From the NCBI RefSeq assembly GCF_006716485.1, contig NZ_VFPD01000001.1, forward strand, positions 3,206,008 to 3,270,007: 64,000 bases of DNA, in the 5' to 3' direction. The notes under the pieces are model-generated. The model did not search any database, was not told the DNA's origin, and was given only the letters and a program-made list of their open reading frames with translations. Position 1 is the first letter of the stretch; each line of letters starts with the position of its first letter. The position numbers were made by a program, and so were the translations under genes. This document shows positions 1-64,000 of this stretch, one piece after another. Origin of the DNA: Chryseobacterium aquifrigidense (GTDB lineage Bacteria > Bacteroidota > Bacteroidia > Flavobacteriales > Weeksellaceae).

Positions 1-573
1 AATGTTTACGACCTCAACACTAATAGCTGGACCAATCAGTATACGATGCCTTCAGGGATATCCGGACATTCTCTAGCGGTATCCGGTGATAAGATTTTTA
101 TTGCAGGAGGTTATAATAACCAGACTTTTCTGGCCTATTTTGATACAACAACCAATAAATTCCATCAGTTGTCATCCAACATGATTCCCAGAAGACATGC
201 TGCAGCGGAGGTATATAACAATACTTTATACATTATCGGCGGAAGTACAACGTCTATTACCAAGTCAGCGATTAAAAGTATACAGGCAGCAGATATCAGT
301 GAAAATGCACTCTCTTCAAACGCAGCCAATGAAAATTATGAAACTAAAACAAGAGTCTATACCAATGCACAAAAAGACGGTTTTGTGATCAGTAATAAAA
401 ATAACAGCAATCAGTTTGAATTTACCGTTTACTCCACAGAAGGAAAAGAAATACACAAAGGTTTTGCCTATTACAACAGAAATATAGATTTATCCAGAGT
501 ACAAAAGGGAACTTATATTTTTAGTTTTAAAGATGAGAAAGGGGTTTTGCAGCAGGTTAGAATTGTAAAATAA
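1..573 (+). CDS. Kelch-repeat T9SS cargo protein, C-terminal part
   Basis: The reading frame is open from the first base of the window, so the gene starts upstream and only about 190 C-terminal residues are visible. They show at least two kelch-type beta-propeller blades (the patterns FIAGGYN and YIIGGS, each followed by a variable stretch). After a linker of about 30 residues comes a C-terminal domain of about 75 residues with the usual features of a T9SS type A sorting signal: GxY near the end (KGTYIF) and a basic final strand ending in RIVK. Proteins of this build are exported by Sec, cross the outer membrane by T9SS, and are released or attached at the surface. The ligand or substrate of the propeller cannot be read from this fragment. 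Confidence 0.85.
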   Translation, partial: NVYDLNTNSWTNQYTMPSGISGHSLAVSGDKIFIAGGYNNQTFLAYFDTTTNKFHQLSSNMIPRRHAAAEVYNNTLYIIGGSTTSITKSAIKSIQAADISENALSSNAANENYETKTRVYTNAQKDGFVISNKNNSNQFEFTVYSTEGKEIHKGFAYYNRNIDLSRVQKGTYIFSFKDEKGVLQQVRIVK

Positions 574-705
574 TAATACACGAAAAAAATTGTTATCAAT
601 TCCATCATTCGCTTCAAAAATAATCCTGAAAACGAATTAATATAATACATGTCAGGAATGCAGAACATACTCTGCAAAAGGTATAATTCAATAATAAATA
701 TCAAC

Positions 706-1371
706 ATGAGAATTCTCCTCCTATTTCTTTTTTTTCCGTTTCTAAGCTTTGCTCAAGATAAATTTGAGTATAAAAAAGATTTTGAGAAAATACTTAAAGA
801 AACAAAAAATATAAAATCAGAGCTTTATTATGATAATTTATTAGACAGATATAATAAAATAGACACAACACTCACAGATAAGCAGGTACTGGCTTTACTA
901 ATCGGTTTTACAGATAATAAATTTTATAAGCCCTATAAAGATCTTGAATTTGGTAAAATATTATATCAATTGAATACAGAAAAGGAATATGAGAAAGTAA
1001 TTCAGCTGGGTGATGAATTTTTGAAAACCCACCCTTTCGACCTGAAAACACTTTTCGAAACATCCTATGCCTATTTTAAAACTGATCATAAAGAAACAGC
1101 GGATCAATATCTCTTGAAAACTAGAATAATATTTCATGCGATGGCCTACAGCGGGCAGGGATTTAGTCCTGATGAACCAACATTTGCATTAAATCCTAGT
1201 GATGGGCAGGATTATTTAAGAAAAGGATTTAATATGAAGATTGGAAAAATGGGATCTGGAAAGGATAAAAATGGTTATTTTCTGGATATTCTTGATATTA
1301 ATTTCGACAATGGAAATACAACAAGTATGTACTTCATCATACCTCATGCAACAAAAAAAATGTTTGAATAG
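706..1371 (+). CDS. DUF4919 family secreted protein
   Basis: The protein has about 221 residues and a clear N-terminal signal peptide (MRILLLFLFFPFLSFAQ). I chose the ATG at 706 because the longer frame from 649 would put non-hydrophobic residues before the signal. The mature part is charged and alpha-helical, with a TPR-like middle (FETSYAYFKTDHKETADQYL). It resembles the DUF4919 family common in Flavobacteriia. A second, diverged member lies at 18645-19319; they share an opening with YYxxLLxRxxxxDTxLT, a YKPYK/YQPYK motif and a central helical repeat. Function is unknown; the protein should be periplasmic. Confidence 0.75.
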   Translation: MRILLLFLFFPFLSFAQDKFEYKKDFEKILKETKNIKSELYYDNLLDRYNKIDTTLTDKQVLALLIGFTDNKFYKPYKDLEFGKILYQLNTEKEYEKVIQLGDEFLKTHPFDLKTLFETSYAYFKTDHKETADQYLLKTRIIFHAMAYSGQGFSPDEPTFALNPSDGQDYLRKGFNMKIGKMGSGKDKNGYFLDILDINFDNGNTTSMYFIIPHATKKMFE

Positions 1372-1413
1372 ATTCTCTTGTTATTCGTAGATTTGACGAC
1401 TAATAATCATGAT

Positions 1414-2088
1414 ATGAACGCTCAGGAACTTCAAACATTACTCACCGAAAGAGCAGAAAAATTTCATCTCAAAAATGAAGCATTTCACACGCTCCACAAA
1501 ATACTCTCAGAAAATCCTGAAGAATTGATAGGAGGCTTTGCCCGCCACGAAATTACTTTTGTATTTGAGGGATACCAATATCTGATTGAACAGCGATACC
1601 GGGAACCTATTATCCGGGCAAGAATAAGTCTTTGTGTGGAAAAGGAAACGTATGTTGAAAGTTTAGAACCCATCGGGTATTATGATCTTGAAATGGATTT
1701 TGATGGCGAAATAGTGGACGACTGGTTTGTCATTGAGAAGGAAAAATACCTGAAAGATATTGGAATCATATCCTATTTTCAGGAGATGAATAAAAAAATG
1801 CCTCCTCAATATTTACGTAGAAACCACAGTGAATATAAATTTGTTTCTTACATCTCTCTGATTGGAACACTCTTCATCAGCAAAGATTTTGAAGGGGCCG
1901 GAGTATTTATCAACAGAGCAAACACTTATTTAAATGACACCGATAATGTTTTACCTGACAAAGATTATTTAAAGAAATGCCGATATTTCCTGAAAATAAT
2001 GACCAGATATTTACTGGAAAACAATTTGTTATCTGAAAGCTTGAGGCAAAGATTAACAGAGAATAAGAATAATAACCCACGGCTCTAA
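1414..2088 (+). CDS. Conserved protein of unknown function
   Basis: A cytoplasmic protein of 224 residues from the ATG at 1414; the open frame extends back to a TTG at 1378, but those residues look like untranslated leader. It has no signal peptide or membrane segment. It is acidic, with one strongly acidic patch (EMDFDGEIVDDWF) and many aromatic residues. It lies about 40 bp after the DUF4919 gene and about 40 bp before a SUKH-type gene. That company hints at an orphan immunity-type role, but no domain was recognised and this is only inference. Confidence 0.6.
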   Translation: MNAQELQTLLTERAEKFHLKNEAFHTLHKILSENPEELIGGFARHEITFVFEGYQYLIEQRYREPIIRARISLCVEKETYVESLEPIGYYDLEMDFDGEIVDDWFVIEKEKYLKDIGIISYFQEMNKKMPPQYLRRNHSEYKFVSYISLIGTLFISKDFEGAGVFINRANTYLNDTDNVLPDKDYLKKCRYFLKIMTRYLLENNLLSESLRQRLTENKNNNPRL

Positions 2089-2124
2089 CCTCCGGGATCT
2101 TGTATCAATATCAGAAGAAATGTT

Positions 2125-2724
2125 ATGAAAAAAAGACAATTTAAAAAACTGGACAATTCAATCTCAAGCTTTCAATGGATAAAAAAGAAAAGTGAAAAAT
2201 ATTGGCAGAAAGTAGATCTGATGGAATGCTGGGGATTCCAGATTCAGAAAGGAAGCCAATGGAAAAAAGGATTGTCAGAGTCTGAATTAGAAGATTTCCA
2301 GAACCAACTGAACATCACCTTTCCTGAGTCATTAAAAAACTATTACAGAACGATGAATGGTCTTGACAAACCGGGAATTGACAATAATGGTGGTGAAGGA
2401 GAAATTGATCTTGGTCCTACATTTTATTCATACCCGGATGACATTCCTATCATAAAAGCAAGAATTAAACTGACCATAGAAGCCAACCGCGTGACGGAAG
2501 ATACTATGAAGAACCAAAATGTACCTCCTATTTTCCCCTATTTGGGACATCGGTTTTTAGTACTGGATCATGAAGAAAATGTTCTTTCCATGTTTGGCAG
2601 TGACATTATATTTTGGGGTGGCAATTTATCAAAAGGAATTGCAAAAGATATTTTTCCAATTCGTCATGCTGAAAAAAAGAAAATTGATACAAGCTCATTC
2701 TGGAACAAAAAAATAGGTCGCTAA
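2125..2724 (+). CDS. SMI1/KNR4 (SUKH superfamily) protein
   Basis: The 199-residue cytoplasmic protein has the SUKH pattern. A short helix (SESELEDFQNQLNITFPESL) is followed by the hallmark KNYYRTMNGLDKPG, then a beta-rich half with a YPDD segment, and GHRFLVLDHEENVLSM near residue 150. In bacteria, SUKH proteins are frequently immunity proteins against polymorphic nuclease or deaminase toxins, though some act alone. No toxin or Rhs/T6SS gene is visible in the flanking 10 kb, so it would be an orphan here. The domain call is firm; the immunity role is inferred from the family. Confidence 0.75.
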   Translation: MKKRQFKKLDNSISSFQWIKKKSEKYWQKVDLMECWGFQIQKGSQWKKGLSESELEDFQNQLNITFPESLKNYYRTMNGLDKPGIDNNGGEGEIDLGPTFYSYPDDIPIIKARIKLTIEANRVTEDTMKNQNVPPIFPYLGHRFLVLDHEENVLSMFGSDIIFWGGNLSKGIAKDIFPIRHAEKKKIDTSSFWNKKIGR

Positions 2725-2828
2725 AGCGTTCTACTCAGTTACTCCAATCGTTGAGCCTATAAATTAAATTACAAGAAGACAAAAGACTTTTCGTAAATAT
2801 TCAAAAATAAAAACATCCATACAGCAAC

Positions 2829-3486
2829 ATGAAAAAAGCATTTGAATTTCTCAATCATTTAAAAGAAAATAACAACCGGGAATGGTTTGCTCAGCATAAA
2901 TCTGAATACGATGTCATTGTAAAAGAAAACAAAGTTTTTTTTAATCAGATCTATGAGAAACTTCAGGAACATGATCAGCTCAAAGGAATTCATATTTTTA
3001 GAATTTACAATGACGTGCGTTTTTCCAAAAACAAAACACCTTATAAAACCAATTTTGGAGTGGGATATTCACGGGCGAAACCTATGCTGAGAGGTGGCTA
3101 TTATATTCAGCTGGAACCGGCAACAGTTTTGTTGGTGGTGGATTCTGGGGCCCTGAAGCTAAAGATTTACTCCGTATCCGTAAAGAATTTGAAATCAGCA
3201 GCACAGAAATTGAAAGAATTATCGCAGATAAAACTTTTATACAATATTTTGGAGAACTTAAAGGAGAAGCTGTAAAAACGGCACCTCGTGGGTTTGATAA
3301 AAACCATCCGGCTATCGATTTAATCCGAAAAAAGCAATTCCTTGTGATGCGTAATTTACAGATAAGGAGGTTTTATCAGACAACTTTCAAAAAGAAGCCC
3401 TCCTGACTTTACTCGCTATGAGACCTTTTTTTGATTATATGAGTGAAATTCTGACCACGGATATGAACGGGGAACCTTTATTTTAA
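2829..3486 (+). pseudogene. DUF2461 family protein, broken by two frameshifts
   Basis: The start (MKKAFEFLNHLKENNNREWF) and the motif FRIYNDVRFSKNKTPYKTN are typical of DUF2461 (TIGR02453-type) proteins of about 220 residues. After LEPA the frame is lost. It resumes in the next frame at about 3119 as GNSFVGGGFWGPEAKDLL and continues to FLVMRN at about 3350. A second slip then moves translation to a third frame, which reads DKEVLSDNFQKEALLTLLAM and runs to the stop at 3484-3486. Both slips are explained by one missing base in a short homopolymer (a G near 3119 and a T near 3352). Everything else is intact, so this is either a very young pseudogene or a pair of sequencing errors. Confidence 0.85.
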
Positions 3487-3590
3487 AATCGATTTTTTTT
3501 TATGTACTCTATATTAAAACAGAAGAGTTTAGAAAGCAAAATATTCAAGATCAAACCATTCAATAAAATGCAATATTATCTTTTCAAAAA

Positions 3591-4103
3591 ATGAAATTAA
3601 CCCTGCAAATTTTAATTTTATCCATCCTTGATTTTATTGTTATCTGGACGTGGTTCTACTATATTGATCCAGATCCCAGCATTTCAATTGCAGTTATAAT
3701 AATTTATCCCCTATTATTTTTCATTAATCTGCTTGCAGGAGTTATTTTGTGGATAACAAAGAAAAGAAACTTATCACTGCTGTTTATCATCAATTCTGTT
3801 GTTACCGTTATGATCGCCAGTTTTCTTTGGTCAAATGCTATCAGAAGACACCAAAATCGAATTTGGATCAGCTATAGCTTTTCTCACAATACAAAAAATT
3901 ATTATATCAGCATTCACAAACCCGATTTTACATTTATGATCACAGAATCTGTCAATCCGGGAAGTTTTTCTTCATTTCAGGAAGGAGTTTGCAACTATGA
4001 AAGCGGAAAAATAATTTTAAAAACAGACTCAACCCGATATAGTATTGAGCACAACATATTAACAGGATTTACAAAAAATAAAATTCAGCTAAAAAAGGAA
4101 TAA
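3591..4103 (+). CDS. Small integral membrane protein of unknown function
   Basis: A 170-residue protein with three predicted membrane helices in its first 85 residues: about 5-25, 33-54 and 61-80. The 85-residue polar C-terminal half is beta-rich. There is no recognised domain. It is followed after 32 bp by a lipoprotein gene on the same strand, and both resemble the small cell-envelope proteins common in Chryseobacterium accessory regions. The start codon is the only plausible ATG ahead of the first helix. Confidence 0.6.
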   Translation: MKLTLQILILSILDFIVIWTWFYYIDPDPSISIAVIIIYPLLFFINLLAGVILWITKKRNLSLLFIINSVVTVMIASFLWSNAIRRHQNRIWISYSFSHNTKNYYISIHKPDFTFMITESVNPGSFSSFQEGVCNYESGKIILKTDSTRYSIEHNILTGFTKNKIQLKKE

Positions 4104-4135
4104 CAACCCTTTATAAAACATGTTCCAATAAAGCT

Positions 4136-4684
4136 ATGAAAAAAACATCCTTATTCATTTTCGCTTCATTTATACTATTGAGCTGTTCCGAGAATTCAAT
4201 ACGGTCACTAGATTTTGGTGATTTTAGATTAAAGGCTCCAGGAAGTTGGAAAAAATTGAAACCGGAAGCTTGTGATAGTAATGCCGGAATTATCATCACA
4301 AAAAATAATGATTCGATTTTTTATGATTACGGACCTTATTCCTATTCATTAGAAGAAAATATCGCGATTATTAGCAGAAAAGATTTCAACGAACTTCTAG
4401 CAGTGAATCCAAAGGCTGATACAACCCAATTTATTGTCATTGATAAAAATACAAACAGGGAAGATTTTGTCAAAAGTAAAATAACCTATAAAAAAATTGA
4501 TGGATATAAGGCAAAAATAGTAGAACCCAAACAAATTGGAAAAGGAATAACAGGAATTTACATTGACAGCCTCAAAACAGATCCCATAGGAAATATCAAG
4601 TTTAATTTATATGGTATTAATCTGAAGAAAGAAAGTCAGGTAGAACTTTTAAAAGCAATTCAGACATTACAGTTTAGAAAATAA
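4136..4684 (+). CDS. Predicted lipoprotein of unknown function
   Basis: The 182-residue product begins with a type II signal peptide with lipobox LLSC, making Cys17 the lipidated residue. The mature part opens with LDFGDFRLKAPGSWKKL, a beta-strand pattern seen in PsbP-like or other small beta-sandwich lipoproteins, but I cannot assign a family with confidence. It lies between two envelope-protein genes on the same strand. The likely site is the outer membrane, facing the periplasm or the surface. Confidence 0.6.
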   Translation: MKKTSLFIFASFILLSCSENSIRSLDFGDFRLKAPGSWKKLKPEACDSNAGIIITKNNDSIFYDYGPYSYSLEENIAIISRKDFNELLAVNPKADTTQFIVIDKNTNREDFVKSKITYKKIDGYKAKIVEPKQIGKGITGIYIDSLKTDPIGNIKFNLYGINLKKESQVELLKAIQTLQFRK

Positions 4685-4755
4685 TATAATTGAGAATTAC
4701 TTTCTATGGTATTGAATAAAATATCTCCAATAATGATTTCCCATTAACTTTTTTA

Positions 4756-4763
4756 TATTTTTG
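4756..4763 (+). promoter_or_regulatory. Candidate -7 promoter element (TAnnTTTG)
   Basis: TATTTTTG matches the Bacteroidota sigma-A -7 consensus and sits 24 bp before the ATG at 4788. No clear TTTG -33 element is visible at the expected distance, so the call rests on one half-site. Confidence 0.4.
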
Positions 4764-4787
4764 CTCTGCTAAAAAATTAATAAACCC

Positions 4788-5429
4788 ATGAAACTGTATA
4801 TTTTATTTGCTCTTCTTTTTATTTCCAGCATAGTAACTGCACAAGAAAAAGAATATCCATCCATCAAAAAAGGAGATTTTCCGGAAGGCATTTATATGAC
4901 TTTGGAAGATGTTTTAAATAAAAAACCATCTTCAACCGAAGAGGTCTATTTCAAAGCCTGCGAAAAATGTGATTCTCTTGACATGCCGGAAAAAGCATTC
5001 TTTTATTTCAAACAAAAAAACAAGAGGGTAAAAGTTCCATTAGCTGTTTCGCATAAAGGAGAAATGTATTTTCAGACCTATCGAAAATACACCAACAAGA
5101 AAGATAATGGTTATGATCCTGACCAATATTCAAGATTTTGCAAAGTTCTGAACTATGGAAGATTCATTTATTTTGAAGAAAACATGAAAGGCTTATGGTC
5201 CAAGGCTTTTTTAGGAGCATTAACTCCTCTTGCCTACTCTATTAACGGAAAAACCAAAGGGATTGTTTTAGATTTAGACAATAAAGAATTTAATATTCTG
5301 CAAAACTGTGATGATTTAAATGATTTTCTATCCAAACATGACATTCCTGAATTTCAATGTAATTCAGAAACCTTCACTATTGGAGATTTGAGAACAAAAA
5401 TTGAAGAGATCAATCTGCCTTATCGCTAA
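4788..5429 (+). CDS. Secreted conserved protein of unknown function
   Basis: A 213-residue protein with a Sec signal peptide (MKLYILFALLFISSIVTAQ, cleavage near residue 19). The mature sequence begins with KGDFPEGIYMTLEDVLNKKPSS and has a CEKC pair near residues 57-60 and two further Cys later. The FPEGIYMTLEDVLNKKP start recurs in flavobacterial hypothetical proteins, but I know no function. A TATTTTTG box (4756-4763), matching the Bacteroidota -7 element, stands 24 bp before the ATG, and a hairpin follows the stop, so the gene is probably monocistronic. Confidence 0.65.
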   Translation: MKLYILFALLFISSIVTAQEKEYPSIKKGDFPEGIYMTLEDVLNKKPSSTEEVYFKACEKCDSLDMPEKAFFYFKQKNKRVKVPLAVSHKGEMYFQTYRKYTNKKDNGYDPDQYSRFCKVLNYGRFIYFEENMKGLWSKAFLGALTPLAYSINGKTKGIVLDLDNKEFNILQNCDDLNDFLSKHDIPEFQCNSETFTIGDLRTKIEEINLPYR

Positions 5430-5450
5430 TTGAATGTTGACGATATATTG

Positions 5451-5484
5451 AAAGCTCTTCTGTTACAAGAGGAGCTTTATTATC
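5451..5484 (+). terminator. Rho-independent terminator after the 4788-5429 gene
   Basis: The inverted repeat AAAGCTC...GAGCTTT, with partly paired inner bases, is followed by a T-rich tail (TATTATCTTTC). It begins about 20 bp after the stop at 5429. Confidence 0.6.
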
Positions 5485-5560
5485 TTTCTGGCTTTGTGAT
5501 GGAACCGATCCTGAAGTAAATATCTTTCAACTTAAAAGCAAAAAATAAGCAATATTCTCC

Positions 5561-5802
5561 ATGAAAAAAGTCATTGCTGCTACAGGTCTGGTATTAGTTG
5601 TAACCCTTTATAACTATCCTATTTTTGACAACAAAAAAATCATATTTGCCGTTATTGGGTAACCCCGGGAATAGTAAAATTAGAAGATCAGCTTTCCTCA
5701 AATCTTCCTGCTTAGGAACTGAATTCACTAACGGTGAGGGTCAACAATTTCGGACTTGAGAAAACAAAACTCTATGAAAAAGACTTGCCTAAAGATAAAT
5801 AA
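5561..5802 (+). pseudogene. Relic of a small exported/membrane protein gene
   Basis: An ATG at 5561 opens a 33-codon frame (MKKVIAATGLVLVVTLYNYP...) that ends at a TAA near 5660. In a shifted frame, coding-like sequence continues as YWVTPGIVKLEDQLSSNLPA, then a TAG near 5715, then LNSLTVRVNNFGLEKTKLYE, ending at the TAA at 5800-5802. That TAA lies two bases before the ATG of the next gene, as would be expected of a former operon partner. One frameshift plus one nonsense codon is the simplest reading. The original family is not recognised. Confidence 0.55.
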
Positions 5803-5804
5803 AT

Positions 5805-6323
5805 ATGCCCACCACCATTAAAATAAAAAATAAAACCAATTGGGCTGTGACCATTATATTGGGCTTGGGTTTACTCCTGCTTACTTTTATTATTCTGATT
5901 ATTATTCCTCTTACAAGCCTTCAGGAGGAAGGTTTCTTTTTCATTTTACATTATATTTCATTTACGGCTCCCTTTGCAGCGTTTTTTATACTATTCTTGT
6001 ATATCTGGTTATGGAATACCTTCGGAAAAACAATACTTATTATTGAACCACAACAAATAACAGTCCGATATAAAAACAAATTATTTGCAAGTCCGAAAAC
6101 TTATCTAAAAAAAGAAATTGATCAGATTCAGGTAAAAGATTTCCAGGTAGAAAAATATAAATTCGGTGTTCGCTATCACTTTTCTCTGAGCGGCTCAACC
6201 TATTCTGTTGTTTTTATACAAAATAGCACCGAAATAAGAGTTGTAGATTGGATCACCGAAACCAGAGCCAGTGAAATAGTGAATGAAATAAAAAAAAGCT
6301 GGTGTTACAATGAAAAAAACTGA
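5805..6323 (+). CDS. Membrane protein with two N-terminal helices and a PH-like tail
   Basis: A 172-residue protein with two hydrophobic helices (about residues 12-37 and 45-69) followed by a polar beta-rich C-terminal domain (LIIEPQQITVRYKNKLF..., KEIDQIQVKDFQVE). The layout of two helices followed by a strand-rich domain resembles bacterial PH-domain (DUF304/YdbT-like) membrane proteins. That comparison rests on arrangement and hydrophobic pattern only. The ATG lies two bases after the stop of a degraded gene, suggesting they once formed an operon. Confidence 0.6.
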   Translation: MPTTIKIKNKTNWAVTIILGLGLLLLTFIILIIIPLTSLQEEGFFFILHYISFTAPFAAFFILFLYIWLWNTFGKTILIIEPQQITVRYKNKLFASPKTYLKKEIDQIQVKDFQVEKYKFGVRYHFSLSGSTYSVVFIQNSTEIRVVDWITETRASEIVNEIKKSWCYNEKN

Positions 6324-6414
6324 TCAGGCAAAGCATCACTTTCTCCAACAAAAAGAATTCAAAAATTTCATGTAATATTATCACACCTAAAAGTGTCTTA
6401 CTTTAAAATATTAT

Positions 6415-8025
6415 ATGAAAGCTATTGTAATGTGTCTGGTTTTATTACTTACAACACATCCCCTTTTTTCACAAAAATCCAAGAAGCTGGAAGAGTTATT
6501 TTCCACGTATGAAAAAGCAGGACTGTTCAATGGTTCTGTTTTAGTTGCTGAAAAAGGAAAAGTTATTTTTGAAAACAGCTATGGCTATAGAAATGCTCCT
6601 AAAAAAGAGAAAAACACCAATAACAGCCTCTATCGGGTTTTCTCCACCACAAAAATGTTCACAGCAACGGTTATTTTTCAACTGGAAGAACAGGGGAAAT
6701 TATCTCTAAACGACAAACTCTCCAAATACTACCCTGACTTTCCGAAAGGTGACAGCATTACCATTGCCCATCTTCTTTCCCACACTTCAGGAATTCCCAA
6801 TGATACGAACTCTGAATATACAATAGATGAAGCAACATTTTTAAAATACATTACTGCAAAACCTTTGAATTTTTCCCCTGGAAAAGATTGGGATTATTCC
6901 AATTCCGGGTATTATATTCTCGGTTATATTATCAAGAAAGTTACAGGTCTGAATTATGATCAAGTCATAGAAAATAACATCCTCAAACCCCTGAAAATGA
7001 ATCACAGTGGATTCAACTTTAATAATGTGACAGATAAAAATAAAGCATTGGGATATGAATTTTTATCAGATAAAAGCTCTAACGAAGCATTACGTTTCAA
7101 AACCGATCATCCTTTTGGAGCCGGAGCCATGTATTCTACGGTGGAAGATCTTTTTAAATTTAATGAAGCATTAAAGAACAATATTATTCTGAAAAAAGAA
7201 ACTACAGACAGAGCTTTTACTCCTTACCTTAAGGATCACTATGGTTTAGGTTTTCAGATTTCGAATGTATTTGATAAAAAAAGAGTGGGTCATGATGGCG
7301 GCGGACCTGGCTACAGAAGCAGATATTACAGAGTTCTGGAGGATGATATTTGTGTGATTATAATTTCAAATTCAGAACTTTCACACACGGATTTTATTTT
7401 TCCTCTGGTAGAAAAAATACTGTACAATAAACCATATAGCATCCCGACCATTGCAAAAGTGAGTGCAGAGGATTTAAAAAAGCTGGAAGGAGTTTATTCC
7501 ACTGAAAATTCAAACTTTTATATTAAGAGTGCTGATGGGCAACTGGTTTTCAAAGAGGGCAGCTATCCCAGAAACGCTCTGTTACCAAAAAGCAAAACTT
7601 CTTTTCAGCTGGATGAAAAATTCACCTGTACATTTCAGCCGGATCAGGATGGAAAAATAAATACCCTGGTCATACATTTCTGGGATGGAACGGTAAAAAC
7701 AGCCAAAAGAAACACCAATGCTCTTACATGGGGAATTATTGGAAATGCCACCCCCAATGGCTGGGATGGAAAAGATATTCCACTACAAACAGATCCTAAA
7801 AACCCGAATATCTATTTTCTGAAAAATTATAAACTGAATAAAGGTAATTTAAAATTCAGATTTAATAATGACTGGGGATATAGCCTGGGTCTGAATAATG
7901 ATAATAAAAGTATGGCCTTCGATGCCTATGATTTCCCCATCTATGAAGATGGAATTTATGATATTATCCTTGACATGACCAATGCGGTAAAACCACAATA
8001 CTCCATTAAAAAATTAAATCTATAA
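6415..8025 (+). CDS. Beta-lactamase-family serine hydrolase (class C / PBP-like)
   Basis: The 536-residue protein has a signal peptide (about 1-20) and the three catalytic motifs of the class C beta-lactamase/DD-peptidase fold. These are S77-T-T-K80 (in RVFSTTKMFTATV), Y161-S-N163 (DWDYSNSGYY) and H293-D-G295 in place of KTG (GHDGGGPGY). Residues 30-330 form this domain. The remaining 200 residues form one or two beta-rich domains often found after such hydrolases. Most relatives are esterases or D-aminopeptidases, not resistance enzymes, and the HDG motif favours that. It should act in the periplasm. A hairpin terminator follows. Confidence 0.88.
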   Translation: MKAIVMCLVLLLTTHPLFSQKSKKLEELFSTYEKAGLFNGSVLVAEKGKVIFENSYGYRNAPKKEKNTNNSLYRVFSTTKMFTATVIFQLEEQGKLSLNDKLSKYYPDFPKGDSITIAHLLSHTSGIPNDTNSEYTIDEATFLKYITAKPLNFSPGKDWDYSNSGYYILGYIIKKVTGLNYDQVIENNILKPLKMNHSGFNFNNVTDKNKALGYEFLSDKSSNEALRFKTDHPFGAGAMYSTVEDLFKFNEALKNNIILKKETTDRAFTPYLKDHYGLGFQISNVFDKKRVGHDGGGPGYRSRYYRVLEDDICVIIISNSELSHTDFIFPLVEKILYNKPYSIPTIAKVSAEDLKKLEGVYSTENSNFYIKSADGQLVFKEGSYPRNALLPKSKTSFQLDEKFTCTFQPDQDGKINTLVIHFWDGTVKTAKRNTNALTWGIIGNATPNGWDGKDIPLQTDPKNPNIYFLKNYKLNKGNLKFRFNNDWGYSLGLNNDNKSMAFDAYDFPIYEDGIYDIILDMTNAVKPQYSIKKLNL

Positions 8026-8058
8026 AACCGCATTAATAAAGCAAAAATTACACATATT

Positions 8059-8090
8059 AAAACCATTTTGTTTCAGAATGGTTTTTTATT
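8059..8090 (+). terminator. Rho-independent terminator
   Basis: AAACCATT, a 9-base loop, then AATGGTTT and a T-rich run (TTTATTTT), about 35 bp after the serine hydrolase stop codon. Confidence 0.75.
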
Positions 8091-8153
8091 TTGAATATCC
8101 ATTGCTATTTTTATTATTTTTATCTCACACAAAATCAACACAAAATATAATCT

Positions 8154-8537
8154 ATGCCCCATTTTATTATAGATTGTTCGCAGGATATTCTTCAGCAGAG
8201 AACACCCGATGAATTAATGGATGCCGTTTACGAAGTGGCTGATGCAACAGGGCTGTTTGCTCCCAATGACATCAAAGTACGGCTCCATCCATATCCATAT
8301 TACAGATTAGGAGCCGGCAAGAATAACTTTCTGCATGTGTTCGGTTATATTATGCAGGGCCGCAACACTGAACAAAAAGCTAATCTTTCGAAACAGATCA
8401 GTATCCGGCTTTCAGAATTGCTTCCTGACATCTCTTTTCTTTCTGTCAATATCAATGATTTCGAAGCGGCCACCTATAGCAATAAAGCCCTCATCAATCC
8501 TGAGAATACAAATAATGACCGGCATTTTGGATTATAA
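8154..8537 (+). CDS. 5-carboxymethyl-2-hydroxymuconate isomerase-like tautomerase
   Basis: The 127-residue protein begins Met-Pro-His (MPHFIIDCS). After Met removal the N-terminal proline would be the catalytic base, as in tautomerase/CHMI (HpaF) enzymes. Length and the alternating strand pattern (IKVRLHPYPYYRLGAG; LSVNINDFEAATYSNK) fit the CHMI branch. The rest of the homoprotocatechuate pathway is not nearby, so the physiological substrate is open. It is followed after 33 bp by a DinB-fold gene on the same strand. Confidence 0.82.
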   Translation: MPHFIIDCSQDILQQRTPDELMDAVYEVADATGLFAPNDIKVRLHPYPYYRLGAGKNNFLHVFGYIMQGRNTEQKANLSKQISIRLSELLPDISFLSVNINDFEAATYSNKALINPENTNNDRHFGL

Positions 8538-8570
8538 CATCACCTTACAACCTAAATAAATAGTAATAGT

Positions 8571-9074
8571 ATGAGCCTAAAAACTTTAGTCAACAAAAGT
8601 GTACAGTACAACAATTGGGTAGTCAATAAATACATCGACTGGTTATCCACAAAGTCTGACGAACAGCTGAATCAGGAAACTATTTCCAGTTTTCCTACTA
8701 TTTTAAAAACATTACATCATATCTGGCAAACACAGGAATACTGGTGGAGCCATATTTCTGAAAAAAATGATTTTGATTTTACTAAAACTACAGAAACCAC
8801 CGACAAAGAAGATGTTTTCAATGCCATAAGAAACAATTCTCAAAAGCTGGTGGATTATGTGGAAAGCTTATCTGAAGAGGATCTTGCAAAAAATGTGAAG
8901 ATTGAATCCCAATGGTTTCAATGTGATTTTTCCAAATATGAATACATCCAGCATGCTATTCTTCACGGGACATATCACAGAGGGCAGATTGTAACAATGG
9001 GAAGAAATATAGGGATCACTGATGCTCCTATGACCGATTTTAATTTCTGGAATATTTACAAAGATCAGCAATAA
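8571..9074 (+). CDS. DinB-fold (four-helix) metalloenzyme
   Basis: A 167-residue all-helical protein with the DinB/YfiT metal-site pattern: a first His in LHHIWQTQEYWW (His49/His50) and the pair H132-x-x-x-H136 in HGTYHRGQ. This fold holds a divalent metal through three histidines. It includes thiol-dependent transferases such as bacillithiol S-transferase, as well as many proteins of unknown activity. It is not the DNA polymerase DinB, which is a separate gene here (29996-31093). It may form a small operon with the tautomerase gene just upstream. Confidence 0.85.
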   Translation: MSLKTLVNKSVQYNNWVVNKYIDWLSTKSDEQLNQETISSFPTILKTLHHIWQTQEYWWSHISEKNDFDFTKTTETTDKEDVFNAIRNNSQKLVDYVESLSEEDLAKNVKIESQWFQCDFSKYEYIQHAILHGTYHRGQIVTMGRNIGITDAPMTDFNFWNIYKDQQ

Positions 9075-9131
9075 AAGACATATCTTTTCTACCATTTAAA
9101 AGATAGTAATTTATAGTTTGCGCCCATTATT

Positions 9132-9905
9132 ATGACCACTAAAACCATAGAACTCGATTTATTTCAGGAGAATATCAAACACCTTTCAACTGATGAGCTC
9201 GGGAATTTTATTGCGATAACCTCCAGAAACAGAATTGTACTCTCTGACAGAACAATACCATTAGAATTAGGAGTGGATGTTGTAATGGCTAAAATCATTA
9301 ATGAAGAAAAAATTTTAATTGTACTTCATCACCCAACTTCAATAGAAAATGCTTTAATCATTGACTATACAGGAAGATCCTATGCCCGATTTAATATTGG
9401 AACTTAAATAAATGACATTAAAATAAATGGCAAAAAGATAATAGTCTCATATTTTGATGAAGGTATTTTGAGAGGTGAGAAACCTGACTGTGATGCCCTG
9501 GCTGTATTCAATCATAAAGGAGAACAAGTTTTTGGTTTTAATTCGGGTAATGTACAAAACCCGCTTATCGATTGTTATTGTGCTGCCAACTTGGGAAATG
9601 GAAAAATAGTTTTTAATGGTTATGGAAATTTTCTTTTACAGGAGTTGGATCTCAATAACTTTAATCTTGCCAGCTATAAAGTTCCACCTCTATGCATAGG
9701 TGCCAGGTCTGTATCTGCAAAGGCAGATAATATCATATTTCATTCAACCTATGAAGACAAAACAAGTTTTTTCATTTGGAATCTTCAAACAGATGAATTT
9801 TACTCAATAGATTCGGAATTTAAAAACCTTCAGTCTACCGAAAATGGAATATTTTACCAGGTTAACAGAAAATCATTTACTATCATTAATCCATTAGAAT
9901 CATAA
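9132..9905 (+). pseudogene. Beta-rich (propeller-like) protein interrupted by an in-frame stop
   Basis: The frame from the ATG at 9132 stops at a TAA at 9405-9407. The same frame is open again immediately and runs to the TAA at 9903-9905, with protein-like sequence on both sides (LIIDYTGRSYARFNIGT, stop, INDIKINGKKIIVSYFDEGI). No frameshift is needed, so a single nonsense substitution splits a product of about 257 residues. The repeated strand pattern (NFIAITSRNRIVLSD; KIVFNGYGNFLLQELDL; ADNIIFHSTYE) suggests a small beta-propeller. No family is recognised. Two separate short proteins are possible, but the downstream half has no good start codon near the stop. Confidence 0.7.
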
Positions 9906-9909
9906 ACTT

Positions 9910-10198
9910 TGTGGATAAGTACCATAGAGACTTTTAGAATAGTAAGAAAAAGAAACTTATATATCTGATTTTAAAACAATTAAATTAAACGCAGGCAGTT
10001 ATCCGCATTTTCAATTATTTGTGGATAACTTTCTGTGATTCAATTTTTGTTGTGGATAAAGTATGGATAAGTTTTTACACCATCAAAAAACACCCGCATA
10101 AATAAATGAAAATCATTGTTTTACAATGCATATATTTTTTTATGGTTTTTCCACAACAGAAAACAGTATGGATAAGTTCTGTGGATAAGTTTTCCACA
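9910..10198. other. DnaA-box cluster: candidate replication origin or DnaA-binding locus
   Basis: Within 290 gene-free bases there are four perfect DnaA boxes, written TGTGGATAA on the + strand (9910-9918, 10020-10028, 10051-10059, 10180-10188). Five one-mismatch boxes are also present: 9999-10007 TTATCCGCA; 10062-10070 and 10167-10175 TATGGATAA; 10147-10155 and 10190-10198 TTTTCCACA. Six of the nine boxes point the same way. AT-rich DNA lies inside the cluster (about 10080-10145) and after it to 10400, as a DNA unwinding element would. The open frame at 10106-10357 overlaps the boxes and looks spurious. dnaA is not in the window. Against oriC: the rpoBC and ribosomal genes at 51-63 kb would then be transcribed head-on to the fork. 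Confidence 0.65.
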
Positions 10199-10399
10199 TT
10201 TTTTAGCTTTTCGCATTCATATTTTAAAGATCTCTCGGGAACACTTTATGAGATCATTATCATCAACCTGAGATTAAAAGATAAATTCTACAGTTACCAT
10301 TCAATACAGACATATTTTTACATTCTGATCATTAGATTTCCAACAGTCTTTTCGTAAATTAGACTTTAAAATAAAATAGACCAATACTTTTAATTTAAT

Positions 10400-11176
10400 A
10401 TGGAAAAATACGCAATATCATCAGACGGCCAGAGAATTCATTATAAAGAATCCGGAAATAGAAATCCTACTCTGATCTTCGTCCATGGGTGGCTTGGGAA
10501 TACTGAATGGTGGGCAGCCCAGCAGGAATATTTCAACAACATGTACCACATTGTACAATTGGATCTTGCCGGACATGGAAAATCGGATTCTTCAAGACAG
10601 GAATGGATGAGTGAAAAATATGCTGATGATATTAAAGCAGTTGCTGATGCTGTTAGTTCTCAGGAAATAATCCTGGTAGGACATTCGATGTCCGGAGCTT
10701 ATGTCCTGGAAGCGTCTTTAAAAATCCCCAAGGTAAAAGCGATCATCCTGATGGACACGTTAAAAAACCTGGATGAATCTTTTACAGAAGAACAGGCTGG
10801 AGAAGTGCTTTCGCAATACAAAAAGGATTTCAAACACACTGTGGAAAACTTTCTGCCACAATTTTTGTTTGCAGAAGGAACACCGCCTGCTGTAAGAGAA
10901 AGAGTACAACATGAATTTCTTCAACACGAACCAGAATTGGCAATCAATGCTCTGTGGCCTTTGTATAAAACAGACTTCAAAATGGTTGCGAAGCAGATTC
11001 AGGTACCTGTTATAGCTATTAATTCTGACGCTTCTCCTACTCATCTGGAAAACAATCGTAAATACTTGAACAGCTATGATTATGTTACCATTGAAGGAGT
11101 CGGACATTATCCTATGCTGGAAAAACCTGATGAATTCAATACCATTTTGGGTGGCGTTATTAAAAAATTAATCTAA
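10400..11176 (+). CDS. Alpha/beta hydrolase
   Basis: The 258-residue cytoplasmic protein has the oxyanion motif VHGWLGN (about 28-34), the nucleophile elbow GHSMSG with Ser96, an acid candidate in INSDASPT near residue 210, and the catalytic His236 in GVGHYPMLEKPDEF. A lid segment of about 60 residues lies between the core halves. The substrate cannot be told from sequence. It begins 200 bp after the DnaA-box cluster and is followed after 9 bp by a DUF2200 gene on the same strand. Confidence 0.88.
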   Translation: MEKYAISSDGQRIHYKESGNRNPTLIFVHGWLGNTEWWAAQQEYFNNMYHIVQLDLAGHGKSDSSRQEWMSEKYADDIKAVADAVSSQEIILVGHSMSGAYVLEASLKIPKVKAIILMDTLKNLDESFTEEQAGEVLSQYKKDFKHTVENFLPQFLFAEGTPPAVRERVQHEFLQHEPELAINALWPLYKTDFKMVAKQIQVPVIAINSDASPTHLENNRKYLNSYDYVTIEGVGHYPMLEKPDEFNTILGGVIKKLI

Positions 11177-11185
11177 TATGTATTC

Positions 11186-11539
11186 ATGCAGAACACCAGA
11201 ATTTTTACAACCGCTTTCGCAAGTGTCTATCCACATTACATTCAAAAAGCTGAGAAAAAGGGACGTACTAAAGAAGAGGTACATCAAATTATATTCTGGC
11301 TGACGGGATATGATGAAAATGATCTGCAGAAAATACTCAATAACAAAACCGACTTTAAAACTTTCTTTGAGCAGGCACCTCAGCTTAACCCAAATGTTTC
11401 ATTGATCAAAGGAGTCATCTGTGGATATCGTGTAGAAGAAATTGATGATGAGCTCATGAGAAATATCCGGTATCTGGACAAACTGATTGATGAACTGGCG
11501 AAAGGAAAGAAGATGGAGAAAATATTAAGAACAACCTGA
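11186..11539 (+). CDS. DUF2200 family protein
   Basis: A 117-residue soluble protein. The opening ([28 protein letters not shown]), the motif WLTGY and the later [24 protein letters not shown] are characteristic of DUF2200, a widespread family of unknown function. It probably shares a transcript with the alpha/beta hydrolase 9 bp upstream. Confidence 0.88.
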
Positions 11540-11615
11540 AAATATAAATTCCAAAAGAGTAATTGCTAAATATGATTAAAAACGCTTCTCCAATTCAAAA
11601 AACTTCCCGAAATTT

Positions 11616-11632
11616 GCGGTCTGTGCGTTAAA
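11616..11632. repeat. Left arm of a 17-bp inverted repeat flanking ribB
   Basis: GCGGTCTGTGCGTTAAA; its exact reverse complement is at 12563-12579, just past the ribB stop. The two arms enclose the FMN riboswitch and ribB. Confidence 0.8.
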
Positions 11633-11690
11633 TACTATTCAATGAAATAAAAATTTAAATTAAAACATACAGCAAAACTTAGTATAAGTT

Positions 11691-11808
11691 TTCTTCGGGG
11701 CAGGGTGAAATTCCCTACCGGCGGTTACAGTCCGCGACTCCTTTCTTTTGAAAGGACTGATCTGGTGAAATTCCGGAACCGACAGTTAAAGTCTGGATGG
11801 GAGAAGAA
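11691..11808 (+). ncRNA. FMN riboswitch (RFN element)
   Basis: The sequence carries the conserved RFN core in order: GGGGCAGGGTGAAATTCCC, ACCGGCGGTTACAGTCCGCGA, a variable arm (CCTTTCTTTTGAAAGG), CTGATCTGGTGAAATTCCGG, and CCGACAGTTAAAGTCTGGATG, then GAGAAGAA. The closing P1 helix pairs TTCTTC (11691-11696) with GAAGAA (11803-11808). It lies 96 bp before ribB, so riboflavin synthesis should fall when FMN is abundant. No U-tailed terminator is obvious in the expression platform, so control may act on translation. Confidence 0.97.
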
Positions 11809-11904
11809 AATGAGATGACCAATAAGATTCCTTATGGACTCTTGTTGCGTTGTATTTCATTTCCATGTACCGAAGAGTATTTTAACTTTTAAAAGTAAAA
11901 TAAC

Positions 11905-12552
11905 ATGGAAAAATTATTAGAACAATTCGGAGCTACCTCCAGGGAACGTGTAGAAAAAGCACTTCAAACATTACAACAGGGAAAAGGTATCCTACTGGTA
12001 GATGATGAAAACCGCGAAAATGAAGGCGACATCATCTTTCCCGCTTCCACTATTACAGAACAGGACATGGCGCTTCTGATCCGAGAATGCAGCGGTATCG
12101 TATGCTTATGTATTTCTGAAGAAAAAAGCCGCCACCTCAACCTTCGTCCGATGGTGGAAAACAACAATTCAAAAAATCAAACCGCATTCACTATTTCCAT
12201 TGAAGCAAGAGAAGGAGTGGAATCAGGAGTTTCTGCAAAAGACCGTGTAACCACGATCAGAACTGCTGTAGCAGCAAATGCGCAGGCAGAACATATTGCA
12301 AGTCCCGGACATGTATTCCCTCTGATTGCAAGAAAAGATGGAGTATTCGAAAGACGCGGACATACCGAAGGCAGTGTAGATCTTGTAAAAATGGCTAATC
12401 TTGGTGAAGATGCCGTACTTTGTGAACTGACGAATGAAGACGGTTCCATGGCAAGGCTTCCTGAAATTGTGGACTTTGCCATCAAAAAAGAAATGAGTGT
12501 CGTAACCATTGAAGATATTTATGCGTATCGTACCATGGTAATAAGCAATTAA
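11905..12552 (+). CDS. ribB: 3,4-dihydroxy-2-butanone 4-phosphate synthase
   Basis: The 215-residue enzyme converts ribulose 5-phosphate to 3,4-dihydroxy-2-butanone 4-phosphate plus formate, the branch that supplies four carbons to riboflavin. Visible motifs are the acidic metal/substrate loop [16 protein letters not shown] (about 32-47), ASPGHVFPL (about 132-140), [11 protein letters not shown] (about 150-160) and [13 protein letters not shown] (about 174-186). It is monofunctional, lacking the C-terminal GTP cyclohydrolase II (RibA) domain of fused RibBA. It is controlled by the FMN riboswitch upstream and has its own terminator, so it appears to be transcribed alone. Confidence 0.96.
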
Positions 12553-12562
12553 ACTTAACATT

Positions 12563-12579
12563 TTTAACGCACAGACCGC
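12563..12579. repeat. Right arm of the 17-bp inverted repeat flanking ribB
   Basis: TTTAACGCACAGACCGC, exact reverse complement of 11616-11632. It overlaps by three bases the stem of the ribB terminator. Confidence 0.8.
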
Positions 12580-12606
12580 CTGTTGATCCGATCAACAGGC
12601 GTTTTT
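12577..12606 (+). terminator. Rho-independent terminator of ribB
   Basis: CGCCTGTTGAT, loop CCG, ATCAACAGGCG, then TTTTT: an 11-bp perfect stem 25 bp after the ribB stop. Confidence 0.93.
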
Positions 12607-12685
12607 ATTAAAAATATAATTAAAAAGAGAAAAAATTAACATTTGAATACTATTTTTTAATTATTTTTAACAAAAAATTCTGACT

Positions 12686-13684
12686 ATGAAAAAATCTTTA
12701 CTCCTTTTACTAGGAGCGTCTGCCATGATGTCTGCGCAGATCACGCTTACAAAAGCATCCAATGATCCTATTTCCGGAAACGTTATCAATTATAATAACA
12801 CAGCCGGTACCGTAAACAACTCTGCAACAGGACCAAACGCAACATTTTCAAATGGAGGACTTACAATGGGAGCCGCGTCACAAACAACCTATTCCACTCC
12901 TACTTCTACTGAAATAGCAACGTTCCCGGGTTCTACTCTTAAAATGGTAGATGGAGGAACAACCGTTTATTACAAAGCGTCAACTACTAAACTGGAAATT
13001 ACAGGAATTGTAAATACACAGGCAACTTTAAATTTTAGTGTGGATAATGGTACTCATATTAATTATCCAACAACGTACGGGCCAACACAAAACGACACCG
13101 CGAAAGGTACTTTTTCCTCATCTTCTGCCAGCGGATTATTCAGTGGTACAATGACTGCTATTTCTGATGCATATGGAACTTTAATTATAGGAAATCAAAC
13201 ATACAATAATGTTCTGAGAGTAAAATTCACACAGAATTTCAATCTCTATTCAGCTCTGGATGTTACTTATTCTAACCCTATCGGAACAATTACCAATATA
13301 GCATATTCTTATTACGATGCTTCTCACAGATATGCACTGCTTAATTCTACAAGCGGAAATATCAGCATTCCATTGTTGAGCATCAATCAGAATGTAAAAA
13401 CTACATTTGCATTAAGTGAAACATTCCTGGCTGTAAACAATGCAGTGAAAAAAGAAAACCTAGTGGTTTATCCAAATCCAGCACAGGATTTTATCCGTTT
13501 CAAAGGAAATACAGATAATTATTCCAAGGCAGATATTTACAGTCTGGATGGTAAACTGGTTAAAACTTCAGATGTAAAATCCGGAAATATACAGATCTCA
13601 GATCTTCCTCCTGCATCTTATTTCATTCAGGTCAGTGGAAAAAATGCTGCTGATACAAAGAATACGAAATTCATCAAGAAATAA
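12686..13684 (+). CDS. T9SS-secreted protein of unknown function
   Basis: A 332-residue protein with a Sec signal peptide (MKKSLLLLLGASAMMSAQ). A Thr/Ser/Asn-rich beta domain (about 19-245) contains no recognised catalytic motif. The C-terminal T9SS type A sorting domain (about 258-332) shows the usual NLVVYPNPAQDFIRF start, an ADIYSLDGKLV strand, PPASYFIQV and a basic end (KFIKK). It should be exported to the surface or released. It has its own strong terminator. Confidence 0.85.
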   Translation: MKKSLLLLLGASAMMSAQITLTKASNDPISGNVINYNNTAGTVNNSATGPNATFSNGGLTMGAASQTTYSTPTSTEIATFPGSTLKMVDGGTTVYYKASTTKLEITGIVNTQATLNFSVDNGTHINYPTTYGPTQNDTAKGTFSSSSASGLFSGTMTAISDAYGTLIIGNQTYNNVLRVKFTQNFNLYSALDVTYSNPIGTITNIAYSYYDASHRYALLNSTSGNISIPLLSINQNVKTTFALSETFLAVNNAVKKENLVVYPNPAQDFIRFKGNTDNYSKADIYSLDGKLVKTSDVKSGNIQISDLPPASYFIQVSGKNAADTKNTKFIKK

Positions 13685-13690
13685 TAAAAC

Positions 13691-13725
13691 AAAATCCCCG
13701 CTCCTACAAATGAGCGGGGATTTTT
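13691..13725. terminator. Bidirectional terminator between convergent genes
   Basis: AATCCCCGCTC and GAGCGGGGATT form an 11-bp stem with an A-run before and a T-run after, so it can serve both the + gene ending at 13684 and the - gene ending at 13746. Confidence 0.92.
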
Positions 13726-13745
13726 ATTAACATTCAAATGAGCAT

Positions 13746-15830
13746 CTAGAAAGTAGCTGCAGGAGCAGTATCATTATTAAGCTTTCGCTGAATTTCTGTC
13801 TTTTTTCCTTTGGAGAAATCATAACTCAGCCCTACTACAAACATTGATTTATTGTTCATTATTTGTGTATGAACTTTATAATCTACCAGGCTTTCCGGTA
13901 AACTTTTCGTTTTATACTCTGAAGGCATTCCTATCCAATACATTCCTGTGGAAAATGTCCAGTTTTTACGTTTATAGCTCAGAAAAATATTATTCTGATT
14001 TTCATTGGTATTCAGGAATGCTCCACTAAGGCTATACACCGGAATATTGAACTGATACTGAACGGAGAAAGATTTATACTCTGACGAAAGCGAAAAATAA
14101 TTTCCTAAATAATTATTTTTAATCAAAGCCTCTTTACTTGTTCTTACCGTTTCTGAAGTTGGTGTAATCACAGCTTTTATAACAAGGAGACTATTTCCAA
14201 AAGGTTTATAAGATCCTGTCAATTGAACTCCATACCTCTGCGCATTTTTTCCGTTTTCGTAAGTTAAAGCATACCCATTCAACAACTCATCCTGAACATA
14301 ATACTGATTGATCACCCTGTTGGTATATCGGTAAAACAAACCTGCATTAAAATCAAAATACTTATTATTAAAGGAATAGTTCAGGTTATTGGAAAAGACC
14401 TGTTGGGATTTTAAGAAAGGATTTCCTCTCTGAACAATATTTGGAGCCAGCTGTACCACATTACTGCTCAAAGCATTACTCCAGGGACTTACCGGATTAT
14501 AACTTGCTGTAAAACGAAGATTCTGATTTCCTTTTATCTGATAAGCTAAAATAACCTTCGGGGTAAAAGTCCATTCATCAAAAGTATTCTCTGCACTTTT
14601 GTTATGAATATTGGTAAGACCGGCTCCGATACGATAGCTGAACTTATTTACTTTTCCTGAAAATTCGGTGTAGAAATACTGTTCCAGATAATTGACACTG
14701 TATTGGGAAGATCCTGAAAGATTATTCAGATCATTGGAAATAGAAGACCTTGATATACGGTATCCGGATGAAAGCTTTCCTGCAGTGAAATCGTGTACAT
14801 GCGCCAACTCTCCTACCAAACTAGTTTGTTTTGCTTTCAATACCATATCATTATCATATACCGATAATCCTGAACCTACGATCCATTCTTTGGCTGTTTC
14901 TGTGGTATTGGTTGTGTAATGAGAACCTACTATATTGATACTCAACTCATCTTTTTCGCCCATTTTTTTAGAATAATAAAGATCCAGCTTAGGAATCACG
15001 TAATCTGATCCATTATTTTTAAACATACTGTGCTCCTCTTTCAGATTATCTTCAGTAAAGGCACTCTGCCCCACTCCTTTTGAAAATCTGCTGAAAATAT
15101 CCATATTCAGTTTAGCCTGAAAAGCATAATCGTCAGGAACAAGCCTGGTATAACGCAAAGCAACATTCTGGAAAGTATACCCGAAATGATCTTTTCTGTT
15201 TTCATCAGAACGATAATGCTTTCCATTCAGCTGGTAATCATAGATGCTGTTTACTCTCCGGTCATCATAATCCCTCACATTCAGGGAATATTCTAGTCCG
15301 AAATTATTTTTTCCTTTTGTATAATTGGCATAAGCAGAACCGTTCACAAATCCGGTATTCAAAGCGGTAGAGACATCTGCCCCAAACACATACCCTGTTT
15401 CTGTAGATTTTGTAAGAATATTAACTACAGTATCTGCTCTCGTAGCCCATCTTGCCGGCGGAATATCATAATACTCCACTTTTACAACCTCAGTAGGTGC
15501 AACACTTCGGATCTGCATATCTGTAGCTTCAATCCCGTTGATAAGAAATAGTGTAGTTCCTCCTTTTGTACTGGTAATGGTATTTTCTACCGGATTCAGT
15601 TGTAACTCCGGAAGTGTGCTGAGCAAATCTTTCGCATAGCGCGCTCTATCCAGCGCTTCTTTATCGAAAGTATAAACAGCTTTGTCTGCAAATTGTTTTT
15701 TACGCTGTGATTTCAAAATAACTTCCTGAATTTCTTTAGGGACCACTGCATCAACGGTATCATTTTTCTTCTCCTGAGAAAACATAAAAGCACTGCAAAG
15801 AAATAAGATGGTATATATAGTTTTTTTCAT
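13746..15830 (-). CDS. Outer membrane beta-barrel protein, TonB-receptor-like
   Basis: The 694-residue protein has a signal peptide (MKKTIYTILFLCSAFMFSQ), then a plug-like region of about 100 residues (LLSTLPELQLNPVENTITS, FLINGIEATDMQIRSVAPTE, VEYYDIPPARWATRADTVVN). The rest alternates strands and turns like a 22-strand barrel. This matches the outer membrane beta-barrel family found beside SusC/FecA receptors in Bacteroidota. It lacks the carboxypeptidase-like N-terminal domain common in that family, and no TonB box is clear. The last residue is Phe, as usual for barrel insertion. The ligand is unknown, and no SusD or regulator is adjacent. Confidence 0.85.
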   Translation of the reverse strand: MKKTIYTILFLCSAFMFSQEKKNDTVDAVVPKEIQEVILKSQRKKQFADKAVYTFDKEALDRARYAKDLLSTLPELQLNPVENTITSTKGGTTLFLINGIEATDMQIRSVAPTEVVKVEYYDIPPARWATRADTVVNILTKSTETGYVFGADVSTALNTGFVNGSAYANYTKGKNNFGLEYSLNVRDYDDRRVNSIYDYQLNGKHYRSDENRKDHFGYTFQNVALRYTRLVPDDYAFQAKLNMDIFSRFSKGVGQSAFTEDNLKEEHSMFKNNGSDYVIPKLDLYYSKKMGEKDELSINIVGSHYTTNTTETAKEWIVGSGLSVYDNDMVLKAKQTSLVGELAHVHDFTAGKLSSGYRISRSSISNDLNNLSGSSQYSVNYLEQYFYTEFSGKVNKFSYRIGAGLTNIHNKSAENTFDEWTFTPKVILAYQIKGNQNLRFTASYNPVSPWSNALSSNVVQLAPNIVQRGNPFLKSQQVFSNNLNYSFNNKYFDFNAGLFYRYTNRVINQYYVQDELLNGYALTYENGKNAQRYGVQLTGSYKPFGNSLLVIKAVITPTSETVRTSKEALIKNNYLGNYFSLSSEYKSFSVQYQFNIPVYSLSGAFLNTNENQNNIFLSYKRKNWTFSTGMYWIGMPSEYKTKSLPESLVDYKVHTQIMNNKSMFVVGLSYDFSKGKKTEIQRKLNNDTAPAATF

Positions 15831-15995
15831 GTCTGAAGATGAATTATACTATTAGGACAATCAATTACCGATGACTATTACATTTATAACCGTAAACAAT
15901 TAGAAAATCGACCTATTTTTCTTCATATTCTGATTATTATGTTAAATTCAGCCCGTTTTTTGCTGGTATTTTCTTACATCACAAAATATTGAGTC

Positions 15996-16748
15996 ATGAA
16001 AAAAGCATCCATACTAATTCCGTGCTTCCTGTTTTCGGCCCTGGGAGCTCAGGAAATGCAGAACAGCCCGGCAGAGAAGATGAATATCATCAAGACCAAT
16101 GTCACGGCTTACGCATTCAGAAATATCAATCTTTCCTATGAAAGAGCCATCAACCAATGGTTTTCCGTGAATGTCGGTTTTGGAACTATGACTGAAGGAA
16201 AAGTACCTTTTATCAATGCTTTTCTGAAAGATGAAGATGAAAAAAGATTCCAGAATCTGAGAGTAAAAGCCACGAATTTTACCATAGAGCCAAGATTTTA
16301 TATAGGAAAAGGCTATGGAAAGGGGTTTTATTTTGCGCCTTATTACCGATACTCAAGTGTTACGTCCAATACTTTTGATTTTTATTATGATTATAATGGC
16401 CCGAATGGAGTGACTTATCCAATTCCCCTTAAAGGACATGGAGACACCAAAGGAAACAGCGGTGGACTCATGGTAGGGGTACAGTTCTTTCTGACCAGAA
16501 GCCAGAATCTTGTCCTGGATTTCTGGATCGCCGGAGCCCATTATGGAAGTGGAAAAGGTGATTTTACGATGACGTCAGATTATGTACTGACACCTGATAT
16601 GCAGGCTCAGCTTAAAAAGGAAATTGAAAATCTGGATATTCCGTTTGTTAAGTATACCGTAGAAACCAATGCCAATGGTGCCAGAATAAAAGTGGACGGA
16701 CCGTGGGCAGGTTTCAGAAGCGGGCTTTCCATTGGATATAGATTTTAA
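15996..16748 (+). CDS. Outer membrane beta-barrel protein (DUF3575-like)
   Basis: A 250-residue protein with a signal peptide (MKKASILIPCFLFSALGAQ) followed by MNIIKTNVTAYAFRNINLSYERAIN, a start typical of small Bacteroidota porin-like barrels of the DUF3575 type. Alternating strands (FTIEPRFYIGKGYGKGFYFAPYYRY; GGLMVGVQFFL) lead to the terminal motif GLSIGYRF, ending in the aromatic residue used for outer membrane insertion. The family name is tentative; the barrel prediction is firm. It is divergent from the gene at 13746-15830. Confidence 0.78.
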   Translation: MKKASILIPCFLFSALGAQEMQNSPAEKMNIIKTNVTAYAFRNINLSYERAINQWFSVNVGFGTMTEGKVPFINAFLKDEDEKRFQNLRVKATNFTIEPRFYIGKGYGKGFYFAPYYRYSSVTSNTFDFYYDYNGPNGVTYPIPLKGHGDTKGNSGGLMVGVQFFLTRSQNLVLDFWIAGAHYGSGKGDFTMTSDYVLTPDMQAQLKKEIENLDIPFVKYTVETNANGARIKVDGPWAGFRSGLSIGYRF

Positions 16749-16771
16749 AAAATTATTCCGACAGAGTATTC

Positions 16772-16805
16772 AACCGTTCTTTTTTAGGAACGGTTTATTT
16801 TTTTC
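16772..16805 (+). terminator. Rho-independent terminator
   Basis: AACCGTTC, an 8-base loop, GAACGGTT, then a T-rich run, 23 bp past the barrel-protein stop. Confidence 0.85.
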
Positions 16806-16858
16806 TGAAATTTGTATCTTGGATCCCATTATTAAAAAAACTTTCTGGAAATACATCT

Positions 16859-18151
16859 ATGGACTCAAACTCAATCACCACAGGCCAAAGAATCAAAGCC
16901 ATTATTGGCGGATCTATCGGAAATCTCGTTGAATGGTATGATTGGTATGCGTATGCAGCCTTTGCCATTTATTTCTCCCATTCATTCTTTCCTGATTCCG
17001 ATCTGAATGCCCAACTGATGAATACTGCAGGTATTTTTGCAGTAGGCTTTCTGATGCGTCCTATCGGCGGATGGCTGTTTGGGAGTATAGCAGATAAAAT
17101 CGGAAGGAAAAAAGCGATGACGCTTTCTGTTCTGCTGATGTCTTTTGGATCGTTATTAATCGCTCTTACTCCCACTTATCAATCAATAGGTATCCTGGCT
17201 CCTTTATTGCTTTTACTGGCAAGATTACTTCAGGGATTAAGTGTTGGCGGTGAATATGGGGTTTCGGCAACTTACCTCAGCGAAATGGCCACGCAGGACA
17301 GAAGAGGATTTTATTCAAGTTTTCAATATGTCACTTTAATAGGCGGGCAGCTTATCGCATTGGGAATTCAGCTTGTTTTACAGAAACTTTTACTTACTGA
17401 GGCTCAGCTGGAGGAATGGGGATGGAGAATTCCTTTTGTAATTGGGGCATTGCTTTCTATCATTGCATTATATCTTCGGGCTAATCTTCATGAAACCGAA
17501 GCATTTGAGAATAAAAAAGCAGTCAGCGAAAAGAAAAAGGGAACAGTAAAAGAACTTCTGAAACATCCTAAAGCTTTGCTTACAGTGGTAGGACTGACAT
17601 TGGGAGGAACATTGGCCTTTTATACTTATACAACTTATATGCAGAAATTCCTGGTGAATACCGTACACCTTACAAAGGAGGAATCTACATTAGTCTCTTT
17701 TATTTCACTCTTTATATTTGCGTGCCTTCAGCCTGTATTTGGAAGTTTATCTGACAAAATAGGAAGAAGACCGCTTCTTTTAGGTTTTGGTATTTTGGGA
17801 ACATTATGTACTGTTCCACTTCTTACAGCACTGAGTACAACTACTTCAATCTGGGGGGCTTTTTTCCTGATTATGGCAGCTTTAATTATTGTAAGTGGCT
17901 ACACATCCATCAATGCAGTGGTAAAAGCAGAACTTTTCCCTTCCGAAATCAGGGCACTTGGCGTTGGCTTACCTTACGCTATTACGGTTGCAGTATTTGG
18001 AGGAACAGCGGAATATATTGCACTATGGTTCAAAAAGATTGGTTCCGAAGAATACTTTTATTGGTACATTACAGGATGTATTCTTTTTTCTCTGATTGTT
18101 TATATCGGAATGAAAGACACAAAAAAGACTTCTACACTGGATAAAGATTAA
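16859..18151 (+). CDS. MFS transporter of the metabolite:H+ symporter (MHS) family
   Basis: The 430-residue protein has about 12 membrane helices and the MHS signatures: GNLVEWYDWYAYAAFAIYFS (about 22-41), the loop 2-3 motif GSIADKIGRKKAM (about 75-87), LLQGLSVGGEYG and SEMATQDRRGFYSSFQ. The loop 8-9 repeat GSLSDKIGRRPLL marks the second half. Relatives include alpha-ketoglutarate permease KgtP and the proline/betaine carrier ProP. The length and absence of a C-terminal coiled coil fit KgtP better than ProP, but the substrate is not proven. Its own terminator suggests a single-gene transcript. Confidence 0.88.
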   Translation: MDSNSITTGQRIKAIIGGSIGNLVEWYDWYAYAAFAIYFSHSFFPDSDLNAQLMNTAGIFAVGFLMRPIGGWLFGSIADKIGRKKAMTLSVLLMSFGSLLIALTPTYQSIGILAPLLLLLARLLQGLSVGGEYGVSATYLSEMATQDRRGFYSSFQYVTLIGGQLIALGIQLVLQKLLLTEAQLEEWGWRIPFVIGALLSIIALYLRANLHETEAFENKKAVSEKKKGTVKELLKHPKALLTVVGLTLGGTLAFYTYTTYMQKFLVNTVHLTKEESTLVSFISLFIFACLQPVFGSLSDKIGRRPLLLGFGILGTLCTVPLLTALSTTTSIWGAFFLIMAALIIVSGYTSINAVVKAELFPSEIRALGVGLPYAITVAVFGGTAEYIALWFKKIGSEEYFYWYITGCILFSLIVYIGMKDTKKTSTLDKD

Positions 18152-18170
18152 TATCAGAAATAGTATAAAA

Positions 18171-18205
18171 AGCGAGCGCCACAGAAAAACTGCAGCGCTC
18201 GTTTT
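18171..18205. terminator. Terminator between the MFS gene and the convergent small gene
   Basis: CGAGCGC (18173-18179) pairs with GCGCTCG (18195-18201) around an A-rich loop and is followed by TTTTATTTC; an A-run precedes the stem, allowing use from both sides. Confidence 0.8.
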
Positions 18206-18210
18206 ATTTC

Positions 18211-18426
18211 TTAATGATAGGCCTGTTTAAATTTTTCAATCATACTATCCAGATTATGACGCTGGACGTATATACTTTTTACCTCCTGATACCTCGGTGA
18301 TTTGTAGAAAACCTCGTGGAAATCCATGCTACCGTTTCCTACTTTTACAACTTTCTGTACTTCGATATTCAACTTTCTCAATTCGTCTTTGAAGACTTTA
18401 AATTCATCTTGGATACTACTGCTCAT
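18211..18426 (-). CDS. Small conserved-looking protein of unknown function
   Basis: A 71-residue soluble, charged, helical protein (MSSSIQDEFKVFKDELRKLN...). The first half has a coiled-coil-like pattern of charged and Leu/Val residues; the second half contains FHEVFYKSPRYQEVKSIY. No family is recognised. It is convergent with the MFS gene across a shared terminator and has 218 bp of upstream sequence to the next gene, enough for a promoter. The size and lack of a shadowing gene argue that it is real. Confidence 0.6.
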   Translation of the reverse strand: MSSSIQDEFKVFKDELRKLNIEVQKVVKVGNGSMDFHEVFYKSPRYQEVKSIYVQRHNLDSMIEKFKQAYH

Positions 18427-18533
18427 TAATATTTATAGTTTTTTAGTTAAAAATTCCATTCACCCCTTCAAATATGAGGGGTAACCTCTCAAATTCCGAA
18501 TAAAGTTAGTAAATTTATTGACACAAAGTAACA

Positions 18534-18548
18534 CTTTGACAATATTTT
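18534..18548. promoter_or_regulatory. Palindrome in a divergent intergenic region, possible operator
   Basis: CAAAGT-AAC-ACTTTG, extended imperfectly outward (TTGACAC...GACAA). It lies between the starts of the - gene at 18426 and the + gene at 18645. It may be a binding site or chance. Confidence 0.35.
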
Positions 18549-18644
18549 ATTATTTTTTTTACAAATAGTATGTCTATATTATTTGATTGATGCATAATTC
18601 GTATTTTTAATCTCACAAAAAATGGTAACCACCTTATACAAACC

Positions 18645-19319
18645 ATGAATATTAAAGCATTTTTCTCTTTATTCTTCTTAGTCCTGCTTACTTTCCTGCA
18701 TGGTCAGAAAATGGAATTCAAAGCACCGGATTATACTGCTATTCAAAAAAATATTGAAGATAAAAATTCAGAATTCTATTATCCGAAACTTTTAAAGAGG
18801 TTAAAACAGAACGATACGCTTCTCACCAGCAATCAATATCGTCATCTTTACTTCGGATATACCTTCCAAAAAGAGTATCAGCCTTATAAAATCGGAAAGA
18901 AGTCTGAAGAAGTTGCCAAATATTATCGTGGAGAAGGTATTTCACAAAAAGATCTTTCAAAGGGAATCCAACTGTTTTTGGATGCTTTGGATGAAAATCC
19001 CCTGGATTTGCGTGCCATGAATTATCTCGCTTACCTGTATCATTTAAATAATGATGACGTTACTGCTGAAAAAATTGCGGGAAATTTCCATGGATTATTA
19101 AATGCTATTCTGACCTCGGGAGATGGCCTGACTTGTGAGACGGGTTTTCATGTTATTTCTGTGACAGATGAATACGTCCTTTTAAACAGATTTCAAATGG
19201 AAACAAAATCACAAAGCCTGAAAGGAAAATGTGATTACCAGGAATTTGAAAAAGACAAGTACAAAGTACCCGGATTTTATTTTGATATCAGCAGATTCTA
19301 CGGAAGGATATTGGATTAA
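18645..19319 (+). CDS. DUF4919 family secreted protein (second copy)
   Basis: The 224-residue protein has a signal peptide (MNIKAFFSLFFLVLLTFLHG) and the same layout as the protein at 706-1371: YYPKLLKRLKQNDTLLTSNQ, YLFGYxxQKEYQPYK-type motif, and a TPR-like middle (FLDALDENPLDLRAMNYLAYLYHLNNDD). It differs in a short Cys-containing stretch near the end (LTCETGFHVISV, KGKCDYQ). Function is unknown; the location is periplasmic. The two copies have diverged, so the duplication is not recent. Confidence 0.75.
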   Translation: MNIKAFFSLFFLVLLTFLHGQKMEFKAPDYTAIQKNIEDKNSEFYYPKLLKRLKQNDTLLTSNQYRHLYFGYTFQKEYQPYKIGKKSEEVAKYYRGEGISQKDLSKGIQLFLDALDENPLDLRAMNYLAYLYHLNNDDVTAEKIAGNFHGLLNAILTSGDGLTCETGFHVISVTDEYVLLNRFQMETKSQSLKGKCDYQEFEKDKYKVPGFYFDISRFYGRILD

Positions 19320-19476
19320 TAATTATCTGAAACTTATTCATTATTTCATACCATTTTATTATTCAAAAAGAACTGCTATCAACTTTTATAAGATTAAATT
19401 CATATGATTTTGCCCTAAACAGGAGGGTTTAGAAGAAGGAGGATATTTTTTTTTCAAAAAAAAAAATTAAATTTTG

Positions 19477-19501
19477 TGTAACATTTTTTAAAGGTTCGTC
19501 T
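19477..19501 (+). promoter_or_regulatory. Candidate ECF sigma-factor promoter
   Basis: TGTAAC (19477-19482), a 14-base spacer, then CGTCT (19497-19501). This resembles the AAC/CGTC elements recognised by ECF sigma factors. It lies 36 bp before a four-gene run whose second gene is itself an ECF sigma factor, suggesting autoregulation. Confidence 0.55.
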
Positions 19502-19536
19502 CTAAAAGACAAATAAACTTTAAAACTTTAGAAATC

Positions 19537-20388
19537 ATGAAAAAATTCACATTCCTTCTGATCATCATGTTATTTTTTTTAGCAATATGCAATATATTCG
19601 GCCAACAAACAACTTATCCGTTTGAAGTAAAGAAAACAGGAAAAGGGAATCAGTCGTTAATTTTCATTCCGGGATTTGCCTCTTCGGGTGATGTTTGGAA
19701 TGAAACAACCTCAAAGTTTGAAAAAGAATTCACCTGTTATACTTTAACAATGGCTGGATTCGCAGGAACAAAACCACAGACTGATGCCAGTTTTAAAGAC
19801 TGGGAGAAAGAAATAGCAGCATACATCAGGAATAATAAAATTGACAAGCCTATCCTCATCGGGCACAGTATGGGAGGTGGTCTTGCCCTGGCTATTGCAG
19901 CTGATTATCCTGAACTTATAGGCAAAATTATCATTGTAGACACACTGCCATGCCTGGCAGCCCTATCTGATCCTAATTTTACTTCTAAAGAAAACAATGA
20001 CTGTTCGGCTACCATTACTCAGTTGACAGCAATGAACGACGAACAGTTCCGAAAAATGCAGGCACAAGCTATGCCACGTCTCTTAGCCGATACTTCGATG
20101 CAGGAAACCGTGATCAGCTGGAGCATGAAATCAGACCGAAAAACATTCGCTAAGATGTACTGTGATTTTTACAATACCGATCTCAGAGAAAAAATAAAAA
20201 ATATCCAATGTCCTTCCCTTATTCTTCTGGAATCTTTTTTTGTTAACCTCAAATCAACGATTGAAGGGCAGTACAAAAATTTAAAGAATGCCAATATGCA
20301 GTATGCTTCAAAGGGATTACACTTTATTATGTACGATGATAAGGATTGGTATTTTAACCAGCTTACTCACTTTTTATCTGCGAAATAA
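19537..20388 (+). CDS. Secreted alpha/beta hydrolase, first gene of ECF operon
   Basis: The 283-residue protein has a signal peptide or membrane anchor (MKKFTFLLIIMLFFLAICNIFG). The hydrolase core shows FIPGFASSGDVW (oxyanion loop), the elbow GHSMGGG with Ser111, a VDTLPCL segment and His262 in KGLHFIMYDD. It should act in the periplasm; the substrate is unknown. Its TAA shares a base with the ATG of the sigma-factor gene (TAATG), so translation is probably coupled. The promoter upstream looks ECF-dependent. Confidence 0.88.
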   Translation: MKKFTFLLIIMLFFLAICNIFGQQTTYPFEVKKTGKGNQSLIFIPGFASSGDVWNETTSKFEKEFTCYTLTMAGFAGTKPQTDASFKDWEKEIAAYIRNNKIDKPILIGHSMGGGLALAIAADYPELIGKIIIVDTLPCLAALSDPNFTSKENNDCSATITQLTAMNDEQFRKMQAQAMPRLLADTSMQETVISWSMKSDRKTFAKMYCDFYNTDLREKIKNIQCPSLILLESFFVNLKSTIEGQYKNLKNANMQYASKGLHFIMYDDKDWYFNQLTHFLSAK

Positions 20389-20858
20389 TGATTTTTGAAG
20401 AGATATACGAACTTTATTGGCAAAAGATATTCCGACTGTGCATGGGATATGTGAATGATTCTGAACTTGCCCGGGATCTTGCTCAGGAAACTTTTATCAT
20501 TGTCTGGCAGCAGCTTCCCAAATTCAGGAATGAATCCAGCGTAGGAACATGGATTTTCAGAATAGCATCCAATAACTGTCTCCGACAGATTGAGAAGGAA
20601 AAGAAATTTGCAAAAACAGATCTCCCCATCAATCTGGAAGAAAAAAAGCAGGAATCTATGGAACCTCAGATACAAATGTTGTATCAGTTTATTTCGGAGC
20701 TGGCGGAAACAGACAGAATTATTATTTCATTGGAACTGGAAGAGATAAAACAGGCCGAGATAGCCCATATCGTTGGACTTTCAGAATCTAATATCAGAGT
20801 AAAAATTCACAGAATCAAGGAAAAATTAACACAAAAGTTTAAAGAAAATGGCTACTAA
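20388..20858 (+). CDS. ECF-type RNA polymerase sigma factor
   Basis: The 156-residue protein has sigma region 2 (YWQKIFRLCMGYVNDSELAR, DLAQETFIIVWQQLPKF, then SVGTWIFRIASNNCLRQ, about 8-65) and region 4 (ETDRIIISLELEEIKQAEIA, HIVGLSESNIRVKIHRIKEK, about 102-150). No C-terminal extension is present, so it is a classic ECF factor. The start overlaps the upstream hydrolase stop and its end overlaps the next ATG by 11 bases. The downstream membrane protein is the natural candidate for its anti-sigma factor. Confidence 0.93.
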   Translation: MIFEEIYELYWQKIFRLCMGYVNDSELARDLAQETFIIVWQQLPKFRNESSVGTWIFRIASNNCLRQIEKEKKFAKTDLPINLEEKKQESMEPQIQMLYQFISELAETDRIIISLELEEIKQAEIAHIVGLSESNIRVKIHRIKEKLTQKFKENGY

Positions 20859-21441
20859 TATCGATTTTAAAAATATATGGAAGCAGCAGACTTCCAACAA
20901 ACCGAATATAGAAGAACTTCTGAGCAAGCTGAAAAACTTCAGAAACCAAAATCTCCGTAAGCTGATTCTGGCCAATATTTCATTGATCATCACCTCATTA
21001 TTAATTATTTATATCTGGTATCGTTTCCAGCCTCAAATGATGACTACAAAAATCGGGATTGTGCTTGTCATTCTGGCCATGGTTATGTTCCTTTTTGCTT
21101 ATAATAAAATGTTTATGGTTTTTTACAAAATTGATCAGACCCAATCGAATAATGAATATCTGCAGAGTTTATATGTAGTAAAAAGTAAGCAGAAATTTAT
21201 GCAGACCACTATTCTCAACTTATATTTTATTATGCTTTTTCTGGGAATAGGCTTTTACATGTATGAATACACTTCAAAAATGACATTAAGTGCAGCGATT
21301 CTGACCTATACGCTGACATTAGCATGGATTGCTTTTAATTGGTTCTATTTAAGACCTAAAACAATAAAGAAACAGCAGGGAAAACTTGATGAATTAATTA
21401 ATAAATTTGAAGAGATCAATAATCAATTAAAAGAATCATGA
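20848..21441 (+). CDS. Membrane protein, probable anti-sigma partner
   Basis: A 197-residue protein with a cytoplasmic N-terminus of about 45 residues (IDFKNIWKQQTSNKPNIEEL...), four predicted helices (about 43-61, 70-90, 115-135, 143-163) and a charged coiled-coil-like C-terminal tail. It has no zinc-binding HxxxCxxC motif, so it is not a ZAS-type anti-sigma factor. The role as anti-sigma is inferred from its overlap with the sigma gene and from topology. The 4-base overlap with the next gene (ATGA) continues the coupled operon. Confidence 0.65.
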   Translation: MATNIDFKNIWKQQTSNKPNIEELLSKLKNFRNQNLRKLILANISLIITSLLIIYIWYRFQPQMMTTKIGIVLVILAMVMFLFAYNKMFMVFYKIDQTQSNNEYLQSLYVVKSKQKFMQTTILNLYFIMLFLGIGFYMYEYTSKMTLSAAILTYTLTLAWIAFNWFYLRPKTIKKQQGKLDELINKFEEINNQLKES

Positions 21442-22052
21442 TATCTTCAGACAACAAAAATCATTGGGAAAATGTATATGAAACAAAGAATCCTGAACAG
21501 GTAAGCTGGACTCAGAAAAAGCCACAGACCTCCCTTGACTTTATCAAATCTTCAGGCTTGGGAAAAGAGGCTAAGATTATTGATATTGGCGGCGGCGACA
21601 GCAACCTTGTTGACTTTCTTCTTGAGGAAGGTTACGAAAATATTACAGTGCTTGATATTTCGGCCAAAGCGCTGGAAAAGGCTCAGAAAAGACTGGGTGA
21701 TTCTGCATCAAAGGTAAAATGGATTGTCACAGATATTACAGCTTTCGAGCCCGCAGAGACGTATGATATCTGGCATGACAGGGCTGCTTTTCATTTCCTT
21801 ACAACTCCGGAACAGGTTTCAAAATATATTGATATTGCAGAAAAGAATGTGAATAACTTTATGATCCTTGGAACTTTTTCCAAAAACGGACCTACGAAAT
21901 GCAGCGGATTGGATATTCAGCAGTATGACGAGGAATCATTATCAGAAAAATTTAAAGAAAGCTTTGAAAAAATAAAATGCATTACTGAAGATCATATCAC
22001 CCCTTTTGAAACTGTTCAGAATTTTGTTTTCTGTAGTTTTAAAAAGCATTAA
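21438..22052 (+). CDS. Class I SAM-dependent methyltransferase
   Basis: The 204-residue soluble protein has motif I IIDIGGGDSN (about 47-56), the acidic motif II ITVLDIS (about 72-78) and WIVTDITAF, as in class I methyltransferases. A characteristic YDIWHDRAAFHFL segment (about 109-121) and the overall build resemble the thiopurine/trans-aconitate methyltransferase type. The acceptor is unknown. It is the last gene of the ECF operon and is followed by a terminator. The link between the methyltransferase and the secreted hydrolase is a mystery. Confidence 0.85.
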   Translation: MISSDNKNHWENVYETKNPEQVSWTQKKPQTSLDFIKSSGLGKEAKIIDIGGGDSNLVDFLLEEGYENITVLDISAKALEKAQKRLGDSASKVKWIVTDITAFEPAETYDIWHDRAAFHFLTTPEQVSKYIDIAEKNVNNFMILGTFSKNGPTKCSGLDIQQYDEESLSEKFKESFEKIKCITEDHITPFETVQNFVFCSFKKH

Positions 22053-22071
22053 ATGAATTATATATTTAAAT

Positions 22072-22103
22072 AAAAAAGAGAATCGTGATGACTCTCTTTT
22101 TTG
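22072..22103. terminator. Bidirectional terminator
   Basis: AAAAAAGAGA (22072-22081) pairs with TCTCTTTTTT (22093-22102). It separates the + methyltransferase gene from the convergent - ABC transporter gene. Confidence 0.85.
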
Positions 22104-22124
22104 TTTATTATTATTCCCTATGGA

Positions 22125-23882
22125 TTATGATTCTTTTTCTTCTTCCATTTCCACTTCATGTCGCAACTGTGCTTTGTAAAGCGTAGCATAATATCCGTTT
22201 TTATCCAAAAGCTCAAGGTGCTTCCCTTCTTCTACAATTTTACCATGCTCCATCACAATGATTTTATCGGCTTTCTCAATAGTGGAAAGTCTGTGAGCAA
22301 TAATAATGGAAGTTCTGTTTTTGGTAATTTTCTCTGTTGCTCTCTGAATAAGTTTTTCACTTTCGTGATCGATAGAAGAGGTGGCTTCATCCAGGATTAA
22401 AATTTTCGGATCTGATAAATAAGCTCTCAGGAAAGACAGCAATTGTCTTTGGCCTAAAGAGATTGACGACCCTCTTTCGCTCACTACATAATCATATCCG
22501 CCAGGAAGCTGCTGGATAAACTGGTCTACCTCAATTTCTCTGGCACCTGCTTTTATTTTATCTAAAGTTATGCTGTCATCTCCAAAGGAAAGATTTTCAA
22601 AAATACTTCCATGGAAAAGGAATACGTCCTGCAATACCACTCCGATATGACTTCTAAGATTATAAAGCTCATAATCCTTTAAATCCACATCATCGATGAG
22701 GATATTTCCGGAATTGATATCATATAATCTTGTGATCAGACTGATAATGGTAGATTTTCCGGCACCTGTTGCCCCTACAATAGCGACTGTTTCTCCCGGA
22801 TTTACTTTAAAATCAATTCCTTTCAAAACTTCCTGCTTTTCATCATAGGCAAAATGTACTTTCTGAAATTCAATTTTTCCTGCAAAATGGTCTTTCTTTA
22901 CTGTACCGTTATTCGGCATTGAATTTTCTTCATCCATTAATCCCAGTACCCTTTCTGCTCCCACAATTCCTCGCTGAATATTGTTGAAACGGTCTGCAAT
23001 CTGTCTCAGCGGACGGATCAGCATTGAAATATACTGGATAAACGCAATCACAACTCCCGCGCTGATGGTAATATAACCTCCGTAGAAAAGGATAAATCCA
23101 ATGAATAACGAAGAAATAAGTTCCACTACAGGAAAGAACAGTGAAAAAATGAATACAGTTCTCAGCAATGCACCCTTCAGCGTAATATTGATGTCATCAA
23201 ATTTTTTGAATTCGGATTCCTGTCTGTTGAATACCTGAATAATTGACATTCCCGCCAGTCTCTCCTGAACAAAAGAGTTTTGATTGGATGTCCAGTTTCT
23301 TTCATCCCCGAAAGCTTTTTTCAGTCTTTTCTGGAAGAATCTTGTAATCACCACCATTAAAGGTAAAATAGCCAGTGTAATATAACTCAGATGGACATTG
23401 GTACTGAACATCATAATCAGTACAAACAGAATTCTCAGAATATCTCCGAATACCATCAGGAAACCGTCTGTATATACCGTTGCAATGGTTTCCACATCTC
23501 CTACCGCACGCGTTACCAGCTGTCCGATAGGTGTTTTATCAAAAAATGAGGTCTTGAAATAAATCAGTTTAGCATATAAACGCTCTCTGATATCCCTGAT
23601 TACATTCTGCGAGATAAAATTTGAGAAATAAACCAGGAAAAAGTTTAAAACTGTTTCAGCAAACACCAATCCTACAAGGATATAGATATGTTTCATCATC
23701 AAAGCCTTATCATGAAGCTTTGTAATATCATTATCCACCACCTGCATAGTAAGATATGGCCTGTAAGTAGAAACAATAGAAAGGAAAATAGAAATTATAA
23801 GCGTAAGGATAAACCATGAACGGAACTTCATTCCGATAAAGAACAGCCTTTTTATAATTCCCCAGGTATCTTGTTTTTTCAT
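22125..23882 (-). CDS. ABC exporter half-transporter (fused permease and ATPase)
   Basis: The 585-residue protein has a six-helix type I exporter domain (about 20-310) and a C-terminal ATPase. The ATPase shows Walker A GATGAGKST, a Q-loop in VVLQDVFLF, signature SLGQRQLL, Walker B KILILDEATSS and the H-loop IIAHRLSTI. There is no N-terminal C39 peptidase domain, so it is not a dedicated double-Gly peptide exporter. It would work as a homodimer or pair with another half. Lipid, peptide or drug export are all possible. It is convergent with the ECF operon. Confidence 0.92.
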   Translation of the reverse strand: MKKQDTWGIIKRLFFIGMKFRSWFILTLIISIFLSIVSTYRPYLTMQVVDNDITKLHDKALMMKHIYILVGLVFAETVLNFFLVYFSNFISQNVIRDIRERLYAKLIYFKTSFFDKTPIGQLVTRAVGDVETIATVYTDGFLMVFGDILRILFVLIMMFSTNVHLSYITLAILPLMVVITRFFQKRLKKAFGDERNWTSNQNSFVQERLAGMSIIQVFNRQESEFKKFDDINITLKGALLRTVFIFSLFFPVVELISSLFIGFILFYGGYITISAGVVIAFIQYISMLIRPLRQIADRFNNIQRGIVGAERVLGLMDEENSMPNNGTVKKDHFAGKIEFQKVHFAYDEKQEVLKGIDFKVNPGETVAIVGATGAGKSTIISLITRLYDINSGNILIDDVDLKDYELYNLRSHIGVVLQDVFLFHGSIFENLSFGDDSITLDKIKAGAREIEVDQFIQQLPGGYDYVVSERGSSISLGQRQLLSFLRAYLSDPKILILDEATSSIDHESEKLIQRATEKITKNRTSIIIAHRLSTIEKADKIIVMEHGKIVEEGKHLELLDKNGYYATLYKAQLRHEVEMEEEKES

Positions 23883-24010
23883 TGTACGAATCGAAAGAAA
23901 GAATTAAAATATTCTATGCAAAAATAAGACATTATAACCGGACTGCCTTTACAACTTTTGCAAATCGTCATAGAAAATATCAGATACCTACTATTTACAA
24001 TATGAATATA

Positions 24011-24781
24011 TTAAGCATTCTTTTGTATCCACCCCAAAACATATTCTGCAACTTCTTCCCAATTTTTTTCACCACAGATGAAATGACTTCTTCCTGCAAA
24101 CTCTTTAAAATCTACAATGCTGTTGGAATCTTTATAAGCCCCTGCTATTTTCTTTGAAAATGCTGCCGGAAAAATATGATCATTAGAACCTGCAATGAAC
24201 AGAAGTGGCTGGTGTGGTTTCTTCAGATCTAGTTTCGCAGAAGCTTTAAATAAAGGATCTTTTGCTAATTTTCTACTTTCAGGCACTGCTACCGCTTCGT
24301 ATAATCTGTCACTTTCTTCTTTCGAATAATTATTGAAAAACGCTTTGTGATACCATTCTTTTGTTCCCAGATAGGGACTGTTTCCTTTGAAAAAATTCAC
24401 CACCGGCCAAACGATTTTAATGGTAGAAAAAGGAGCCATTATATTTTTCGGAGGCGCACCGTCTATACTTACTCCGGCGGCGGCTTTTCCCATATCAATC
24501 AGCTTCTGTACCATAAGACCTCCAAAAGAATGTCCTATAACTATTGGTTTTTCAGGAAGGCTGTCTATCAGTTTTAAAAGATTGCTGATTGTCTCGTCAA
24601 AACCTACATGTCTTAATTCTCCGGGAATAGTATTCTTTAAATCTACAGGATTTCCTTCATGCCCAGGATTAGATGGTGTATGCACAGTATACCCCTGAGC
24701 TTCGAAATATGTCTTCCATTCTTTCCAGCTTGTATTATTCACAAATAACCCATGAATCAATACGATTGTTTTTGTTTTCAT
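24011..24781 (-). CDS. Alpha/beta hydrolase
   Basis: A 256-residue cytoplasmic protein with the oxyanion motif LIHGLFVNNTSW (about 8-19), nucleophile elbow GHSFGG (about 83-88), an acid candidate in AGSNDHIFP and the catalytic His in AGRSHFICGE near the C-terminus. It resembles putative esterases or haloperoxidase-like hydrolases. It lies 86 bp downstream of a Crp-type regulator on the same strand, and such pairs often mean direct control. Confidence 0.87.
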   Translation of the reverse strand: MKTKTIVLIHGLFVNNTSWKEWKTYFEAQGYTVHTPSNPGHEGNPVDLKNTIPGELRHVGFDETISNLLKLIDSLPEKPIVIGHSFGGLMVQKLIDMGKAAAGVSIDGAPPKNIMAPFSTIKIVWPVVNFFKGNSPYLGTKEWYHKAFFNNYSKEESDRLYEAVAVPESRKLAKDPLFKASAKLDLKKPHQPLLFIAGSNDHIFPAAFSKKIAGAYKDSNSIVDFKEFAGRSHFICGEKNWEEVAEYVLGWIQKNA

Positions 24782-24867
24782 AATTTTTACCTTTTTATTT
24801 TGTTAAATTGATGAAACAAATTTCCGCAGATAAAATGATAAAAACTTTAACTCAGGTTAAAATCGTA

Positions 24868-25455
24868 CTATTTACCTGAAATTCTTTTCCTTATCCTGCT
24901 CAGTGAAGGTCCCTGAATGCCCAGATAGGAAGAAATATGATAAAGAGGAACATTACTGAAAATATCCGGATGCTCTTTCATCAGATCCAGATAACGCTCT
25001 TCAGGAGACTTTAATAAAAATCCTTCTACCCTTGTCATGGTAACATTAAAAGCCGCCTGTGCAAGAAGCCTTCCAAATTTTTCCCATTGATGCGACTGCA
25101 GATAAAGAGAAAGCAGATCCGTGTGCCGGATAAAAATAATAGAAGCATCTGTAAGAGCCTGAGTAAAATAATCACAAGGAATCTGATTAAGAAAACTTTT
25201 AAAAGGAACCACAAATCCATTGGCAGAATAAAGAAAAACATTCTTTTCTTCACCTGTCTCTCCATTGATGACATAAGAACGGAAAACACCATCAACTATA
25301 AATCCCAGATAAGAGCATACATTTCCCTGAAGATTGTAAAAATCTCCTTTTTTATATTCTCTGGGTATCCAAAAATTTTCAGACAGGCTGAAATCTTCTT
25401 CAGAAAGTCCGGCAAAATGATGCAATGCAAAGGCTAGCTTTTCAATTTCAGTCAT
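24868..25455 (-). CDS. Crp/Fnr-family transcriptional regulator
   Basis: The 195-residue protein has the N-terminal cyclic-nucleotide-type jelly roll (about 20-120; YKKGDFYNLQGNVCSYLGFI, VFRSYVINGETGEEKNV). A dimer helix and a short C-terminal HTH follow (VPLYHISSYLGIQGPSLSRI). It lacks the Fnr cluster of four cysteines, so it is a Crp-type or orphan sensor, as is common in Bacteroidota. The hydrolase gene immediately downstream is a plausible target. Confidence 0.86.
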   Translation of the reverse strand: MTEIEKLAFALHHFAGLSEEDFSLSENFWIPREYKKGDFYNLQGNVCSYLGFIVDGVFRSYVINGETGEEKNVFLYSANGFVVPFKSFLNQIPCDYFTQALTDASIIFIRHTDLLSLYLQSHQWEKFGRLLAQAAFNVTMTRVEGFLLKSPEERYLDLMKEHPDIFSNVPLYHISSYLGIQGPSLSRIRKRISGK

Positions 25456-25532
25456 AGTTATTTTTTAGTAAACCTAATGGTATTTAAAAATAATCTTAAT
25501 TTCTGATATTAAAAAGAAAAACAGTATGTGTT

Positions 25533-25874
25533 TTACTGATCAAGGGTCTTCCCTATTTCTTCAATTTCGATGGTTTTTGCAGGTCTTTCTTTTATAAACT
25601 TATTTTCCAGCAATTTATAAACTCCCCAAACTGCTACAATAGAGATTAGCCAACCTACTATATTCACACCGGAAAAGCCTGTATAATTTACATTATCCAG
25701 AGATTCAGGATCTCTTGCACCCAAATATACACCGTAACCCATACCTAACACGATCTGGGTTCCCAGATAAATTCCGATAGCCAGAATACCATACTGCCAC
25801 TTTGTTTTTCCAAACCTTTCCGCTAGTTGTGCATAATATCGGTAAGCACCGATAAGAATAAAAATTGATAACAT
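25533..25874 (-). CDS. Small membrane protein of unknown function
   Basis: A 113-residue protein with three predicted helices (about 1-13, 25-48 and 66-85) and a charged tail. The middle holds GYGVYLGARDPESLDNVN. No domain is recognised. It starts 23 bp after the truA stop on the same strand, so the two may share a transcript. Confidence 0.6.
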   Translation of the reverse strand: MLSIFILIGAYRYYAQLAERFGKTKWQYGILAIGIYLGTQIVLGMGYGVYLGARDPESLDNVNYTGFSGVNIVGWLISIVAVWGVYKLLENKFIKERPAKTIEIEEIGKTLDQ

Positions 25875-25897
25875 GATTATTATTTATTTATAGTTTT

Positions 25898-26632
25898 TTA
25901 TGTAAAGTCGTATCCCACATCTACAAGGTACAGCCCATGTCCTGGTGCTGAAGTTCCCGCTGCATTGCGGTTTTTATCTTCAATTACTCTACGGAGATCC
26001 TCAGGTTTCAGTTTTCCGGTTCCAATTTCAACCATAGTTCCCACAATGGCGCGCACCATGTTTCTTAGAAAACGGTTAGCAGAAACAGTAAATTTCAGTT
26101 CTGAGCCGTTCTGCTCCCATTCTGCTTTGTAAATTTGGCAGATATTAGTTTTATTATCTGTTTTTAATTTGGCAAAACTGGTAAAATCTTCGTATTCGAA
26201 AAGAATCTTACAGGCTTCATTCATCGCCTCTATATCCAGACCTCTTTTCCAGTGCTGCCATGCAGATTCCTGGGTGAACGGATTTTTTTCCAGCGAGATA
26301 TAATATTCGTAGGTTCTGTAGGTTGCATCAAAGCGGGCGTGAAAATCATCTTTTACCGGAAAAATCCTTTTAATGGAAATATCGGGTGGAAGAAAACTGT
26401 TCAGTTTTCGCGTCAGCTGATCATTTATTTCCTGTTCGGTATCAAAATGAGCAAATATTTTTTTGGCATGAACACCGGTATCTGTTCTTCCTGCTCCTGT
26501 AGTTTTAATCTCTTCTCTTAAAATTGTGGAAAGTGCTTTTTCCAGTTCTTCCTGTACAGAAATAGCGTCCGGCTGTATCTGGTAGCCGAAATAATTCTTT
26601 CCGTTGTAAGAAAATTCTATAAAGTATCTCAA
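25898..26632 (-). CDS. truA: tRNA pseudouridine synthase A
   Basis: The enzyme makes pseudouridine at positions 38-40 of tRNA anticodon stems. I see the catalytic segment GAGRTDTGVHAKKIF, whose Asp is the nucleophile, plus RYFIEFSYNGKNYFGYQ at the start and FLRNMVRAIVGTMVEIG near the end. The family normally begins M-R-Y-F-I. Here that Met corresponds to a TTG at 26630-26632, giving 244 residues, although the frame is open to another TTG at 26653. The start is therefore uncertain by 7 residues. Confidence 0.93.
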   Translation of the reverse strand: MRYFIEFSYNGKNYFGYQIQPDAISVQEELEKALSTILREEIKTTGAGRTDTGVHAKKIFAHFDTEQEINDQLTRKLNSFLPPDISIKRIFPVKDDFHARFDATYRTYEYYISLEKNPFTQESAWQHWKRGLDIEAMNEACKILFEYEDFTSFAKLKTDNKTNICQIYKAEWEQNGSELKFTVSANRFLRNMVRAIVGTMVEIGTGKLKPEDLRRVIEDKNRNAAGTSAPGHGLYLVDVGYDFT

Positions 26633-26726
26633 TGTATTGTAATAACTCCACAAAAATACTTTAATTTAACGAAATATTTGTTGAAAAGTCTTCAAGAATA
26701 ATATACCAAATGCTTATGAAAATCCC

Positions 26727-26734
26727 TATTTTTG
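26727..26734 (+). promoter_or_regulatory. Candidate -7 promoter element of lpxK
   Basis: TATTTTTG matches the TAnnTTTG -7 consensus and lies only 7 bp before the lpxK ATG, implying an extremely short leader or leaderless message. No convincing -33 box is seen. Confidence 0.4.
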
Positions 26735-26741
26735 CAATCGT

Positions 26742-27767
26742 ATGAAAAGATGGTACCTTTATCCTTTTTCCCTTGGTTATCATTTGGTAACGGGTATCCG
26801 GAACACAATGTATGATCTGGGAATTTTTAAGTCGACAAAATTCAAAACACCGATAATCAATGTCGGGAATCTTTCTGTGGGCGGAAGCGGAAAGTCACCC
26901 ATGGTGATGTATCTTGCTCAGTTCCTGTCCAAACATTACAGAACCGGAGTGCTTTCACGTGGCTACGGAAGATTGACGAAAGGCTATGAAGTAACCAATT
27001 ACGAAAGCAACTACAAAATGGTGGGTGACGAAGCGATGCAGCTTTTTGAGCGCTTTAAAAACCGTTTTGTTATTGCCGTTTCCGAAGAACGTGTTCCCGG
27101 AGCCAAAAAGGTGATTGATGATATGGATCTCGAAGTCCTTGTACTGGACGATGCGATGCAGCACAGAGCTATCAAAGCGGGATTCAATATTCTGATGACC
27201 GATTTTAATGATCCTTTTTTCAAGGATTACCTTCTTCCTGCCGGAGATCTGAGAGAATCCAGAGCAGGTTACAAAAGAGCCAATATCATCATGGTCAGCA
27301 AATGTCCTGATGAACTGACCGAGGAGACAAAAAGGTATTATATCTCAAGAATAAGACCTTCTTATGGACAGAAAGTTTTCTTTTCATCCATCGGTTATGA
27401 CGAAAATGTATACGGAAAAGATAAAATGCTTCCGGATAATAACCTGAATTATTATGATATTTTACTGATTACCGGAATTGCGAATCCTAAGCCACTTCTG
27501 GAACATCTTGCAAAATTTTCAAAAAGGGTGAAACATTTAAAGTTCAGGGATCATCATAATTTCACGGATGATGATATTAAAAAAATCCTTGCCGAGTATA
27601 AAAAATTAGGAGAATATAAACTGATATTAACCACAGAGAAAGACTACGTACGTCTGAAAACTTTTGACTATCTTAGAGAAATTGTTTACTACTGGCCTAT
27701 CAATGTATTGATTGATAAGAAAGAAGAATTCAATCAAATCATCTTAGATTATGTTAGAAAAAATTAA
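26742..27767 (+). CDS. lpxK: Tetraacyldisaccharide 4'-kinase
   Basis: The 341-residue membrane-associated kinase phosphorylates the 4'-position of lipid A disaccharide, the sixth step of the Raetz pathway. Visible features are a hydrophobic N-terminal segment, the P-loop VGNLSVGGSGKSPMVMYLA (about 42-60), the LSRGYGR motif (about 73-79), VLDDAMQHR with the catalytic Asp near residue 130, and the C-terminal RDHHNFT. Its 3' end overlaps the next gene by 17 bases. Confidence 0.95.
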   Translation: MKRWYLYPFSLGYHLVTGIRNTMYDLGIFKSTKFKTPIINVGNLSVGGSGKSPMVMYLAQFLSKHYRTGVLSRGYGRLTKGYEVTNYESNYKMVGDEAMQLFERFKNRFVIAVSEERVPGAKKVIDDMDLEVLVLDDAMQHRAIKAGFNILMTDFNDPFFKDYLLPAGDLRESRAGYKRANIIMVSKCPDELTEETKRYYISRIRPSYGQKVFFSSIGYDENVYGKDKMLPDNNLNYYDILLITGIANPKPLLEHLAKFSKRVKHLKFRDHHNFTDDDIKKILAEYKKLGEYKLILTTEKDYVRLKTFDYLREIVYYWPINVLIDKKEEFNQIILDYVRKN

Positions 27768-28566
27768 AGAGACTGCAGATTTTATTAGAAATAGTATTCA
27801 GGAAACGCCTGATTTTGCAGTTGTTTTAGGATCCGGACTGGGAAAATTACAGCATGAAGTAGAACCGATCCATATTTTAGAGTACAAAGACATTCCTCAT
27901 TTTCCACAAACGACAGTGGCCGGACATACCGGAAAACTGATTTACGGAATTCTGGAAGGAAAAAAAGTACTGATGATGAGCGGACGTTTCCATTACTACG
28001 AAGGACATTCGATGGAAACTGTAACTTTTCCGGTGAGAGTTTTTCACTTGCTAGGTATTCAAAACCTTATTCTTTCCAATGCATGTGGCGGCGTAAATCC
28101 TGCTTACAGTGTTGCAGATATCGTTATTCTGAAAGATCACATCAATATGATGCCTGAGCATCCGCTTCGGGGAAAAAATATCGATGAGCTCGGACCGCGT
28201 TTTGTGGATATGAGCGAGCCTTACAACAAAAAAATGATTGCTACAGCGGAAAAGGCTGCTGCAGATCACCAGATAAAAATTCATCAGGGAGTTTATGTTG
28301 CCCTCCAGGGGCCTACTTTTGAAACCCCGGCTGAATATGGCATGATAAAAGCCATCGGCGGGGATATGGTAGGAATGAGTACCGTTCCTGAGGTAATTGT
28401 TGCAAGACATATGGGAATGGATGTTTTCTGTATTTCCGTAATTACAGACCTTGGCGGACCGGATGTAGCTTTTGCCGTTTCTCACGAAGAAGTCTTAAAT
28501 GCAGCCAATAAAGCAATGCCCAATGTAATTGCCGTTGTGAAAGGTCTGATTAAAAACTATCAGTAG
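27751..28566 (+). CDS. Purine-nucleoside phosphorylase (trimeric type)
   Basis: The 271-residue enzyme splits inosine and guanosine with phosphate to base plus ribose 1-phosphate. It shows the phosphate-binding VVLGSGLG (about 24-31), GRFHYYEGH (about 78-86), LSNACGGVNP and the base/ribose site YVALQGPTFETPAEY, followed by GMSTVPEV. That set is characteristic of class I/PNP-trimeric enzymes of the PunA type. The start at 27751 lies inside the end of lpxK (17-base overlap), so they are translated from one message. Confidence 0.94.
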   Translation: MLEKIKETADFIRNSIQETPDFAVVLGSGLGKLQHEVEPIHILEYKDIPHFPQTTVAGHTGKLIYGILEGKKVLMMSGRFHYYEGHSMETVTFPVRVFHLLGIQNLILSNACGGVNPAYSVADIVILKDHINMMPEHPLRGKNIDELGPRFVDMSEPYNKKMIATAEKAAADHQIKIHQGVYVALQGPTFETPAEYGMIKAIGGDMVGMSTVPEVIVARHMGMDVFCISVITDLGGPDVAFAVSHEEVLNAANKAMPNVIAVVKGLIKNYQ

Positions 28567-28589
28567 AAATACTCCTGATATTACAACAG

Positions 28590-28656
28590 AAGACGCAACA
28601 TTCCCCTCCCACGGAGGGGTGGCAAAAATTCAAAGAATTTTTGACGGGGTGGTTTC
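28590..28656 (-). repeat. Copy A of a dispersed intergenic repeat
   Basis: About 67 bp; in reverse complement it matches 32952-33024 at roughly 60 of 70 positions. It is built of two hairpins: a GC-rich one (CCCCTCC...GGAGGGG) and an AT-rich one (CAAAAATTC...GAATTTTTG). Confidence 0.8.
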
Positions 28657-28745
28657 CACATTTTCACTCTCCTCCATAGAATTCATCAATATTATAAATT
28701 TTTCCTAATTCCACAGAAATCAATCCCAGATTGCAATTCATTGTT

Positions 28746-28753
28746 TAGATTTG
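28746..28753 (+). promoter_or_regulatory. Candidate -7 promoter element of the thioredoxin-like gene
   Basis: TAGATTTG matches TAnnTTTG. Transcription would begin about 28760, which supports the ATG at 28774 over the one at 28759. No good -33 box is seen. Confidence 0.4.
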
Positions 28754-28773
28754 TATCCATGAAATTGTATGAG

Positions 28774-29289
28774 ATGAAAAAGTTGATATTAATATTGATG
28801 ATGGGTATTTTTGGGATAAGTTATTCACAAAAAGTTCCTGCCGTTCTTAAAACGGGATTTTCAAAAGAGGCTTTGCAACAGAAACTGGAAGATGAAGAAG
28901 GAAAAGCCGTTACCATCCAGCAGATTCTTGATCAGCATAAAGGAAAAGTTTTAGTGATTGATTTTTGGGCAGGATGGTGTAGAGATTGCTTAAATGCGCT
29001 ACCAAAAGCGAAGGAATTAGAGGAAAATAATAAGAATATTGATTTTGTATTTCTATCATTGGACCGTTCAAAAGAAGGGTTTCAAAAAAGTCTGGAAAGA
29101 TTTGAGATGAAAGACAAAGAAAATTATTGGTTTTCCACAGGATGGAAAAATGATTTCAATAATTATGTAGACCTTAACTGGATCCCGAGATATATGGTGA
29201 TTGATCAGAAATCTTCTATTGCAAAATATTATGCCATATCACCTGAAGATCCTGAACTTCAGCAAACCATAGATAAACTTTTAAAATAA
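28774..29289 (+). CDS. TlpA-like periplasmic thioredoxin-family protein
   Basis: A protein of about 171 residues with a signal peptide (MKKLILILMMGIFGISYSQ). The thioredoxin domain shows DFWAGWCRDCLNALPK, with the redox pair C-R-D-C, and a cis-proline in LNWIPRYMVID. The CRDC active site and the export signal point to a periplasmic thiol oxidoreductase, possibly TlpA/ResA-like and involved in cytochrome or disulfide handling. In-frame ATGs at 28759 and 28774 are both possible; I prefer 28774 because the signal peptide and promoter fit it better. Confidence 0.85.
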   Translation: MKKLILILMMGIFGISYSQKVPAVLKTGFSKEALQQKLEDEEGKAVTIQQILDQHKGKVLVIDFWAGWCRDCLNALPKAKELEENNKNIDFVFLSLDRSKEGFQKSLERFEMKDKENYWFSTGWKNDFNNYVDLNWIPRYMVIDQKSSIAKYYAISPEDPELQQTIDKLLK

Positions 29290-29316
29290 CTTCATTTATT
29301 TTAATCCGAAACATAA

Positions 29317-29355
29317 AAAACTCATTGGAACATCAACATTCAATGAGTTTTAAAA
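29317..29355 (+). terminator. Rho-independent terminator
   Basis: AAAACTCATTG (29317-29327) pairs with CAATGAGTTTT (29341-29351) and a T-rich end; it starts about 27 bp past the thioredoxin-like gene and ends shortly before the GNAT gene. Confidence 0.8.
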
Positions 29356-29373
29356 TTTTAGATAGATAACACC

Positions 29374-29829
29374 ATGATCACAAGAGAAGCCACAGAACAG
29401 GATTTAGAAATCCTTTTAGAATTCGAACAGGGAGTTGTAACTGCCGAAAGACCTTTCAACACTACACTTATTGAAGGAGAGATTCATTATTATGATTTAA
29501 AACGTCTGATACAATCTCCGGAAGCAACCGTAATTGTTGCCGAAGAGAATAATGAAATCATTGCATCAGGATATGCACTGATCAAAAAAGCAGAGAAAGA
29601 TTATTATCAGTTTAAAGAATATGCCTATCTGGGTTTTATGTACGTAAAACCAGAACACAGAGGAAAAGGAATTAATAAGGTAATTACCGATGAACTGATT
29701 TCCTGGTCAAAAGCAAGGGGAATCAGTGAGGTAAGACTAGATGTATATGCTCAGAATGAATCTGCCATAAAAGCTTATGAAAAAGCAGGCTTTGAGCCTC
29801 ACCTTCTCACAATGAGGCTGAAACCGTAA
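29374..29829 (+). CDS. GNAT-family N-acetyltransferase
   Basis: A 151-residue single-domain protein with the acetyl-CoA site of GNAT enzymes: YLGFMYVKPEHRGKGINKVI (motif A with R-G-x-G-I) followed by the typical NESAIKAYEKAGFEP (motif B). The acceptor is not identifiable. It lies downstream of the thioredoxin-like gene but is separated from it by a terminator. Confidence 0.88.
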   Translation: MITREATEQDLEILLEFEQGVVTAERPFNTTLIEGEIHYYDLKRLIQSPEATVIVAEENNEIIASGYALIKKAEKDYYQFKEYAYLGFMYVKPEHRGKGINKVITDELISWSKARGISEVRLDVYAQNESAIKAYEKAGFEPHLLTMRLKP

Positions 29830-29980
29830 GGGGTTGGAAGCAGGAAGATGGGAGATGGAAGTTGTTTATGTCCTAAGAATAATCTGTGACTTTTTTAATT
29901 AGTTTTCAATAATTAAGACATAAATTTCCTTATTGGCTTCAGACTTCCCTTCTACAAAAAATTTACCGTGAATAAAGGAA

Positions 29981-30000
29981 TCCATATCTTTGTATATGGA
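29981..30000 (+). promoter_or_regulatory. dinB start region: promoter half-site and hairpin over the start codon
   Basis: TATCTTTG (29985-29992) matches TAnnTTTG. The same bases form an inverted repeat, TCCATAT (29981-29987) against ATATGGA (29994-30000), that includes the start codon at 29996. The message would be nearly leaderless. Confidence 0.4.
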
Positions 30001-31093
30001 TTTTTCTTTGCCCCTTCGTAAAATTATTCATGTGGACATGGACGCATTTTATGCTTCTGTGGAGCAGCATGATAACCCTACATTGAAAGGCAAACCTATA
30101 GCCGTAGGAGGACAGCACCGTGGCGTAGTGGCAGCTGCAAGCTATGAAGCCAGAAAATATGGTGTCCGTTCTGCAATGCCCAGTAAAACAGCCAAAGAAA
30201 AATGTCCTCAGCTTATTTTTGTTCCTCCCCGATTTGCCCGATATAAGGAAATTTCGAAAAAGATCCGGGAAATTTTTTATGAGTATACCGATCTGGTAGA
30301 GCCTTTGTCCTTGGATGAAGCTTATCTGGATGTCACCGAAAATAAAAAAGGAATGGAATCTGCCAACCTGATCGCTAAAGAAATCCGTCAGAAAATTTTT
30401 GAACAGACGGGATTGACAGCTTCTGCAGGAATTTCCGTCAACAAATTTCTGGCTAAAGTAGCTTCCGATATTAATAAACCCAATGGTCAGAAAACCATTC
30501 ATCCTGATAAAATGGAGCATTTTCTGGAAGAGCTACCTGTAGAAAAATTTTATGGCGTTGGAAAAGTTACAGCTAATAAAATGTTCAGCTTAGGAATTTA
30601 TAAAGGAAAAGATTTAAAGAAGAGATCACTGGAAGATCTGGTAAAACTTTTTGGAAAGTCGGGAAAGCATTATTATAATGTGGTACGCGGGATTCATACT
30701 TCAGAAGTAAAACCTCATCGCATTCAGAAAAGTGTCGCTGTGGAAAGAACTTTTTTTGAAGATCTTCTTGACGAACAGCAGATTAATGAAAAACTGGAAA
30801 GTCTCGCAGAGGAAATTCATCAGAGATTACAGAAAAATAATATTCTCGGAAGAACTTTAACGTTAAAAATAAAATATAAAGATTTTTCACTTTTTACAAG
30901 AAGTATAACAAAGGAAGATTACTTTTCATCACCGGAACAGTATTATAATACCGGAAAGAAACTTTGGGAGCTTCGTCCTTTTGATAAAGCTGTCCGCCTT
31001 CTCGGATTGTCTCTCTCCCACCTGAATACGGAAGAAAAAAAGCAGGTTTCCGTTCAACTAAAAATCCCGTTTGAGGAATTCGAAAATGAATAG
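29996..31093 (+). CDS. dinB: DNA polymerase IV (Y family)
   Basis: The 365-residue translesion polymerase carries the catalytic motif HVDMDAFYASVE (about 12-23), YEARKYGVRSAMPS, LSLDEAYLDVTE with the second acidic site, and SAGISVNKFLAKVASD, followed by an HhH region (YGVGKVTANKM) and a little-finger domain. No C-terminal beta-clamp motif is obvious. The ATG at 29996 is used; the -7-like TATCTTTG (29985-29992) lies just before it and would give almost no leader. A hairpin covers the start region. Confidence 0.95.
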   Translation: MDFSLPLRKIIHVDMDAFYASVEQHDNPTLKGKPIAVGGQHRGVVAAASYEARKYGVRSAMPSKTAKEKCPQLIFVPPRFARYKEISKKIREIFYEYTDLVEPLSLDEAYLDVTENKKGMESANLIAKEIRQKIFEQTGLTASAGISVNKFLAKVASDINKPNGQKTIHPDKMEHFLEELPVEKFYGVGKVTANKMFSLGIYKGKDLKKRSLEDLVKLFGKSGKHYYNVVRGIHTSEVKPHRIQKSVAVERTFFEDLLDEQQINEKLESLAEEIHQRLQKNNILGRTLTLKIKYKDFSLFTRSITKEDYFSSPEQYYNTGKKLWELRPFDKAVRLLGLSLSHLNTEEKKQVSVQLKIPFEEFENE

Positions 31094-31137
31094 GTCATAT
31101 TTTTTTGCTACCTTGTATCAATCAAATCAGCAAATCT

Positions 31138-32610
31138 ATGAACCCAACTATGATCCAGTTTTTCCACTGGTATTCTGAAGGAGACTCAACATTGTGGAAA
31201 GAAGCCGAAAAACAGGCAAAATATCTTGCAAAACTTGGAATTACTTCCGTATGGCTTCCACCAGCCTACAAAGGGACAAACGGCGGTTACTCGATAGGAT
31301 ATGACGCTTATGATCTCTATGATCTGGGAGAATTTGATCAAAAAGGAACAATCCCTACCAAATACGGCACTAAAAACGATTATACAAAAGCCATTAAAGC
31401 CTTAAAGAAACAAAATATACAAGTTATTGTAGATATTGTTCTTGGACATAAAGCCGGCGGTGATGAGCTTGAAAAATTCAAAGTGGTAAAAGTGGATGAG
31501 GAAAACAGAGAAAAAGTAATTTCCGATGTTATTGAAATAGAGTCTTATACCAAATTTACTTTTCCCGGAAGAGGAAAAAAGTATTCTGATTTTGAATGGA
31601 ACTTCACCTGCTTCAGTGGTGTGGATTATGCAGAAGGAATGGATTCTCATATCTTTAAAATTCAGTCAGAATACGGTAATGACTGGGAAGAAATGATTGA
31701 TGATGAAAAAGGAAATTATGATTACCTGATGTATAATGACATTGAGCACCGGAATCCTTTTGTACGGGAAGAGCTCAATACCTGGGCAAAATGGTATTTT
31801 GATCAGACAGATTTTGATGGGGTAAGACTGGATGCTTTAAAACATATTTCTTTTGATTTTTATAAAGAATGGCTCACACTGCTCCGTTCTAATTCCGGAA
31901 AGGATATTTTCGCCGTTGGAGAATACTGGGCTCCCGGATATCTTCATCTTCTCCAAAAATATATTGAAGTAACAGAAGGCTGCATGAGTCTTTTTGACAG
32001 TTCGTTACAGAATAATTTTCATACAGCTTCCAGAGAGGGAGGCTCTTATGATCTCAGACGAATTTTCGATGAAACGCTTACTCAGGCAGATCCTATGCAT
32101 TCCGTAAGTTTGGTAGCCAATCATGACACACAGCCATTACAAGATCTTGAAGCTCCTGTAGAGCCATGGTTCAAGCCTATTGCCTATGCACTTATTTTAT
32201 TGAGGAAAGATGGCTACCCATGTATATTTTATCCTGATCTCTATGGAGCTCATTATGTGGATAAAGACAGAGAAGGCAATGACCAGGAAATATTTATGCC
32301 TAAAGTAGATGGCATTGAAGAGCTGTTAAAAGCAAGAAAAGATCATGCATACGGTGATCAGCATGATTATTTTGAGGATGCCAACTGTCTTGGATGGGTG
32401 CGTACAGGAGATGATGATCATACCGGATGTGCTGTAGTTCTGAGCAATAAAGATTCTTACAGCAAGCCTATGGAAGTAGGAATACTGTATGCAGGAAAAA
32501 AATTTAAAGATATCTTGAAAAGGTTTAAAGACAAAGTGATTATTGATGAAAATGGCTGGGGAAATTTCCCTGTCCCGGCGGGAAATGTAAGTGTCTGGAT
32601 TCCTGAATAA
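31138..32610 (+). CDS. Cytoplasmic alpha-amylase (GH13)
   Basis: The 490-residue enzyme hydrolyses alpha-1,4-glucans. It lacks a signal peptide when started at the ATG at 31138 (MNPTMIQFFHWYSEGDSTLW). GH13 landmarks are present: FHWY, VWLPPAYKG, DIVLGHKAGGDE, the nucleophile Asp231 in GVRLDALKH, acid/base Glu262 in AVGEYW, and the transition-state Asp330 in NHDTQ. The set resembles the liquefying AmyS/cytoplasmic AmyA group (GH13_5). The next gene along is on the - strand beyond a hairpin, so it is probably transcribed alone. Confidence 0.94.
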   Translation: MNPTMIQFFHWYSEGDSTLWKEAEKQAKYLAKLGITSVWLPPAYKGTNGGYSIGYDAYDLYDLGEFDQKGTIPTKYGTKNDYTKAIKALKKQNIQVIVDIVLGHKAGGDELEKFKVVKVDEENREKVISDVIEIESYTKFTFPGRGKKYSDFEWNFTCFSGVDYAEGMDSHIFKIQSEYGNDWEEMIDDEKGNYDYLMYNDIEHRNPFVREELNTWAKWYFDQTDFDGVRLDALKHISFDFYKEWLTLLRSNSGKDIFAVGEYWAPGYLHLLQKYIEVTEGCMSLFDSSLQNNFHTASREGGSYDLRRIFDETLTQADPMHSVSLVANHDTQPLQDLEAPVEPWFKPIAYALILLRKDGYPCIFYPDLYGAHYVDKDREGNDQEIFMPKVDGIEELLKARKDHAYGDQHDYFEDANCLGWVRTGDDDHTGCAVVLSNKDSYSKPMEVGILYAGKKFKDILKRFKDKVIIDENGWGNFPVPAGNVSVWIPE

Positions 32611-32611
32611 G

Positions 32612-32650
32612 AGCCTTGTCAAGGTTTAAAACCTTGACAAAGCTTTCTTT
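32612..32650. terminator. Terminator after alpha-amylase
   Basis: TTGTCAAGGTTT-A-AAACCTTGACAA (32616-32640) is a 12-bp perfect stem, followed by GCTTTCTTTC. It is not strongly U-rich, but its position just past the stop and its convergence with the - peptide gene suggest it serves both. Confidence 0.75.
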
Positions 32651-32660
32651 CATTGTAAAA

Positions 32661-32828
32661 TTAGCAATAAATATATCGGCAATTCCAAATATCTGTAGCC
32701 CATTCGCAGCATTGTCCGTCTTCGTTGGAAGTACAGCATACCTTACCCCAATTTAGATCTCCCGCTTTTAGGGTCTTCAGTTCATCACGTTTAAGTTTTT
32801 TTACTTTAAAATCTTTGTTTGTTTTCAT
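32661..32828 (-). CDS. Cys-rich secreted peptide with a double-Gly-like leader (candidate RiPP/bacteriocin precursor)
   Basis: This 55-codon gene is too short for most ORF listings. It starts at ATG 32826-32828 and stops at TAA 32661-32663. The leader (residues 1-23) is Lys-rich and ends in KKLKRDELKTLKAG, matching the motif seen at leader/core junctions of Flavobacteriia bacteriocin-like precursors, with AG in place of GG. The core (24-55) is acidic to neutral with six Cys in a C31-C32, C40-C41, C50, C55 pattern and three Trp, so it looks disulfide- or ring-modified. No export ABC with a C39 peptidase or lanthionine synthase is in the window. Homology to a named family is not shown. Confidence 0.75.
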   Translation of the reverse strand: MKTNKDFKVKKLKRDELKTLKAGDLNWGKVCCTSNEDGQCCEWATDIWNCRYIYC

Positions 32829-32951
32829 AATTATTTTTTTATGGTTTAGTTATTAAATATACATTAAAAAACAGAATTATGGATGAAAATTCAACACTAA
32901 CTACCTGATTTAGTATACATAGTAAAATCTGAGAATAAATATTAAAGGCAG

Positions 32952-33024
32952 GGGTAAAACCACCCCGTCAAAAATTCTTTGAATTTTCGACACCCCTCCA
33001 GAGGAGGGGAATGTTTGTGTCTTC
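32952..33024 (+). repeat. Copy B of a dispersed intergenic repeat
   Basis: Inverted relative to copy A (28590-28656). The shared core includes ACCACCCCGTCAAAAATTCT and the GC hairpin CCCCTCC..GGAGGGG, with about 8-10 mismatches over 70 bp. Confidence 0.8.
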
Positions 33025-33072
33025 ACCTGAGACATGTGTTAAAATTAGAAATTTTCTAAGCTTGCTATGCAG

Positions 33073-34413
33073 TTACATCTTTTTGATTTCCAGGATTTCT
33101 GGTCTTTCAGAGGTCTCTGATATTTTTCCTGTGCGGGCAAATTCAGCCCAGAGCGCTCTCAGCTTTTTACCATTCTCTTGAATACGGTCCCAGGGAATAT
33201 TTTTCAGCAGTTCGGAAGATTTCCAGGCAGATTCATTCCCAAAGATCAAAGGAAGATCAATACAATGAGGGGCACCAATAGGATTGTCTTTCAATTTTGA
33301 ATGAATTCTGAAGAGATAAACATTTCCACCTGCTGCAGCCAGATTCTGAGCAAACTGTCTTGCCGGATTTCCGTAGATCAATGCTGTCGTTTTTTCAACA
33401 GTTTTATCCATGAGTCTTAAGCCAAATCCTTTTCCGAAATATTTATTTAAAGCCTCCGAAGTTTTAAGATAAAATGCCGTTTCATCATTATTTAAACCAA
33501 TCAGAACATCAAATTTCTGAGCGTTTTTTTTCCACATTTCCGTCGCATCTTCTTCTTTACCCAAAGGAAAGAACCCATATTGTATACCAAAAGGCATCGC
33601 TGCTTTCAGTACGTATTTTATGACAGAAGGTACAAGTGTTTTGTAGTCCGCCATCATTTTTAAAACATCAGTTTCATCTTTTAATACTTCTGTTTTTTTC
33701 AGAAATTCAGCTGACATTTTCTGTCTTTTATGACGCAGTCCCAAAGGTGCACTCTGGATAATCAGACGCTGAAACAAACCTTCCACCCCCTTCGATATCA
33801 TCAAATGGGCAATGGCATCACCTCCCGATGACTGCCCGAGAAGGGTAATATTATTTTCATTGCCTCCAAGATCTGCAATATTGTTTTTTATCCACTTTAA
33901 CGCTTCAATGATATCCAGTAACCCAAGATTGGCAGGTCTTTTTTCATCTCCACCTAAAAAACCGAACAATCCCAGACGATAGGAAACGGTAACAACAATA
34001 ATATGCTGTTCTTTTACCCATTGCGCAGGATCAGCAGTGGCAAGATCTCCACAGCCTATTTCATGAGAGCCACCATGAATCCAGACTACAACCGGGAGTT
34101 TTTCATTTTCAGATATCCTTTCCGGACGGGTTATGGAAAGGTATTGGGTAGATTCATCCGGTTCAAAACTTTCTACAGGAGTTGCCCCGATCATTCTTTC
34201 TACAAGGGGACTTAAAGCCTGCGGACACACCGGAATTTTTTCCGGAGAAACAATCATTGAGGATAAGGAAGCTTCTGCAGCAACAGGTTTTTTAAATCTT
34301 TCAGAACGGGCATAGCGGATGCTTCTGGCTCTGATAATTCCATTTTCTTTTAATCCTACAATTCTTCCGAACCGGGTTTCGAAAATTGTGGTTTCCTGCT
34401 GATTGGGTGTCAT
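33073..34413 (-). CDS. Type-B carboxylesterase family protein
   Basis: The 446-residue protein has the type-B carboxylesterase landmarks: VWIHGGSHEIG (oxyanion hole, about 111-121), the elbow LLGQSSGGDA with nucleophile Ser195, and an acid/His pair further on (HCIDLPLIFG near residue 388). No signal peptide was seen, so it is cytoplasmic as written. It is about 100 residues shorter than typical cholinesterase-like members. The ORF is continuous and its start is well placed. It is followed on the same strand by the Cys-rich peptide gene, more than 200 bp downstream. Confidence 0.85.
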   Translation of the reverse strand: MTPNQQETTIFETRFGRIVGLKENGIIRARSIRYARSERFKKPVAAEASLSSMIVSPEKIPVCPQALSPLVERMIGATPVESFEPDESTQYLSITRPERISENEKLPVVVWIHGGSHEIGCGDLATADPAQWVKEQHIIVVTVSYRLGLFGFLGGDEKRPANLGLLDIIEALKWIKNNIADLGGNENNITLLGQSSGGDAIAHLMISKGVEGLFQRLIIQSAPLGLRHKRQKMSAEFLKKTEVLKDETDVLKMMADYKTLVPSVIKYVLKAAMPFGIQYGFFPLGKEEDATEMWKKNAQKFDVLIGLNNDETAFYLKTSEALNKYFGKGFGLRLMDKTVEKTTALIYGNPARQFAQNLAAAGGNVYLFRIHSKLKDNPIGAPHCIDLPLIFGNESAWKSSELLKNIPWDRIQENGKKLRALWAEFARTGKISETSERPEILEIKKM

Positions 34414-34455
34414 GTGTAAATGGTGAAACTTTTCCCTCTAAATTTAATTATTTAA

Positions 34456-34914
34456 ACACAAATAAGAACACAAATATTCACAAATCATTATTGTGTTATT
34501 CGTGAAAAAAACTAGTGTTATTCGTGTTGAAAAATCTAAACACAAATTTCACAAATACGAACACAAATATTCACAAATCATTATTGTGTTATTAGTGAAA
34601 AAAATTAGTGTTATTCGTGTTGAAAAATCTAAACACAAATTTCACAAATAGCAACACAAATATTCACAAATCATCATAGTGTTATTCGTGAAAAAAATTA
34701 GTGTTATTCGTGTTGAAAAAAAATCTAAACACAAATTTCACAAATACGAACACAAATATTCACAAATCATTATTGTGTTATCAGTGAAAAAAATTAGTAT
34801 TATTCGTGTTGAAAAAAAATCTAAACACAAATTTCACAAATACGAACACAAATATTCACAAATCATCATAGTGTTATCAGTGAAAAAAATTAGTGCCATT
34901 AGTGTTGAAAATTT
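34456..34914. repeat. Tandem array of about five 84-96 bp units
   Basis: Units begin near 34456, 34541, 34631, 34727 and 34823. Each unit after the first opens AAACACAAATTTCACAAAT, continues with ACACAAATATTCACAAATCA and then GTGTTATTCGTGAAAAAAA, and closes TGTTGAAAAATCT. Units differ by a few substitutions (TTATTG versus TCATAG; TTCG versus TCAG) and by an A-run length. The left and right halves are imperfect reverse complements, so each unit could fold. The array fills the space between two - genes and holds no credible gene; the frame at 34679-34999 is read-through of the repeat. Confidence 0.93.
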
Positions 34915-35824
34915 AGTTCAGGATTTTATATTCACTCGGAGAAATTCCTACTTTGGTTTTGAACAGCCTTGTAAAATGCTGTGGATATTTAAAGCCTAAA
35001 TCATAAGAGATTTCGCTTATTGTTTTTCCCTGATCCAGAATCTGTTCTTTAGCAATATCGATAAGCTTATTGTGGATAAATTCCTGAGCAGAAATTCCCA
35101 GTTCTTTTTTAATTAAGTCTCCGAAGTAATTGGCAGACAGGTTCAGTTTCTCTGCAAAGTAATTGACCATCGGAAATCCTATATTCTTTGGATTTTCAGA
35201 TTTTAAATAGTCATCTACCAGATTTTCAAATTTCCCGATAACACCTTGGTTAATGTGATCTCTTGTAATAAACTGGCGGTCATAGAAACGCATACAGTAA
35301 TTCAAAAACAGTTCGATATTATTTACAATTAAAGATTTGCTGTGTTTATCAATAGCCTGTTCCAGTTCCAGTTTAATATTTTTAAAGCAATCCAGGACCA
35401 CTTCCCTTTCTTTTTCCGAGAGATGGAGCGCTTCATGTACGTCATAGGAGAAAAATGAATAGTCCTTCATATTCTTCGCCAGGTTGGTTCCTTTTATTAA
35501 ATCCGGATGAAAAATTAAAGCAAAACCTGCAGGCTGAACAAACCGGTCTCTATTATAAATTCCATAAGTCTGTCCGGGAGCAATAAAAACTAAAGTTCCT
35601 TCCTGATAATCGTAACTGTGTTTCCCATATTGCATATCACCACACATCACATCCTTCAGGAAAACAGTGTAAAACCCAAATTTTCTTTTATACTGGCAAA
35701 TAGGATCGGATTTGGAAAAATCAATGACACTTACCAGCGGATGCAGGGTTTCGTGATTTGCCATTTTATTATATTCCGAGACCGTATTATAGATTTCAAC
35801 CTCCTGATTTTCCATGAAATACAT
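34913..35824 (-). CDS. AraC-family transcriptional regulator
   Basis: The 303-residue protein has an N-terminal cupin-like sensor (about 30-140, including YDYQEGTLVFIAPGQTYGIY) and a C-terminal pair of HTHs. The second HTH is the AraC signature (TISEISYDLGFKYPQHFTRLFKTK-type, ending GISPSEY). It is divergent from the alcohol dehydrogenase at 36074, which makes that gene the best target guess. Two ATGs are possible at the N-terminus (35824 and 35815). The tandem repeat array ends within its last codons. Confidence 0.92.
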   Translation of the reverse strand: MYFMENQEVEIYNTVSEYNKMANHETLHPLVSVIDFSKSDPICQYKRKFGFYTVFLKDVMCGDMQYGKHSYDYQEGTLVFIAPGQTYGIYNRDRFVQPAGFALIFHPDLIKGTNLAKNMKDYSFFSYDVHEALHLSEKEREVVLDCFKNIKLELEQAIDKHSKSLIVNNIELFLNYCMRFYDRQFITRDHINQGVIGKFENLVDDYLKSENPKNIGFPMVNYFAEKLNLSANYFGDLIKKELGISAQEFIHNKLIDIAKEQILDQGKTISEISYDLGFKYPQHFTRLFKTKVGISPSEYKILN

Positions 35825-36073
35825 TTTTATTACTATTCAAAATTACCACTTTCATTTGTAACTGAACTAGCGTCTGTAAAATTGGTAAGTAATTCGGTAA
35901 TCTGTATAAGTATGATTTACCGCAAAGTTTCGACTTTTGTACCGTTATGGAAACTTTTAATACCAACATTTTTTCAGAAAGGGGAAGGCGTCTCCGGATT
36001 ATTCCTCAGCAAAACAGCACGTGTTGATATTGACTATCATAATGTATAACCCTAAAATAAATTAAATATAAAA

Positions 36074-37129
36074 ATGAGTACAATCACAGTAAAAGCTTAT
36101 GGTGCAGAGTCCACCACAGCAGATCTGAAAGAACTGAATATTGAAAGAAGAGAGGTAACCGCAAAAGATGTAGAGATTGAAATCCTATACTGCGGAGTAT
36201 GTCACTCTGACCTTCATACAGCAAGAAACGACTGGGGCGGATCTTTGTATCCTGTAGTTCCGGGTCATGAAATTGTGGGAAAAATTACCAAAGTAGGAAG
36301 TGAAGTTTCTAAATTTAAAGTTGGAGATCTTGCGGCAGTAGGATGCATGGTAGATTCGTGCGGACATTGCGATAGCTGCCAACATGACCTGGAACAATAT
36401 TGCCAGAATGGATTTACAGGAACTTACAATGGAAAAGATAAACATCTTGGCGGCCATACTTTTGGAGGATATTCCCAAAAAGTAGTGGTTGATGAACATT
36501 TTGTTTTAAGTGTTCCTGAAAATCTGGATCTGGCAGCAGTAGCACCCCTTCTATGCGCTGGGATTACCACATGGTCTCCGTTAAGACACTGGAATGCTGG
36601 TCCGGGTTCTAAAGTAGCTGTTGTTGGATTGGGTGGATTAGGTCACATGGCTATTAAGCTAGCAAAAGGACTGGGAGCTGAAGTTACCTTATTTTCAAGA
36701 ACTCCGGGAAAAACAGATGATGCTAAACAACTTGGAGCAGATCATGTAGTAATTTCTACGGATGATTCTCAAATGGATGCTGTAAAAGGTAAATTTGATC
36801 TTATCATTGATACGGTACCTTATGAGCACGACATCAATCCTTATATGCAAACGCTGTCTCTGAATGGAACCCTGGTTCTTGTAGGATTCGTAGGTGAATT
36901 TCAGGAAACGGAAGTAAGTACAAGACCTATGATCTTCCAGCGTCGTTCTGTTGCCGGATCTTTGATCGGAGGTATTGCAGAAACCCAGGAGCTGTTAGAC
37001 TTCTGTGGAAAACACAATATTGTCTCTGATATTGAGCTGATTAAAATGCAGGATATCAACCACGCCTATGAAAGAATGCTTAAAAGCGATGTAAAATACC
37101 GTTTTGTTATTGATATGCAGTCTTTGTAA
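36074..37129 (+). CDS. Zinc-dependent NAD(P) alcohol dehydrogenase (CAD-like)
   Basis: The 351-residue medium-chain dehydrogenase has catalytic zinc ligands Cys43 (CGVCHSDLH), His65-Glu66 (VPGHEIVG) and a third Cys near residue 161 (LLCAG). Structural zinc ligands are Cys96, Cys99, Cys102 and Cys110. The Rossmann turn GLGGLGHMAIK starts near residue 188. The signature belongs to the cinnamyl alcohol dehydrogenase/YahK/AdhC group that reduces aldehydes with NADPH. The divergent AraC gene probably responds to its substrate. A strong terminator follows. Confidence 0.93.
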   Translation: MSTITVKAYGAESTTADLKELNIERREVTAKDVEIEILYCGVCHSDLHTARNDWGGSLYPVVPGHEIVGKITKVGSEVSKFKVGDLAAVGCMVDSCGHCDSCQHDLEQYCQNGFTGTYNGKDKHLGGHTFGGYSQKVVVDEHFVLSVPENLDLAAVAPLLCAGITTWSPLRHWNAGPGSKVAVVGLGGLGHMAIKLAKGLGAEVTLFSRTPGKTDDAKQLGADHVVISTDDSQMDAVKGKFDLIIDTVPYEHDINPYMQTLSLNGTLVLVGFVGEFQETEVSTRPMIFQRRSVAGSLIGGIAETQELLDFCGKHNIVSDIELIKMQDINHAYERMLKSDVKYRFVIDMQSL

Positions 37130-37151
37130 TTCTTCTATAAAATAGTAACAG

Positions 37152-37190
37152 AAACAGGCGCTTCAGATTGAAGCGCCTGTTTTTATTTTT
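37152..37190. terminator. Bidirectional terminator between alcohol dehydrogenase and HxlR gene
   Basis: AAACAGGCGCTTCA, loop GAT, TGAAGCGCCTGTTT (14-bp perfect stem), then TTTTATTTTT. Its right end overlaps the last codons of the convergent HxlR gene. Confidence 0.93.
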
Positions 37191-37611
37191 TCAGGTTTTG
37201 GCTGAAAGCATTCTGATCCTGATTCACAATATATTGGTTTCCTTCAGCATACTTATTATCATTTCTTTCCATATCCTGAAAAGCCCAGGCTGCCATGGCA
37301 TCAATAACCGGAGCAAGTTCATTGCCTGCTTCACTCAACTTATACGTCACATGAGGTTGTACTACGGGTTTTGCTGTCCTGATAATCAATCCGTCTGTTT
37401 CCAGTTGCTTCAGATGCTGAATGAGCATTTTTTCCGTTACGGCAGGAATTGCTTTTTTCAATTCGCTGTATCTTTTTTCTCCGGTAGAAAGATTAAAGAG
37501 AATGATAGGTTTCCAGAATCCTCCGATTCTTTCCATAACGTACATCACAGGGCAATCCTGCACTGTCTTTCTGTTTTCCTGGATAGTTGAACTTTCTTTG
37601 ATCGCTGTCAT
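37183..37611 (-). CDS. HxlR-family transcriptional regulator
   Basis: The 142-residue winged-helix protein carries the HxlR core: CPVMYVMERIGGFWKPIILF (20-39), LSTGEKRYSELKKAIPAVTE, MLIQHLKQLETDGLI. The frame is open further upstream, but the ATG at 37609-37611 is placed where family members begin. A single conserved Cys (Cys20) sits just before the HTH, as in redox-sensing members such as YodB and HypR. It is divergent from an NAD(P)-binding gene, so it is probably the repressor of that gene. Confidence 0.92.
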   Translation of the reverse strand: MTAIKESSTIQENRKTVQDCPVMYVMERIGGFWKPIILFNLSTGEKRYSELKKAIPAVTEKMLIQHLKQLETDGLIIRTAKPVVQPHVTYKLSEAGNELAPVIDAMAAWAFQDMERNDNKYAEGNQYIVNQDQNAFSQNLKK

Positions 37612-37627
37612 AATCACATACTTTAGG

Positions 37628-37666
37628 GTAAGTACTTGTATAAAAGTAAGTACAAATATAACTTTG
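37628..37666 (+). promoter_or_regulatory. Promoter and operator of the NmrA-like gene
   Basis: TTG (37636-37638), a 20-base spacer and TAACTTTG (37659-37666) match the Bacteroidota promoter. Inside it are the inverted repeat TACTT-GTATAA-AAGTA (37633-37648) and two direct copies of GTAAGTAC (37628-37635 and 37646-37653). This is the expected place for an HxlR-type repressor. Confidence 0.65.
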
Positions 37667-37693
37667 TTCTCAGAAATAAAAAAATATTTACAT

Positions 37694-38572
37694 ATGAAAA
37701 TCGTAATCACAGGATCACTAGGAAATGTGGCTAAACCATTAGCACAACAATTAATTGCCGAAGGACATACTATTACTGTAGTCAGCAGCAGCGATGCAAG
37801 AAAACAGGACATTGAATCTCTTGGAGCAACTCCAGCTATAGGTTCTATCACAGATGCTAACTTTTTGACTCAAACATTTGAAGGCGCAGATGCTGTTTTT
37901 GTCATGACTCCTCCGGCTATCAGCCCGGATAAGATTGTGGAAAACACAACTAATGCAGGTAAAAGTTATGCTGAAGCTTTAAAAAATGCTAATGTAAAAA
38001 GAGCAGTAATGCTAAGCAGCGTAGGAGCAGAATCTCCAGTAGAAAACGGCCCTATTGCAGGTCTTCATCATATTGAAAAAATATATAATGAAGTAGAGAA
38101 CACTTCTTTTACTTTTTTAAGAGCCGGATATTTTTACAATAATTTTTTCAATGATATTCCTTTAATTCAAAATGCAGGAATCATTGGCGGTAATTATCCT
38201 GCAAGCATTGAAATCCCTGTAGTACATCCCAATGATATTGCCAAAGCAGCCGCCGAAGAGCTGGTAAAAGACGGAAATACCAACACCATCAGATACATTG
38301 TAAGCGATGTAAGAACAGCTTCTGATTTTGCTAAAGTCTTAGGAACTTCTGTTAACAAGCCGGAACTTCCATGGGTAGAATTCTCTGATGAAGATTCTTT
38401 AAACGGCATGCTTCAGGCCGGACTTCCTGAAGATATGGCTCGTCTATATGTTGAAATGGGTAGAGGAATAAGAACTGGTGTTGTACAGAAGGATTTTCTT
38501 GATCATGGTTCTCCTGTTACAGGAAAGGTTAAGCTAGAAGATTTTGCAAAGGAATTTTCTTCCAGATTCTAA
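37694..38572 (+). CDS. NAD(P)H-binding NmrA-like oxidoreductase
   Basis: The 292-residue protein starts MKIVITGSLGNVAKPLAQQL (Rossmann turn TGSLGNV), with AVFVMTPP near residue 73 and the family region RAVMLSSVGAE near 110. It resembles NmrA-like/QorB-type (quinone oxidoreductase 2) proteins that bind NAD(P)H and reduce quinones or sense redox state. It lacks an obvious YxxxK catalytic pair, so classic SDR chemistry is unlikely. It shares the promoter region with the divergent HxlR gene, supporting a quinone/electrophile response. Confidence 0.85.
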   Translation: MKIVITGSLGNVAKPLAQQLIAEGHTITVVSSSDARKQDIESLGATPAIGSITDANFLTQTFEGADAVFVMTPPAISPDKIVENTTNAGKSYAEALKNANVKRAVMLSSVGAESPVENGPIAGLHHIEKIYNEVENTSFTFLRAGYFYNNFFNDIPLIQNAGIIGGNYPASIEIPVVHPNDIAKAAAEELVKDGNTNTIRYIVSDVRTASDFAKVLGTSVNKPELPWVEFSDEDSLNGMLQAGLPEDMARLYVEMGRGIRTGVVQKDFLDHGSPVTGKVKLEDFAKEFSSRF

Positions 38573-38634
38573 TTTCTTTTGTCTTGAAACAGAAGAAACA
38601 AAAGTTCAAGACTGGAATTAAAATGCTAAGTCAG

Positions 38635-38685
38635 TTAAAAAGCGAGTTTCGGCGCACCAAAGGTGCGCCGAAACTCGCTTTTTAA
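38635..38685. terminator. Very long perfect hairpin terminator
   Basis: A 24-bp arm (38635-38658), loop AAA, and a 24-bp perfect complementary arm (38662-38685), with A-runs outside the left and T-runs outside the right. It separates convergent genes and is likely bidirectional. Confidence 0.93.
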
Positions 38686-38705
38686 ATTATATTTTAACTT
38701 TAAGA

Positions 38706-39989
38706 TTATTTGTTCTCTTTCAGGGTTTTCTTTAAAACTTTCAGCTTTCCATCGATAGGCTGATCAATTTTTAATCCTAAAACCTCAGCAACTAAAGGAT
38801 AAACATTGATGTTGGCAAATTCTCTGATTGTCAGATTATTTTTAAATTCCGGTCCCCAGGCAAAGAAAGTAGCTTTCATTTCCGGCACAACTTTGGGGCT
38901 GTAGCCATGTTTTCCAACTGATGTTTTCTTTCCTTTTTCAAGGAATATTTTCGGAGCTTTCGGGATCAGAAGAATCTGCCCTATTCTGTTGTACTGGTCA
39001 TCTCTTGTGGCAAAGTGAAGGTATTTAGGAAGCTTTTTATCAAGATATACTTCGTAATCGTCAGTTTTATTGGCTTTCAATTCTTTATAAACTGCTTTTA
39101 CCTCATCCGGATTTTTAACATAAACTCTTAACAGGGTTTGAGAATTGTAAAAATCAAATCTGTTTTTATCAAAAAGCACAGCTGGGATTTCTAATGGTGT
39201 ACCTCCGTCTACTTTAATCATGCCGTGATCGGAAACAAAAATAAAATTGACATTTTTTAATCCTAATTCATTTACTTTCTGAACAAGGCTACCAATCGCC
39301 TGATCTATCAGATGAACAGCATTTTCCGTTTCTTTGGTATCCGGTCCATAATGATGTCCACTTCCGTCTACTTCCGGGAAGTATAATGAAATAAAGTGAG
39401 GTCTTTTATCTTCCGGTAATTTCAGCCAGTTGACTACTTTTTCTACTTTTTCTGAAGGGGTAAATTTTTCGTGATAAGGATAATAATAAGTAGGTCTCAT
39501 TCCTCCGGCATCACTGGCAGACCCTACCCACATTAAAGAAGCTGATACCATTCCTTGCTTTTCTGCAAGTCCCCAAAGCGGAGTTCCTCCATACCAGCTT
39601 CCATCCTCAGCATTTTTCCTGTTGCTCATTGCATAGCCTTCTTTTCTCTTGTAATCGTAGAAAAAATTATCGATCAAACCATGATGGGAAGGATAAAGTC
39701 CGGTGATAAGACTCCAGTGGTTGGGGAAAGTAATACTGGGATAACTTGGAATCATTGCTTCCGCTTTTACGCCGCCGCCTGCCAGTTTCAAAAGATTTCC
39801 AGCATTGTATTTCTGAGCATAGTCATAACGGAAACCGTCTGTAGATATCATAATCACATAAGGTTTTGATTGCGCTTCCGTACTGTTTTGCCTTCCGGGT
39901 ATAACAACCTGGGCTGTATCAATATTTACCTGTTGAGCAAAAGCTGTGAAGGAAATTAGCAGCAGTAAAAAATGGATTCCTCGCTTCAT
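38706..39989 (-). CDS. Alkaline-phosphatase-superfamily nucleotide pyrophosphatase/phosphodiesterase
   Basis: The 427-residue secreted protein (signal peptide MKRGIHFLLLLISFTAFAQ) has an NPP-type metal centre: Asp51 in STDGFR, nucleophile Thr87 in YPSITFPNH, then PEVDGSGHHYGP, SDHGM and a final metal His in GKHGYSP. It should cleave phosphodiester or pyrophosphate bonds, for example in nucleotides or lipids, in the periplasm. The substrate is not fixed by sequence. It is convergent with the NmrA-like gene across the long hairpin. Confidence 0.9.
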   Translation of the reverse strand: MKRGIHFLLLLISFTAFAQQVNIDTAQVVIPGRQNSTEAQSKPYVIMISTDGFRYDYAQKYNAGNLLKLAGGGVKAEAMIPSYPSITFPNHWSLITGLYPSHHGLIDNFFYDYKRKEGYAMSNRKNAEDGSWYGGTPLWGLAEKQGMVSASLMWVGSASDAGGMRPTYYYPYHEKFTPSEKVEKVVNWLKLPEDKRPHFISLYFPEVDGSGHHYGPDTKETENAVHLIDQAIGSLVQKVNELGLKNVNFIFVSDHGMIKVDGGTPLEIPAVLFDKNRFDFYNSQTLLRVYVKNPDEVKAVYKELKANKTDDYEVYLDKKLPKYLHFATRDDQYNRIGQILLIPKAPKIFLEKGKKTSVGKHGYSPKVVPEMKATFFAWGPEFKNNLTIREFANINVYPLVAEVLGLKIDQPIDGKLKVLKKTLKENK

Positions 39990-40097
39990 TATTTAAAATT
40001 TTCAGCAAAGTTACATCCTATACTTCTCCCTGAAAAGTTTAGGAGATTAAAAGTATATTAAAAGCGATTATTTTTTTTGGATCAAAATTAAAACTCA

Positions 40098-40943
40098 TTA
40101 AACAGGTCTCTTCATTTCAAACTGTGACAGCCAATTGTTCAGTCCTGCTCTTTCACTAAGAAATTTGCTCGTGTTTTCTGAAGAATCATCTACATTGTTC
40201 AATGCTATAGTTTGCCCTCCATTTTTTTTTGAAATGGCATTGAAAAGCATCGTTCCTATTCCCTGATTTCTGTAACTTTTATCTACAGCAAACTGGTATA
40301 TTTTTTTCGATGTAGGACCATAGACAATATACCCCACAAGCTTCTCTTCAATATAAGCACCAAAGGTTACATAATTCTCAGGCATAGGTTCCAATACAAA
40401 AACAGATCCCTGCCAGGAAGGTTCGATATCCCAGAAAGAACGTAATTTTTCCCATTGAAAGTCTTTTAAATCCTTAATAGCAACCTCAGCATTTTCTTTT
40501 CCCTGCTTAATGCTGCCGTTAAAACAAAGCAGCCTTCGGACAATACTAAAGCCTAAGTTTTCATATGCCCTGATGGCAGGCTGGTTTCCTTCAATCACTT
40601 CAAGCAGTAATGTATTGGCATTTCTTTCTTTTAAAACAGGAATAATAAAATCATACATTTTTCTCACCAATCCTCTACCTCTGCTTTCCGGGATGATTCC
40701 TGTTCCTCCGTTGTAGATTATCTTTTCTCCATTTTCAATTTTTTCAGACTGAAGAATAAATCCTACCAGTTTTCCCTCTTCAAACGCTCCGGCAGACAAA
40801 CTCAGATCTAATTTTTCTGCAGCAACTTTTGAAACAAGCACCTCTTTCGTTAAGTGAAAAGGAACAACATAATCAGAAAATGAATGATTGAACACGGATA
40901 AAAGCTCATCTATTGTGATATCAGCTAAAGTTTTAAATTCCAT
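40098..40943 (-). CDS. Double GNAT-domain acetyltransferase
   Basis: The 281-residue protein holds two GNAT domains. The first contains GTGIIPESRGRGLVRKMY (about 80-97), followed by NQPAIRAYENLGFSIVRR. The second contains QFAVDKSYRNQGIGTMLFN (about 218-236) and ends in a partly modified motif B. The layout resembles two-domain GNATs related to mycothiol synthase, but no link to that pathway is implied. The substrate is unknown. Confidence 0.86.
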   Translation of the reverse strand: MEFKTLADITIDELLSVFNHSFSDYVVPFHLTKEVLVSKVAAEKLDLSLSAGAFEEGKLVGFILQSEKIENGEKIIYNGGTGIIPESRGRGLVRKMYDFIIPVLKERNANTLLLEVIEGNQPAIRAYENLGFSIVRRLLCFNGSIKQGKENAEVAIKDLKDFQWEKLRSFWDIEPSWQGSVFVLEPMPENYVTFGAYIEEKLVGYIVYGPTSKKIYQFAVDKSYRNQGIGTMLFNAISKKNGGQTIALNNVDDSSENTSKFLSERAGLNNWLSQFEMKRPV

Positions 40944-41045
40944 GGGTTGTAAAAATTGTAAGGTAAGGAAAACTCCTTTTGTTAAGAATCAGGATCTACA
41001 CAAATATATGAATTTTAAAGCAAACTCCCTGAAATTGGGACTTTA

Positions 41046-41082
41046 AGAAAAAATGATACCCCTGAAAGATCAGAGGTATCTG
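41046..41082 (-). terminator. Terminator of the redox operon
   Basis: Read on the - strand, GATACCTCTGA, loop TCTT, TCAGGGGTATC, then ATTTTTTC; about 35 bp beyond the stop of the DOMON-like gene. Confidence 0.85.
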
Positions 41083-41117
41083 TTTTAAAAAATATTTAGG
41101 TGTGTTTTTCTGAAAAA

Positions 41118-41864
41118 TTATTCTTTAATTAGTTTTTCATAAGATGTACTTCCATCTTTAAGCTGGATTTCAAGATAATAACTTCCCGATCTCAGGTTTT
41201 CAACATTGATGCTTTCTCCTTCCGGTTTTACTGACAGTACTTTTCTTCCTGATGCTTCGAAGATATCAACGGATTTTATTTTATCAGCGTTTTTGAAGTT
41301 AACTGTTGATTTGGCCGGATTAGGGTATAGATTTACCTTCTTGCTATTGGCTGCAATTTCATTGGTAGATAAAGTAGCTGCCGTCATCGTTAATGTTGCA
41401 TATCCTCTTCCTGCATCATGATATCCTAAAGAAGTTCCTCCGCTTTTACGGGAATAGAAAATATTGATGGTTCCCGCAGCATTGGCAATGGCAAAATCTC
41501 CTGCTCCACCTGTAAGTGACCTTGTTGCCACTACAGTTCTTGTGGATCCGGATACGGTATTGGATGTTTCTGTCCAGTCCTGAGCTGCATCTGCATTAGG
41601 CGTTGTCATTCCTATAAAGGTATAATCTCTGTTAGCTGATGAATTATAAATAAAACCATCTGATCCCGGAGCCATTCCTACCGTACCAAAACCTATTCCC
41701 ATCATAGAGTTGCTGTCACCGGTTACCGTAATCGTTACTCCTGAAGGAGTCGTATCTAATTTCACCGTCATGGAAGTTGCCGGTAAGTTCACCGTTCCTG
41801 ACGAAAACTGTGCCCATGCCAAATTAGCAAGAGCTAAACTAAGTGCTAGTAAAGTTTTTTTCAT
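41118..41864 (-). CDS. DOMON-like T9SS-secreted protein
   Basis: The 248-residue protein has a signal peptide (MKKTLLALSLALANLAWAQ), a domain of about 140 residues, and a T9SS type A tail (about 168-248, starting NLYPNPAKSTVNF). The domain carries the DOMON hallmarks: SNSMMGIGFG (Met54/Met55) and GYHDAGRGYATL (His149). In DOMON cytochromes a Met/His pair binds haem b. This fits an extracellular electron-transfer protein, but the family call is by motif only. It is the last gene of the operon, one base after the ankyrin gene. Confidence 0.75.
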   Translation of the reverse strand: MKKTLLALSLALANLAWAQFSSGTVNLPATSMTVKLDTTPSGVTITVTGDSNSMMGIGFGTVGMAPGSDGFIYNSSANRDYTFIGMTTPNADAAQDWTETSNTVSGSTRTVVATRSLTGGAGDFAIANAAGTINIFYSRKSGGTSLGYHDAGRGYATLTMTAATLSTNEIAANSKKVNLYPNPAKSTVNFKNADKIKSVDIFEASGRKVLSVKPEGESINVENLRSGSYYLEIQLKDGSTSYEKLIKE

Positions 41865-41865
41865 A

Positions 41866-42390
41866 TCAATTTTTTAAAAGATTAATAATTTCCTTGTTGT
41901 TGGTTTGTAATGCATATTCAAAAGGGGTCATTCCCATTGAATCTTTCTTCGTTTTATCTGCTTTGTATTTAAGCAGCTGTTCTACCAGGTCCTTATTTCC
42001 AGCTTTTACAGCCCAGAATAAGGGTGTATAGCCTGTAGAATCTGCAATATCGGGGTCTGCTTTTTTCTTTAGCAGATGTTCTACCAGATCTTTATTGTAT
42101 TTTATCGCAAGACCTGCCAGTGCTGTCCCCTCACGACTTTTGTAGTTAACATCTTTTACATTGTCGATCAGAAAATCAGCAACAGCTGTATTCCCTCTGT
42201 AACAGGCTAAAATAAGGGGTGAAAATCCGTTTTCGTTGATCTGATTAATCACATCCGGATTTTGTTTCATCAGTTCCTGTACTTCGGGAACTGTGCCGCT
42301 TCTGGCAATATCAAATATTGATTTTGCTTTTTCCTGAGCAGATAATACTGAGCCCAGGAACAGTCCTAATATTAAGATGAAATGTCTCAT
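41866..42390 (-). CDS. Periplasmic ankyrin-repeat protein
   Basis: The 174-residue protein has a signal peptide (MRHFILILGLFLGSVLSAQ) and four to five ankyrin repeats (NENGFSPLILACYRGNTAVA; GTALAGLAIKYNKDLVEHLL; TGYTPLFWAVKAGNKDLVEQ; MGMTPFEYALQ). Small exported ankyrin proteins often sit beside redox enzymes such as catalase, where they may help haem handling; here they are with cytochrome genes. Its ATG overlaps the YceI stop by four bases, so translation is coupled. Confidence 0.9.
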   Translation of the reverse strand: MRHFILILGLFLGSVLSAQEKAKSIFDIARSGTVPEVQELMKQNPDVINQINENGFSPLILACYRGNTAVADFLIDNVKDVNYKSREGTALAGLAIKYNKDLVEHLLKKKADPDIADSTGYTPLFWAVKAGNKDLVEQLLKYKADKTKKDSMGMTPFEYALQTNNKEIINLLKN

Positions 42391-42932
42391 TGTTTTACCA
42401 TTACATAGTTGTATTCAATATTGACATTTTCAGCCACTTTCTTGGTAACCATTTTGGGAATAGTCACTTTGTAATCCACAGGTCTTGCTACAAAACCTCC
42501 CTGCATGTAGATTTTACCATCTTTGGCATATAAAGTAGCAGCAGAGGTAACGGCTTTGTCTACTCCATGAAAGTTCAGTGTTCCCTGAACCGTATATTTC
42601 TGAGGACTTGCAGTAAGCTTTGATTTATCAAAATTGACAATTTTCCCTTTGAAAGTGGTTTTCGGATATTTTGCAGATTCAGCGTAGCTTTCATTGAAAT
42701 GCTCTTCCATCAGTTTGGTTTTAAAATGAAAGTTTTTAACATTTGAGACTGATGCCATTTCACCGTTATCTGCATTGAGAATGACAACATTATTGTCATC
42801 CTGAGCGAAAATATCATCAAACAGAGGAACTGAAGCTTCAAAAGTCACTTTTCCTGTTTTAGAGCTATATTTCTGTGCTGAAGCGTAACCTGCAGAAAGG
42901 AGTAGTACGCTTAATAATGCTAGTTTTTTCAT
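42387..42932 (-). CDS. YceI-like periplasmic lipid-binding protein
   Basis: The protein has about 181 residues from the ATG at 42932 (signal peptide MKKLALLSVLLLSAGYASA). It carries the YceI pattern: KYSSKTGKVTFEASVPLFDD at the start of the barrel, ESAKYPKTTFKGKIVNF and VQGTLNFHGVDKAV. YceI proteins form a lipocalin-like barrel that binds isoprenoid quinones and is often paired with cytochromes. An alternative start lies 21 bp upstream. Confidence 0.88.
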   Translation of the reverse strand: MKKLALLSVLLLSAGYASAQKYSSKTGKVTFEASVPLFDDIFAQDDNNVVILNADNGEMASVSNVKNFHFKTKLMEEHFNESYAESAKYPKTTFKGKIVNFDKSKLTASPQKYTVQGTLNFHGVDKAVTSAATLYAKDGKIYMQGGFVARPVDYKVTIPKMVTKKVAENVNIEYNYVMVKQ

Positions 42933-42942
42933 ATCAATTTTT

Positions 42943-43290
42943 TTAATTTTCATTTAATCCGTCAGCTTTCCATTTGATGAAAATATTGACCTGAGCTGCA
43001 GACAAAGATCCTCCCTGGGGCATTTTCCCGGGGTCACCATTAGGTCTTTGGATGCGGTCCAGAATTCCATCTATATTATTTTTTACCTGATCATAGGTAA
43101 CCAGCGGTTTAAAACTTCCTGCGGAATGACAGCCTATGCAGCTGTTGTCCACAATTGGTTTTACCTCTGTGGTATATTTTACGGGTGCAGTGATGGGTGT
43201 GTTATCAGAAATCTCTTCATACGTTCTGCTGTCACAAGCCGTCAGTATGATTGCTGACGACACTATCAATAAGGATGTTAGCTTTTTCAT
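42943..43290 (-). CDS. c-type cytochrome lipoprotein
   Basis: The 115-residue protein starts at the ATG at 43288-43290. Its lipobox is ILTAC with Cys19, so it is anchored in the membrane. One haem c site, C51-I-G-C54-H55 (in DNSCIGCHSAG), is followed by the candidate axial ligand Met90 in GDPGKMPQGG. The haem domain is small. It starts one base after the barrel gene and ends 10 bp before the YceI gene, which suggests one transcript. The longer frame to 43356 overlaps the upstream gene. Confidence 0.9.
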   Translation of the reverse strand: MKKLTSLLIVSSAIILTACDSRTYEEISDNTPITAPVKYTTEVKPIVDNSCIGCHSAGSFKPLVTYDQVKNNIDGILDRIQRPNGDPGKMPQGGSLSAAQVNIFIKWKADGLNEN

Positions 43291-43291
43291 A

Positions 43292-44140
43292 TTAAAAAAC
43301 TCTATAAAGATTAAACCCAAAGAAAATATGTCCCTTTCCCCATGCTCCTGTAGCATTGGTAAGATATCCGATATCTGAATTTATCTGGGAGTTCGTTAGT
43401 AAAAGCTGGAACACGTGTCCTCCTGTTTCTATATCTACGCCCAATGATAAAGGGTTTTTATAAAAACTGTGATCATCAAAATTCACAAAGTATTCTGCAT
43501 TCAGAGAAACTCTTTTTGAGATCTTGTAGCGTCCTCCCAATCCTGCCAGAAACTGGTTTTTATTTTCAATGGTAGGTTCGTAAAGGTTTTTATGAACAAA
43601 GGAAGGGGTAAGCTGTACTGAAAGCTTATCACTGAACCTTCTTGAAATCAAGGCCTGTGTAAGATAAGAAAGCCTGTCACTGAATGTAAGGTGTGGATAG
43701 GTATCTTTATCCAGTTCAGTATTGGCTCCCATTACATTGTATCCCACAATATCCACCGGGAAATTTTCACTTTGTTTTACCAGTCTGTATTTCACTGCTC
43801 CTTCAAAGGTTTTCATATTCGTTTCCCTGGAAAGGCTTACAGATACAGCATCTGAAATACCGTAGATAACGCCTAACTTGGTGGAAGCGTGGTCCAGACC
43901 GAAAAAGTCTTTAAATCCTGCGCTTATATCTCCAAATCTATGGGCAACAATGATGTACCATTCTTTTTTTGCAGCGAGTTTTGTAGATTGTCCTGTTACA
44001 ATCTGAAGGGCTTTAAAAGCGGGTTGTGAAGTTTCTGTGTTGGTTTTCACCGTGTCAATATCTTTCAGCAGATCTTCCTGTGCAAAGACAAGACCTGAAG
44101 AAAATACTGACAAAAATAAGAGAGTTTTCGTCATATACAA
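43292..44140 (-). CDS. Outer membrane beta-barrel (DUF5777-like)
   Basis: The 282-residue protein has a signal peptide (MYMTKTLLFLSVFSSGLVFAQ) and alternating strands typical of a barrel: WYIIVAHRFGDISAGFKDFF, TKLGVIYGISDAVSVSLSRE, SLNAEYFVNFDDHSFY. It ends GHIFFGFNLYRVF, an outer membrane insertion signal. The opening IVAHRFGDIS with the following GLDHASTKLG is that of DUF5777 barrels seen in Bacteroidota with cytochrome genes. It is the first gene of the operon, and its stop is one base before the cytochrome ATG. Confidence 0.82.
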   Translation of the reverse strand: MYMTKTLLFLSVFSSGLVFAQEDLLKDIDTVKTNTETSQPAFKALQIVTGQSTKLAAKKEWYIIVAHRFGDISAGFKDFFGLDHASTKLGVIYGISDAVSVSLSRETNMKTFEGAVKYRLVKQSENFPVDIVGYNVMGANTELDKDTYPHLTFSDRLSYLTQALISRRFSDKLSVQLTPSFVHKNLYEPTIENKNQFLAGLGGRYKISKRVSLNAEYFVNFDDHSFYKNPLSLGVDIETGGHVFQLLLTNSQINSDIGYLTNATGAWGKGHIFFGFNLYRVF

Positions 44141-44259
44141 TTTGAATTAAATTATGATATAACAAACTTATTGAGTTCTCAATTCAAAAACAGGTGATAA
44201 AAGTCACCAGCCAAATTGTTTTTATCAATGATAGAAATAAACTTTTCAAACAATTGAAA

Positions 44260-44910
44260 TTAGACAGTTCTAACATTTTCATTTACAGGAACTTTTATTC
44301 CTTCTTTAGTCTGCATGATTTCTCCCTCGCTTTCAATTTTTTTCAAAACTCTGCTTACCACTTCTCTTGAAGTTCCTAAACTATTGGCAATTTCACGATG
44401 GGTGATCTTAATAGGATTCTTTCCTGAGGATGAAATCTGTTGTTTGATATAGTTCAGAACTCTCTTATCCAACCTATGAAATACTGCATCGTTCACCATA
44501 TTCATTACTTCGGAGAATCTACGGTCATATTCATGGTAAAACAGCTTGTTGATTTCCGGAAACCTGATAAGCCATTCATGCATGATAGAAACCGGAATAA
44601 GAATCGCTTCCGAATCTTCTTCCGCAATAGCATACACCCTGCTGATATAATCTGTCAGAATAGATGAAAAGGTCATGAGACAGCTATCTTTCGGTTTGAT
44701 ATAATAGTAGATCAATTCTCTTCCATCATTCAGGGTAAATACCTTGATAGAGCCTTTTATCAGGAAAGGAACAAATTTATTTTTCTGCCCTTCTCTTATG
44801 ATTTCAGTTTTTGATTTTATATCAACAGCCACAGCATGCTTTTCGAGCTCTGATAAAAAATCAGCACCCAAAAAGCCAAACTTACTTACAGCAAACGAAT
44901 TATCAATCAT
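44260..44910 (-). CDS. Crp/Fnr-family regulator
   Basis: A 216-residue protein with an N-terminal cNMP-like barrel (about 20-115) and a C-terminal HTH (THREIANSLGTSREVVSRVLKKIESEG, about 166-191) that fits the Fnr/Crp type. It has a single Cys, so the iron-sulfur Fnr cluster is absent. It is encoded 120 bp upstream of the redox operon on the same strand and is the likely regulator of it. Oxygen or nitric-oxide sensing is a guess. Confidence 0.9.
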   Translation of the reverse strand: MIDNSFAVSKFGFLGADFLSELEKHAVAVDIKSKTEIIREGQKNKFVPFLIKGSIKVFTLNDGRELIYYYIKPKDSCLMTFSSILTDYISRVYAIAEEDSEAILIPVSIMHEWLIRFPEINKLFYHEYDRRFSEVMNMVNDAVFHRLDKRVLNYIKQQISSSGKNPIKITHREIANSLGTSREVVSRVLKKIESEGEIMQTKEGIKVPVNENVRTV

Positions 44911-45044
44911 ATCTTATATTTTCTACTTTTTCTTAAACAAAGATATAAAAATGATATACGCTTACTACATATTTTTATTTTATTAAAGAAAATTAACAAT
45001 TATAAAATTCAAATATAAATTTCATTGATTCCTATGATTTGATA

Positions 45045-45076
45045 TAAAAAAACCACAGTAATGAACTGTGGCATTT
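45045..45076 (-). terminator. Terminator of the TonB-receptor operon
   Basis: On the - strand CCACAGT, a 5-base loop, ACTGTGG and a TTTTTTTA tail; it is placed about 40 bp beyond the receptor stop. Confidence 0.85.
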
Positions 45077-45107
45077 TTATTTTACTTTAAAAAAGATATT
45101 TACAAAT

Positions 45108-47255
45108 CTAAAATCTGTATTTTGCATTGAATCCGTAAAAGAAATACGCTTTTCCAGGTCCTGGATTAAGATCTGTAGGAACCGTGTAATTACTTCCTTT
45201 GTCTGAATCATTGATATTATTTCCTAAGAATAAAAATGTATAATTCGTCTGGCTTGTAAGATTATTACCCATCACATACAGGTCCAGATCCAGTTTATTG
45301 AAAGACTTTTTAAATCCTAATTTTGAATTAAGCAATCCGAAACCTTTTACCAGATTTGTATTGTTAAAGTCTGAATATACATTTCCAAGATAATTATAGG
45401 TATTCACAAGATAAAATCCCGGCTTGGTAAAGATGTCCAATCCTACGGTATATTTGTTCCGTGGAACTCCTACTACTGTTTTGTGATCATAAGTATTCTT
45501 TTTCCCTCCTACAATTGTTGTAAAGTCTTTGTACTTCGCATCATAATAAGAAAGGTTGAAAAAAGGAACAATTCTCTCAATAAATGAGTTCTCTGCTCTG
45601 TACTGATATCCTACGCTAAACTCAAGTCCTGTATTTTTCTGACTTCCGGTATTAGCCCAGTACGTTTGTCCACTTGTATTACCTGGCAAAAGCAGCTGTG
45701 TAAGTTTATCGGAATAGTCTATTTTGAATGCTGAAATCCGGTAATCCAATTTTGTATTCAGTAAAAGTCCGTGTACACTGAAATCAAACATTTTGGCACG
45801 TTCAGGTTTTAAATCATCATTCGTGGCATTTGTAGCTGTAATAAATGAAGAAGCTGCAGTAGGGGAATTATATCCTTCGCTATAGCTTAGATTAAGGATC
45901 TGATGTTTCCATTCTTTCTGTAATGCAAAGTGAGGAGTACAGGCCAGGTCATACTTTTTATTAAATGACTGATCTTTGTGTCCGGGAACTAAATCTGGTA
46001 AGGCATACAGATCCTTCCTGTCATAATTGGTTCTGTTACCACTTATTCCTGCCAGAAATGTAAGTCCCCACGGCTTATAGGTAAGATAATCGATCACAAA
46101 ATAGGTGGACTGGTCATTATTATATTTAAAATATGAGGCACCATTCATGCCTGTTGTCTGCAAAGGTTCTGTTTCTGAACCTGTAAACCTGTAACTCGAA
46201 GTAGTGGAAACAGAATTCTGTATCTCTGCTCCGAAATCTAAACGGTTTTCAAAATCTTTAAACTCGTTCTTTAATGTAAAAGTTGAACGCAGCCCTACAT
46301 TCGGGGAACTTGTAATTCCATATGCTCCTGCTGAAACACTTTCCGTATTGGCATTGTAATAAAACAGGGTTGTATAGTTTCTTAAATTAGAAGTAAGACT
46401 TACAGTATTACCCAATCCTATTCTTGTTGATTTTATTTTTGTTCCTGCATTTTTTCTGATATAAGCCGCATTTCCATTATCGATTCCTGCATAGTAATCA
46501 TCGTATGAAATTTGTCCTGAAGTGTGTTCGTAAGAGTAAGCCTGACTTGCAAAGAAACTTAACTGATCTTTTTTGCTTACTTTCACCGTACCATTTACAT
46601 TGAAAAAATTTTTCAGTCCTCCTCCATTAGGTCTGTATCCATCTGTTTCAAGATGCCCATATGCAGCACTTACTGAATAATTATCGTCCGCAACATTCAG
46701 CTGTGTTCTTGACTGAAAGGTTTTAAACGCGCCGAACATCGCATTTTCTGAAACAGATGCTCCTTTTGTAAAATCCGGACGGGTATAAAAACGAACTGCT
46801 CCACCTACACCTCCGCCATACATTGTTGCGGCAGGCCCTTTGATCACCTCAACATTAGTTACATATGCAAAGTCGACATCATCCAGAACCGTAACCCCTT
46901 CAGCGTTGGTTAAAGGCATATTATTCCAGTAAGCTTTTACTCCCCAGTTATTAAATTTCTGATCATTCCCGTACCCTCTCAATACCAGTCTCTGACCTCC
47001 AAAATTCGTCCGTTTATCTACCTGAAGCCCTGGCATTGTAGATAAGGTCTGATCGATTGCTGCAGGATTATTTCTGTTAAGGTCTTCTTCAGAAAGGGTT
47101 TCTACAGATTGGCCGTGTCTCTTAAATTCTGCACGTTCCTGTTTAATTTTTTTTCTGCCAAGGATATTAATTTCATCTATTGATCCTTCCTGATTCTGCT
47201 GTGCATGCGCAATAGTACAACCTAACAAAGCTGCCATGCATATATATTTATTCAT
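45108..47255 (-). CDS. TonB-dependent receptor
   Basis: The 715-residue protein has a signal peptide and a plug domain (about 40-155: EEDLNRNNPAAIDQTLSTMP, LRGYGNDQKFNNWGVKAYWN, VIKGPAATMYGGGVGGAVRF). A 22-strand barrel follows, ending FYGFNAKYRF. It lacks an N-terminal signalling domain and the carboxypeptidase-like repeat, so it is of the FecA/siderophore type rather than SusC. It is last in a four-gene operon (T9SS propeller, lipoprotein, unknown, receptor). The ligand is unknown. Confidence 0.93.
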   Translation of the reverse strand: MNKYICMAALLGCTIAHAQQNQEGSIDEINILGRKKIKQERAEFKRHGQSVETLSEEDLNRNNPAAIDQTLSTMPGLQVDKRTNFGGQRLVLRGYGNDQKFNNWGVKAYWNNMPLTNAEGVTVLDDVDFAYVTNVEVIKGPAATMYGGGVGGAVRFYTRPDFTKGASVSENAMFGAFKTFQSRTQLNVADDNYSVSAAYGHLETDGYRPNGGGLKNFFNVNGTVKVSKKDQLSFFASQAYSYEHTSGQISYDDYYAGIDNGNAAYIRKNAGTKIKSTRIGLGNTVSLTSNLRNYTTLFYYNANTESVSAGAYGITSSPNVGLRSTFTLKNEFKDFENRLDFGAEIQNSVSTTSSYRFTGSETEPLQTTGMNGASYFKYNNDQSTYFVIDYLTYKPWGLTFLAGISGNRTNYDRKDLYALPDLVPGHKDQSFNKKYDLACTPHFALQKEWKHQILNLSYSEGYNSPTAASSFITATNATNDDLKPERAKMFDFSVHGLLLNTKLDYRISAFKIDYSDKLTQLLLPGNTSGQTYWANTGSQKNTGLEFSVGYQYRAENSFIERIVPFFNLSYYDAKYKDFTTIVGGKKNTYDHKTVVGVPRNKYTVGLDIFTKPGFYLVNTYNYLGNVYSDFNNTNLVKGFGLLNSKLGFKKSFNKLDLDLYVMGNNLTSQTNYTFLFLGNNINDSDKGSNYTVPTDLNPGPGKAYFFYGFNAKYRF

Positions 47256-47288
47256 TGTTCAAAATTTGTGTTACCATTACTATAATAT

Positions 47289-47852
47289 TCATACCTGTTT
47301 TGATGTATCATACATTTCAGGAGGCGGAGGATTAATGGATATATAGGATATAATTGCTGATGGAAAATGGTAGCCCGGGTATGTTCTGAAATCTAAATTG
47401 TCAGAAACAGAATATTCTTTACGAGAAATAACTGCTAAAAAAAGAGAAATTTTATATCCAATTTTACAATGCAAAGGGAAATCAAAATGCTTGTGTATAT
47501 CGATATTTCGTACAGCCAGCTTTTCTGAAAAGTCAACAAGAGAATTGATGATGATATCTTTTTTATCTCTGTAACAGAAAATCTTTTTTTCACCATTAAT
47601 AATCCGTGTTTGGATGATATCATAAGAATATCCGTTAAGAATAAACTCATTCTTTTCTTTCCACCGGACACCTGCAATATCTGCTTCTGAAAAGCATATG
47701 GTTTCTGAATTCTTGAATTTATTTCTCGCAATATTGCATTGCGTTTTTCTATAAAACTCTTTTTTCAGACAAACCATGCCGGAATAAATCATATTATTAC
47801 ACAATATGACGACCGTAAAACATAGAAGAATAAAAAACAGTTTTTTGTACAA
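47289..47852 (-). CDS. Membrane-anchored protein of unknown function
   Basis: The 187-residue protein starts with a hydrophobic segment (LFFILLCFTVVILCNNMI) that could be a signal peptide or anchor. The mature part is basic, with several Cys (CLKKEFYRKTQC, ICFSE) and a C-terminal PPPPEM. A short proline-rich end is often seen on small genes upstream of flavobacterial TonB receptors. No domain is recognised. It starts 10 bp after the lipoprotein gene and ends 33 bp before the receptor. Confidence 0.7.
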   Translation of the reverse strand: MYKKLFFILLCFTVVILCNNMIYSGMVCLKKEFYRKTQCNIARNKFKNSETICFSEADIAGVRWKEKNEFILNGYSYDIIQTRIINGEKKIFCYRDKKDIIINSLVDFSEKLAVRNIDIHKHFDFPLHCKIGYKISLFLAVISRKEYSVSDNLDFRTYPGYHFPSAIISYISINPPPPEMYDTSKQV

Positions 47853-47862
47853 ATGAAAATAT

Positions 47863-48333
47863 TTAAGGGATGAATTCTCCGGAAGATTCAGTTTCCGTAA
47901 ATTTTGAAATATTTATTTTATACAAGACCTTCGATCCCTGGGCAGTATATTCTACCCAATTGTCTTTTGGATTTAATTTTTGCGGAACAGAGTTTTCCAG
48001 AGGTGCTCCAGCCGTCATTTGATCTGCTGTCTTTGTATTTTCATCATTTTTGTAAGGAAGATTTCCTCTTATTACTATTGTGTTGCCTATGATATTTTGA
48101 ACAAACGGAATGGTATTTCCTTCCACTCTAAATTTTTTTACGGTGATGACACTATTATTTTTATTTTTCAGTTTAACAGTATATACCACTCCTCGTACCC
48201 CTGCTCTTCCACCTATCCACTCTGATTTTTCAGCAGAGATCACAGATAGTGTCTTATCCTGATATAAAGAGGATACCGGCATCCCACAGGAAGCCAGCAT
48301 CCAAAATACTACTACATACAATTGATTATTCAT
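47863..48333 (-). CDS. Lipoprotein of unknown function
   Basis: A 156-residue protein with lipobox LASC (Cys16) and a beta-rich mature part (VISAEKSEWIGGRAGVRGVVYT; ITVKKFRVEGNTIPF). The repeated short strands suggest a beta-sandwich, but no family is recognised. It starts two bases after the stop of the T9SS gene and is followed by the unknown anchored protein, within a tight operon that ends in a TonB receptor. Confidence 0.7.
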   Translation of the reverse strand: MNNQLYVVVFWMLASCGMPVSSLYQDKTLSVISAEKSEWIGGRAGVRGVVYTVKLKNKNNSVITVKKFRVEGNTIPFVQNIIGNTIVIRGNLPYKNDENTKTADQMTAGAPLENSVPQKLNPKDNWVEYTAQGSKVLYKINISKFTETESSGEFIP

Positions 48334-48335
48334 TT

Positions 48336-51176
48336 TTAATCATTATCACCTCCGGTACGTCCCAGCACCAGGAAGTTACCACTATATACGATTTCACCTT
48401 TAGACTCCGCTTTCAAAATATAATTTCCAGGGACAAGATTTTGTCCGAATTCTTCATCAGACTTCACATTTTTCTTACTGTACACCAATCTGCCCGAGCC
48501 ATCCACGATGCTTATATCCACACTGCTGTATTTGGCAGTGTCAAATCTCAAATGGGAAATTCCTTTTGAAGGGTTCGGATATATAATGTTCAGATCTCTT
48601 TTAGATTTGGTTTCAGCTGTTGACAAAGCAGGCAATGTATTTTGAGTGGTCCATGCTCCTCTGCCATAAGTGGAAACTAATACTGTTTTGGTAGTGGGTC
48701 TGTAATCCAGATTAGTAATTCTTATATTTCCGATATTCCCTGTTACAGAAGACCATTCAGGAGTTGTTGCCAGGAAATTGGTAGTTCCCCAAACTCCCAT
48801 TTCTGTTCCTATTATGACTTCATTTGGATTGTCTGGATTTCTTAAAACTGTTCTTACCGGCATATCAGGAAGGTTTCCTTCTTTATTCTGCCAGGTTGTT
48901 CCTCCATCTGTAGAATAGAAAACACTGGTGAGGTTATAGTTAGAAAAAGTAATGATTATTTCATTCTCATTCGCGCCAAATTCTATATCAGAAACAGTAC
49001 CTGCTATGGGTGATGTCAGCAGGGTGGCTGCGTATGCTGTGGTGTTGGCATTTGCTACTTTAAAGATTCTTCCCAGGTTGGTTCCTACAAAAAGAGTGGT
49101 GGAAGCAGTTGTATAAGGAGATACTTTCATCCATGAAATCTGCTCTCCAGACTGTGCTGTTCCTACAGTAACCACATTATTAGTGAATGATGTAGCTGTT
49201 GCAGAAAGTCCGCTTGTTCTGAAAAGTGTAAGCCCGGAACGATAAGAATAAAAGACATCATTGATCCTATCTAATGCAATTTCATTTGTAAAATGCCCTA
49301 AGTTTGCATTGGTACCAGCTATAAGATTATACACATTGCTAGCCAATAAATAATGATTGTTATTAGTATAGCTCGAAATTTCATAAGTATCAAGATCATC
49401 ATACTCTGTATACATACCATCTCCCCCTGTACCAGCAAACTTGGAAAGAAAGTTATTGGATTGTGGCACACCATAAAGCCACCATGAACCATTATCCTGA
49501 GCCCCGGCCAATAATTCTTCATCTACCGGAGTTTTTGTAGGATTAAGCATTGCTGTGTAGAACTGTGTTACATTATACCTGGTATTTCTTGCCGAAAATG
49601 CTCCCGCTGTTCCTATATTCGTTTTATCAGGGACAAAGTAAACTCCTCCGTCATTTCCAAACATCATCTCCTTACTGGCATAATTATTAAAGGGGTTGAA
49701 TACTATTGCATGTTGGTCAGCATGAACTGTAGAAACCTGCAGACTGGCCATATTGTTATTATCGGACCATTTTGAAATCTGGCTCCATGTACCTCCTCCG
49801 TTCGTAGATTTATACAGATCAACACCTCCGATATACACTGTATTGTCATCTTGAGGATCTGCTGCGATCACAAGATCATAAAAAGATTGCCCTCTGGTGA
49901 AATCATTAGCAGGAATACTGGTATCTGTAGCCGCAGGCAATGTCAAAACAGGTGCTGCATTATTGGTAGCCTGCCATGTTACCCCTCCGTCCGCAGAACG
50001 TGCAATTCGGATTGGTTCTGTAGTTGTGGAGCTTCCCTGCATAAAAGCATAGATTTTATTAGGGTCTGTTTTAGAAAGACAAAAATTGACTCTTGCTCCT
50101 GCATTTCCTACATTGTATACCTGATTAAAAGTATTTCCGTCTGCAGATTTAAAAATCCTGCCTCCCGAATCTATATTAGAAAATCTTGCAGTTCTGGTAG
50201 AAACCCAAACAGAATTATCTGTGCCAATTTCTATTTGCTGAATAGAATATCCTGTTGTACTGGTTGTATTTGTTGTTGTATCTAAAGCCAGTAAATTGGT
50301 ATTTTTGGTAAATGTAGCCCCTCCATCAGTAGATTTGTATAAACCAGCCTGATTTAATCCCTGCCATCCGGCATTAAAAGAAGGGGTGGCTACATATGTC
50401 CCACTTACCCCTGCATATACTTCTGAGACTCCGTTGTTATTTCTTACTTTAACATCATTAATATAAAAATTTCCATTTCCTATTCCATTCGAATAGGTTA
50501 CCGGTATTGTAAATATCTGTATCCAGGTTGCACCTCCATCCGTTGATTTCCATATTCCGGATCCTTTAGCATCACCTGTTTCAGTTTCCCCTGTACCAAC
50601 ATAAAATACCTGTGGATTATTTGGGTCATAAGTAATACATGAAACCGAAGTATTGGCCCAGAATGTACTGAGAGGCTGCCATTCATTGGTAATTACGGAA
50701 GGATCCTGGTTAACCCAAAGCCCACCGGAAATTCCGCCGGCAAATACTCTTTTGCCGGTAGGATCATTAGGGTCATACATAATGGCCCGTGTTCTTCCCC
50801 CTACGTCATAAGGACCTCTTTCAATCCACGGCTCATTCACAATTTTACGGCTAGCAGAGCTATTATAACTGGAAATAAAAGACATCGGTTGTGCAGCTTT
50901 ATATTTCCCCGCGATAATATCCTCATTTACCTTTACAAGGCCTTCAAAATTGGTTCTCCCTGTGACAGGATCCATTGTTCTCTTGTAATCTTCTTCATAA
51001 TACTCATTAGGGGGTATTCCAGTTGCCTTAGCAGCTTTATGCAGCTGTTTAAGGTTTCTGTCATATTGGGCATATAATTTCTGTAAATGTTTTTGATTGT
51101 TTTTGAGCGTATTATGCTGTGCATTCATATAAGTGCAAAGCAATACCGCCGCAACAGGGTAGATTTTCAGTTTCAT
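48336..51176 (-). CDS. Large T9SS-secreted Asp-box propeller protein (VPS10/sortilin-like)
   Basis: The 946-residue protein has a signal peptide (MKLKIYPVAAVLLCTYMNA) and a ten-or-so bladed propeller with at least five Asp boxes of the S-x-D-x-G-x-x-W/F type: KSTDGGATW, KSTDGGATFTK, RSADGGVTW, KSTNGGGTW, YSTDGGTTW. Asp boxes mark sialidase/BNR and VPS10 sortilin-like folds. The C-terminal T9SS domain starts at IIYPNPSKGISHLRF and runs to the end. It should be a large surface protein; a hydrolytic active site is not visible, so binding or adhesion is as likely as enzymatic action. It leads the operon with the TonB receptor. Confidence 0.88.
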   Translation of the reverse strand: MKLKIYPVAAVLLCTYMNAQHNTLKNNQKHLQKLYAQYDRNLKQLHKAAKATGIPPNEYYEEDYKRTMDPVTGRTNFEGLVKVNEDIIAGKYKAAQPMSFISSYNSSASRKIVNEPWIERGPYDVGGRTRAIMYDPNDPTGKRVFAGGISGGLWVNQDPSVITNEWQPLSTFWANTSVSCITYDPNNPQVFYVGTGETETGDAKGSGIWKSTDGGATWIQIFTIPVTYSNGIGNGNFYINDVKVRNNNGVSEVYAGVSGTYVATPSFNAGWQGLNQAGLYKSTDGGATFTKNTNLLALDTTTNTTSTTGYSIQQIEIGTDNSVWVSTRTARFSNIDSGGRIFKSADGNTFNQVYNVGNAGARVNFCLSKTDPNKIYAFMQGSSTTTEPIRIARSADGGVTWQATNNAAPVLTLPAATDTSIPANDFTRGQSFYDLVIAADPQDDNTVYIGGVDLYKSTNGGGTWSQISKWSDNNNMASLQVSTVHADQHAIVFNPFNNYASKEMMFGNDGGVYFVPDKTNIGTAGAFSARNTRYNVTQFYTAMLNPTKTPVDEELLAGAQDNGSWWLYGVPQSNNFLSKFAGTGGDGMYTEYDDLDTYEISSYTNNNHYLLASNVYNLIAGTNANLGHFTNEIALDRINDVFYSYRSGLTLFRTSGLSATATSFTNNVVTVGTAQSGEQISWMKVSPYTTASTTLFVGTNLGRIFKVANANTTAYAATLLTSPIAGTVSDIEFGANENEIIITFSNYNLTSVFYSTDGGTTWQNKEGNLPDMPVRTVLRNPDNPNEVIIGTEMGVWGTTNFLATTPEWSSVTGNIGNIRITNLDYRPTTKTVLVSTYGRGAWTTQNTLPALSTAETKSKRDLNIIYPNPSKGISHLRFDTAKYSSVDISIVDGSGRLVYSKKNVKSDEEFGQNLVPGNYILKAESKGEIVYSGNFLVLGRTGGDND

Positions 51177-51329
51177 TTGTTTTTTTTACGAATATACTTA
51201 AATAAATATCATAAATTCAAAACAAATCAATAAATACTGTTGATTTAAAAATAAAAACAACAAAATAATATCAAATACCTATTTGTGCGTTTTTTTATTT
51301 TTTAATTAAAAGATTGTTTTTTTTAATTA

Positions 51330-51361
51330 AAAAACAAAAAGCCCCGGATAAATCCGGGGCA
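51330..51361 (-). terminator. Terminator after DUF3467 gene
   Basis: Perfect GCCCCGGAT...ATCCGGGGC stem with a U-rich tail on the - strand (CTTTTTGTTTTTTAA), about 24 bp past the stop. Confidence 0.92.
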
Positions 51362-51384
51362 ATTATATGATTATAAAAGAAATC

Positions 51385-51690
51385 TTACGCTTGAACGTTG
51401 TTTCCTCCTAATACGAAAGGCTCAACTTCTTTGATTTCTCCGAACTGCTGCTCGTAGTTAGCGATGTTCTGTTGAAGAGCGTTTAATACTCTTTTAGCGT
51501 GAAGTGGAGCAAGAATTACTCTTGATCTTACTTTAGCTTGCTGAACACCTGGCATCAACTGAATAAAGTCTACTACAAATTCAGATGGAGAGTGGTTTAC
51601 TAAAGCTAGGTTAGCATAGATACCAGCAGCTACCATTTCGTTTAATTCGATGTTGATGTTTCCGTCTTGTGGATTTTGATTGTTGTCCAT
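51385..51690 (-). CDS. DUF3467 family protein
   Basis: A 101-residue soluble acidic protein. The core GIYANLALVNHSPSEFVVDF (about 33-52) and VILAPLHAKRVLNALQQNI mark DUF3467, conserved in Bacteroidota and typically encoded just after rpoC, as here. It probably shares the rpoBC transcript, with the terminator placed after it. The function is unknown. Confidence 0.93.
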   Translation of the reverse strand: MDNNQNPQDGNINIELNEMVAAGIYANLALVNHSPSEFVVDFIQLMPGVQQAKVRSRVILAPLHAKRVLNALQQNIANYEQQFGEIKEVEPFVLGGNNVQA

Positions 51691-51777
51691 TGTTATAAAT
51701 TATGTTTTTAAAATTCGAAATTTGAGATTGTGAAAATATAAAAATAATTTCAAATCCCAAATTTCAAATCATTAATT

Positions 51778-54700
51778 TTAGTTAAGGTCTTCGAATTCTT
51801 TCTTAGAACCAACAATAACGTTCTGATACTCTTTCAGACCTGTACCTGCAGGGATTCTGTGACCTACAATTACATTTTCTTTAAGACCGTTAAGATCGTC
51901 TATCTTACCAGCAACTGCTGCTTCGTTAAGAACTTTAGTTGTTTCCTGGAATGATGCTGCAGACATGAATGACTTAGTCTGAAGGGCAGCTCTTGTAATA
52001 CCTTGCAGTACAGGAGTTGCAGTAGCAGGAAGAGCTTCTCTTACTTCTACCAATGCTAAATCTTCACGCTTCAACTTAGAGTTTTCGTCTCTTAATTCTC
52101 TTGCAGTAATCATCTGACCTGGTTTGAATTCTTTAGAATCCCCAGCATCTACTACTACTTTAAGACCGAATACTCTGTTGTTTTCTTCCAAGAAATCAAA
52201 CTTGTGCTCAAGAGCTCCTTCAAGGAATTGAGTATCACCTCCATCTACGATAGATACTTTCGTCATCATCTGTCTTACGATAATTTCGAAGTGCTTGTCG
52301 TCGATTTTTACCCCCTGTAGACGGTAAACTTCCTGAATTTCGTTTACTAAGTATTCCTGAACAGCTGTTGGACCTTTGATTCTTAAGATATCTTCCGGTG
52401 TGATAGAACCGTCAGAAAGTGGAGAACCAGCTCTTACGAAGTCATTCTCCTGAACAAGAATCTGGTTAGAAAGTTTTACTAAGTAAATTTTTCTTTCTCC
52501 AGTTTTAGCCTCAACAATAAGTTCACGGTTACCTCTTTTAATTTTTCCGTAAGAAACTACCCCGTCGATTTCAGTAACGACTGCTGGGTTTGAAGGGTTT
52601 CTTGCTTCGAATAATTCGGTAACTCTCGGAAGACCTCCGGTGATATCCCCTGCTTTTGCAGATTTTCTTGGGATCTTGATTAAAACTTTACCAGCCTTAA
52701 TTTTTTCACCATCGTTAACCATTAAGTGGGCTCCTACCGGTAAGTTGTAAGCTTTTTGCTCAACTCCCTTAGAGTCTACTACTTTTAAGGTAGGTACGGC
52801 TTTCTTATTTCTAGATTCAGAGATTACTTTCTCTTCGAATCCTGTTTGTTCGTCAATTTCAAGTTGGAATGAAATACCCTGGATGATATCCTCGTATTCT
52901 ACCTTACCTGAAGTTTCAGCAATGATAACTGCGTTATACGGATCCCATCTACAGATTGTATCTCCTTTCTTCACTTTATCACCTGGTTTCACAGATAAGA
53001 TAGATCCGTAAGGTACGTTAGCTACCATTAATGGAGTTCTGGACTCATTATCAGCAACTAATCTGAATTCTGTTGAACGAGACACTACAACCTCAGCTGT
53101 ATTACCGTTTTCATCTTCAGAAGTAATAGTTCTTACTTCATCCATTTCTACGATACCATCTCTTCTTGCAACGATAGATGGGTTTTCTGATACGTTACCT
53201 GCAGTACCCCCTTGGTGGAAGGTTCTCAACGTAAGCTGAGTACCTGGTTCCCCAATTGACTGTGCTGCAATTACACCTACCGCTTCACCCATGTGGATCA
53301 CTTTACCTGTTGCCAAGTTTCTACCGTAACATTTCGCACAGATACCTTTCTTAGCTTCACAAGTTAATGGTGAACGAACCTCCACAGCTTCTAATCCTGC
53401 TTCTTCGATTCTCTTCGCCAAAGATTCAATGATCACCTGATCTGCACTTGCAATAAGCTCGTCAGTTTCAGGATCGTAAATATTATGAAGGGATACTCTA
53501 CCTAAGATTCTTTCAGAGATTCTTTCAACGATCTCGTCATTTTTCTTAAGTGCAGTAACTTCTGTACCTCTCAATGTTCCACAGTCGTCCTCTGTAACGA
53601 TAACATCCTGTGCAACGTCTACCAATCTTCTCGTTAAGTAACCAGCATCGGCTGTCTTAAGAGCGGTATCCGCAAGACCCTTACGGGCACCGTGGGTAGA
53701 GATAAAGTACTCTAGAATCGAAAGACCTTCCTTAAAGTTGGCAAGGATCGGGTTTTCGATGATCTCCGCTCCGGTTGAACCGGCTTTCTGCGGTTTTGCC
53801 ATCAAACCTCTCATCCCTGATAACTGACGGATCTGTTCTTTAGAACCCCTCGCTCCAGAGTCAAGCATCATATATACAGAGTTGAAACCACCTTGATCAG
53901 TTTTCATTCTGCTCATGATCATTTCAGTTAATCCTGCGTTGGTATTTGTCCAAACGTCGATTACCTGGTTATAACGTTCTGTATCGGTAATTAGACCCAT
54001 GTTATAGTTAGCTCTAATTTCGTCTACAGTTTCGATTGATTGTGCAATCATCTGTTTTTTCTCAACAGGAACTACGATATCCCCTAATGAGAAAGAAAGA
54101 CCTCCTTTGAATGCGTTTGAATACCCTAGGTCTTTCATTGCATCAAGGAACTTCACAGTGGTAGGGAAATCTGTATCAGCAAGGATCTTACCGATAACGT
54201 TTCTCAATGATTTCTTAGTCAGAAGTTCATTGATATATCCTACCTGCTTAGGTACAATCTGGTTGAATAGGATTCTACCTACAGAAGTTTCGATCAGTCT
54301 TGTAACGATTTCTCCATCTTCTTTGATAGGAAGTCTACATCTTACTTTAGCATTTAAAGATACTCTTCCTTCAGCATAAGCAATTTCTGCTTCTTCAGGA
54401 GAGTAGAATGCAAGACCTTCTCCTTTTACTTTCATGGTCTCAGTAGAGCTTAATTCTTTAGTCATGAAATAAAGACCAAGAACCATGTCTTGAGATGGTA
54501 CTGTAATAGGAGAACCGTTTGCAGGGTTCAAGATGTTCTGAGAACCTAACATCAATAACTGAGCTTCAAGGATTGCTTCTGGTCCTAACGGCAAGTGTAC
54601 TGCCATCTGGTCACCATCGAAATCGGCGTTGAAGGCCGTAGTTACCAACGGGTGTAGCTGGATTGCCTTACCTTCGATCATCTTAGGTTGGAAAGCCTGA

Positions 54701-56043
54701 ATACCCAGTCTGTGAAGCGTAGGTGCTCTGTTCAACAGAACAGGGTGACCTTTCATCACGTTTTCAAGGATATCATAAACTACCGGTTCTTTTCTGTCGA
54801 TAATTCTCTTCGCAGATTTTACTGTTTTTACAATACCTCTTTCAATTAGTTTTCTAATGATGAACGGTTTGTAAAGTTCAGCTGCCATATCTTTAGGAAT
54901 ACCACATTCGTGAAGCTGTAAGTTTGGACCTACAACAATTACCGAACGCGCAGAGTAGTCAACCCTTTTCCCTAGTAGGTTCTGACGGAAACGACCTTGC
55001 TTACCTTTCAATGAATCAGAAAGTGATTTCAATGGTCTGTTTGATTCAGATTTTACTGCAGAAGATTTTCTTGTGTTATCGAATAATGAATCTACTGATT
55101 CCTGAAGCATACGCTTCTCGTTTCTCAAGATTACTTCAGGAGCTTTGATCTCCAATAATCTCTTCAAACGGTTATTTCTGATAATAACTCTTCTATAAAG
55201 GTCATTTAAGTCAGAAGTAGCGAAACGTCCTCCATCCAATGGAACCAATGGTCTTAGTTCTGGTGGGATAACAGGAAGTACACGCATGATCATCCACTCT
55301 GGTCTGTTGATCATTCTTGTATTAGCACCTCTTAATGCTTCTACAACGTTCAATCTTTTCAGAGCTTCAGTTCTTCTTTGTTTTGAACCTTCGTTGTGAG
55401 CTTTGTGTCTCAAATCGAAAGACAATGCATCAAGATCGATTCTTTTTAACAGATCTTCTACAGCTTCAGCACCCATTCTGGCAATGAATTTGTTTGGATC
55501 AGAATCATCAAGATACTGGTTTTCTACAGGAAGAGTTTCCATGATATCAAGGTACTCTTCTTCTGTAAGGAATTCCATATTTTCAAAATCAGAACCGTCT
55601 AATTTTTTAGCAATACCCTGCTGAATCACTACATATCTTTCGTAGTAGATGATCATGTCTAATTTCTTAGAAGGAATTCCTAAAAGGTATCCGATTTTGT
55701 TTGGTAATGAACGGAAATACCAGATGTGCGCAATTGGAACTACAAGGTTGATGTGCCCGATTCTCTCTCTTCTTACTTTTTTCTCAGTAACTTCTACTCC
55801 ACAACGGTCACAAACGATCCCTTTGTAACGAATTCTCTTGTATTTACCACAAGCACATTCGTAATCCTTTACAGGACCAAAGATTTTCTCACAGAATAGC
55901 CCGTCTCTTTCAGGCTTGTGAGTTCTGTAGTTAATAGTTTCCGGCTTTAAAACCTCCCCTCTTGAGTCTTGTAAAATAGACTCCGGTGAAGCTAAACCGA
56001 TGGTTATTTTATTAAATCTACTTGATTTATTTTTATTTGACAT
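51778..56043 (-). CDS. rpoC: DNA-directed RNA polymerase beta' subunit
   Basis: The 1421-residue subunit carries the catalytic metal motif [14 protein letters not shown], the zinc site near the N-terminus ([20 protein letters not shown]), the second zinc cluster CGTLRG...[13 protein letters not shown], and the trigger-loop region [19 protein letters not shown]. It has no intein and no large insert. It is transcribed with rpoB, 122 bp upstream, and with DUF3467. Confidence 0.98.
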
Positions 56044-56053
56044 AATTTTTTTT

Positions 56054-56158
56054 AGATTTTAGATTTCAGATTTCAGATTTCAGAAGAAATCATCATTCCA
56101 AATTCAAGGATTATAAAATTCTTAGAGTGTCATAGTCTGACATCCTGTGTCTGACATC
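56054..56158. repeat. Short repeats in the rpoB-rpoC gap
   Basis: A 7-mer, AGATTTC, is repeated three times at 56061-56081 after an AGATTTT variant; two copies of GTCTGACATC follow at 56135-56144 and 56149-56158. Such noise is unexpected between rpoB and rpoC. Confidence 0.6.
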
Positions 56159-56165
56159 TGATATC

Positions 56166-59100
56166 TTACTCCTCCAATCTTACGTCTAATCCAAGACCTT
56201 GTAACTCGTGAAGTAATACGTTGAATGATTCCGGAATACCTGGTTCAGGCATAGATTCACCTTTTGCAATTGCTTCATAAGTTTTTGCTCTACCAATCAC
56301 GTCATCCGACTTCACAGTAAGGATCTCTCTCAGGATATTAGATGCACCGAATGCTTCAAGTGCCCAAACCTCCATCTCTCCGAATCTCTGACCTCCGAAC
56401 TGAGCTTTACCTCCTAACGGCTGCTGAGTAATCAATGAGTAAGGACCAATAGAACGTGCGTGCATCTTATCATCTACCATGTGTCCTAGTTTCAACATGT
56501 AAATGATACCTACTGTTGCAGCCTGAGTAAATCTTTCTCCGGTACCACCATCATAAAGGTAAGTGTGACCGAATTTAGGAAGACCTGCTTTCTCAGTGTA
56601 TTCAGTAATCTGATCAAGAGTTGCTCCGTCAAAGATTGGCGTAGCGAACTTCATACCCAGTTTCTGACCAGCCCATCCAAGAACTGTTTCATAGATCTGA
56701 CCGATGTTCATACGGGAAGGTACCCCAAGTGGATTCAATACGATATCTACTGGTGTTCCGTCTTCAAGGAATGGCATATCTTCTTCACGAACGATTCTTG
56801 AAACGATACCTTTGTTACCGTGACGTCCTGCCATTTTATCTCCTACATTCAGTTTACGTTTCTTAGCGATGTAAACTTTAGCCAGCTTCATGATCCCTGC
56901 CGGAAGCTCATCTCCGATTGAAATTGCAAATTTCTCACGGTTTTTAACTCCCTGAATGTCGTTATATTTGATTTTGTAATTGTGAATCAATTGTTTGATC
57001 AATTCATTCTTATCAGCGTCTACTGTCCAGTCTGAACCGCTAACGTTTACATAATCTTCAACTGAAGTTAATAGCTTGTGAGTAAATTTCACACCTTTAC
57101 CGATGATTTCTTCATCAAGGTCATTTTGTACCCCTTGAGATGTTTTACCGCTTACCAGTGTATTTAATTTTTCAATTAACGTATTTCTCAACTCGTCAAA
57201 CTTAGCCTTGTAAGTGTTTTCAATCTCTTCAAGTTTAAGTTTTTCTTCAGTTCTTTTCTTTTTGTCTTTGATGTTTCTTGAGAACAGTTTCTTGTTGATA
57301 ACCACTCCTCTTAATGAAGAGTCAGCTTTCAATGAAGCATCTTTCACATCACCAGCTTTATCACCGAAGATTGCTCTAAGAAGTTTTTCTTCTGGAGTCG
57401 GGTCAGATTCACCTTTTGGAGTAATTTTACCAATCATGATATCTCCAGGCTTCACTTCAGCACCGATTCTGATCATACCGTTCTCGTCAAGATCTTTAGT
57501 AGCTTCTTCAGATACGTTTGGAATATCTGCTGTAAGCTCTTCCATACCTAATTTAGTATCACGAACTTCAAGAGAATATTCATCTACGTGGATTGAAGTA
57601 AACCAGTCTTCACGTACAACTTTTTCGTTGATTACGATTGCATCCTCGAAGTTGTATCCTTTCCAAGGCATGAACGCTACCACTAAGTTTCTACCAAGAG
57701 CTAATTCTCCTTTTTCAGTAGCATAACCGTCGCAAAGTACCTGTCCTTTTTCCACTACATCACCTACTCTTACGTTTGGTCTTAGGGTAATCGTTGTACT
57801 CTGGTTAGTTTTTCTAAACTTAGTAAGGTTGTATGTTTTAGTAGCAGACTCGAATTGTACTAAATCTTCGTCTTCGCTTCTTTCGTATTTGATAACGATT
57901 CTGTCAGCATCTACGTACTGTACTGTACCTGTACCTTCAGCGTTAATTAAGATTCTTGAATCTCTTGCAACTTGTTGCTCAAGCCCTGTACCAACGATTG
58001 GAGCCTGTGGCTTCAATAGAGGAACGGCCTGACGCATCATGTTGGATCCCATCAATGCACGGTTCGCATCATCATGCTCCAGGAAAGGAATCAATGAAGC
58101 GGAAATACCGGAAATCTGGTTAGGTGCAACGTCGATAAGATTAACCTGTGCAGGCTCCACTACCGGGTAGTCACCATCCAATCTTGCAATAATTCTATCC
58201 GTTAAGAACTCACCGTTATCACTTAATTCAACGTTTGCCTGAGCAATTACTTTATCTTCTTCATCTTCTGCATTTAAGTAGATAGGATCTGCGTTAAGTT
58301 CAATCTTACCATCTTCAACTTTTCTATATGGAGTTTCGATGAAACCTAGTCTGTTGATTTTAGCATAGATCCCCAGAGATGAAATCAAACCGATGTTTGG
58401 TCCTTCCGGAGTTTCAATCGGACAAATTCTTCCGTAGTGAGTATGGTGAACGTCTCGAACCTCGAAACCTGCTCTTTCTCTTGATAAACCACCAGGCCCT
58501 AGTGCAGATAATCTTCTCTTGTGAGTGATCTCTGATAGAGGGTTGGTTTGGTCCATGAACTGAGAAAGCTGGTTGGTACCAAAGAATGAGTTGATTACCG
58601 ATGTTAATGTCTTTGCATTGACAAGGTCAAGCGGAGTAAAGATTTCGTTATCTCTAACGTTCATTCTTTCCTTGATTGTTCTTGCAATTCTTGAAAGACC
58701 TACTCCAAACTGTCCTGCTAATTGCTCACCAACAGTTTTAATTCTTCTGTTTGATAAGTGGTCAATATCATCAACCTCCGCTTTAGAGTTGACAAGCTCG
58801 ATTAAGTGTCTTACGATCGCAATGATATCTTCTTTGGTAAGAACCTCAGTGGTAGTTGGAATATTAAGACCTAACTTTTTGTTCAATCTGTAACGTCCTA
58901 CTTCACCTAATGAATATCTTTGCTCAGAGAAGAATAATTTTTCAATGATTCCTCTTGCAGTTTCCTCATCTGGTGGATCTGCATTTCTTAACTGACGATA
59001 AATATACTCTACTGCTTCTTTTTCAGAGTTAGTAGGGTCTTTTTGTAATGTATTCTGGATGATAGAGAATTCATTGCTGTTTTCTTTGTGAATCAGGATT

Positions 59101-59987
59101 GATTTCACACCAGCATCAAGAATAAGATCTAAATGTTCTTTTTCAAGAATAGTTTCTCTATCCAGGATGATTTCGTTTCTTTCGATAGAAACTACTTCAC
59201 CTGTATCTTCGTCTACGAAATCTTCGAACCAAGTGTTCAATACTCTCGCAGCCAATGTTCTCCCTTCTACTTTTTTAAGGGCAGCTTTAGAAACTTTCAC
59301 TTCTTCAGCAAGGTCAAAGATCTGAAGGATATCCTTATCAGATTCATAACCGATCGCTCTTAATAGAGTTGTTAATGGTAATTTTTTCTTACGGTCGATA
59401 TACGCGTACATTACGCTGTTGATATCTGTTGTAAATTCCATCCAAGATCCTTTGAAAGGAATAATTCTTGAATAGTAAAGTTTGGTTCCGTTTGCGTGGT
59501 AAGTTTGTCCGAAGAATACACCAGGTGAACGGTGAAGCTGCGTAACAATAACTCTTTCAGCACCATTGATGATAAAAGAACCACTTGGCGTCATATAAGG
59601 AACCGGACCTAAGTATACATCCTGAACCACTGTTTGGAAATCTTCGTGTTCCGGGTCAGTACAGTACAGTTTAAGTCTAGCTTTTAGAGGAACTGAATAA
59701 GTAAGTCCTCTTTCCACACACTCATCGATTGAATAACGTGGAGAATCTACCAGGTAGTCTAAGAATTCTAATACGAATTGGTTTCTTGAATCCGTAATTG
59801 GGAAATTCTCTTGGAAAGTCTTGTAAAGAGCTTCTGTCTTTCTGGCTTCAGGAAGTGTATCAAGCTGGAAAAATTCTCTGAAAGACTCAATTTGGATATC
59901 CAAAAAGTCCGGAGTGATGATTTTTCCTTTCGCTGATGAGAAATTAATTCTCGGATTTCCTTGAGTTGTTGATTTTGTTTTACTCAT
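56166..59987 (-). CDS. rpoB: DNA-directed RNA polymerase beta subunit
   Basis: The 1273-residue subunit starts [20 protein letters not shown] and includes the rifampicin region ([33 protein letters not shown]) with the ancestral residues at all main resistance positions (Asp, His, Arg and Ser as in wild-type E. coli). Later motifs are [16 protein letters not shown] and a [20 protein letters not shown] end. The leader is about 300 nt, from a promoter at 60312-60343. Confidence 0.98.
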
Positions 59988-60311
59988 AAAACTTTTAAGA
60001 AAGGGTTAAAAAATATTTTGATTCATTAAAAAATATCAGAAAAGAACAAAAAACAAGATAAAAGTAAAAGGTAAAAGTGTTTTTGGCGCTCACAAAGGAC
60101 CTTAAGCTCTTTTAAACGTTGTACTTGGTTCTTTCTAACTGCAACACTGGTATATCTTTTCACAGCGTAATGCAAAATATTTTTATTACTTTTGAGGCAG
60201 TATTACCGCAGTATTTATATACACGAAATCCCTTCCATGTTTTACACAATGAAAGAGTTGATTTTCAGTATTTTATAAATTTACAAACAATTTTTCGCGC
60301 CAAAAGAAGGG

Positions 60312-60343
60312 CAAAGATACAAAAAGTTATCCACAATAACAAA
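60312..60343 (-). promoter_or_regulatory. Promoter of rpoB
   Basis: On the - strand TTTG (60340-60343), a 20-base spacer, and TATCTTTG (60312-60319). It is a close match to the Bacteroidota consensus. The spacer holds a perfect DnaA box, TTATCCACA on the + strand at 60327-60335. Confidence 0.75.
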
Positions 60344-60371
60344 TAAATCATCTCATTTTGAGACTCTTAAA

Positions 60372-60404
60372 ACAAGAGAGGCTGCCCAAATATGAGCAAC
60401 CCCT
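60372..60404 (-). terminator. Terminator of the decayed gene
   Basis: On the - strand GAGGGGTTGCTC, a loop, GGGCAGCCTCTC (12 bp with wobbles), then TTGTTTT. It belongs to the relic at 60429-61035, not to rpoB. Confidence 0.7.
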
Positions 60405-60428
60405 CCACAACACAAGCTAATCCTATGA

Positions 60429-61035
60429 TTATTTCACAATAACCTTATAAGATTTATTTTTACTGGTTTCGCTACCAAACAAATATAAATACCTACCTGA
60501 GCGACTTCCGGGAACTTATTGATTATTAATAGAATGATCGCTAATAATTTGTTTTTCACTCTAATTTTGTTTCATGTTAATGTATTTTTCTAGAAAAAAT
60601 TCTCTTACATACTGTATGATTCATAAATAAAATAACAGTTTATACAATTACCTACGATTGCAAAATGTTACCGAATTATGAGCAATTCTGTCCCCTTCCA
60701 TATGGCAGAACACGTATTATCTCTGGGAAATATATTTCAGGGATTATTGTTTTTAAAAAAGGAAGATTATCTCGGAAAGTTTTTTTATAAAATAAACAAT
60801 TTTCTTTTTGATCAGCAGACCCGCTATAGACCACTCTCAAATGACAATCTGTTTCAGCATGCAAGTGAACAGAAACATCAGCCAAACAATTCCGCAGATG
60901 ATTATTAACAGCCGTACAATATGACAATTCAAACTTTGTCTTTATTACAGATACTAGCTTAGTGCTTGGTTTTCCTATAATTGCCAAAAGCTTCAGAATC
61001 CTATGGCTACAGAAAAGAAAGTAATTTCTATCCAA
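60429..61035 (-). pseudogene. Decayed T9SS-secreted protein gene between rplL and rpoB
   Basis: The 3' end keeps a T9SS-like final strand GRYLYLFGSETSKNKSYKVI ending VK-stop at 60429-60431, with a TAA in frame about 20 codons before the stop. Upstream, a 119-codon frame (61035-60676) is open but has no clear fold; its TTG start lies 20 bp downstream of a promoter (61055-61084). Promoter, a broken coding stretch and a terminator (60372-60404) line up as one former gene of about 200 codons. The link between the two parts is inference; the open frame could be an unrelated short gene. Confidence 0.5.
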
Positions 61036-61054
61036 TTATTGTGTTTTTTCGGTA

Positions 61055-61084
61055 CAAATATAATATTTTTTCAATCAAAACAAT
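61055..61084 (-). promoter_or_regulatory. Promoter of the decayed gene
   Basis: On the - strand ATTG (61081-61084), an 18-base spacer and TATATTTG (61055-61062), a good match to the -33/-7 pattern. Confidence 0.6.
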
Positions 61085-61251
61085 ACTTTATTAATAAAAA
61101 TTCACGCAAAACAAACAAATAACAAAATACAACTAAAATATTATGTTAATATTTACGAAATATTTAATCGTAAAAAGATATATCCAAATTAGAAATAATA
61201 ATATTAAAATACGATTACAAATTAAAAAGCATACTTACAAAGACTTACATA

Positions 61252-61281
61252 CAAAAAAAGCCCGGGCAAATGCCCGGGCTT
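61252..61281 (-). terminator. Terminator of the rplKAJL operon
   Basis: On the - strand AGCCCGGGCA, TT, TGCCCGGGCT, then TTTTTTG; 24 bp beyond the rplL stop. It blocks readthrough into rpoB. Confidence 0.93.
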
Positions 61282-61304
61282 CTATATTTATAATAAAACT
61301 GAAA

Positions 61305-61670
61305 TTATTTCAATTCTACTTCAGCACCAGCTTCTTCTAATTGCTTCTTAAGAGCTTCAGCTTCGTCTTTAGAAACACCTTGCTTAATTGCAGCAGGAGC
61401 TCCGTCTACGATATCTTTAGCTTCTTTAAGACCAGCACCAGTTAAATCTTTTACTAATTTAACGATAGCTAATTTAGAAGCACCTGCAGACTTAAGAATT
61501 ACGTCGAATTCAGTCTTTTCTTCAGCAGCTTCACCAGCAGGACCAGCCATTACTACTGCAGCAGCAGCAGGCTCGATTCCGTACTCATCCTTAAGGATAG
61601 CAGCTAATTCGTTTACGTCTTTTACAGTTAGGTTTACTAGCGTTTCAGCTAAATTTTTTAAATCTGACAT
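61305..61670 (-). CDS. rplL: 50S ribosomal protein L7/L12
   Basis: The 121-residue stalk protein has an N-terminal dimerisation region, an Ala/Gly-rich hinge (about 36-50) and the C-terminal domain with [20 protein letters not shown] and [20 protein letters not shown]. It is 46 bp after rplJ. A strong terminator, rather than rpoB, follows. Confidence 0.97.
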
Positions 61671-61716
61671 TGTTGTAATGTTTTTGTTGATTATTTATTT
61701 AATTTTTTGAGTGTAA

Positions 61717-62310
61717 TTATTCAGCAGCTGGCGTTTCGTCAGTGCTTTCTGCAGCAGGAGCTTCTGGAGCTTCAGCAGCAGGAGTTTCTTCTACCGCAGG
61801 AGCAGCTTCTTCAGCTTGAGCTTCTACAGTTTCAGATTTGTTTTGAAGAGCAGAAACAACTCTCTGGATTGGAGACTGAAGTAATCCGATGATTTCACCG
61901 ATCATTTCTTCTCTAGACTTGATGTTAGCCAACATATCTAGGTTATTGTCACCAACATAGAAAGTTTCCTGAACAAAAGCAGACTTTAAAGCTGGCTTTT
62001 CTTCTTTCTTTCTGAATCCTTGGATCAATTTCGCAGGAGCGTTTGCTGTTTCAGCAATCATTAACGCTGAGTTTCCTTTGAAAGATGGGAACATTTCAGA
62101 GTAATCTACTCCTTCAATTTGCTCCATTGCTTTTTGTAAAAGTGTATTTTTTACAACTTTTACTTTGATATTTTGTTTGAAAGCCTGTCTTCTGAAATCT
62201 GAAGATTTACCAGCGTTCAAACCTTCTAAATCTGCTACGTATACTACTTTTGCATCCTGAAGCAAATCTTTGATCTCTTGTATTGCTACAACTTTTTGGT
62301 CTTTTGTCAT
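61717..62310 (-). CDS. rplJ: 50S ribosomal protein L10 with an Ala/Glu-rich tail
   Basis: The 197-residue protein has the L10 rRNA-binding N-terminal domain (EIKDLLQDAKVVYVADLEGL; VVKNTLLQKAM) and the L7/L12-binding helix (about 130-160). The last 36 residues (162-197) are made almost only of Ala, Glu, Pro, Val and Thr and extend beyond the E. coli length of 165. The role of the tail is unknown. The gene is 17 bp after rplA. Confidence 0.96.
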   Translation of the reverse strand: MTKDQKVVAIQEIKDLLQDAKVVYVADLEGLNAGKSSDFRRQAFKQNIKVKVVKNTLLQKAMEQIEGVDYSEMFPSFKGNSALMIAETANAPAKLIQGFRKKEEKPALKSAFVQETFYVGDNNLDMLANIKSREEMIGEIIGLLQSPIQRVVSALQNKSETVEAQAEEAAPAVEETPAAEAPEAPAAESTDETPAAE

Positions 62311-62327
62311 TGTCTTAAGGATTATTA

Positions 62328-63020
62328 TTAGTTAACAGATTTAGTATCAATTGCAATACCTGGGCTCATTGTAGAAGACAAATAGATGCTCTTCACATAA
62401 GTTCCTTTAGCAGCAGTTGGTTTCATTTTGATCAATGTCTGGATTAATTCCTGAGCATTTTCTTTGATCTTAGCAGCATCGAAAGATACTTTACCAATAC
62501 CAGCATGGATAATACCATACTTGTCTACTTTGAAATCAATTTTACCTGCTTTTACTTCAGTTACTGCTTTACCAATTTCCATTGTTACAGTTCCTGATTT
62601 AGGGTTTGGCATTAAACCTCTTGGACCTAATACTCTACCTAATGGACCTAATTTACCCATTACAGCTGGCATTGTAACGATAACGTCAACATCTGTCCAA
62701 CCTTCTTTGATTTTTTGTAAATATTCGTCAAGACCTACATAATCAGCACCAGCAGCTTTAGCTTCTGCTTCTTTATCTGGAGTTACAAGAGCTAATACTT
62801 TAACATCTTTACCAGTACCGTGAGGAAGAGACACAACACCTCTTACCATTTGGTTTGCTTTTCTAGGGTCTACTCCTAATCTTACAGCGATATCTACAGA
62901 AGCATCAAACTTTGTAGTGTTCACTTCTTTTACAAGAGCTGAACCTTCTTCAAGGTTATAGATTCTTCCTTTTTCTACTTTGCTTAAAGCTTCCTTTTGC
63001 TTTTTAGTTAATTTTGCCAT
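62328..63020 (-). CDS. rplA: 50S ribosomal protein L1
   Basis: The 230-residue protein shows the L1 core: [20 protein letters not shown] near residue 43 and [20 protein letters not shown] near residue 127, ending in [14 protein letters not shown]1 normally also represses its own operon by binding the mRNA, and the leader has a hairpin that could be the target. It is 11 bp after rplK. Confidence 0.97.
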
Positions 63021-63031
63021 TTCTTTAGGTT

Positions 63032-63475
63032 TTAAGCGTTAGTTGGTTTAGTTCCTGTTACTCTTAATCCCATAGATCTAGCAGTACCTGCAACCATAGA
63101 AAGAGCAGAGTCCATTGTAAAACAGTTAAGATCCGCCATTTTATCTTCGGCGATTTTCTTTACTTGTTCCCAAGTTACAGAACCTACTTTGTTTCTGTTT
63201 GGTTCACCAGAACCTCCCTTGATTTTAGCTGCATCCATTAACTGGATTGCTGCAGGTGGAGTTTTAATAACGAATTCAAAAGATTTGTCTTCGTATACTG
63301 TAATTACTACAGGTAAAACTTGCCCTGGCTTATCTTGGGTTCTTCCGTTAAATTGCTTACAAAACTCCATGATGTTCACACCTGCAGAACCCAATGCTGG
63401 ACCTACTGGTGGAGAAGGGTTAGCTGCGCCACCTTTCACCTGAAGCTTTACCATTTTAAAGACTTTCTTAGCCAT
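63032..63475 (-). CDS. rplK: 50S ribosomal protein L11
   Basis: The 147-residue protein has the L11 landmarks: [20 protein letters not shown] (about 9-28), FCKQFNGRT, and the C-terminal rRNA-binding domain ([33 protein letters not shown]). It is the first gene of rplKAJL, with its own promoter, which implies that nusG and secE are not in this transcript. Confidence 0.97.
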
Positions 63476-63527
63476 TGTTTGTTTTTTAAATTTGAATAAT
63501 TAATGAGTTTGGAAGCATTTATTATTC

Positions 63528-63562
63528 AGTAGGTTATGCACTCACATAACAATAAACCTACT
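63528..63562 (-). promoter_or_regulatory. Leader hairpin of the rplK operon
   Basis: AGTAGGTT (63528-63535) pairs with AACCTACT (63555-63562). Overlapping GTTATG/CATAAC arms within it give an alternative smaller hairpin. It lies in the transcribed leader, 50-85 nt before the ATG. Confidence 0.55.
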
Positions 63563-63572
63563 TTTTGGACTG

Positions 63573-63603
63573 CAAAAGTATAAAATATTTTTGAAATAGC
63601 AAA
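63573..63603 (-). promoter_or_regulatory. Promoter of rplK
   Basis: On the - strand TTTG (63600-63603), a 19-base spacer and TACTTTTG (63573-63580), a textbook Bacteroidota promoter. Confidence 0.85.
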
Positions 63604-63687
63604 CGGAAATTGCTGATTTTTAAAAAGTTTTAAAAAAATAAATCAATCCCCATTATTGTATCATTAAAAATTCCTGCCTAAAAACAA

Positions 63688-63716
63688 AAACGGTTATTTG
63701 TATTAAATAACCGTTT
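63688..63716 (-). terminator. Terminator of the gene at the right edge
   Basis: On the - strand AAACGGTTATTT, a 5-base loop, AAATAACCGTTT, then TTGTTTTT; about 27 bp beyond that gene's stop. Confidence 0.88.
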
Positions 63717-63742
63717 CAAAATATTTTAAAAGGAAAGACTGA

Positions 63743-64000
63743 TTAAAAACCGGAAGGTCTGTTAATTGTTTTTGCAGAACCGTCATTTCCACCAAGATCA
63801 TCATTGATATCGTTTATATTTTGTTTTTCAATTAATCTTCTGTAGGCCATCAGATAAAGGTCAACAGTAAAGTTGTTATATACTCTTGATGGTGTAGTAG
63901 AGTTTGTGGCAATAATTCTGCTGTCAGTAAATCTTGCTCTTACGTGCCATGTTCCATTACTTTTGAAGGCAACAACATCAGGTGATCCCTGCTTGTTGTC
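63743..64000 (-). CDS. C-terminal part of an unrecognised gene, cut at the window edge
   Basis: The last 85 codons are visible, up to the TAA at 63743-63745. They encode a polar stretch with GTWHVRARFTDSRIIAT and LYLMAYRRLIEKQNINDIND, ending in an Asn/Asp/Gly-rich tail (GGNDGSAKTINRPSGF). No family is recognised. Its own terminator separates it from rplK, so the ribosomal operon does not follow nusG directly here. Confidence 0.7.
   Translation of the reverse strand, partial: DNKQGSPDVVAFKSNGTWHVRARFTDSRIIATNSTTPSRVYNNFTVDLYLMAYRRLIEKQNINDINDDLGGNDGSAKTINRPSGF

Follow-up and report, generated by a model that had tools for sequence, protein, structure and literature searches.

A 64,000-nucleotide stretch of the Chryseobacterium aquifrigidense genome (hereafter, the window) contains an isolated gene, under selection, for a 55-residue Cys-rich peptide with a double-glycine-type leader and a CCEW motif in its core. 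We consider it likely that a small, disulfide-rich peptide is secreted after processing of this CCEW precursor, as a stand-alone cargo served in trans by a shared machine and most likely with a bacteriocin-like role; in this scheme, the processing, export, disulfides, and activity are all predicted steps.

The gene and its orthologs

The ORF extends from 32828 to 32661 on the minus strand and encodes a 23-aa leader of the double-glycine type followed by a 32-aa core; its translation is MKTNKDFKVKKLKRDELKTLKAGDLNWGKVCCTSNEDGQCCEWATDIWNCRYIYC. The leader ends with LKRDELKTLKAG, the core begins with Asp24, and the 55-mer contains Cys at positions 31, 32, 40, 41, 50, and 55 and Trp at positions 27, 43, and 48 (Table 1). 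A preliminary description of this DNA had placed a 55-residue Cys-rich gene at 32661-32828, with a Lys-rich leader, a 32-residue core starting at Asp24, six Cys including two CC pairs, and three Trp. All these features are correct in the sequence, and the gene itself is backed by the orthologs, the constancy of the six Cys, dN/dS, and synteny; the coordinates stand as well, supplemented by the strand, which had been left out and is minus, the plus-strand reading of 32661..32828 being ruled out by stops that interrupt the frame.

Table 1 Features at and around the CCEW peptide gene (window coordinates)
Feature	Position	Strand	Remarks
Peptide gene, all 55 codons including stop	32661..32828	-	start ATG 32826-32828; 88 conserved orthologs
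Leader, residues 1-23, double-glycine type	32760..32828	-	L12, E16, L17, L20, A22-G23; predicted C39 cut after Gly23
Core, residues 24-55	32664..32759	-	scaffold C31, C32, C40, W43, C50 plus extra Cys pair C41/C55
Alpha-amylase-like gene, convergent neighbor	31105..32610	+	fixed syntenic marker, no functional link
Carboxylesterase-like gene, upstream, on the strand of the peptide gene	33073..34413	-	usual syntenic marker; absent here in a few relatives
Perfect inverted repeat TTGTCAAGGTTTAAAACCTTGACAA between peptide and amylase genes	32616..32640		probable shared terminator
TATATTTAAT box upstream of the start	32856..32865	-	conserved in orthologs (upstream alignment); possible promoter element, function inferred

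Orthologs were detected at E<1e-10 in 86 of the 173 Chryseobacterium genomes, and two more match only at about 1e-4. The ortholog set consists of 88 copies, all differing in DNA, with one copy per genome save for tandem pairs in two genomes (loci L107 and L135), where the second copies have diverged. All 88 contain exactly six Cys, the CCEW motif, and a C-terminal Cys, and M1, R14, L17, C31, C32, C40, C41, E42, W43, C50, and C55 are invariant, whereas core residues other than Cys and CCEW vary between species. The P2-P1 residues of the leader are AG in 44 orthologs, GG in 38, GA in 4, and GE in 2. Across 785 closely related ortholog pairs, dN/dS is about 0.12.

In 83 of the 83 loci examined, the gene resides in the same neighborhood, beside the same amylase gene. 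The conserved order is thioredoxin-like, GNAT, DinB, and amylase (forward), then peptide, esterase, and AraC (reverse), then ADH (forward), apart from a few local losses. A profile of the peptide family, run against 320 genomes of the bacterial family, found no further close relative beyond Chryseobacterium, and the weaker matches among these genomes are paralogs that share the leader. The preliminary description had proposed a search for leader and core across Weeksellaceae; homologous leaders are present in relatives, and homologs of the core are confined to Chryseobacterium.

Flanked by the convergent amylase gene and, upstream, by the esterase gene in the same orientation as itself, the peptide gene stands alone. 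With amylase, esterase, AraC, and ADH as neighbors, no modification gene, ATP-grasp ligase, or immunity gene adjoins it, in agreement with the original observation that no dedicated maturation or export gene is nearby; the candidate machinery is encoded on another contig (see below). The inverted repeat between the peptide and amylase genes may terminate both transcripts. The Bacteroidetes promoter consensus TTG-N17-23-TAnnTTTG is absent at the peptide locus, where only the conserved TATATTTAAT box is found. A 96-bp tandem repeat (4.8 copies, 93% match) occupies positions 34457-34911 of the window, between the esterase and AraC genes.

A search of Pfam with the 55-aa peptide yielded a match to Ntox5 at a non-significant E of 0.13, under the cut-off; there was no match in PHROGs, and a profile search of solved structures returned insignificant matches only. 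AlphaFold2 modeling on 32 orthologs gave a mean pLDDT of 61 and a pTM of 0.28, with a possible hairpin 30-34/40-44, in a model that is too weak to use.

A large family with a common leader

The consensus of double-glycine C39/PCAT leaders is L-12, E-8, L-7, L/I/V-4, G/A-2, G-1. The leader of the CCEW peptide conforms to it with L12, E16, L17, L20, A22, and G23, which are conserved in the 88 orthologs. The architecture of the NCBIfam family NF047798 (leader_Chryseo), a short ORF with a G/A-G leader end followed by a Cys-rich core, is present as well; residues 10-23 match this model with 16.3 bits (E 0.0085), below the curated cut-off of 23.5, and the model recognizes 25 of 32 orthologs when matches up to E 1 are counted. 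In the same genome, NF047798 finds 58 places, about 35-36 of them over the cut-off, and leader matches in 160 of the 173 Chryseobacterium genomes clearly dispose of the possibility that relatives lack homologous leaders. The earlier remark was that related Flavobacteriia leaders are known; NCBI already labels this leader type 'bacteriocin-like' (NF047798).

Altogether, about 50 short peptides of this genome have the leader in common and differ in their cores. The core of the CCEW peptide had been regarded as an unfamiliar pattern, and it does fall below the curated cut-offs; yet it is no lone oddity, being one of these paralogs and part of a scaffold subfamily. The Cys count is even in 45 of the 47 distinct leader-bearing short ORFs of this genome, usually 4 or 6 (binomial p about 1e-11); the two exceptions are a truncated ORF and a five-Cys peptide. 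The five-Cys type (CMYYCNG..VCATCS.DFKCP; L033, with relatives L212 and L213) is conserved across species and breaks the even-Cys rule; it may dimerize or retain a free thiol.

Core scaffold and predicted disulfides

Comparison with the paralogs of the same genome shows that the CCEW core and sibling peptides have the spacing CC-x7-C-x2-W-x6-C in common. Searched as a DNA pattern, this scaffold occurs in 125 of the 173 genomes, although some of the listed matches are recurrent out-of-frame ones; there are 5 matches in this genome versus 0 for a reversed control pattern, which produced only about a dozen matches in total. All 102 distinct in-frame scaffold peptides from the fetched loci contain an even number of Cys. 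Eleven have the four scaffold Cys only. In 81, the CCEW type, there is one additional pair (C41 and C55 in the CCEW peptide); in nine, the additional pair occupies two positions other than these, and in one it is of a third kind. Since most of the 81 are orthologs from a single locus, the independent scaffold types number four. Because the extra Cys come as exactly one pair, disulfide bonding is predicted, and Cys41 would pair with Cys55. The six Cys of the CCEW peptide are accordingly predicted to form three disulfides, among which Cys41–Cys55 would be the variable one.

Candidate export and oxidation machinery

A PF03412 search of the genome found four C39 domains. One of these belongs to a full-length peptidase-containing ABC transporter (PCAT), so that a C39-bearing ABC exporter is present in the same genome as the peptide; its operon, on a different contig from the CCEW peptide gene, also encodes an HlyD-type adaptor and a VKOR-thioredoxin protein of 504 aa. 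The Pfam domains of the operon are VKOR and Thioredoxin_4 in one protein, Peptidase_C39 in the PCAT, and HlyD. The VKOR-thioredoxin protein has just six Cys, none of which varies among 20 relatives, and Cys16/His90/Asp107 of the PCAT C39 domain are invariant in 19 relatives.

In 18 of 20 sampled relatives, leader-family peptide genes are located inside or close to the VKOR-PCAT operon, mostly between VKOR and PCAT. No leader peptide is found within the operon of C. aquifrigidense itself; hence all cargo is remote here, and the link between peptide and machine is through the family rather than adjacency. The VKOR protein is present in 162 and the leader family in 160 of the 173 genomes, and ten genomes lack both (Fisher p 6e-13, uncorrected for relatedness, a value that overstates the independent events, which are few given that the joint absences fall in about three clades of the rpoB tree). 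The VKOR-PCAT-HlyD operon is probably the dedicated machinery of the CCEW peptide.

Other candidates were rejected. For an NHLP-type export locus as the exporter, the adaptor gene is present in only 10 of the 173 genomes; for a lanthipeptide locus as the modifier, orthologs of its LanB with at least 80% identity exist in only four genomes, including this one. The other full PCAT loci are too rare for a gene found in 86 genomes and are therefore unsuitable as its exporters.

The remaining C39 loci are on contig C2. A second peptide-export cluster (C2:70001-90000; L160) encodes a C39 ABC transporter, HlyD, cyclic-nucleotide-binding proteins, and a precursor with a long leader ending MVAGGKTVPIGSCQFLSCFG; the adaptor of this cluster occurs in only 10 of the 173 genomes. 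A class I lanthipeptide-like locus (C2:506001-526000; L161) encodes LanC-like and LanB proteins and a C39 ABC transporter; its LanB has close orthologs in only a few genomes. The fourth C39 protein, at C2:378k, has no ABC domains. In several relatives (e.g., G122, G101, G070, G006, and G144), LanB-like genes, many split in two by one stop, lie at a distance of roughly 3-15 kb from the VKOR-PCAT operon, as if this neighborhood were a hot spot of peptide biosynthesis.

Proposed route and role of the peptide

Under the explanation that we favor, the leader would be recognized by the C39 peptidase domain of the PCAT and cleaved after Ala22-Gly23, and the 32-residue core would be exported through the PCAT with the HlyD-type adaptor. 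In the periplasm, the VKOR-thioredoxin protein encoded with the PCAT would oxidize the six Cys to three disulfides, two among the scaffold residues C31, C32, C40, and C50, and the third, optional one between C41 and C55. The CCEW peptide would thus be a stand-alone cargo in trans, with one machine serving about 50 leader-sharing peptides. The preliminary description, in which a leader-bearing, processed, and exported Cys-rich peptide relied on machinery encoded elsewhere, fits well with the leader conservation, the family, and the operon; expression, like processing and export, is a prediction.

The most likely role would be that of a bacteriocin-like extracellular peptide directed against other cells, with no linked immunity gene, as in bacteroidetocins. 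This antagonist role is favored because of the bacteroidetocin precedent (PMC6671954). Strong purifying selection on a vertically inherited gene at a fixed site and the lack of a linked immunity gene are less typical of a bacteriocin, and the peptide may instead have a signaling or another conserved extracellular role. A broader reading, which we regard as tentative and rather doubtful, is a genus-wide dispersed arsenal, in which one central VKOR-PCAT-HlyD machine would process and oxidize, in trans, some 10-50 scattered one-gene cargos with modular scaffolds that change by single disulfides, gained or lost, and the CCEW peptide would be a deeply conserved core member with a conserved extracellular role other than kin killing.

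The same route could instead deliver a secreted signaling peptide (pheromone) that the producer or its kin would sense. A single copy per genome (with the two tandem pairs as the only exceptions), vertical inheritance at one locus, the dN/dS of 0.12, and the lack of an immunity gene beside the peptide gene would all be compatible with a signal. We nevertheless consider this unlikely: beyond the general AraC-type neighbor, no receptor, kinase, or regulator is evidently linked to the gene, a pheromone needs neither three disulfides nor some 50 paralogs exported with it in each genome, and the core outside Cys and CCEW still varies among species.

Less probable still, and in our estimation quite improbable, is a RiPP in which the core Cys are enzymatically modified, with LanB/LanC lanthionines or radical SAM cross-links in place of disulfides. 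Such modification is suggested by weak matches of TIGR04149 to 18 of 32 orthologs, by the LanB/LanC locus of this genome, and by the split LanB genes that several relatives carry close to the VKOR operon. However, the radical SAM maturase of TIGR04149 systems (GG_samocin, TIGR04148) is absent from the genome, the resident LanB has close orthologs in few genomes only, neither a modification gene nor a class I lanthipeptide LanB/LanC pair with a precursor adjoins the CCEW gene, and the even-Cys rule fits Cys-Cys pairing and not Ser/Thr-Cys thioethers. A cytosolic, never exported Cys-rich metal-binding micro-protein with a coincidental likeness to leaders would suit the small size, the six Cys, and the low-confidence AlphaFold model, but is highly implausible given the fit to the conserved GG consensus (L-12, E-8, L-7, L-4, A/G-2, G-1), the roughly 50 paralogs with a common leader but not a common core, and the absence of CxxC metal-site spacing.

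Seen as a secreted, disulfide-rich cargo, the CCEW peptide is no longer a solitary curiosity but part of a system open to testing: many very small disulfide-rich peptides, probably one machine for both export and oxidation, and a predicted Cys41-Cys55 bond. Given the machinery prediction, a single deletion could show whether dozens of peptides depend on this machine for export. If active, the peptide set would supply stable mini-peptides that are genetically encoded, from a genus that occurs in soil, on plants, and in clinics.

Comparison with known systems

A limited literature search, which is no proof of novelty, found nothing on the CCEW peptide family, the scaffold with interchangeable Cys pairs, or the VKOR-PCAT-HlyD link. 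Several known systems resemble the CCEW peptide in part. Bacteroidetocins have a GG leader and a C39 ABC transporter encoded alongside, depend on a thiol oxidoreductase for full activity, and have no immunity gene (PMC6671954); bacteroidetocins A and B contain four Cys (PMC6671954, PMC8546649). These class IIf bacteriocins and the CCEW peptide are alike in the Bacteroidetes host, GG leader, and Cys and, with the candidate operon of the CCEW peptide, in the C39 transporter and thiol oxidoreductase, a likeness of system and host; killing of Bacteroidetes through BamA is a bacteroidetocin trait. The bacteroidetocin genes adjoin their machinery and a five-TM protein, whereas the CCEW cargo is remote and the known genes of the operon encode VKOR-Trx, PCAT, and HlyD; a single locus of the bacteroidetocin type (TM protein, thiol oxidoreductase, and C39 ABC transporter) is not present around the CCEW gene.

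The precursors of TIGR04149 (GG-Bacteroidales rSAM RiPPs) resemble the CCEW peptide in the leader and the GG cleavage motif. Chryseoviridin-type graspetides are likewise derived from GG-leader precursors in Chryseobacterium (PMC8939145), but have an ester- or amide-forming core, in contrast to the Cys-rich core of the CCEW peptide, which has no adjoining ATP-grasp ligase.

The peptides of NF047798 (leader_Chryseo) and NF047792 (CCPGW) are similar to the CCEW peptide in leader type, size, double-glycine end, Cys-rich core, and genus. The CCEW core is under the cut-off of both models, and we found no curated model that covers it; NF047792 (cut-off 80 bits) does not match the CCEW peptide and gives weak matches in 9 of 32 orthologs, whereas a sibling CCPGW peptide in the same genome scores 100 bits. 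Judged by sequence, the CCEW subfamily is an additional branch of the bacteriocin-like GG-peptides that lies, by score, outside NF047798 and NF047792.
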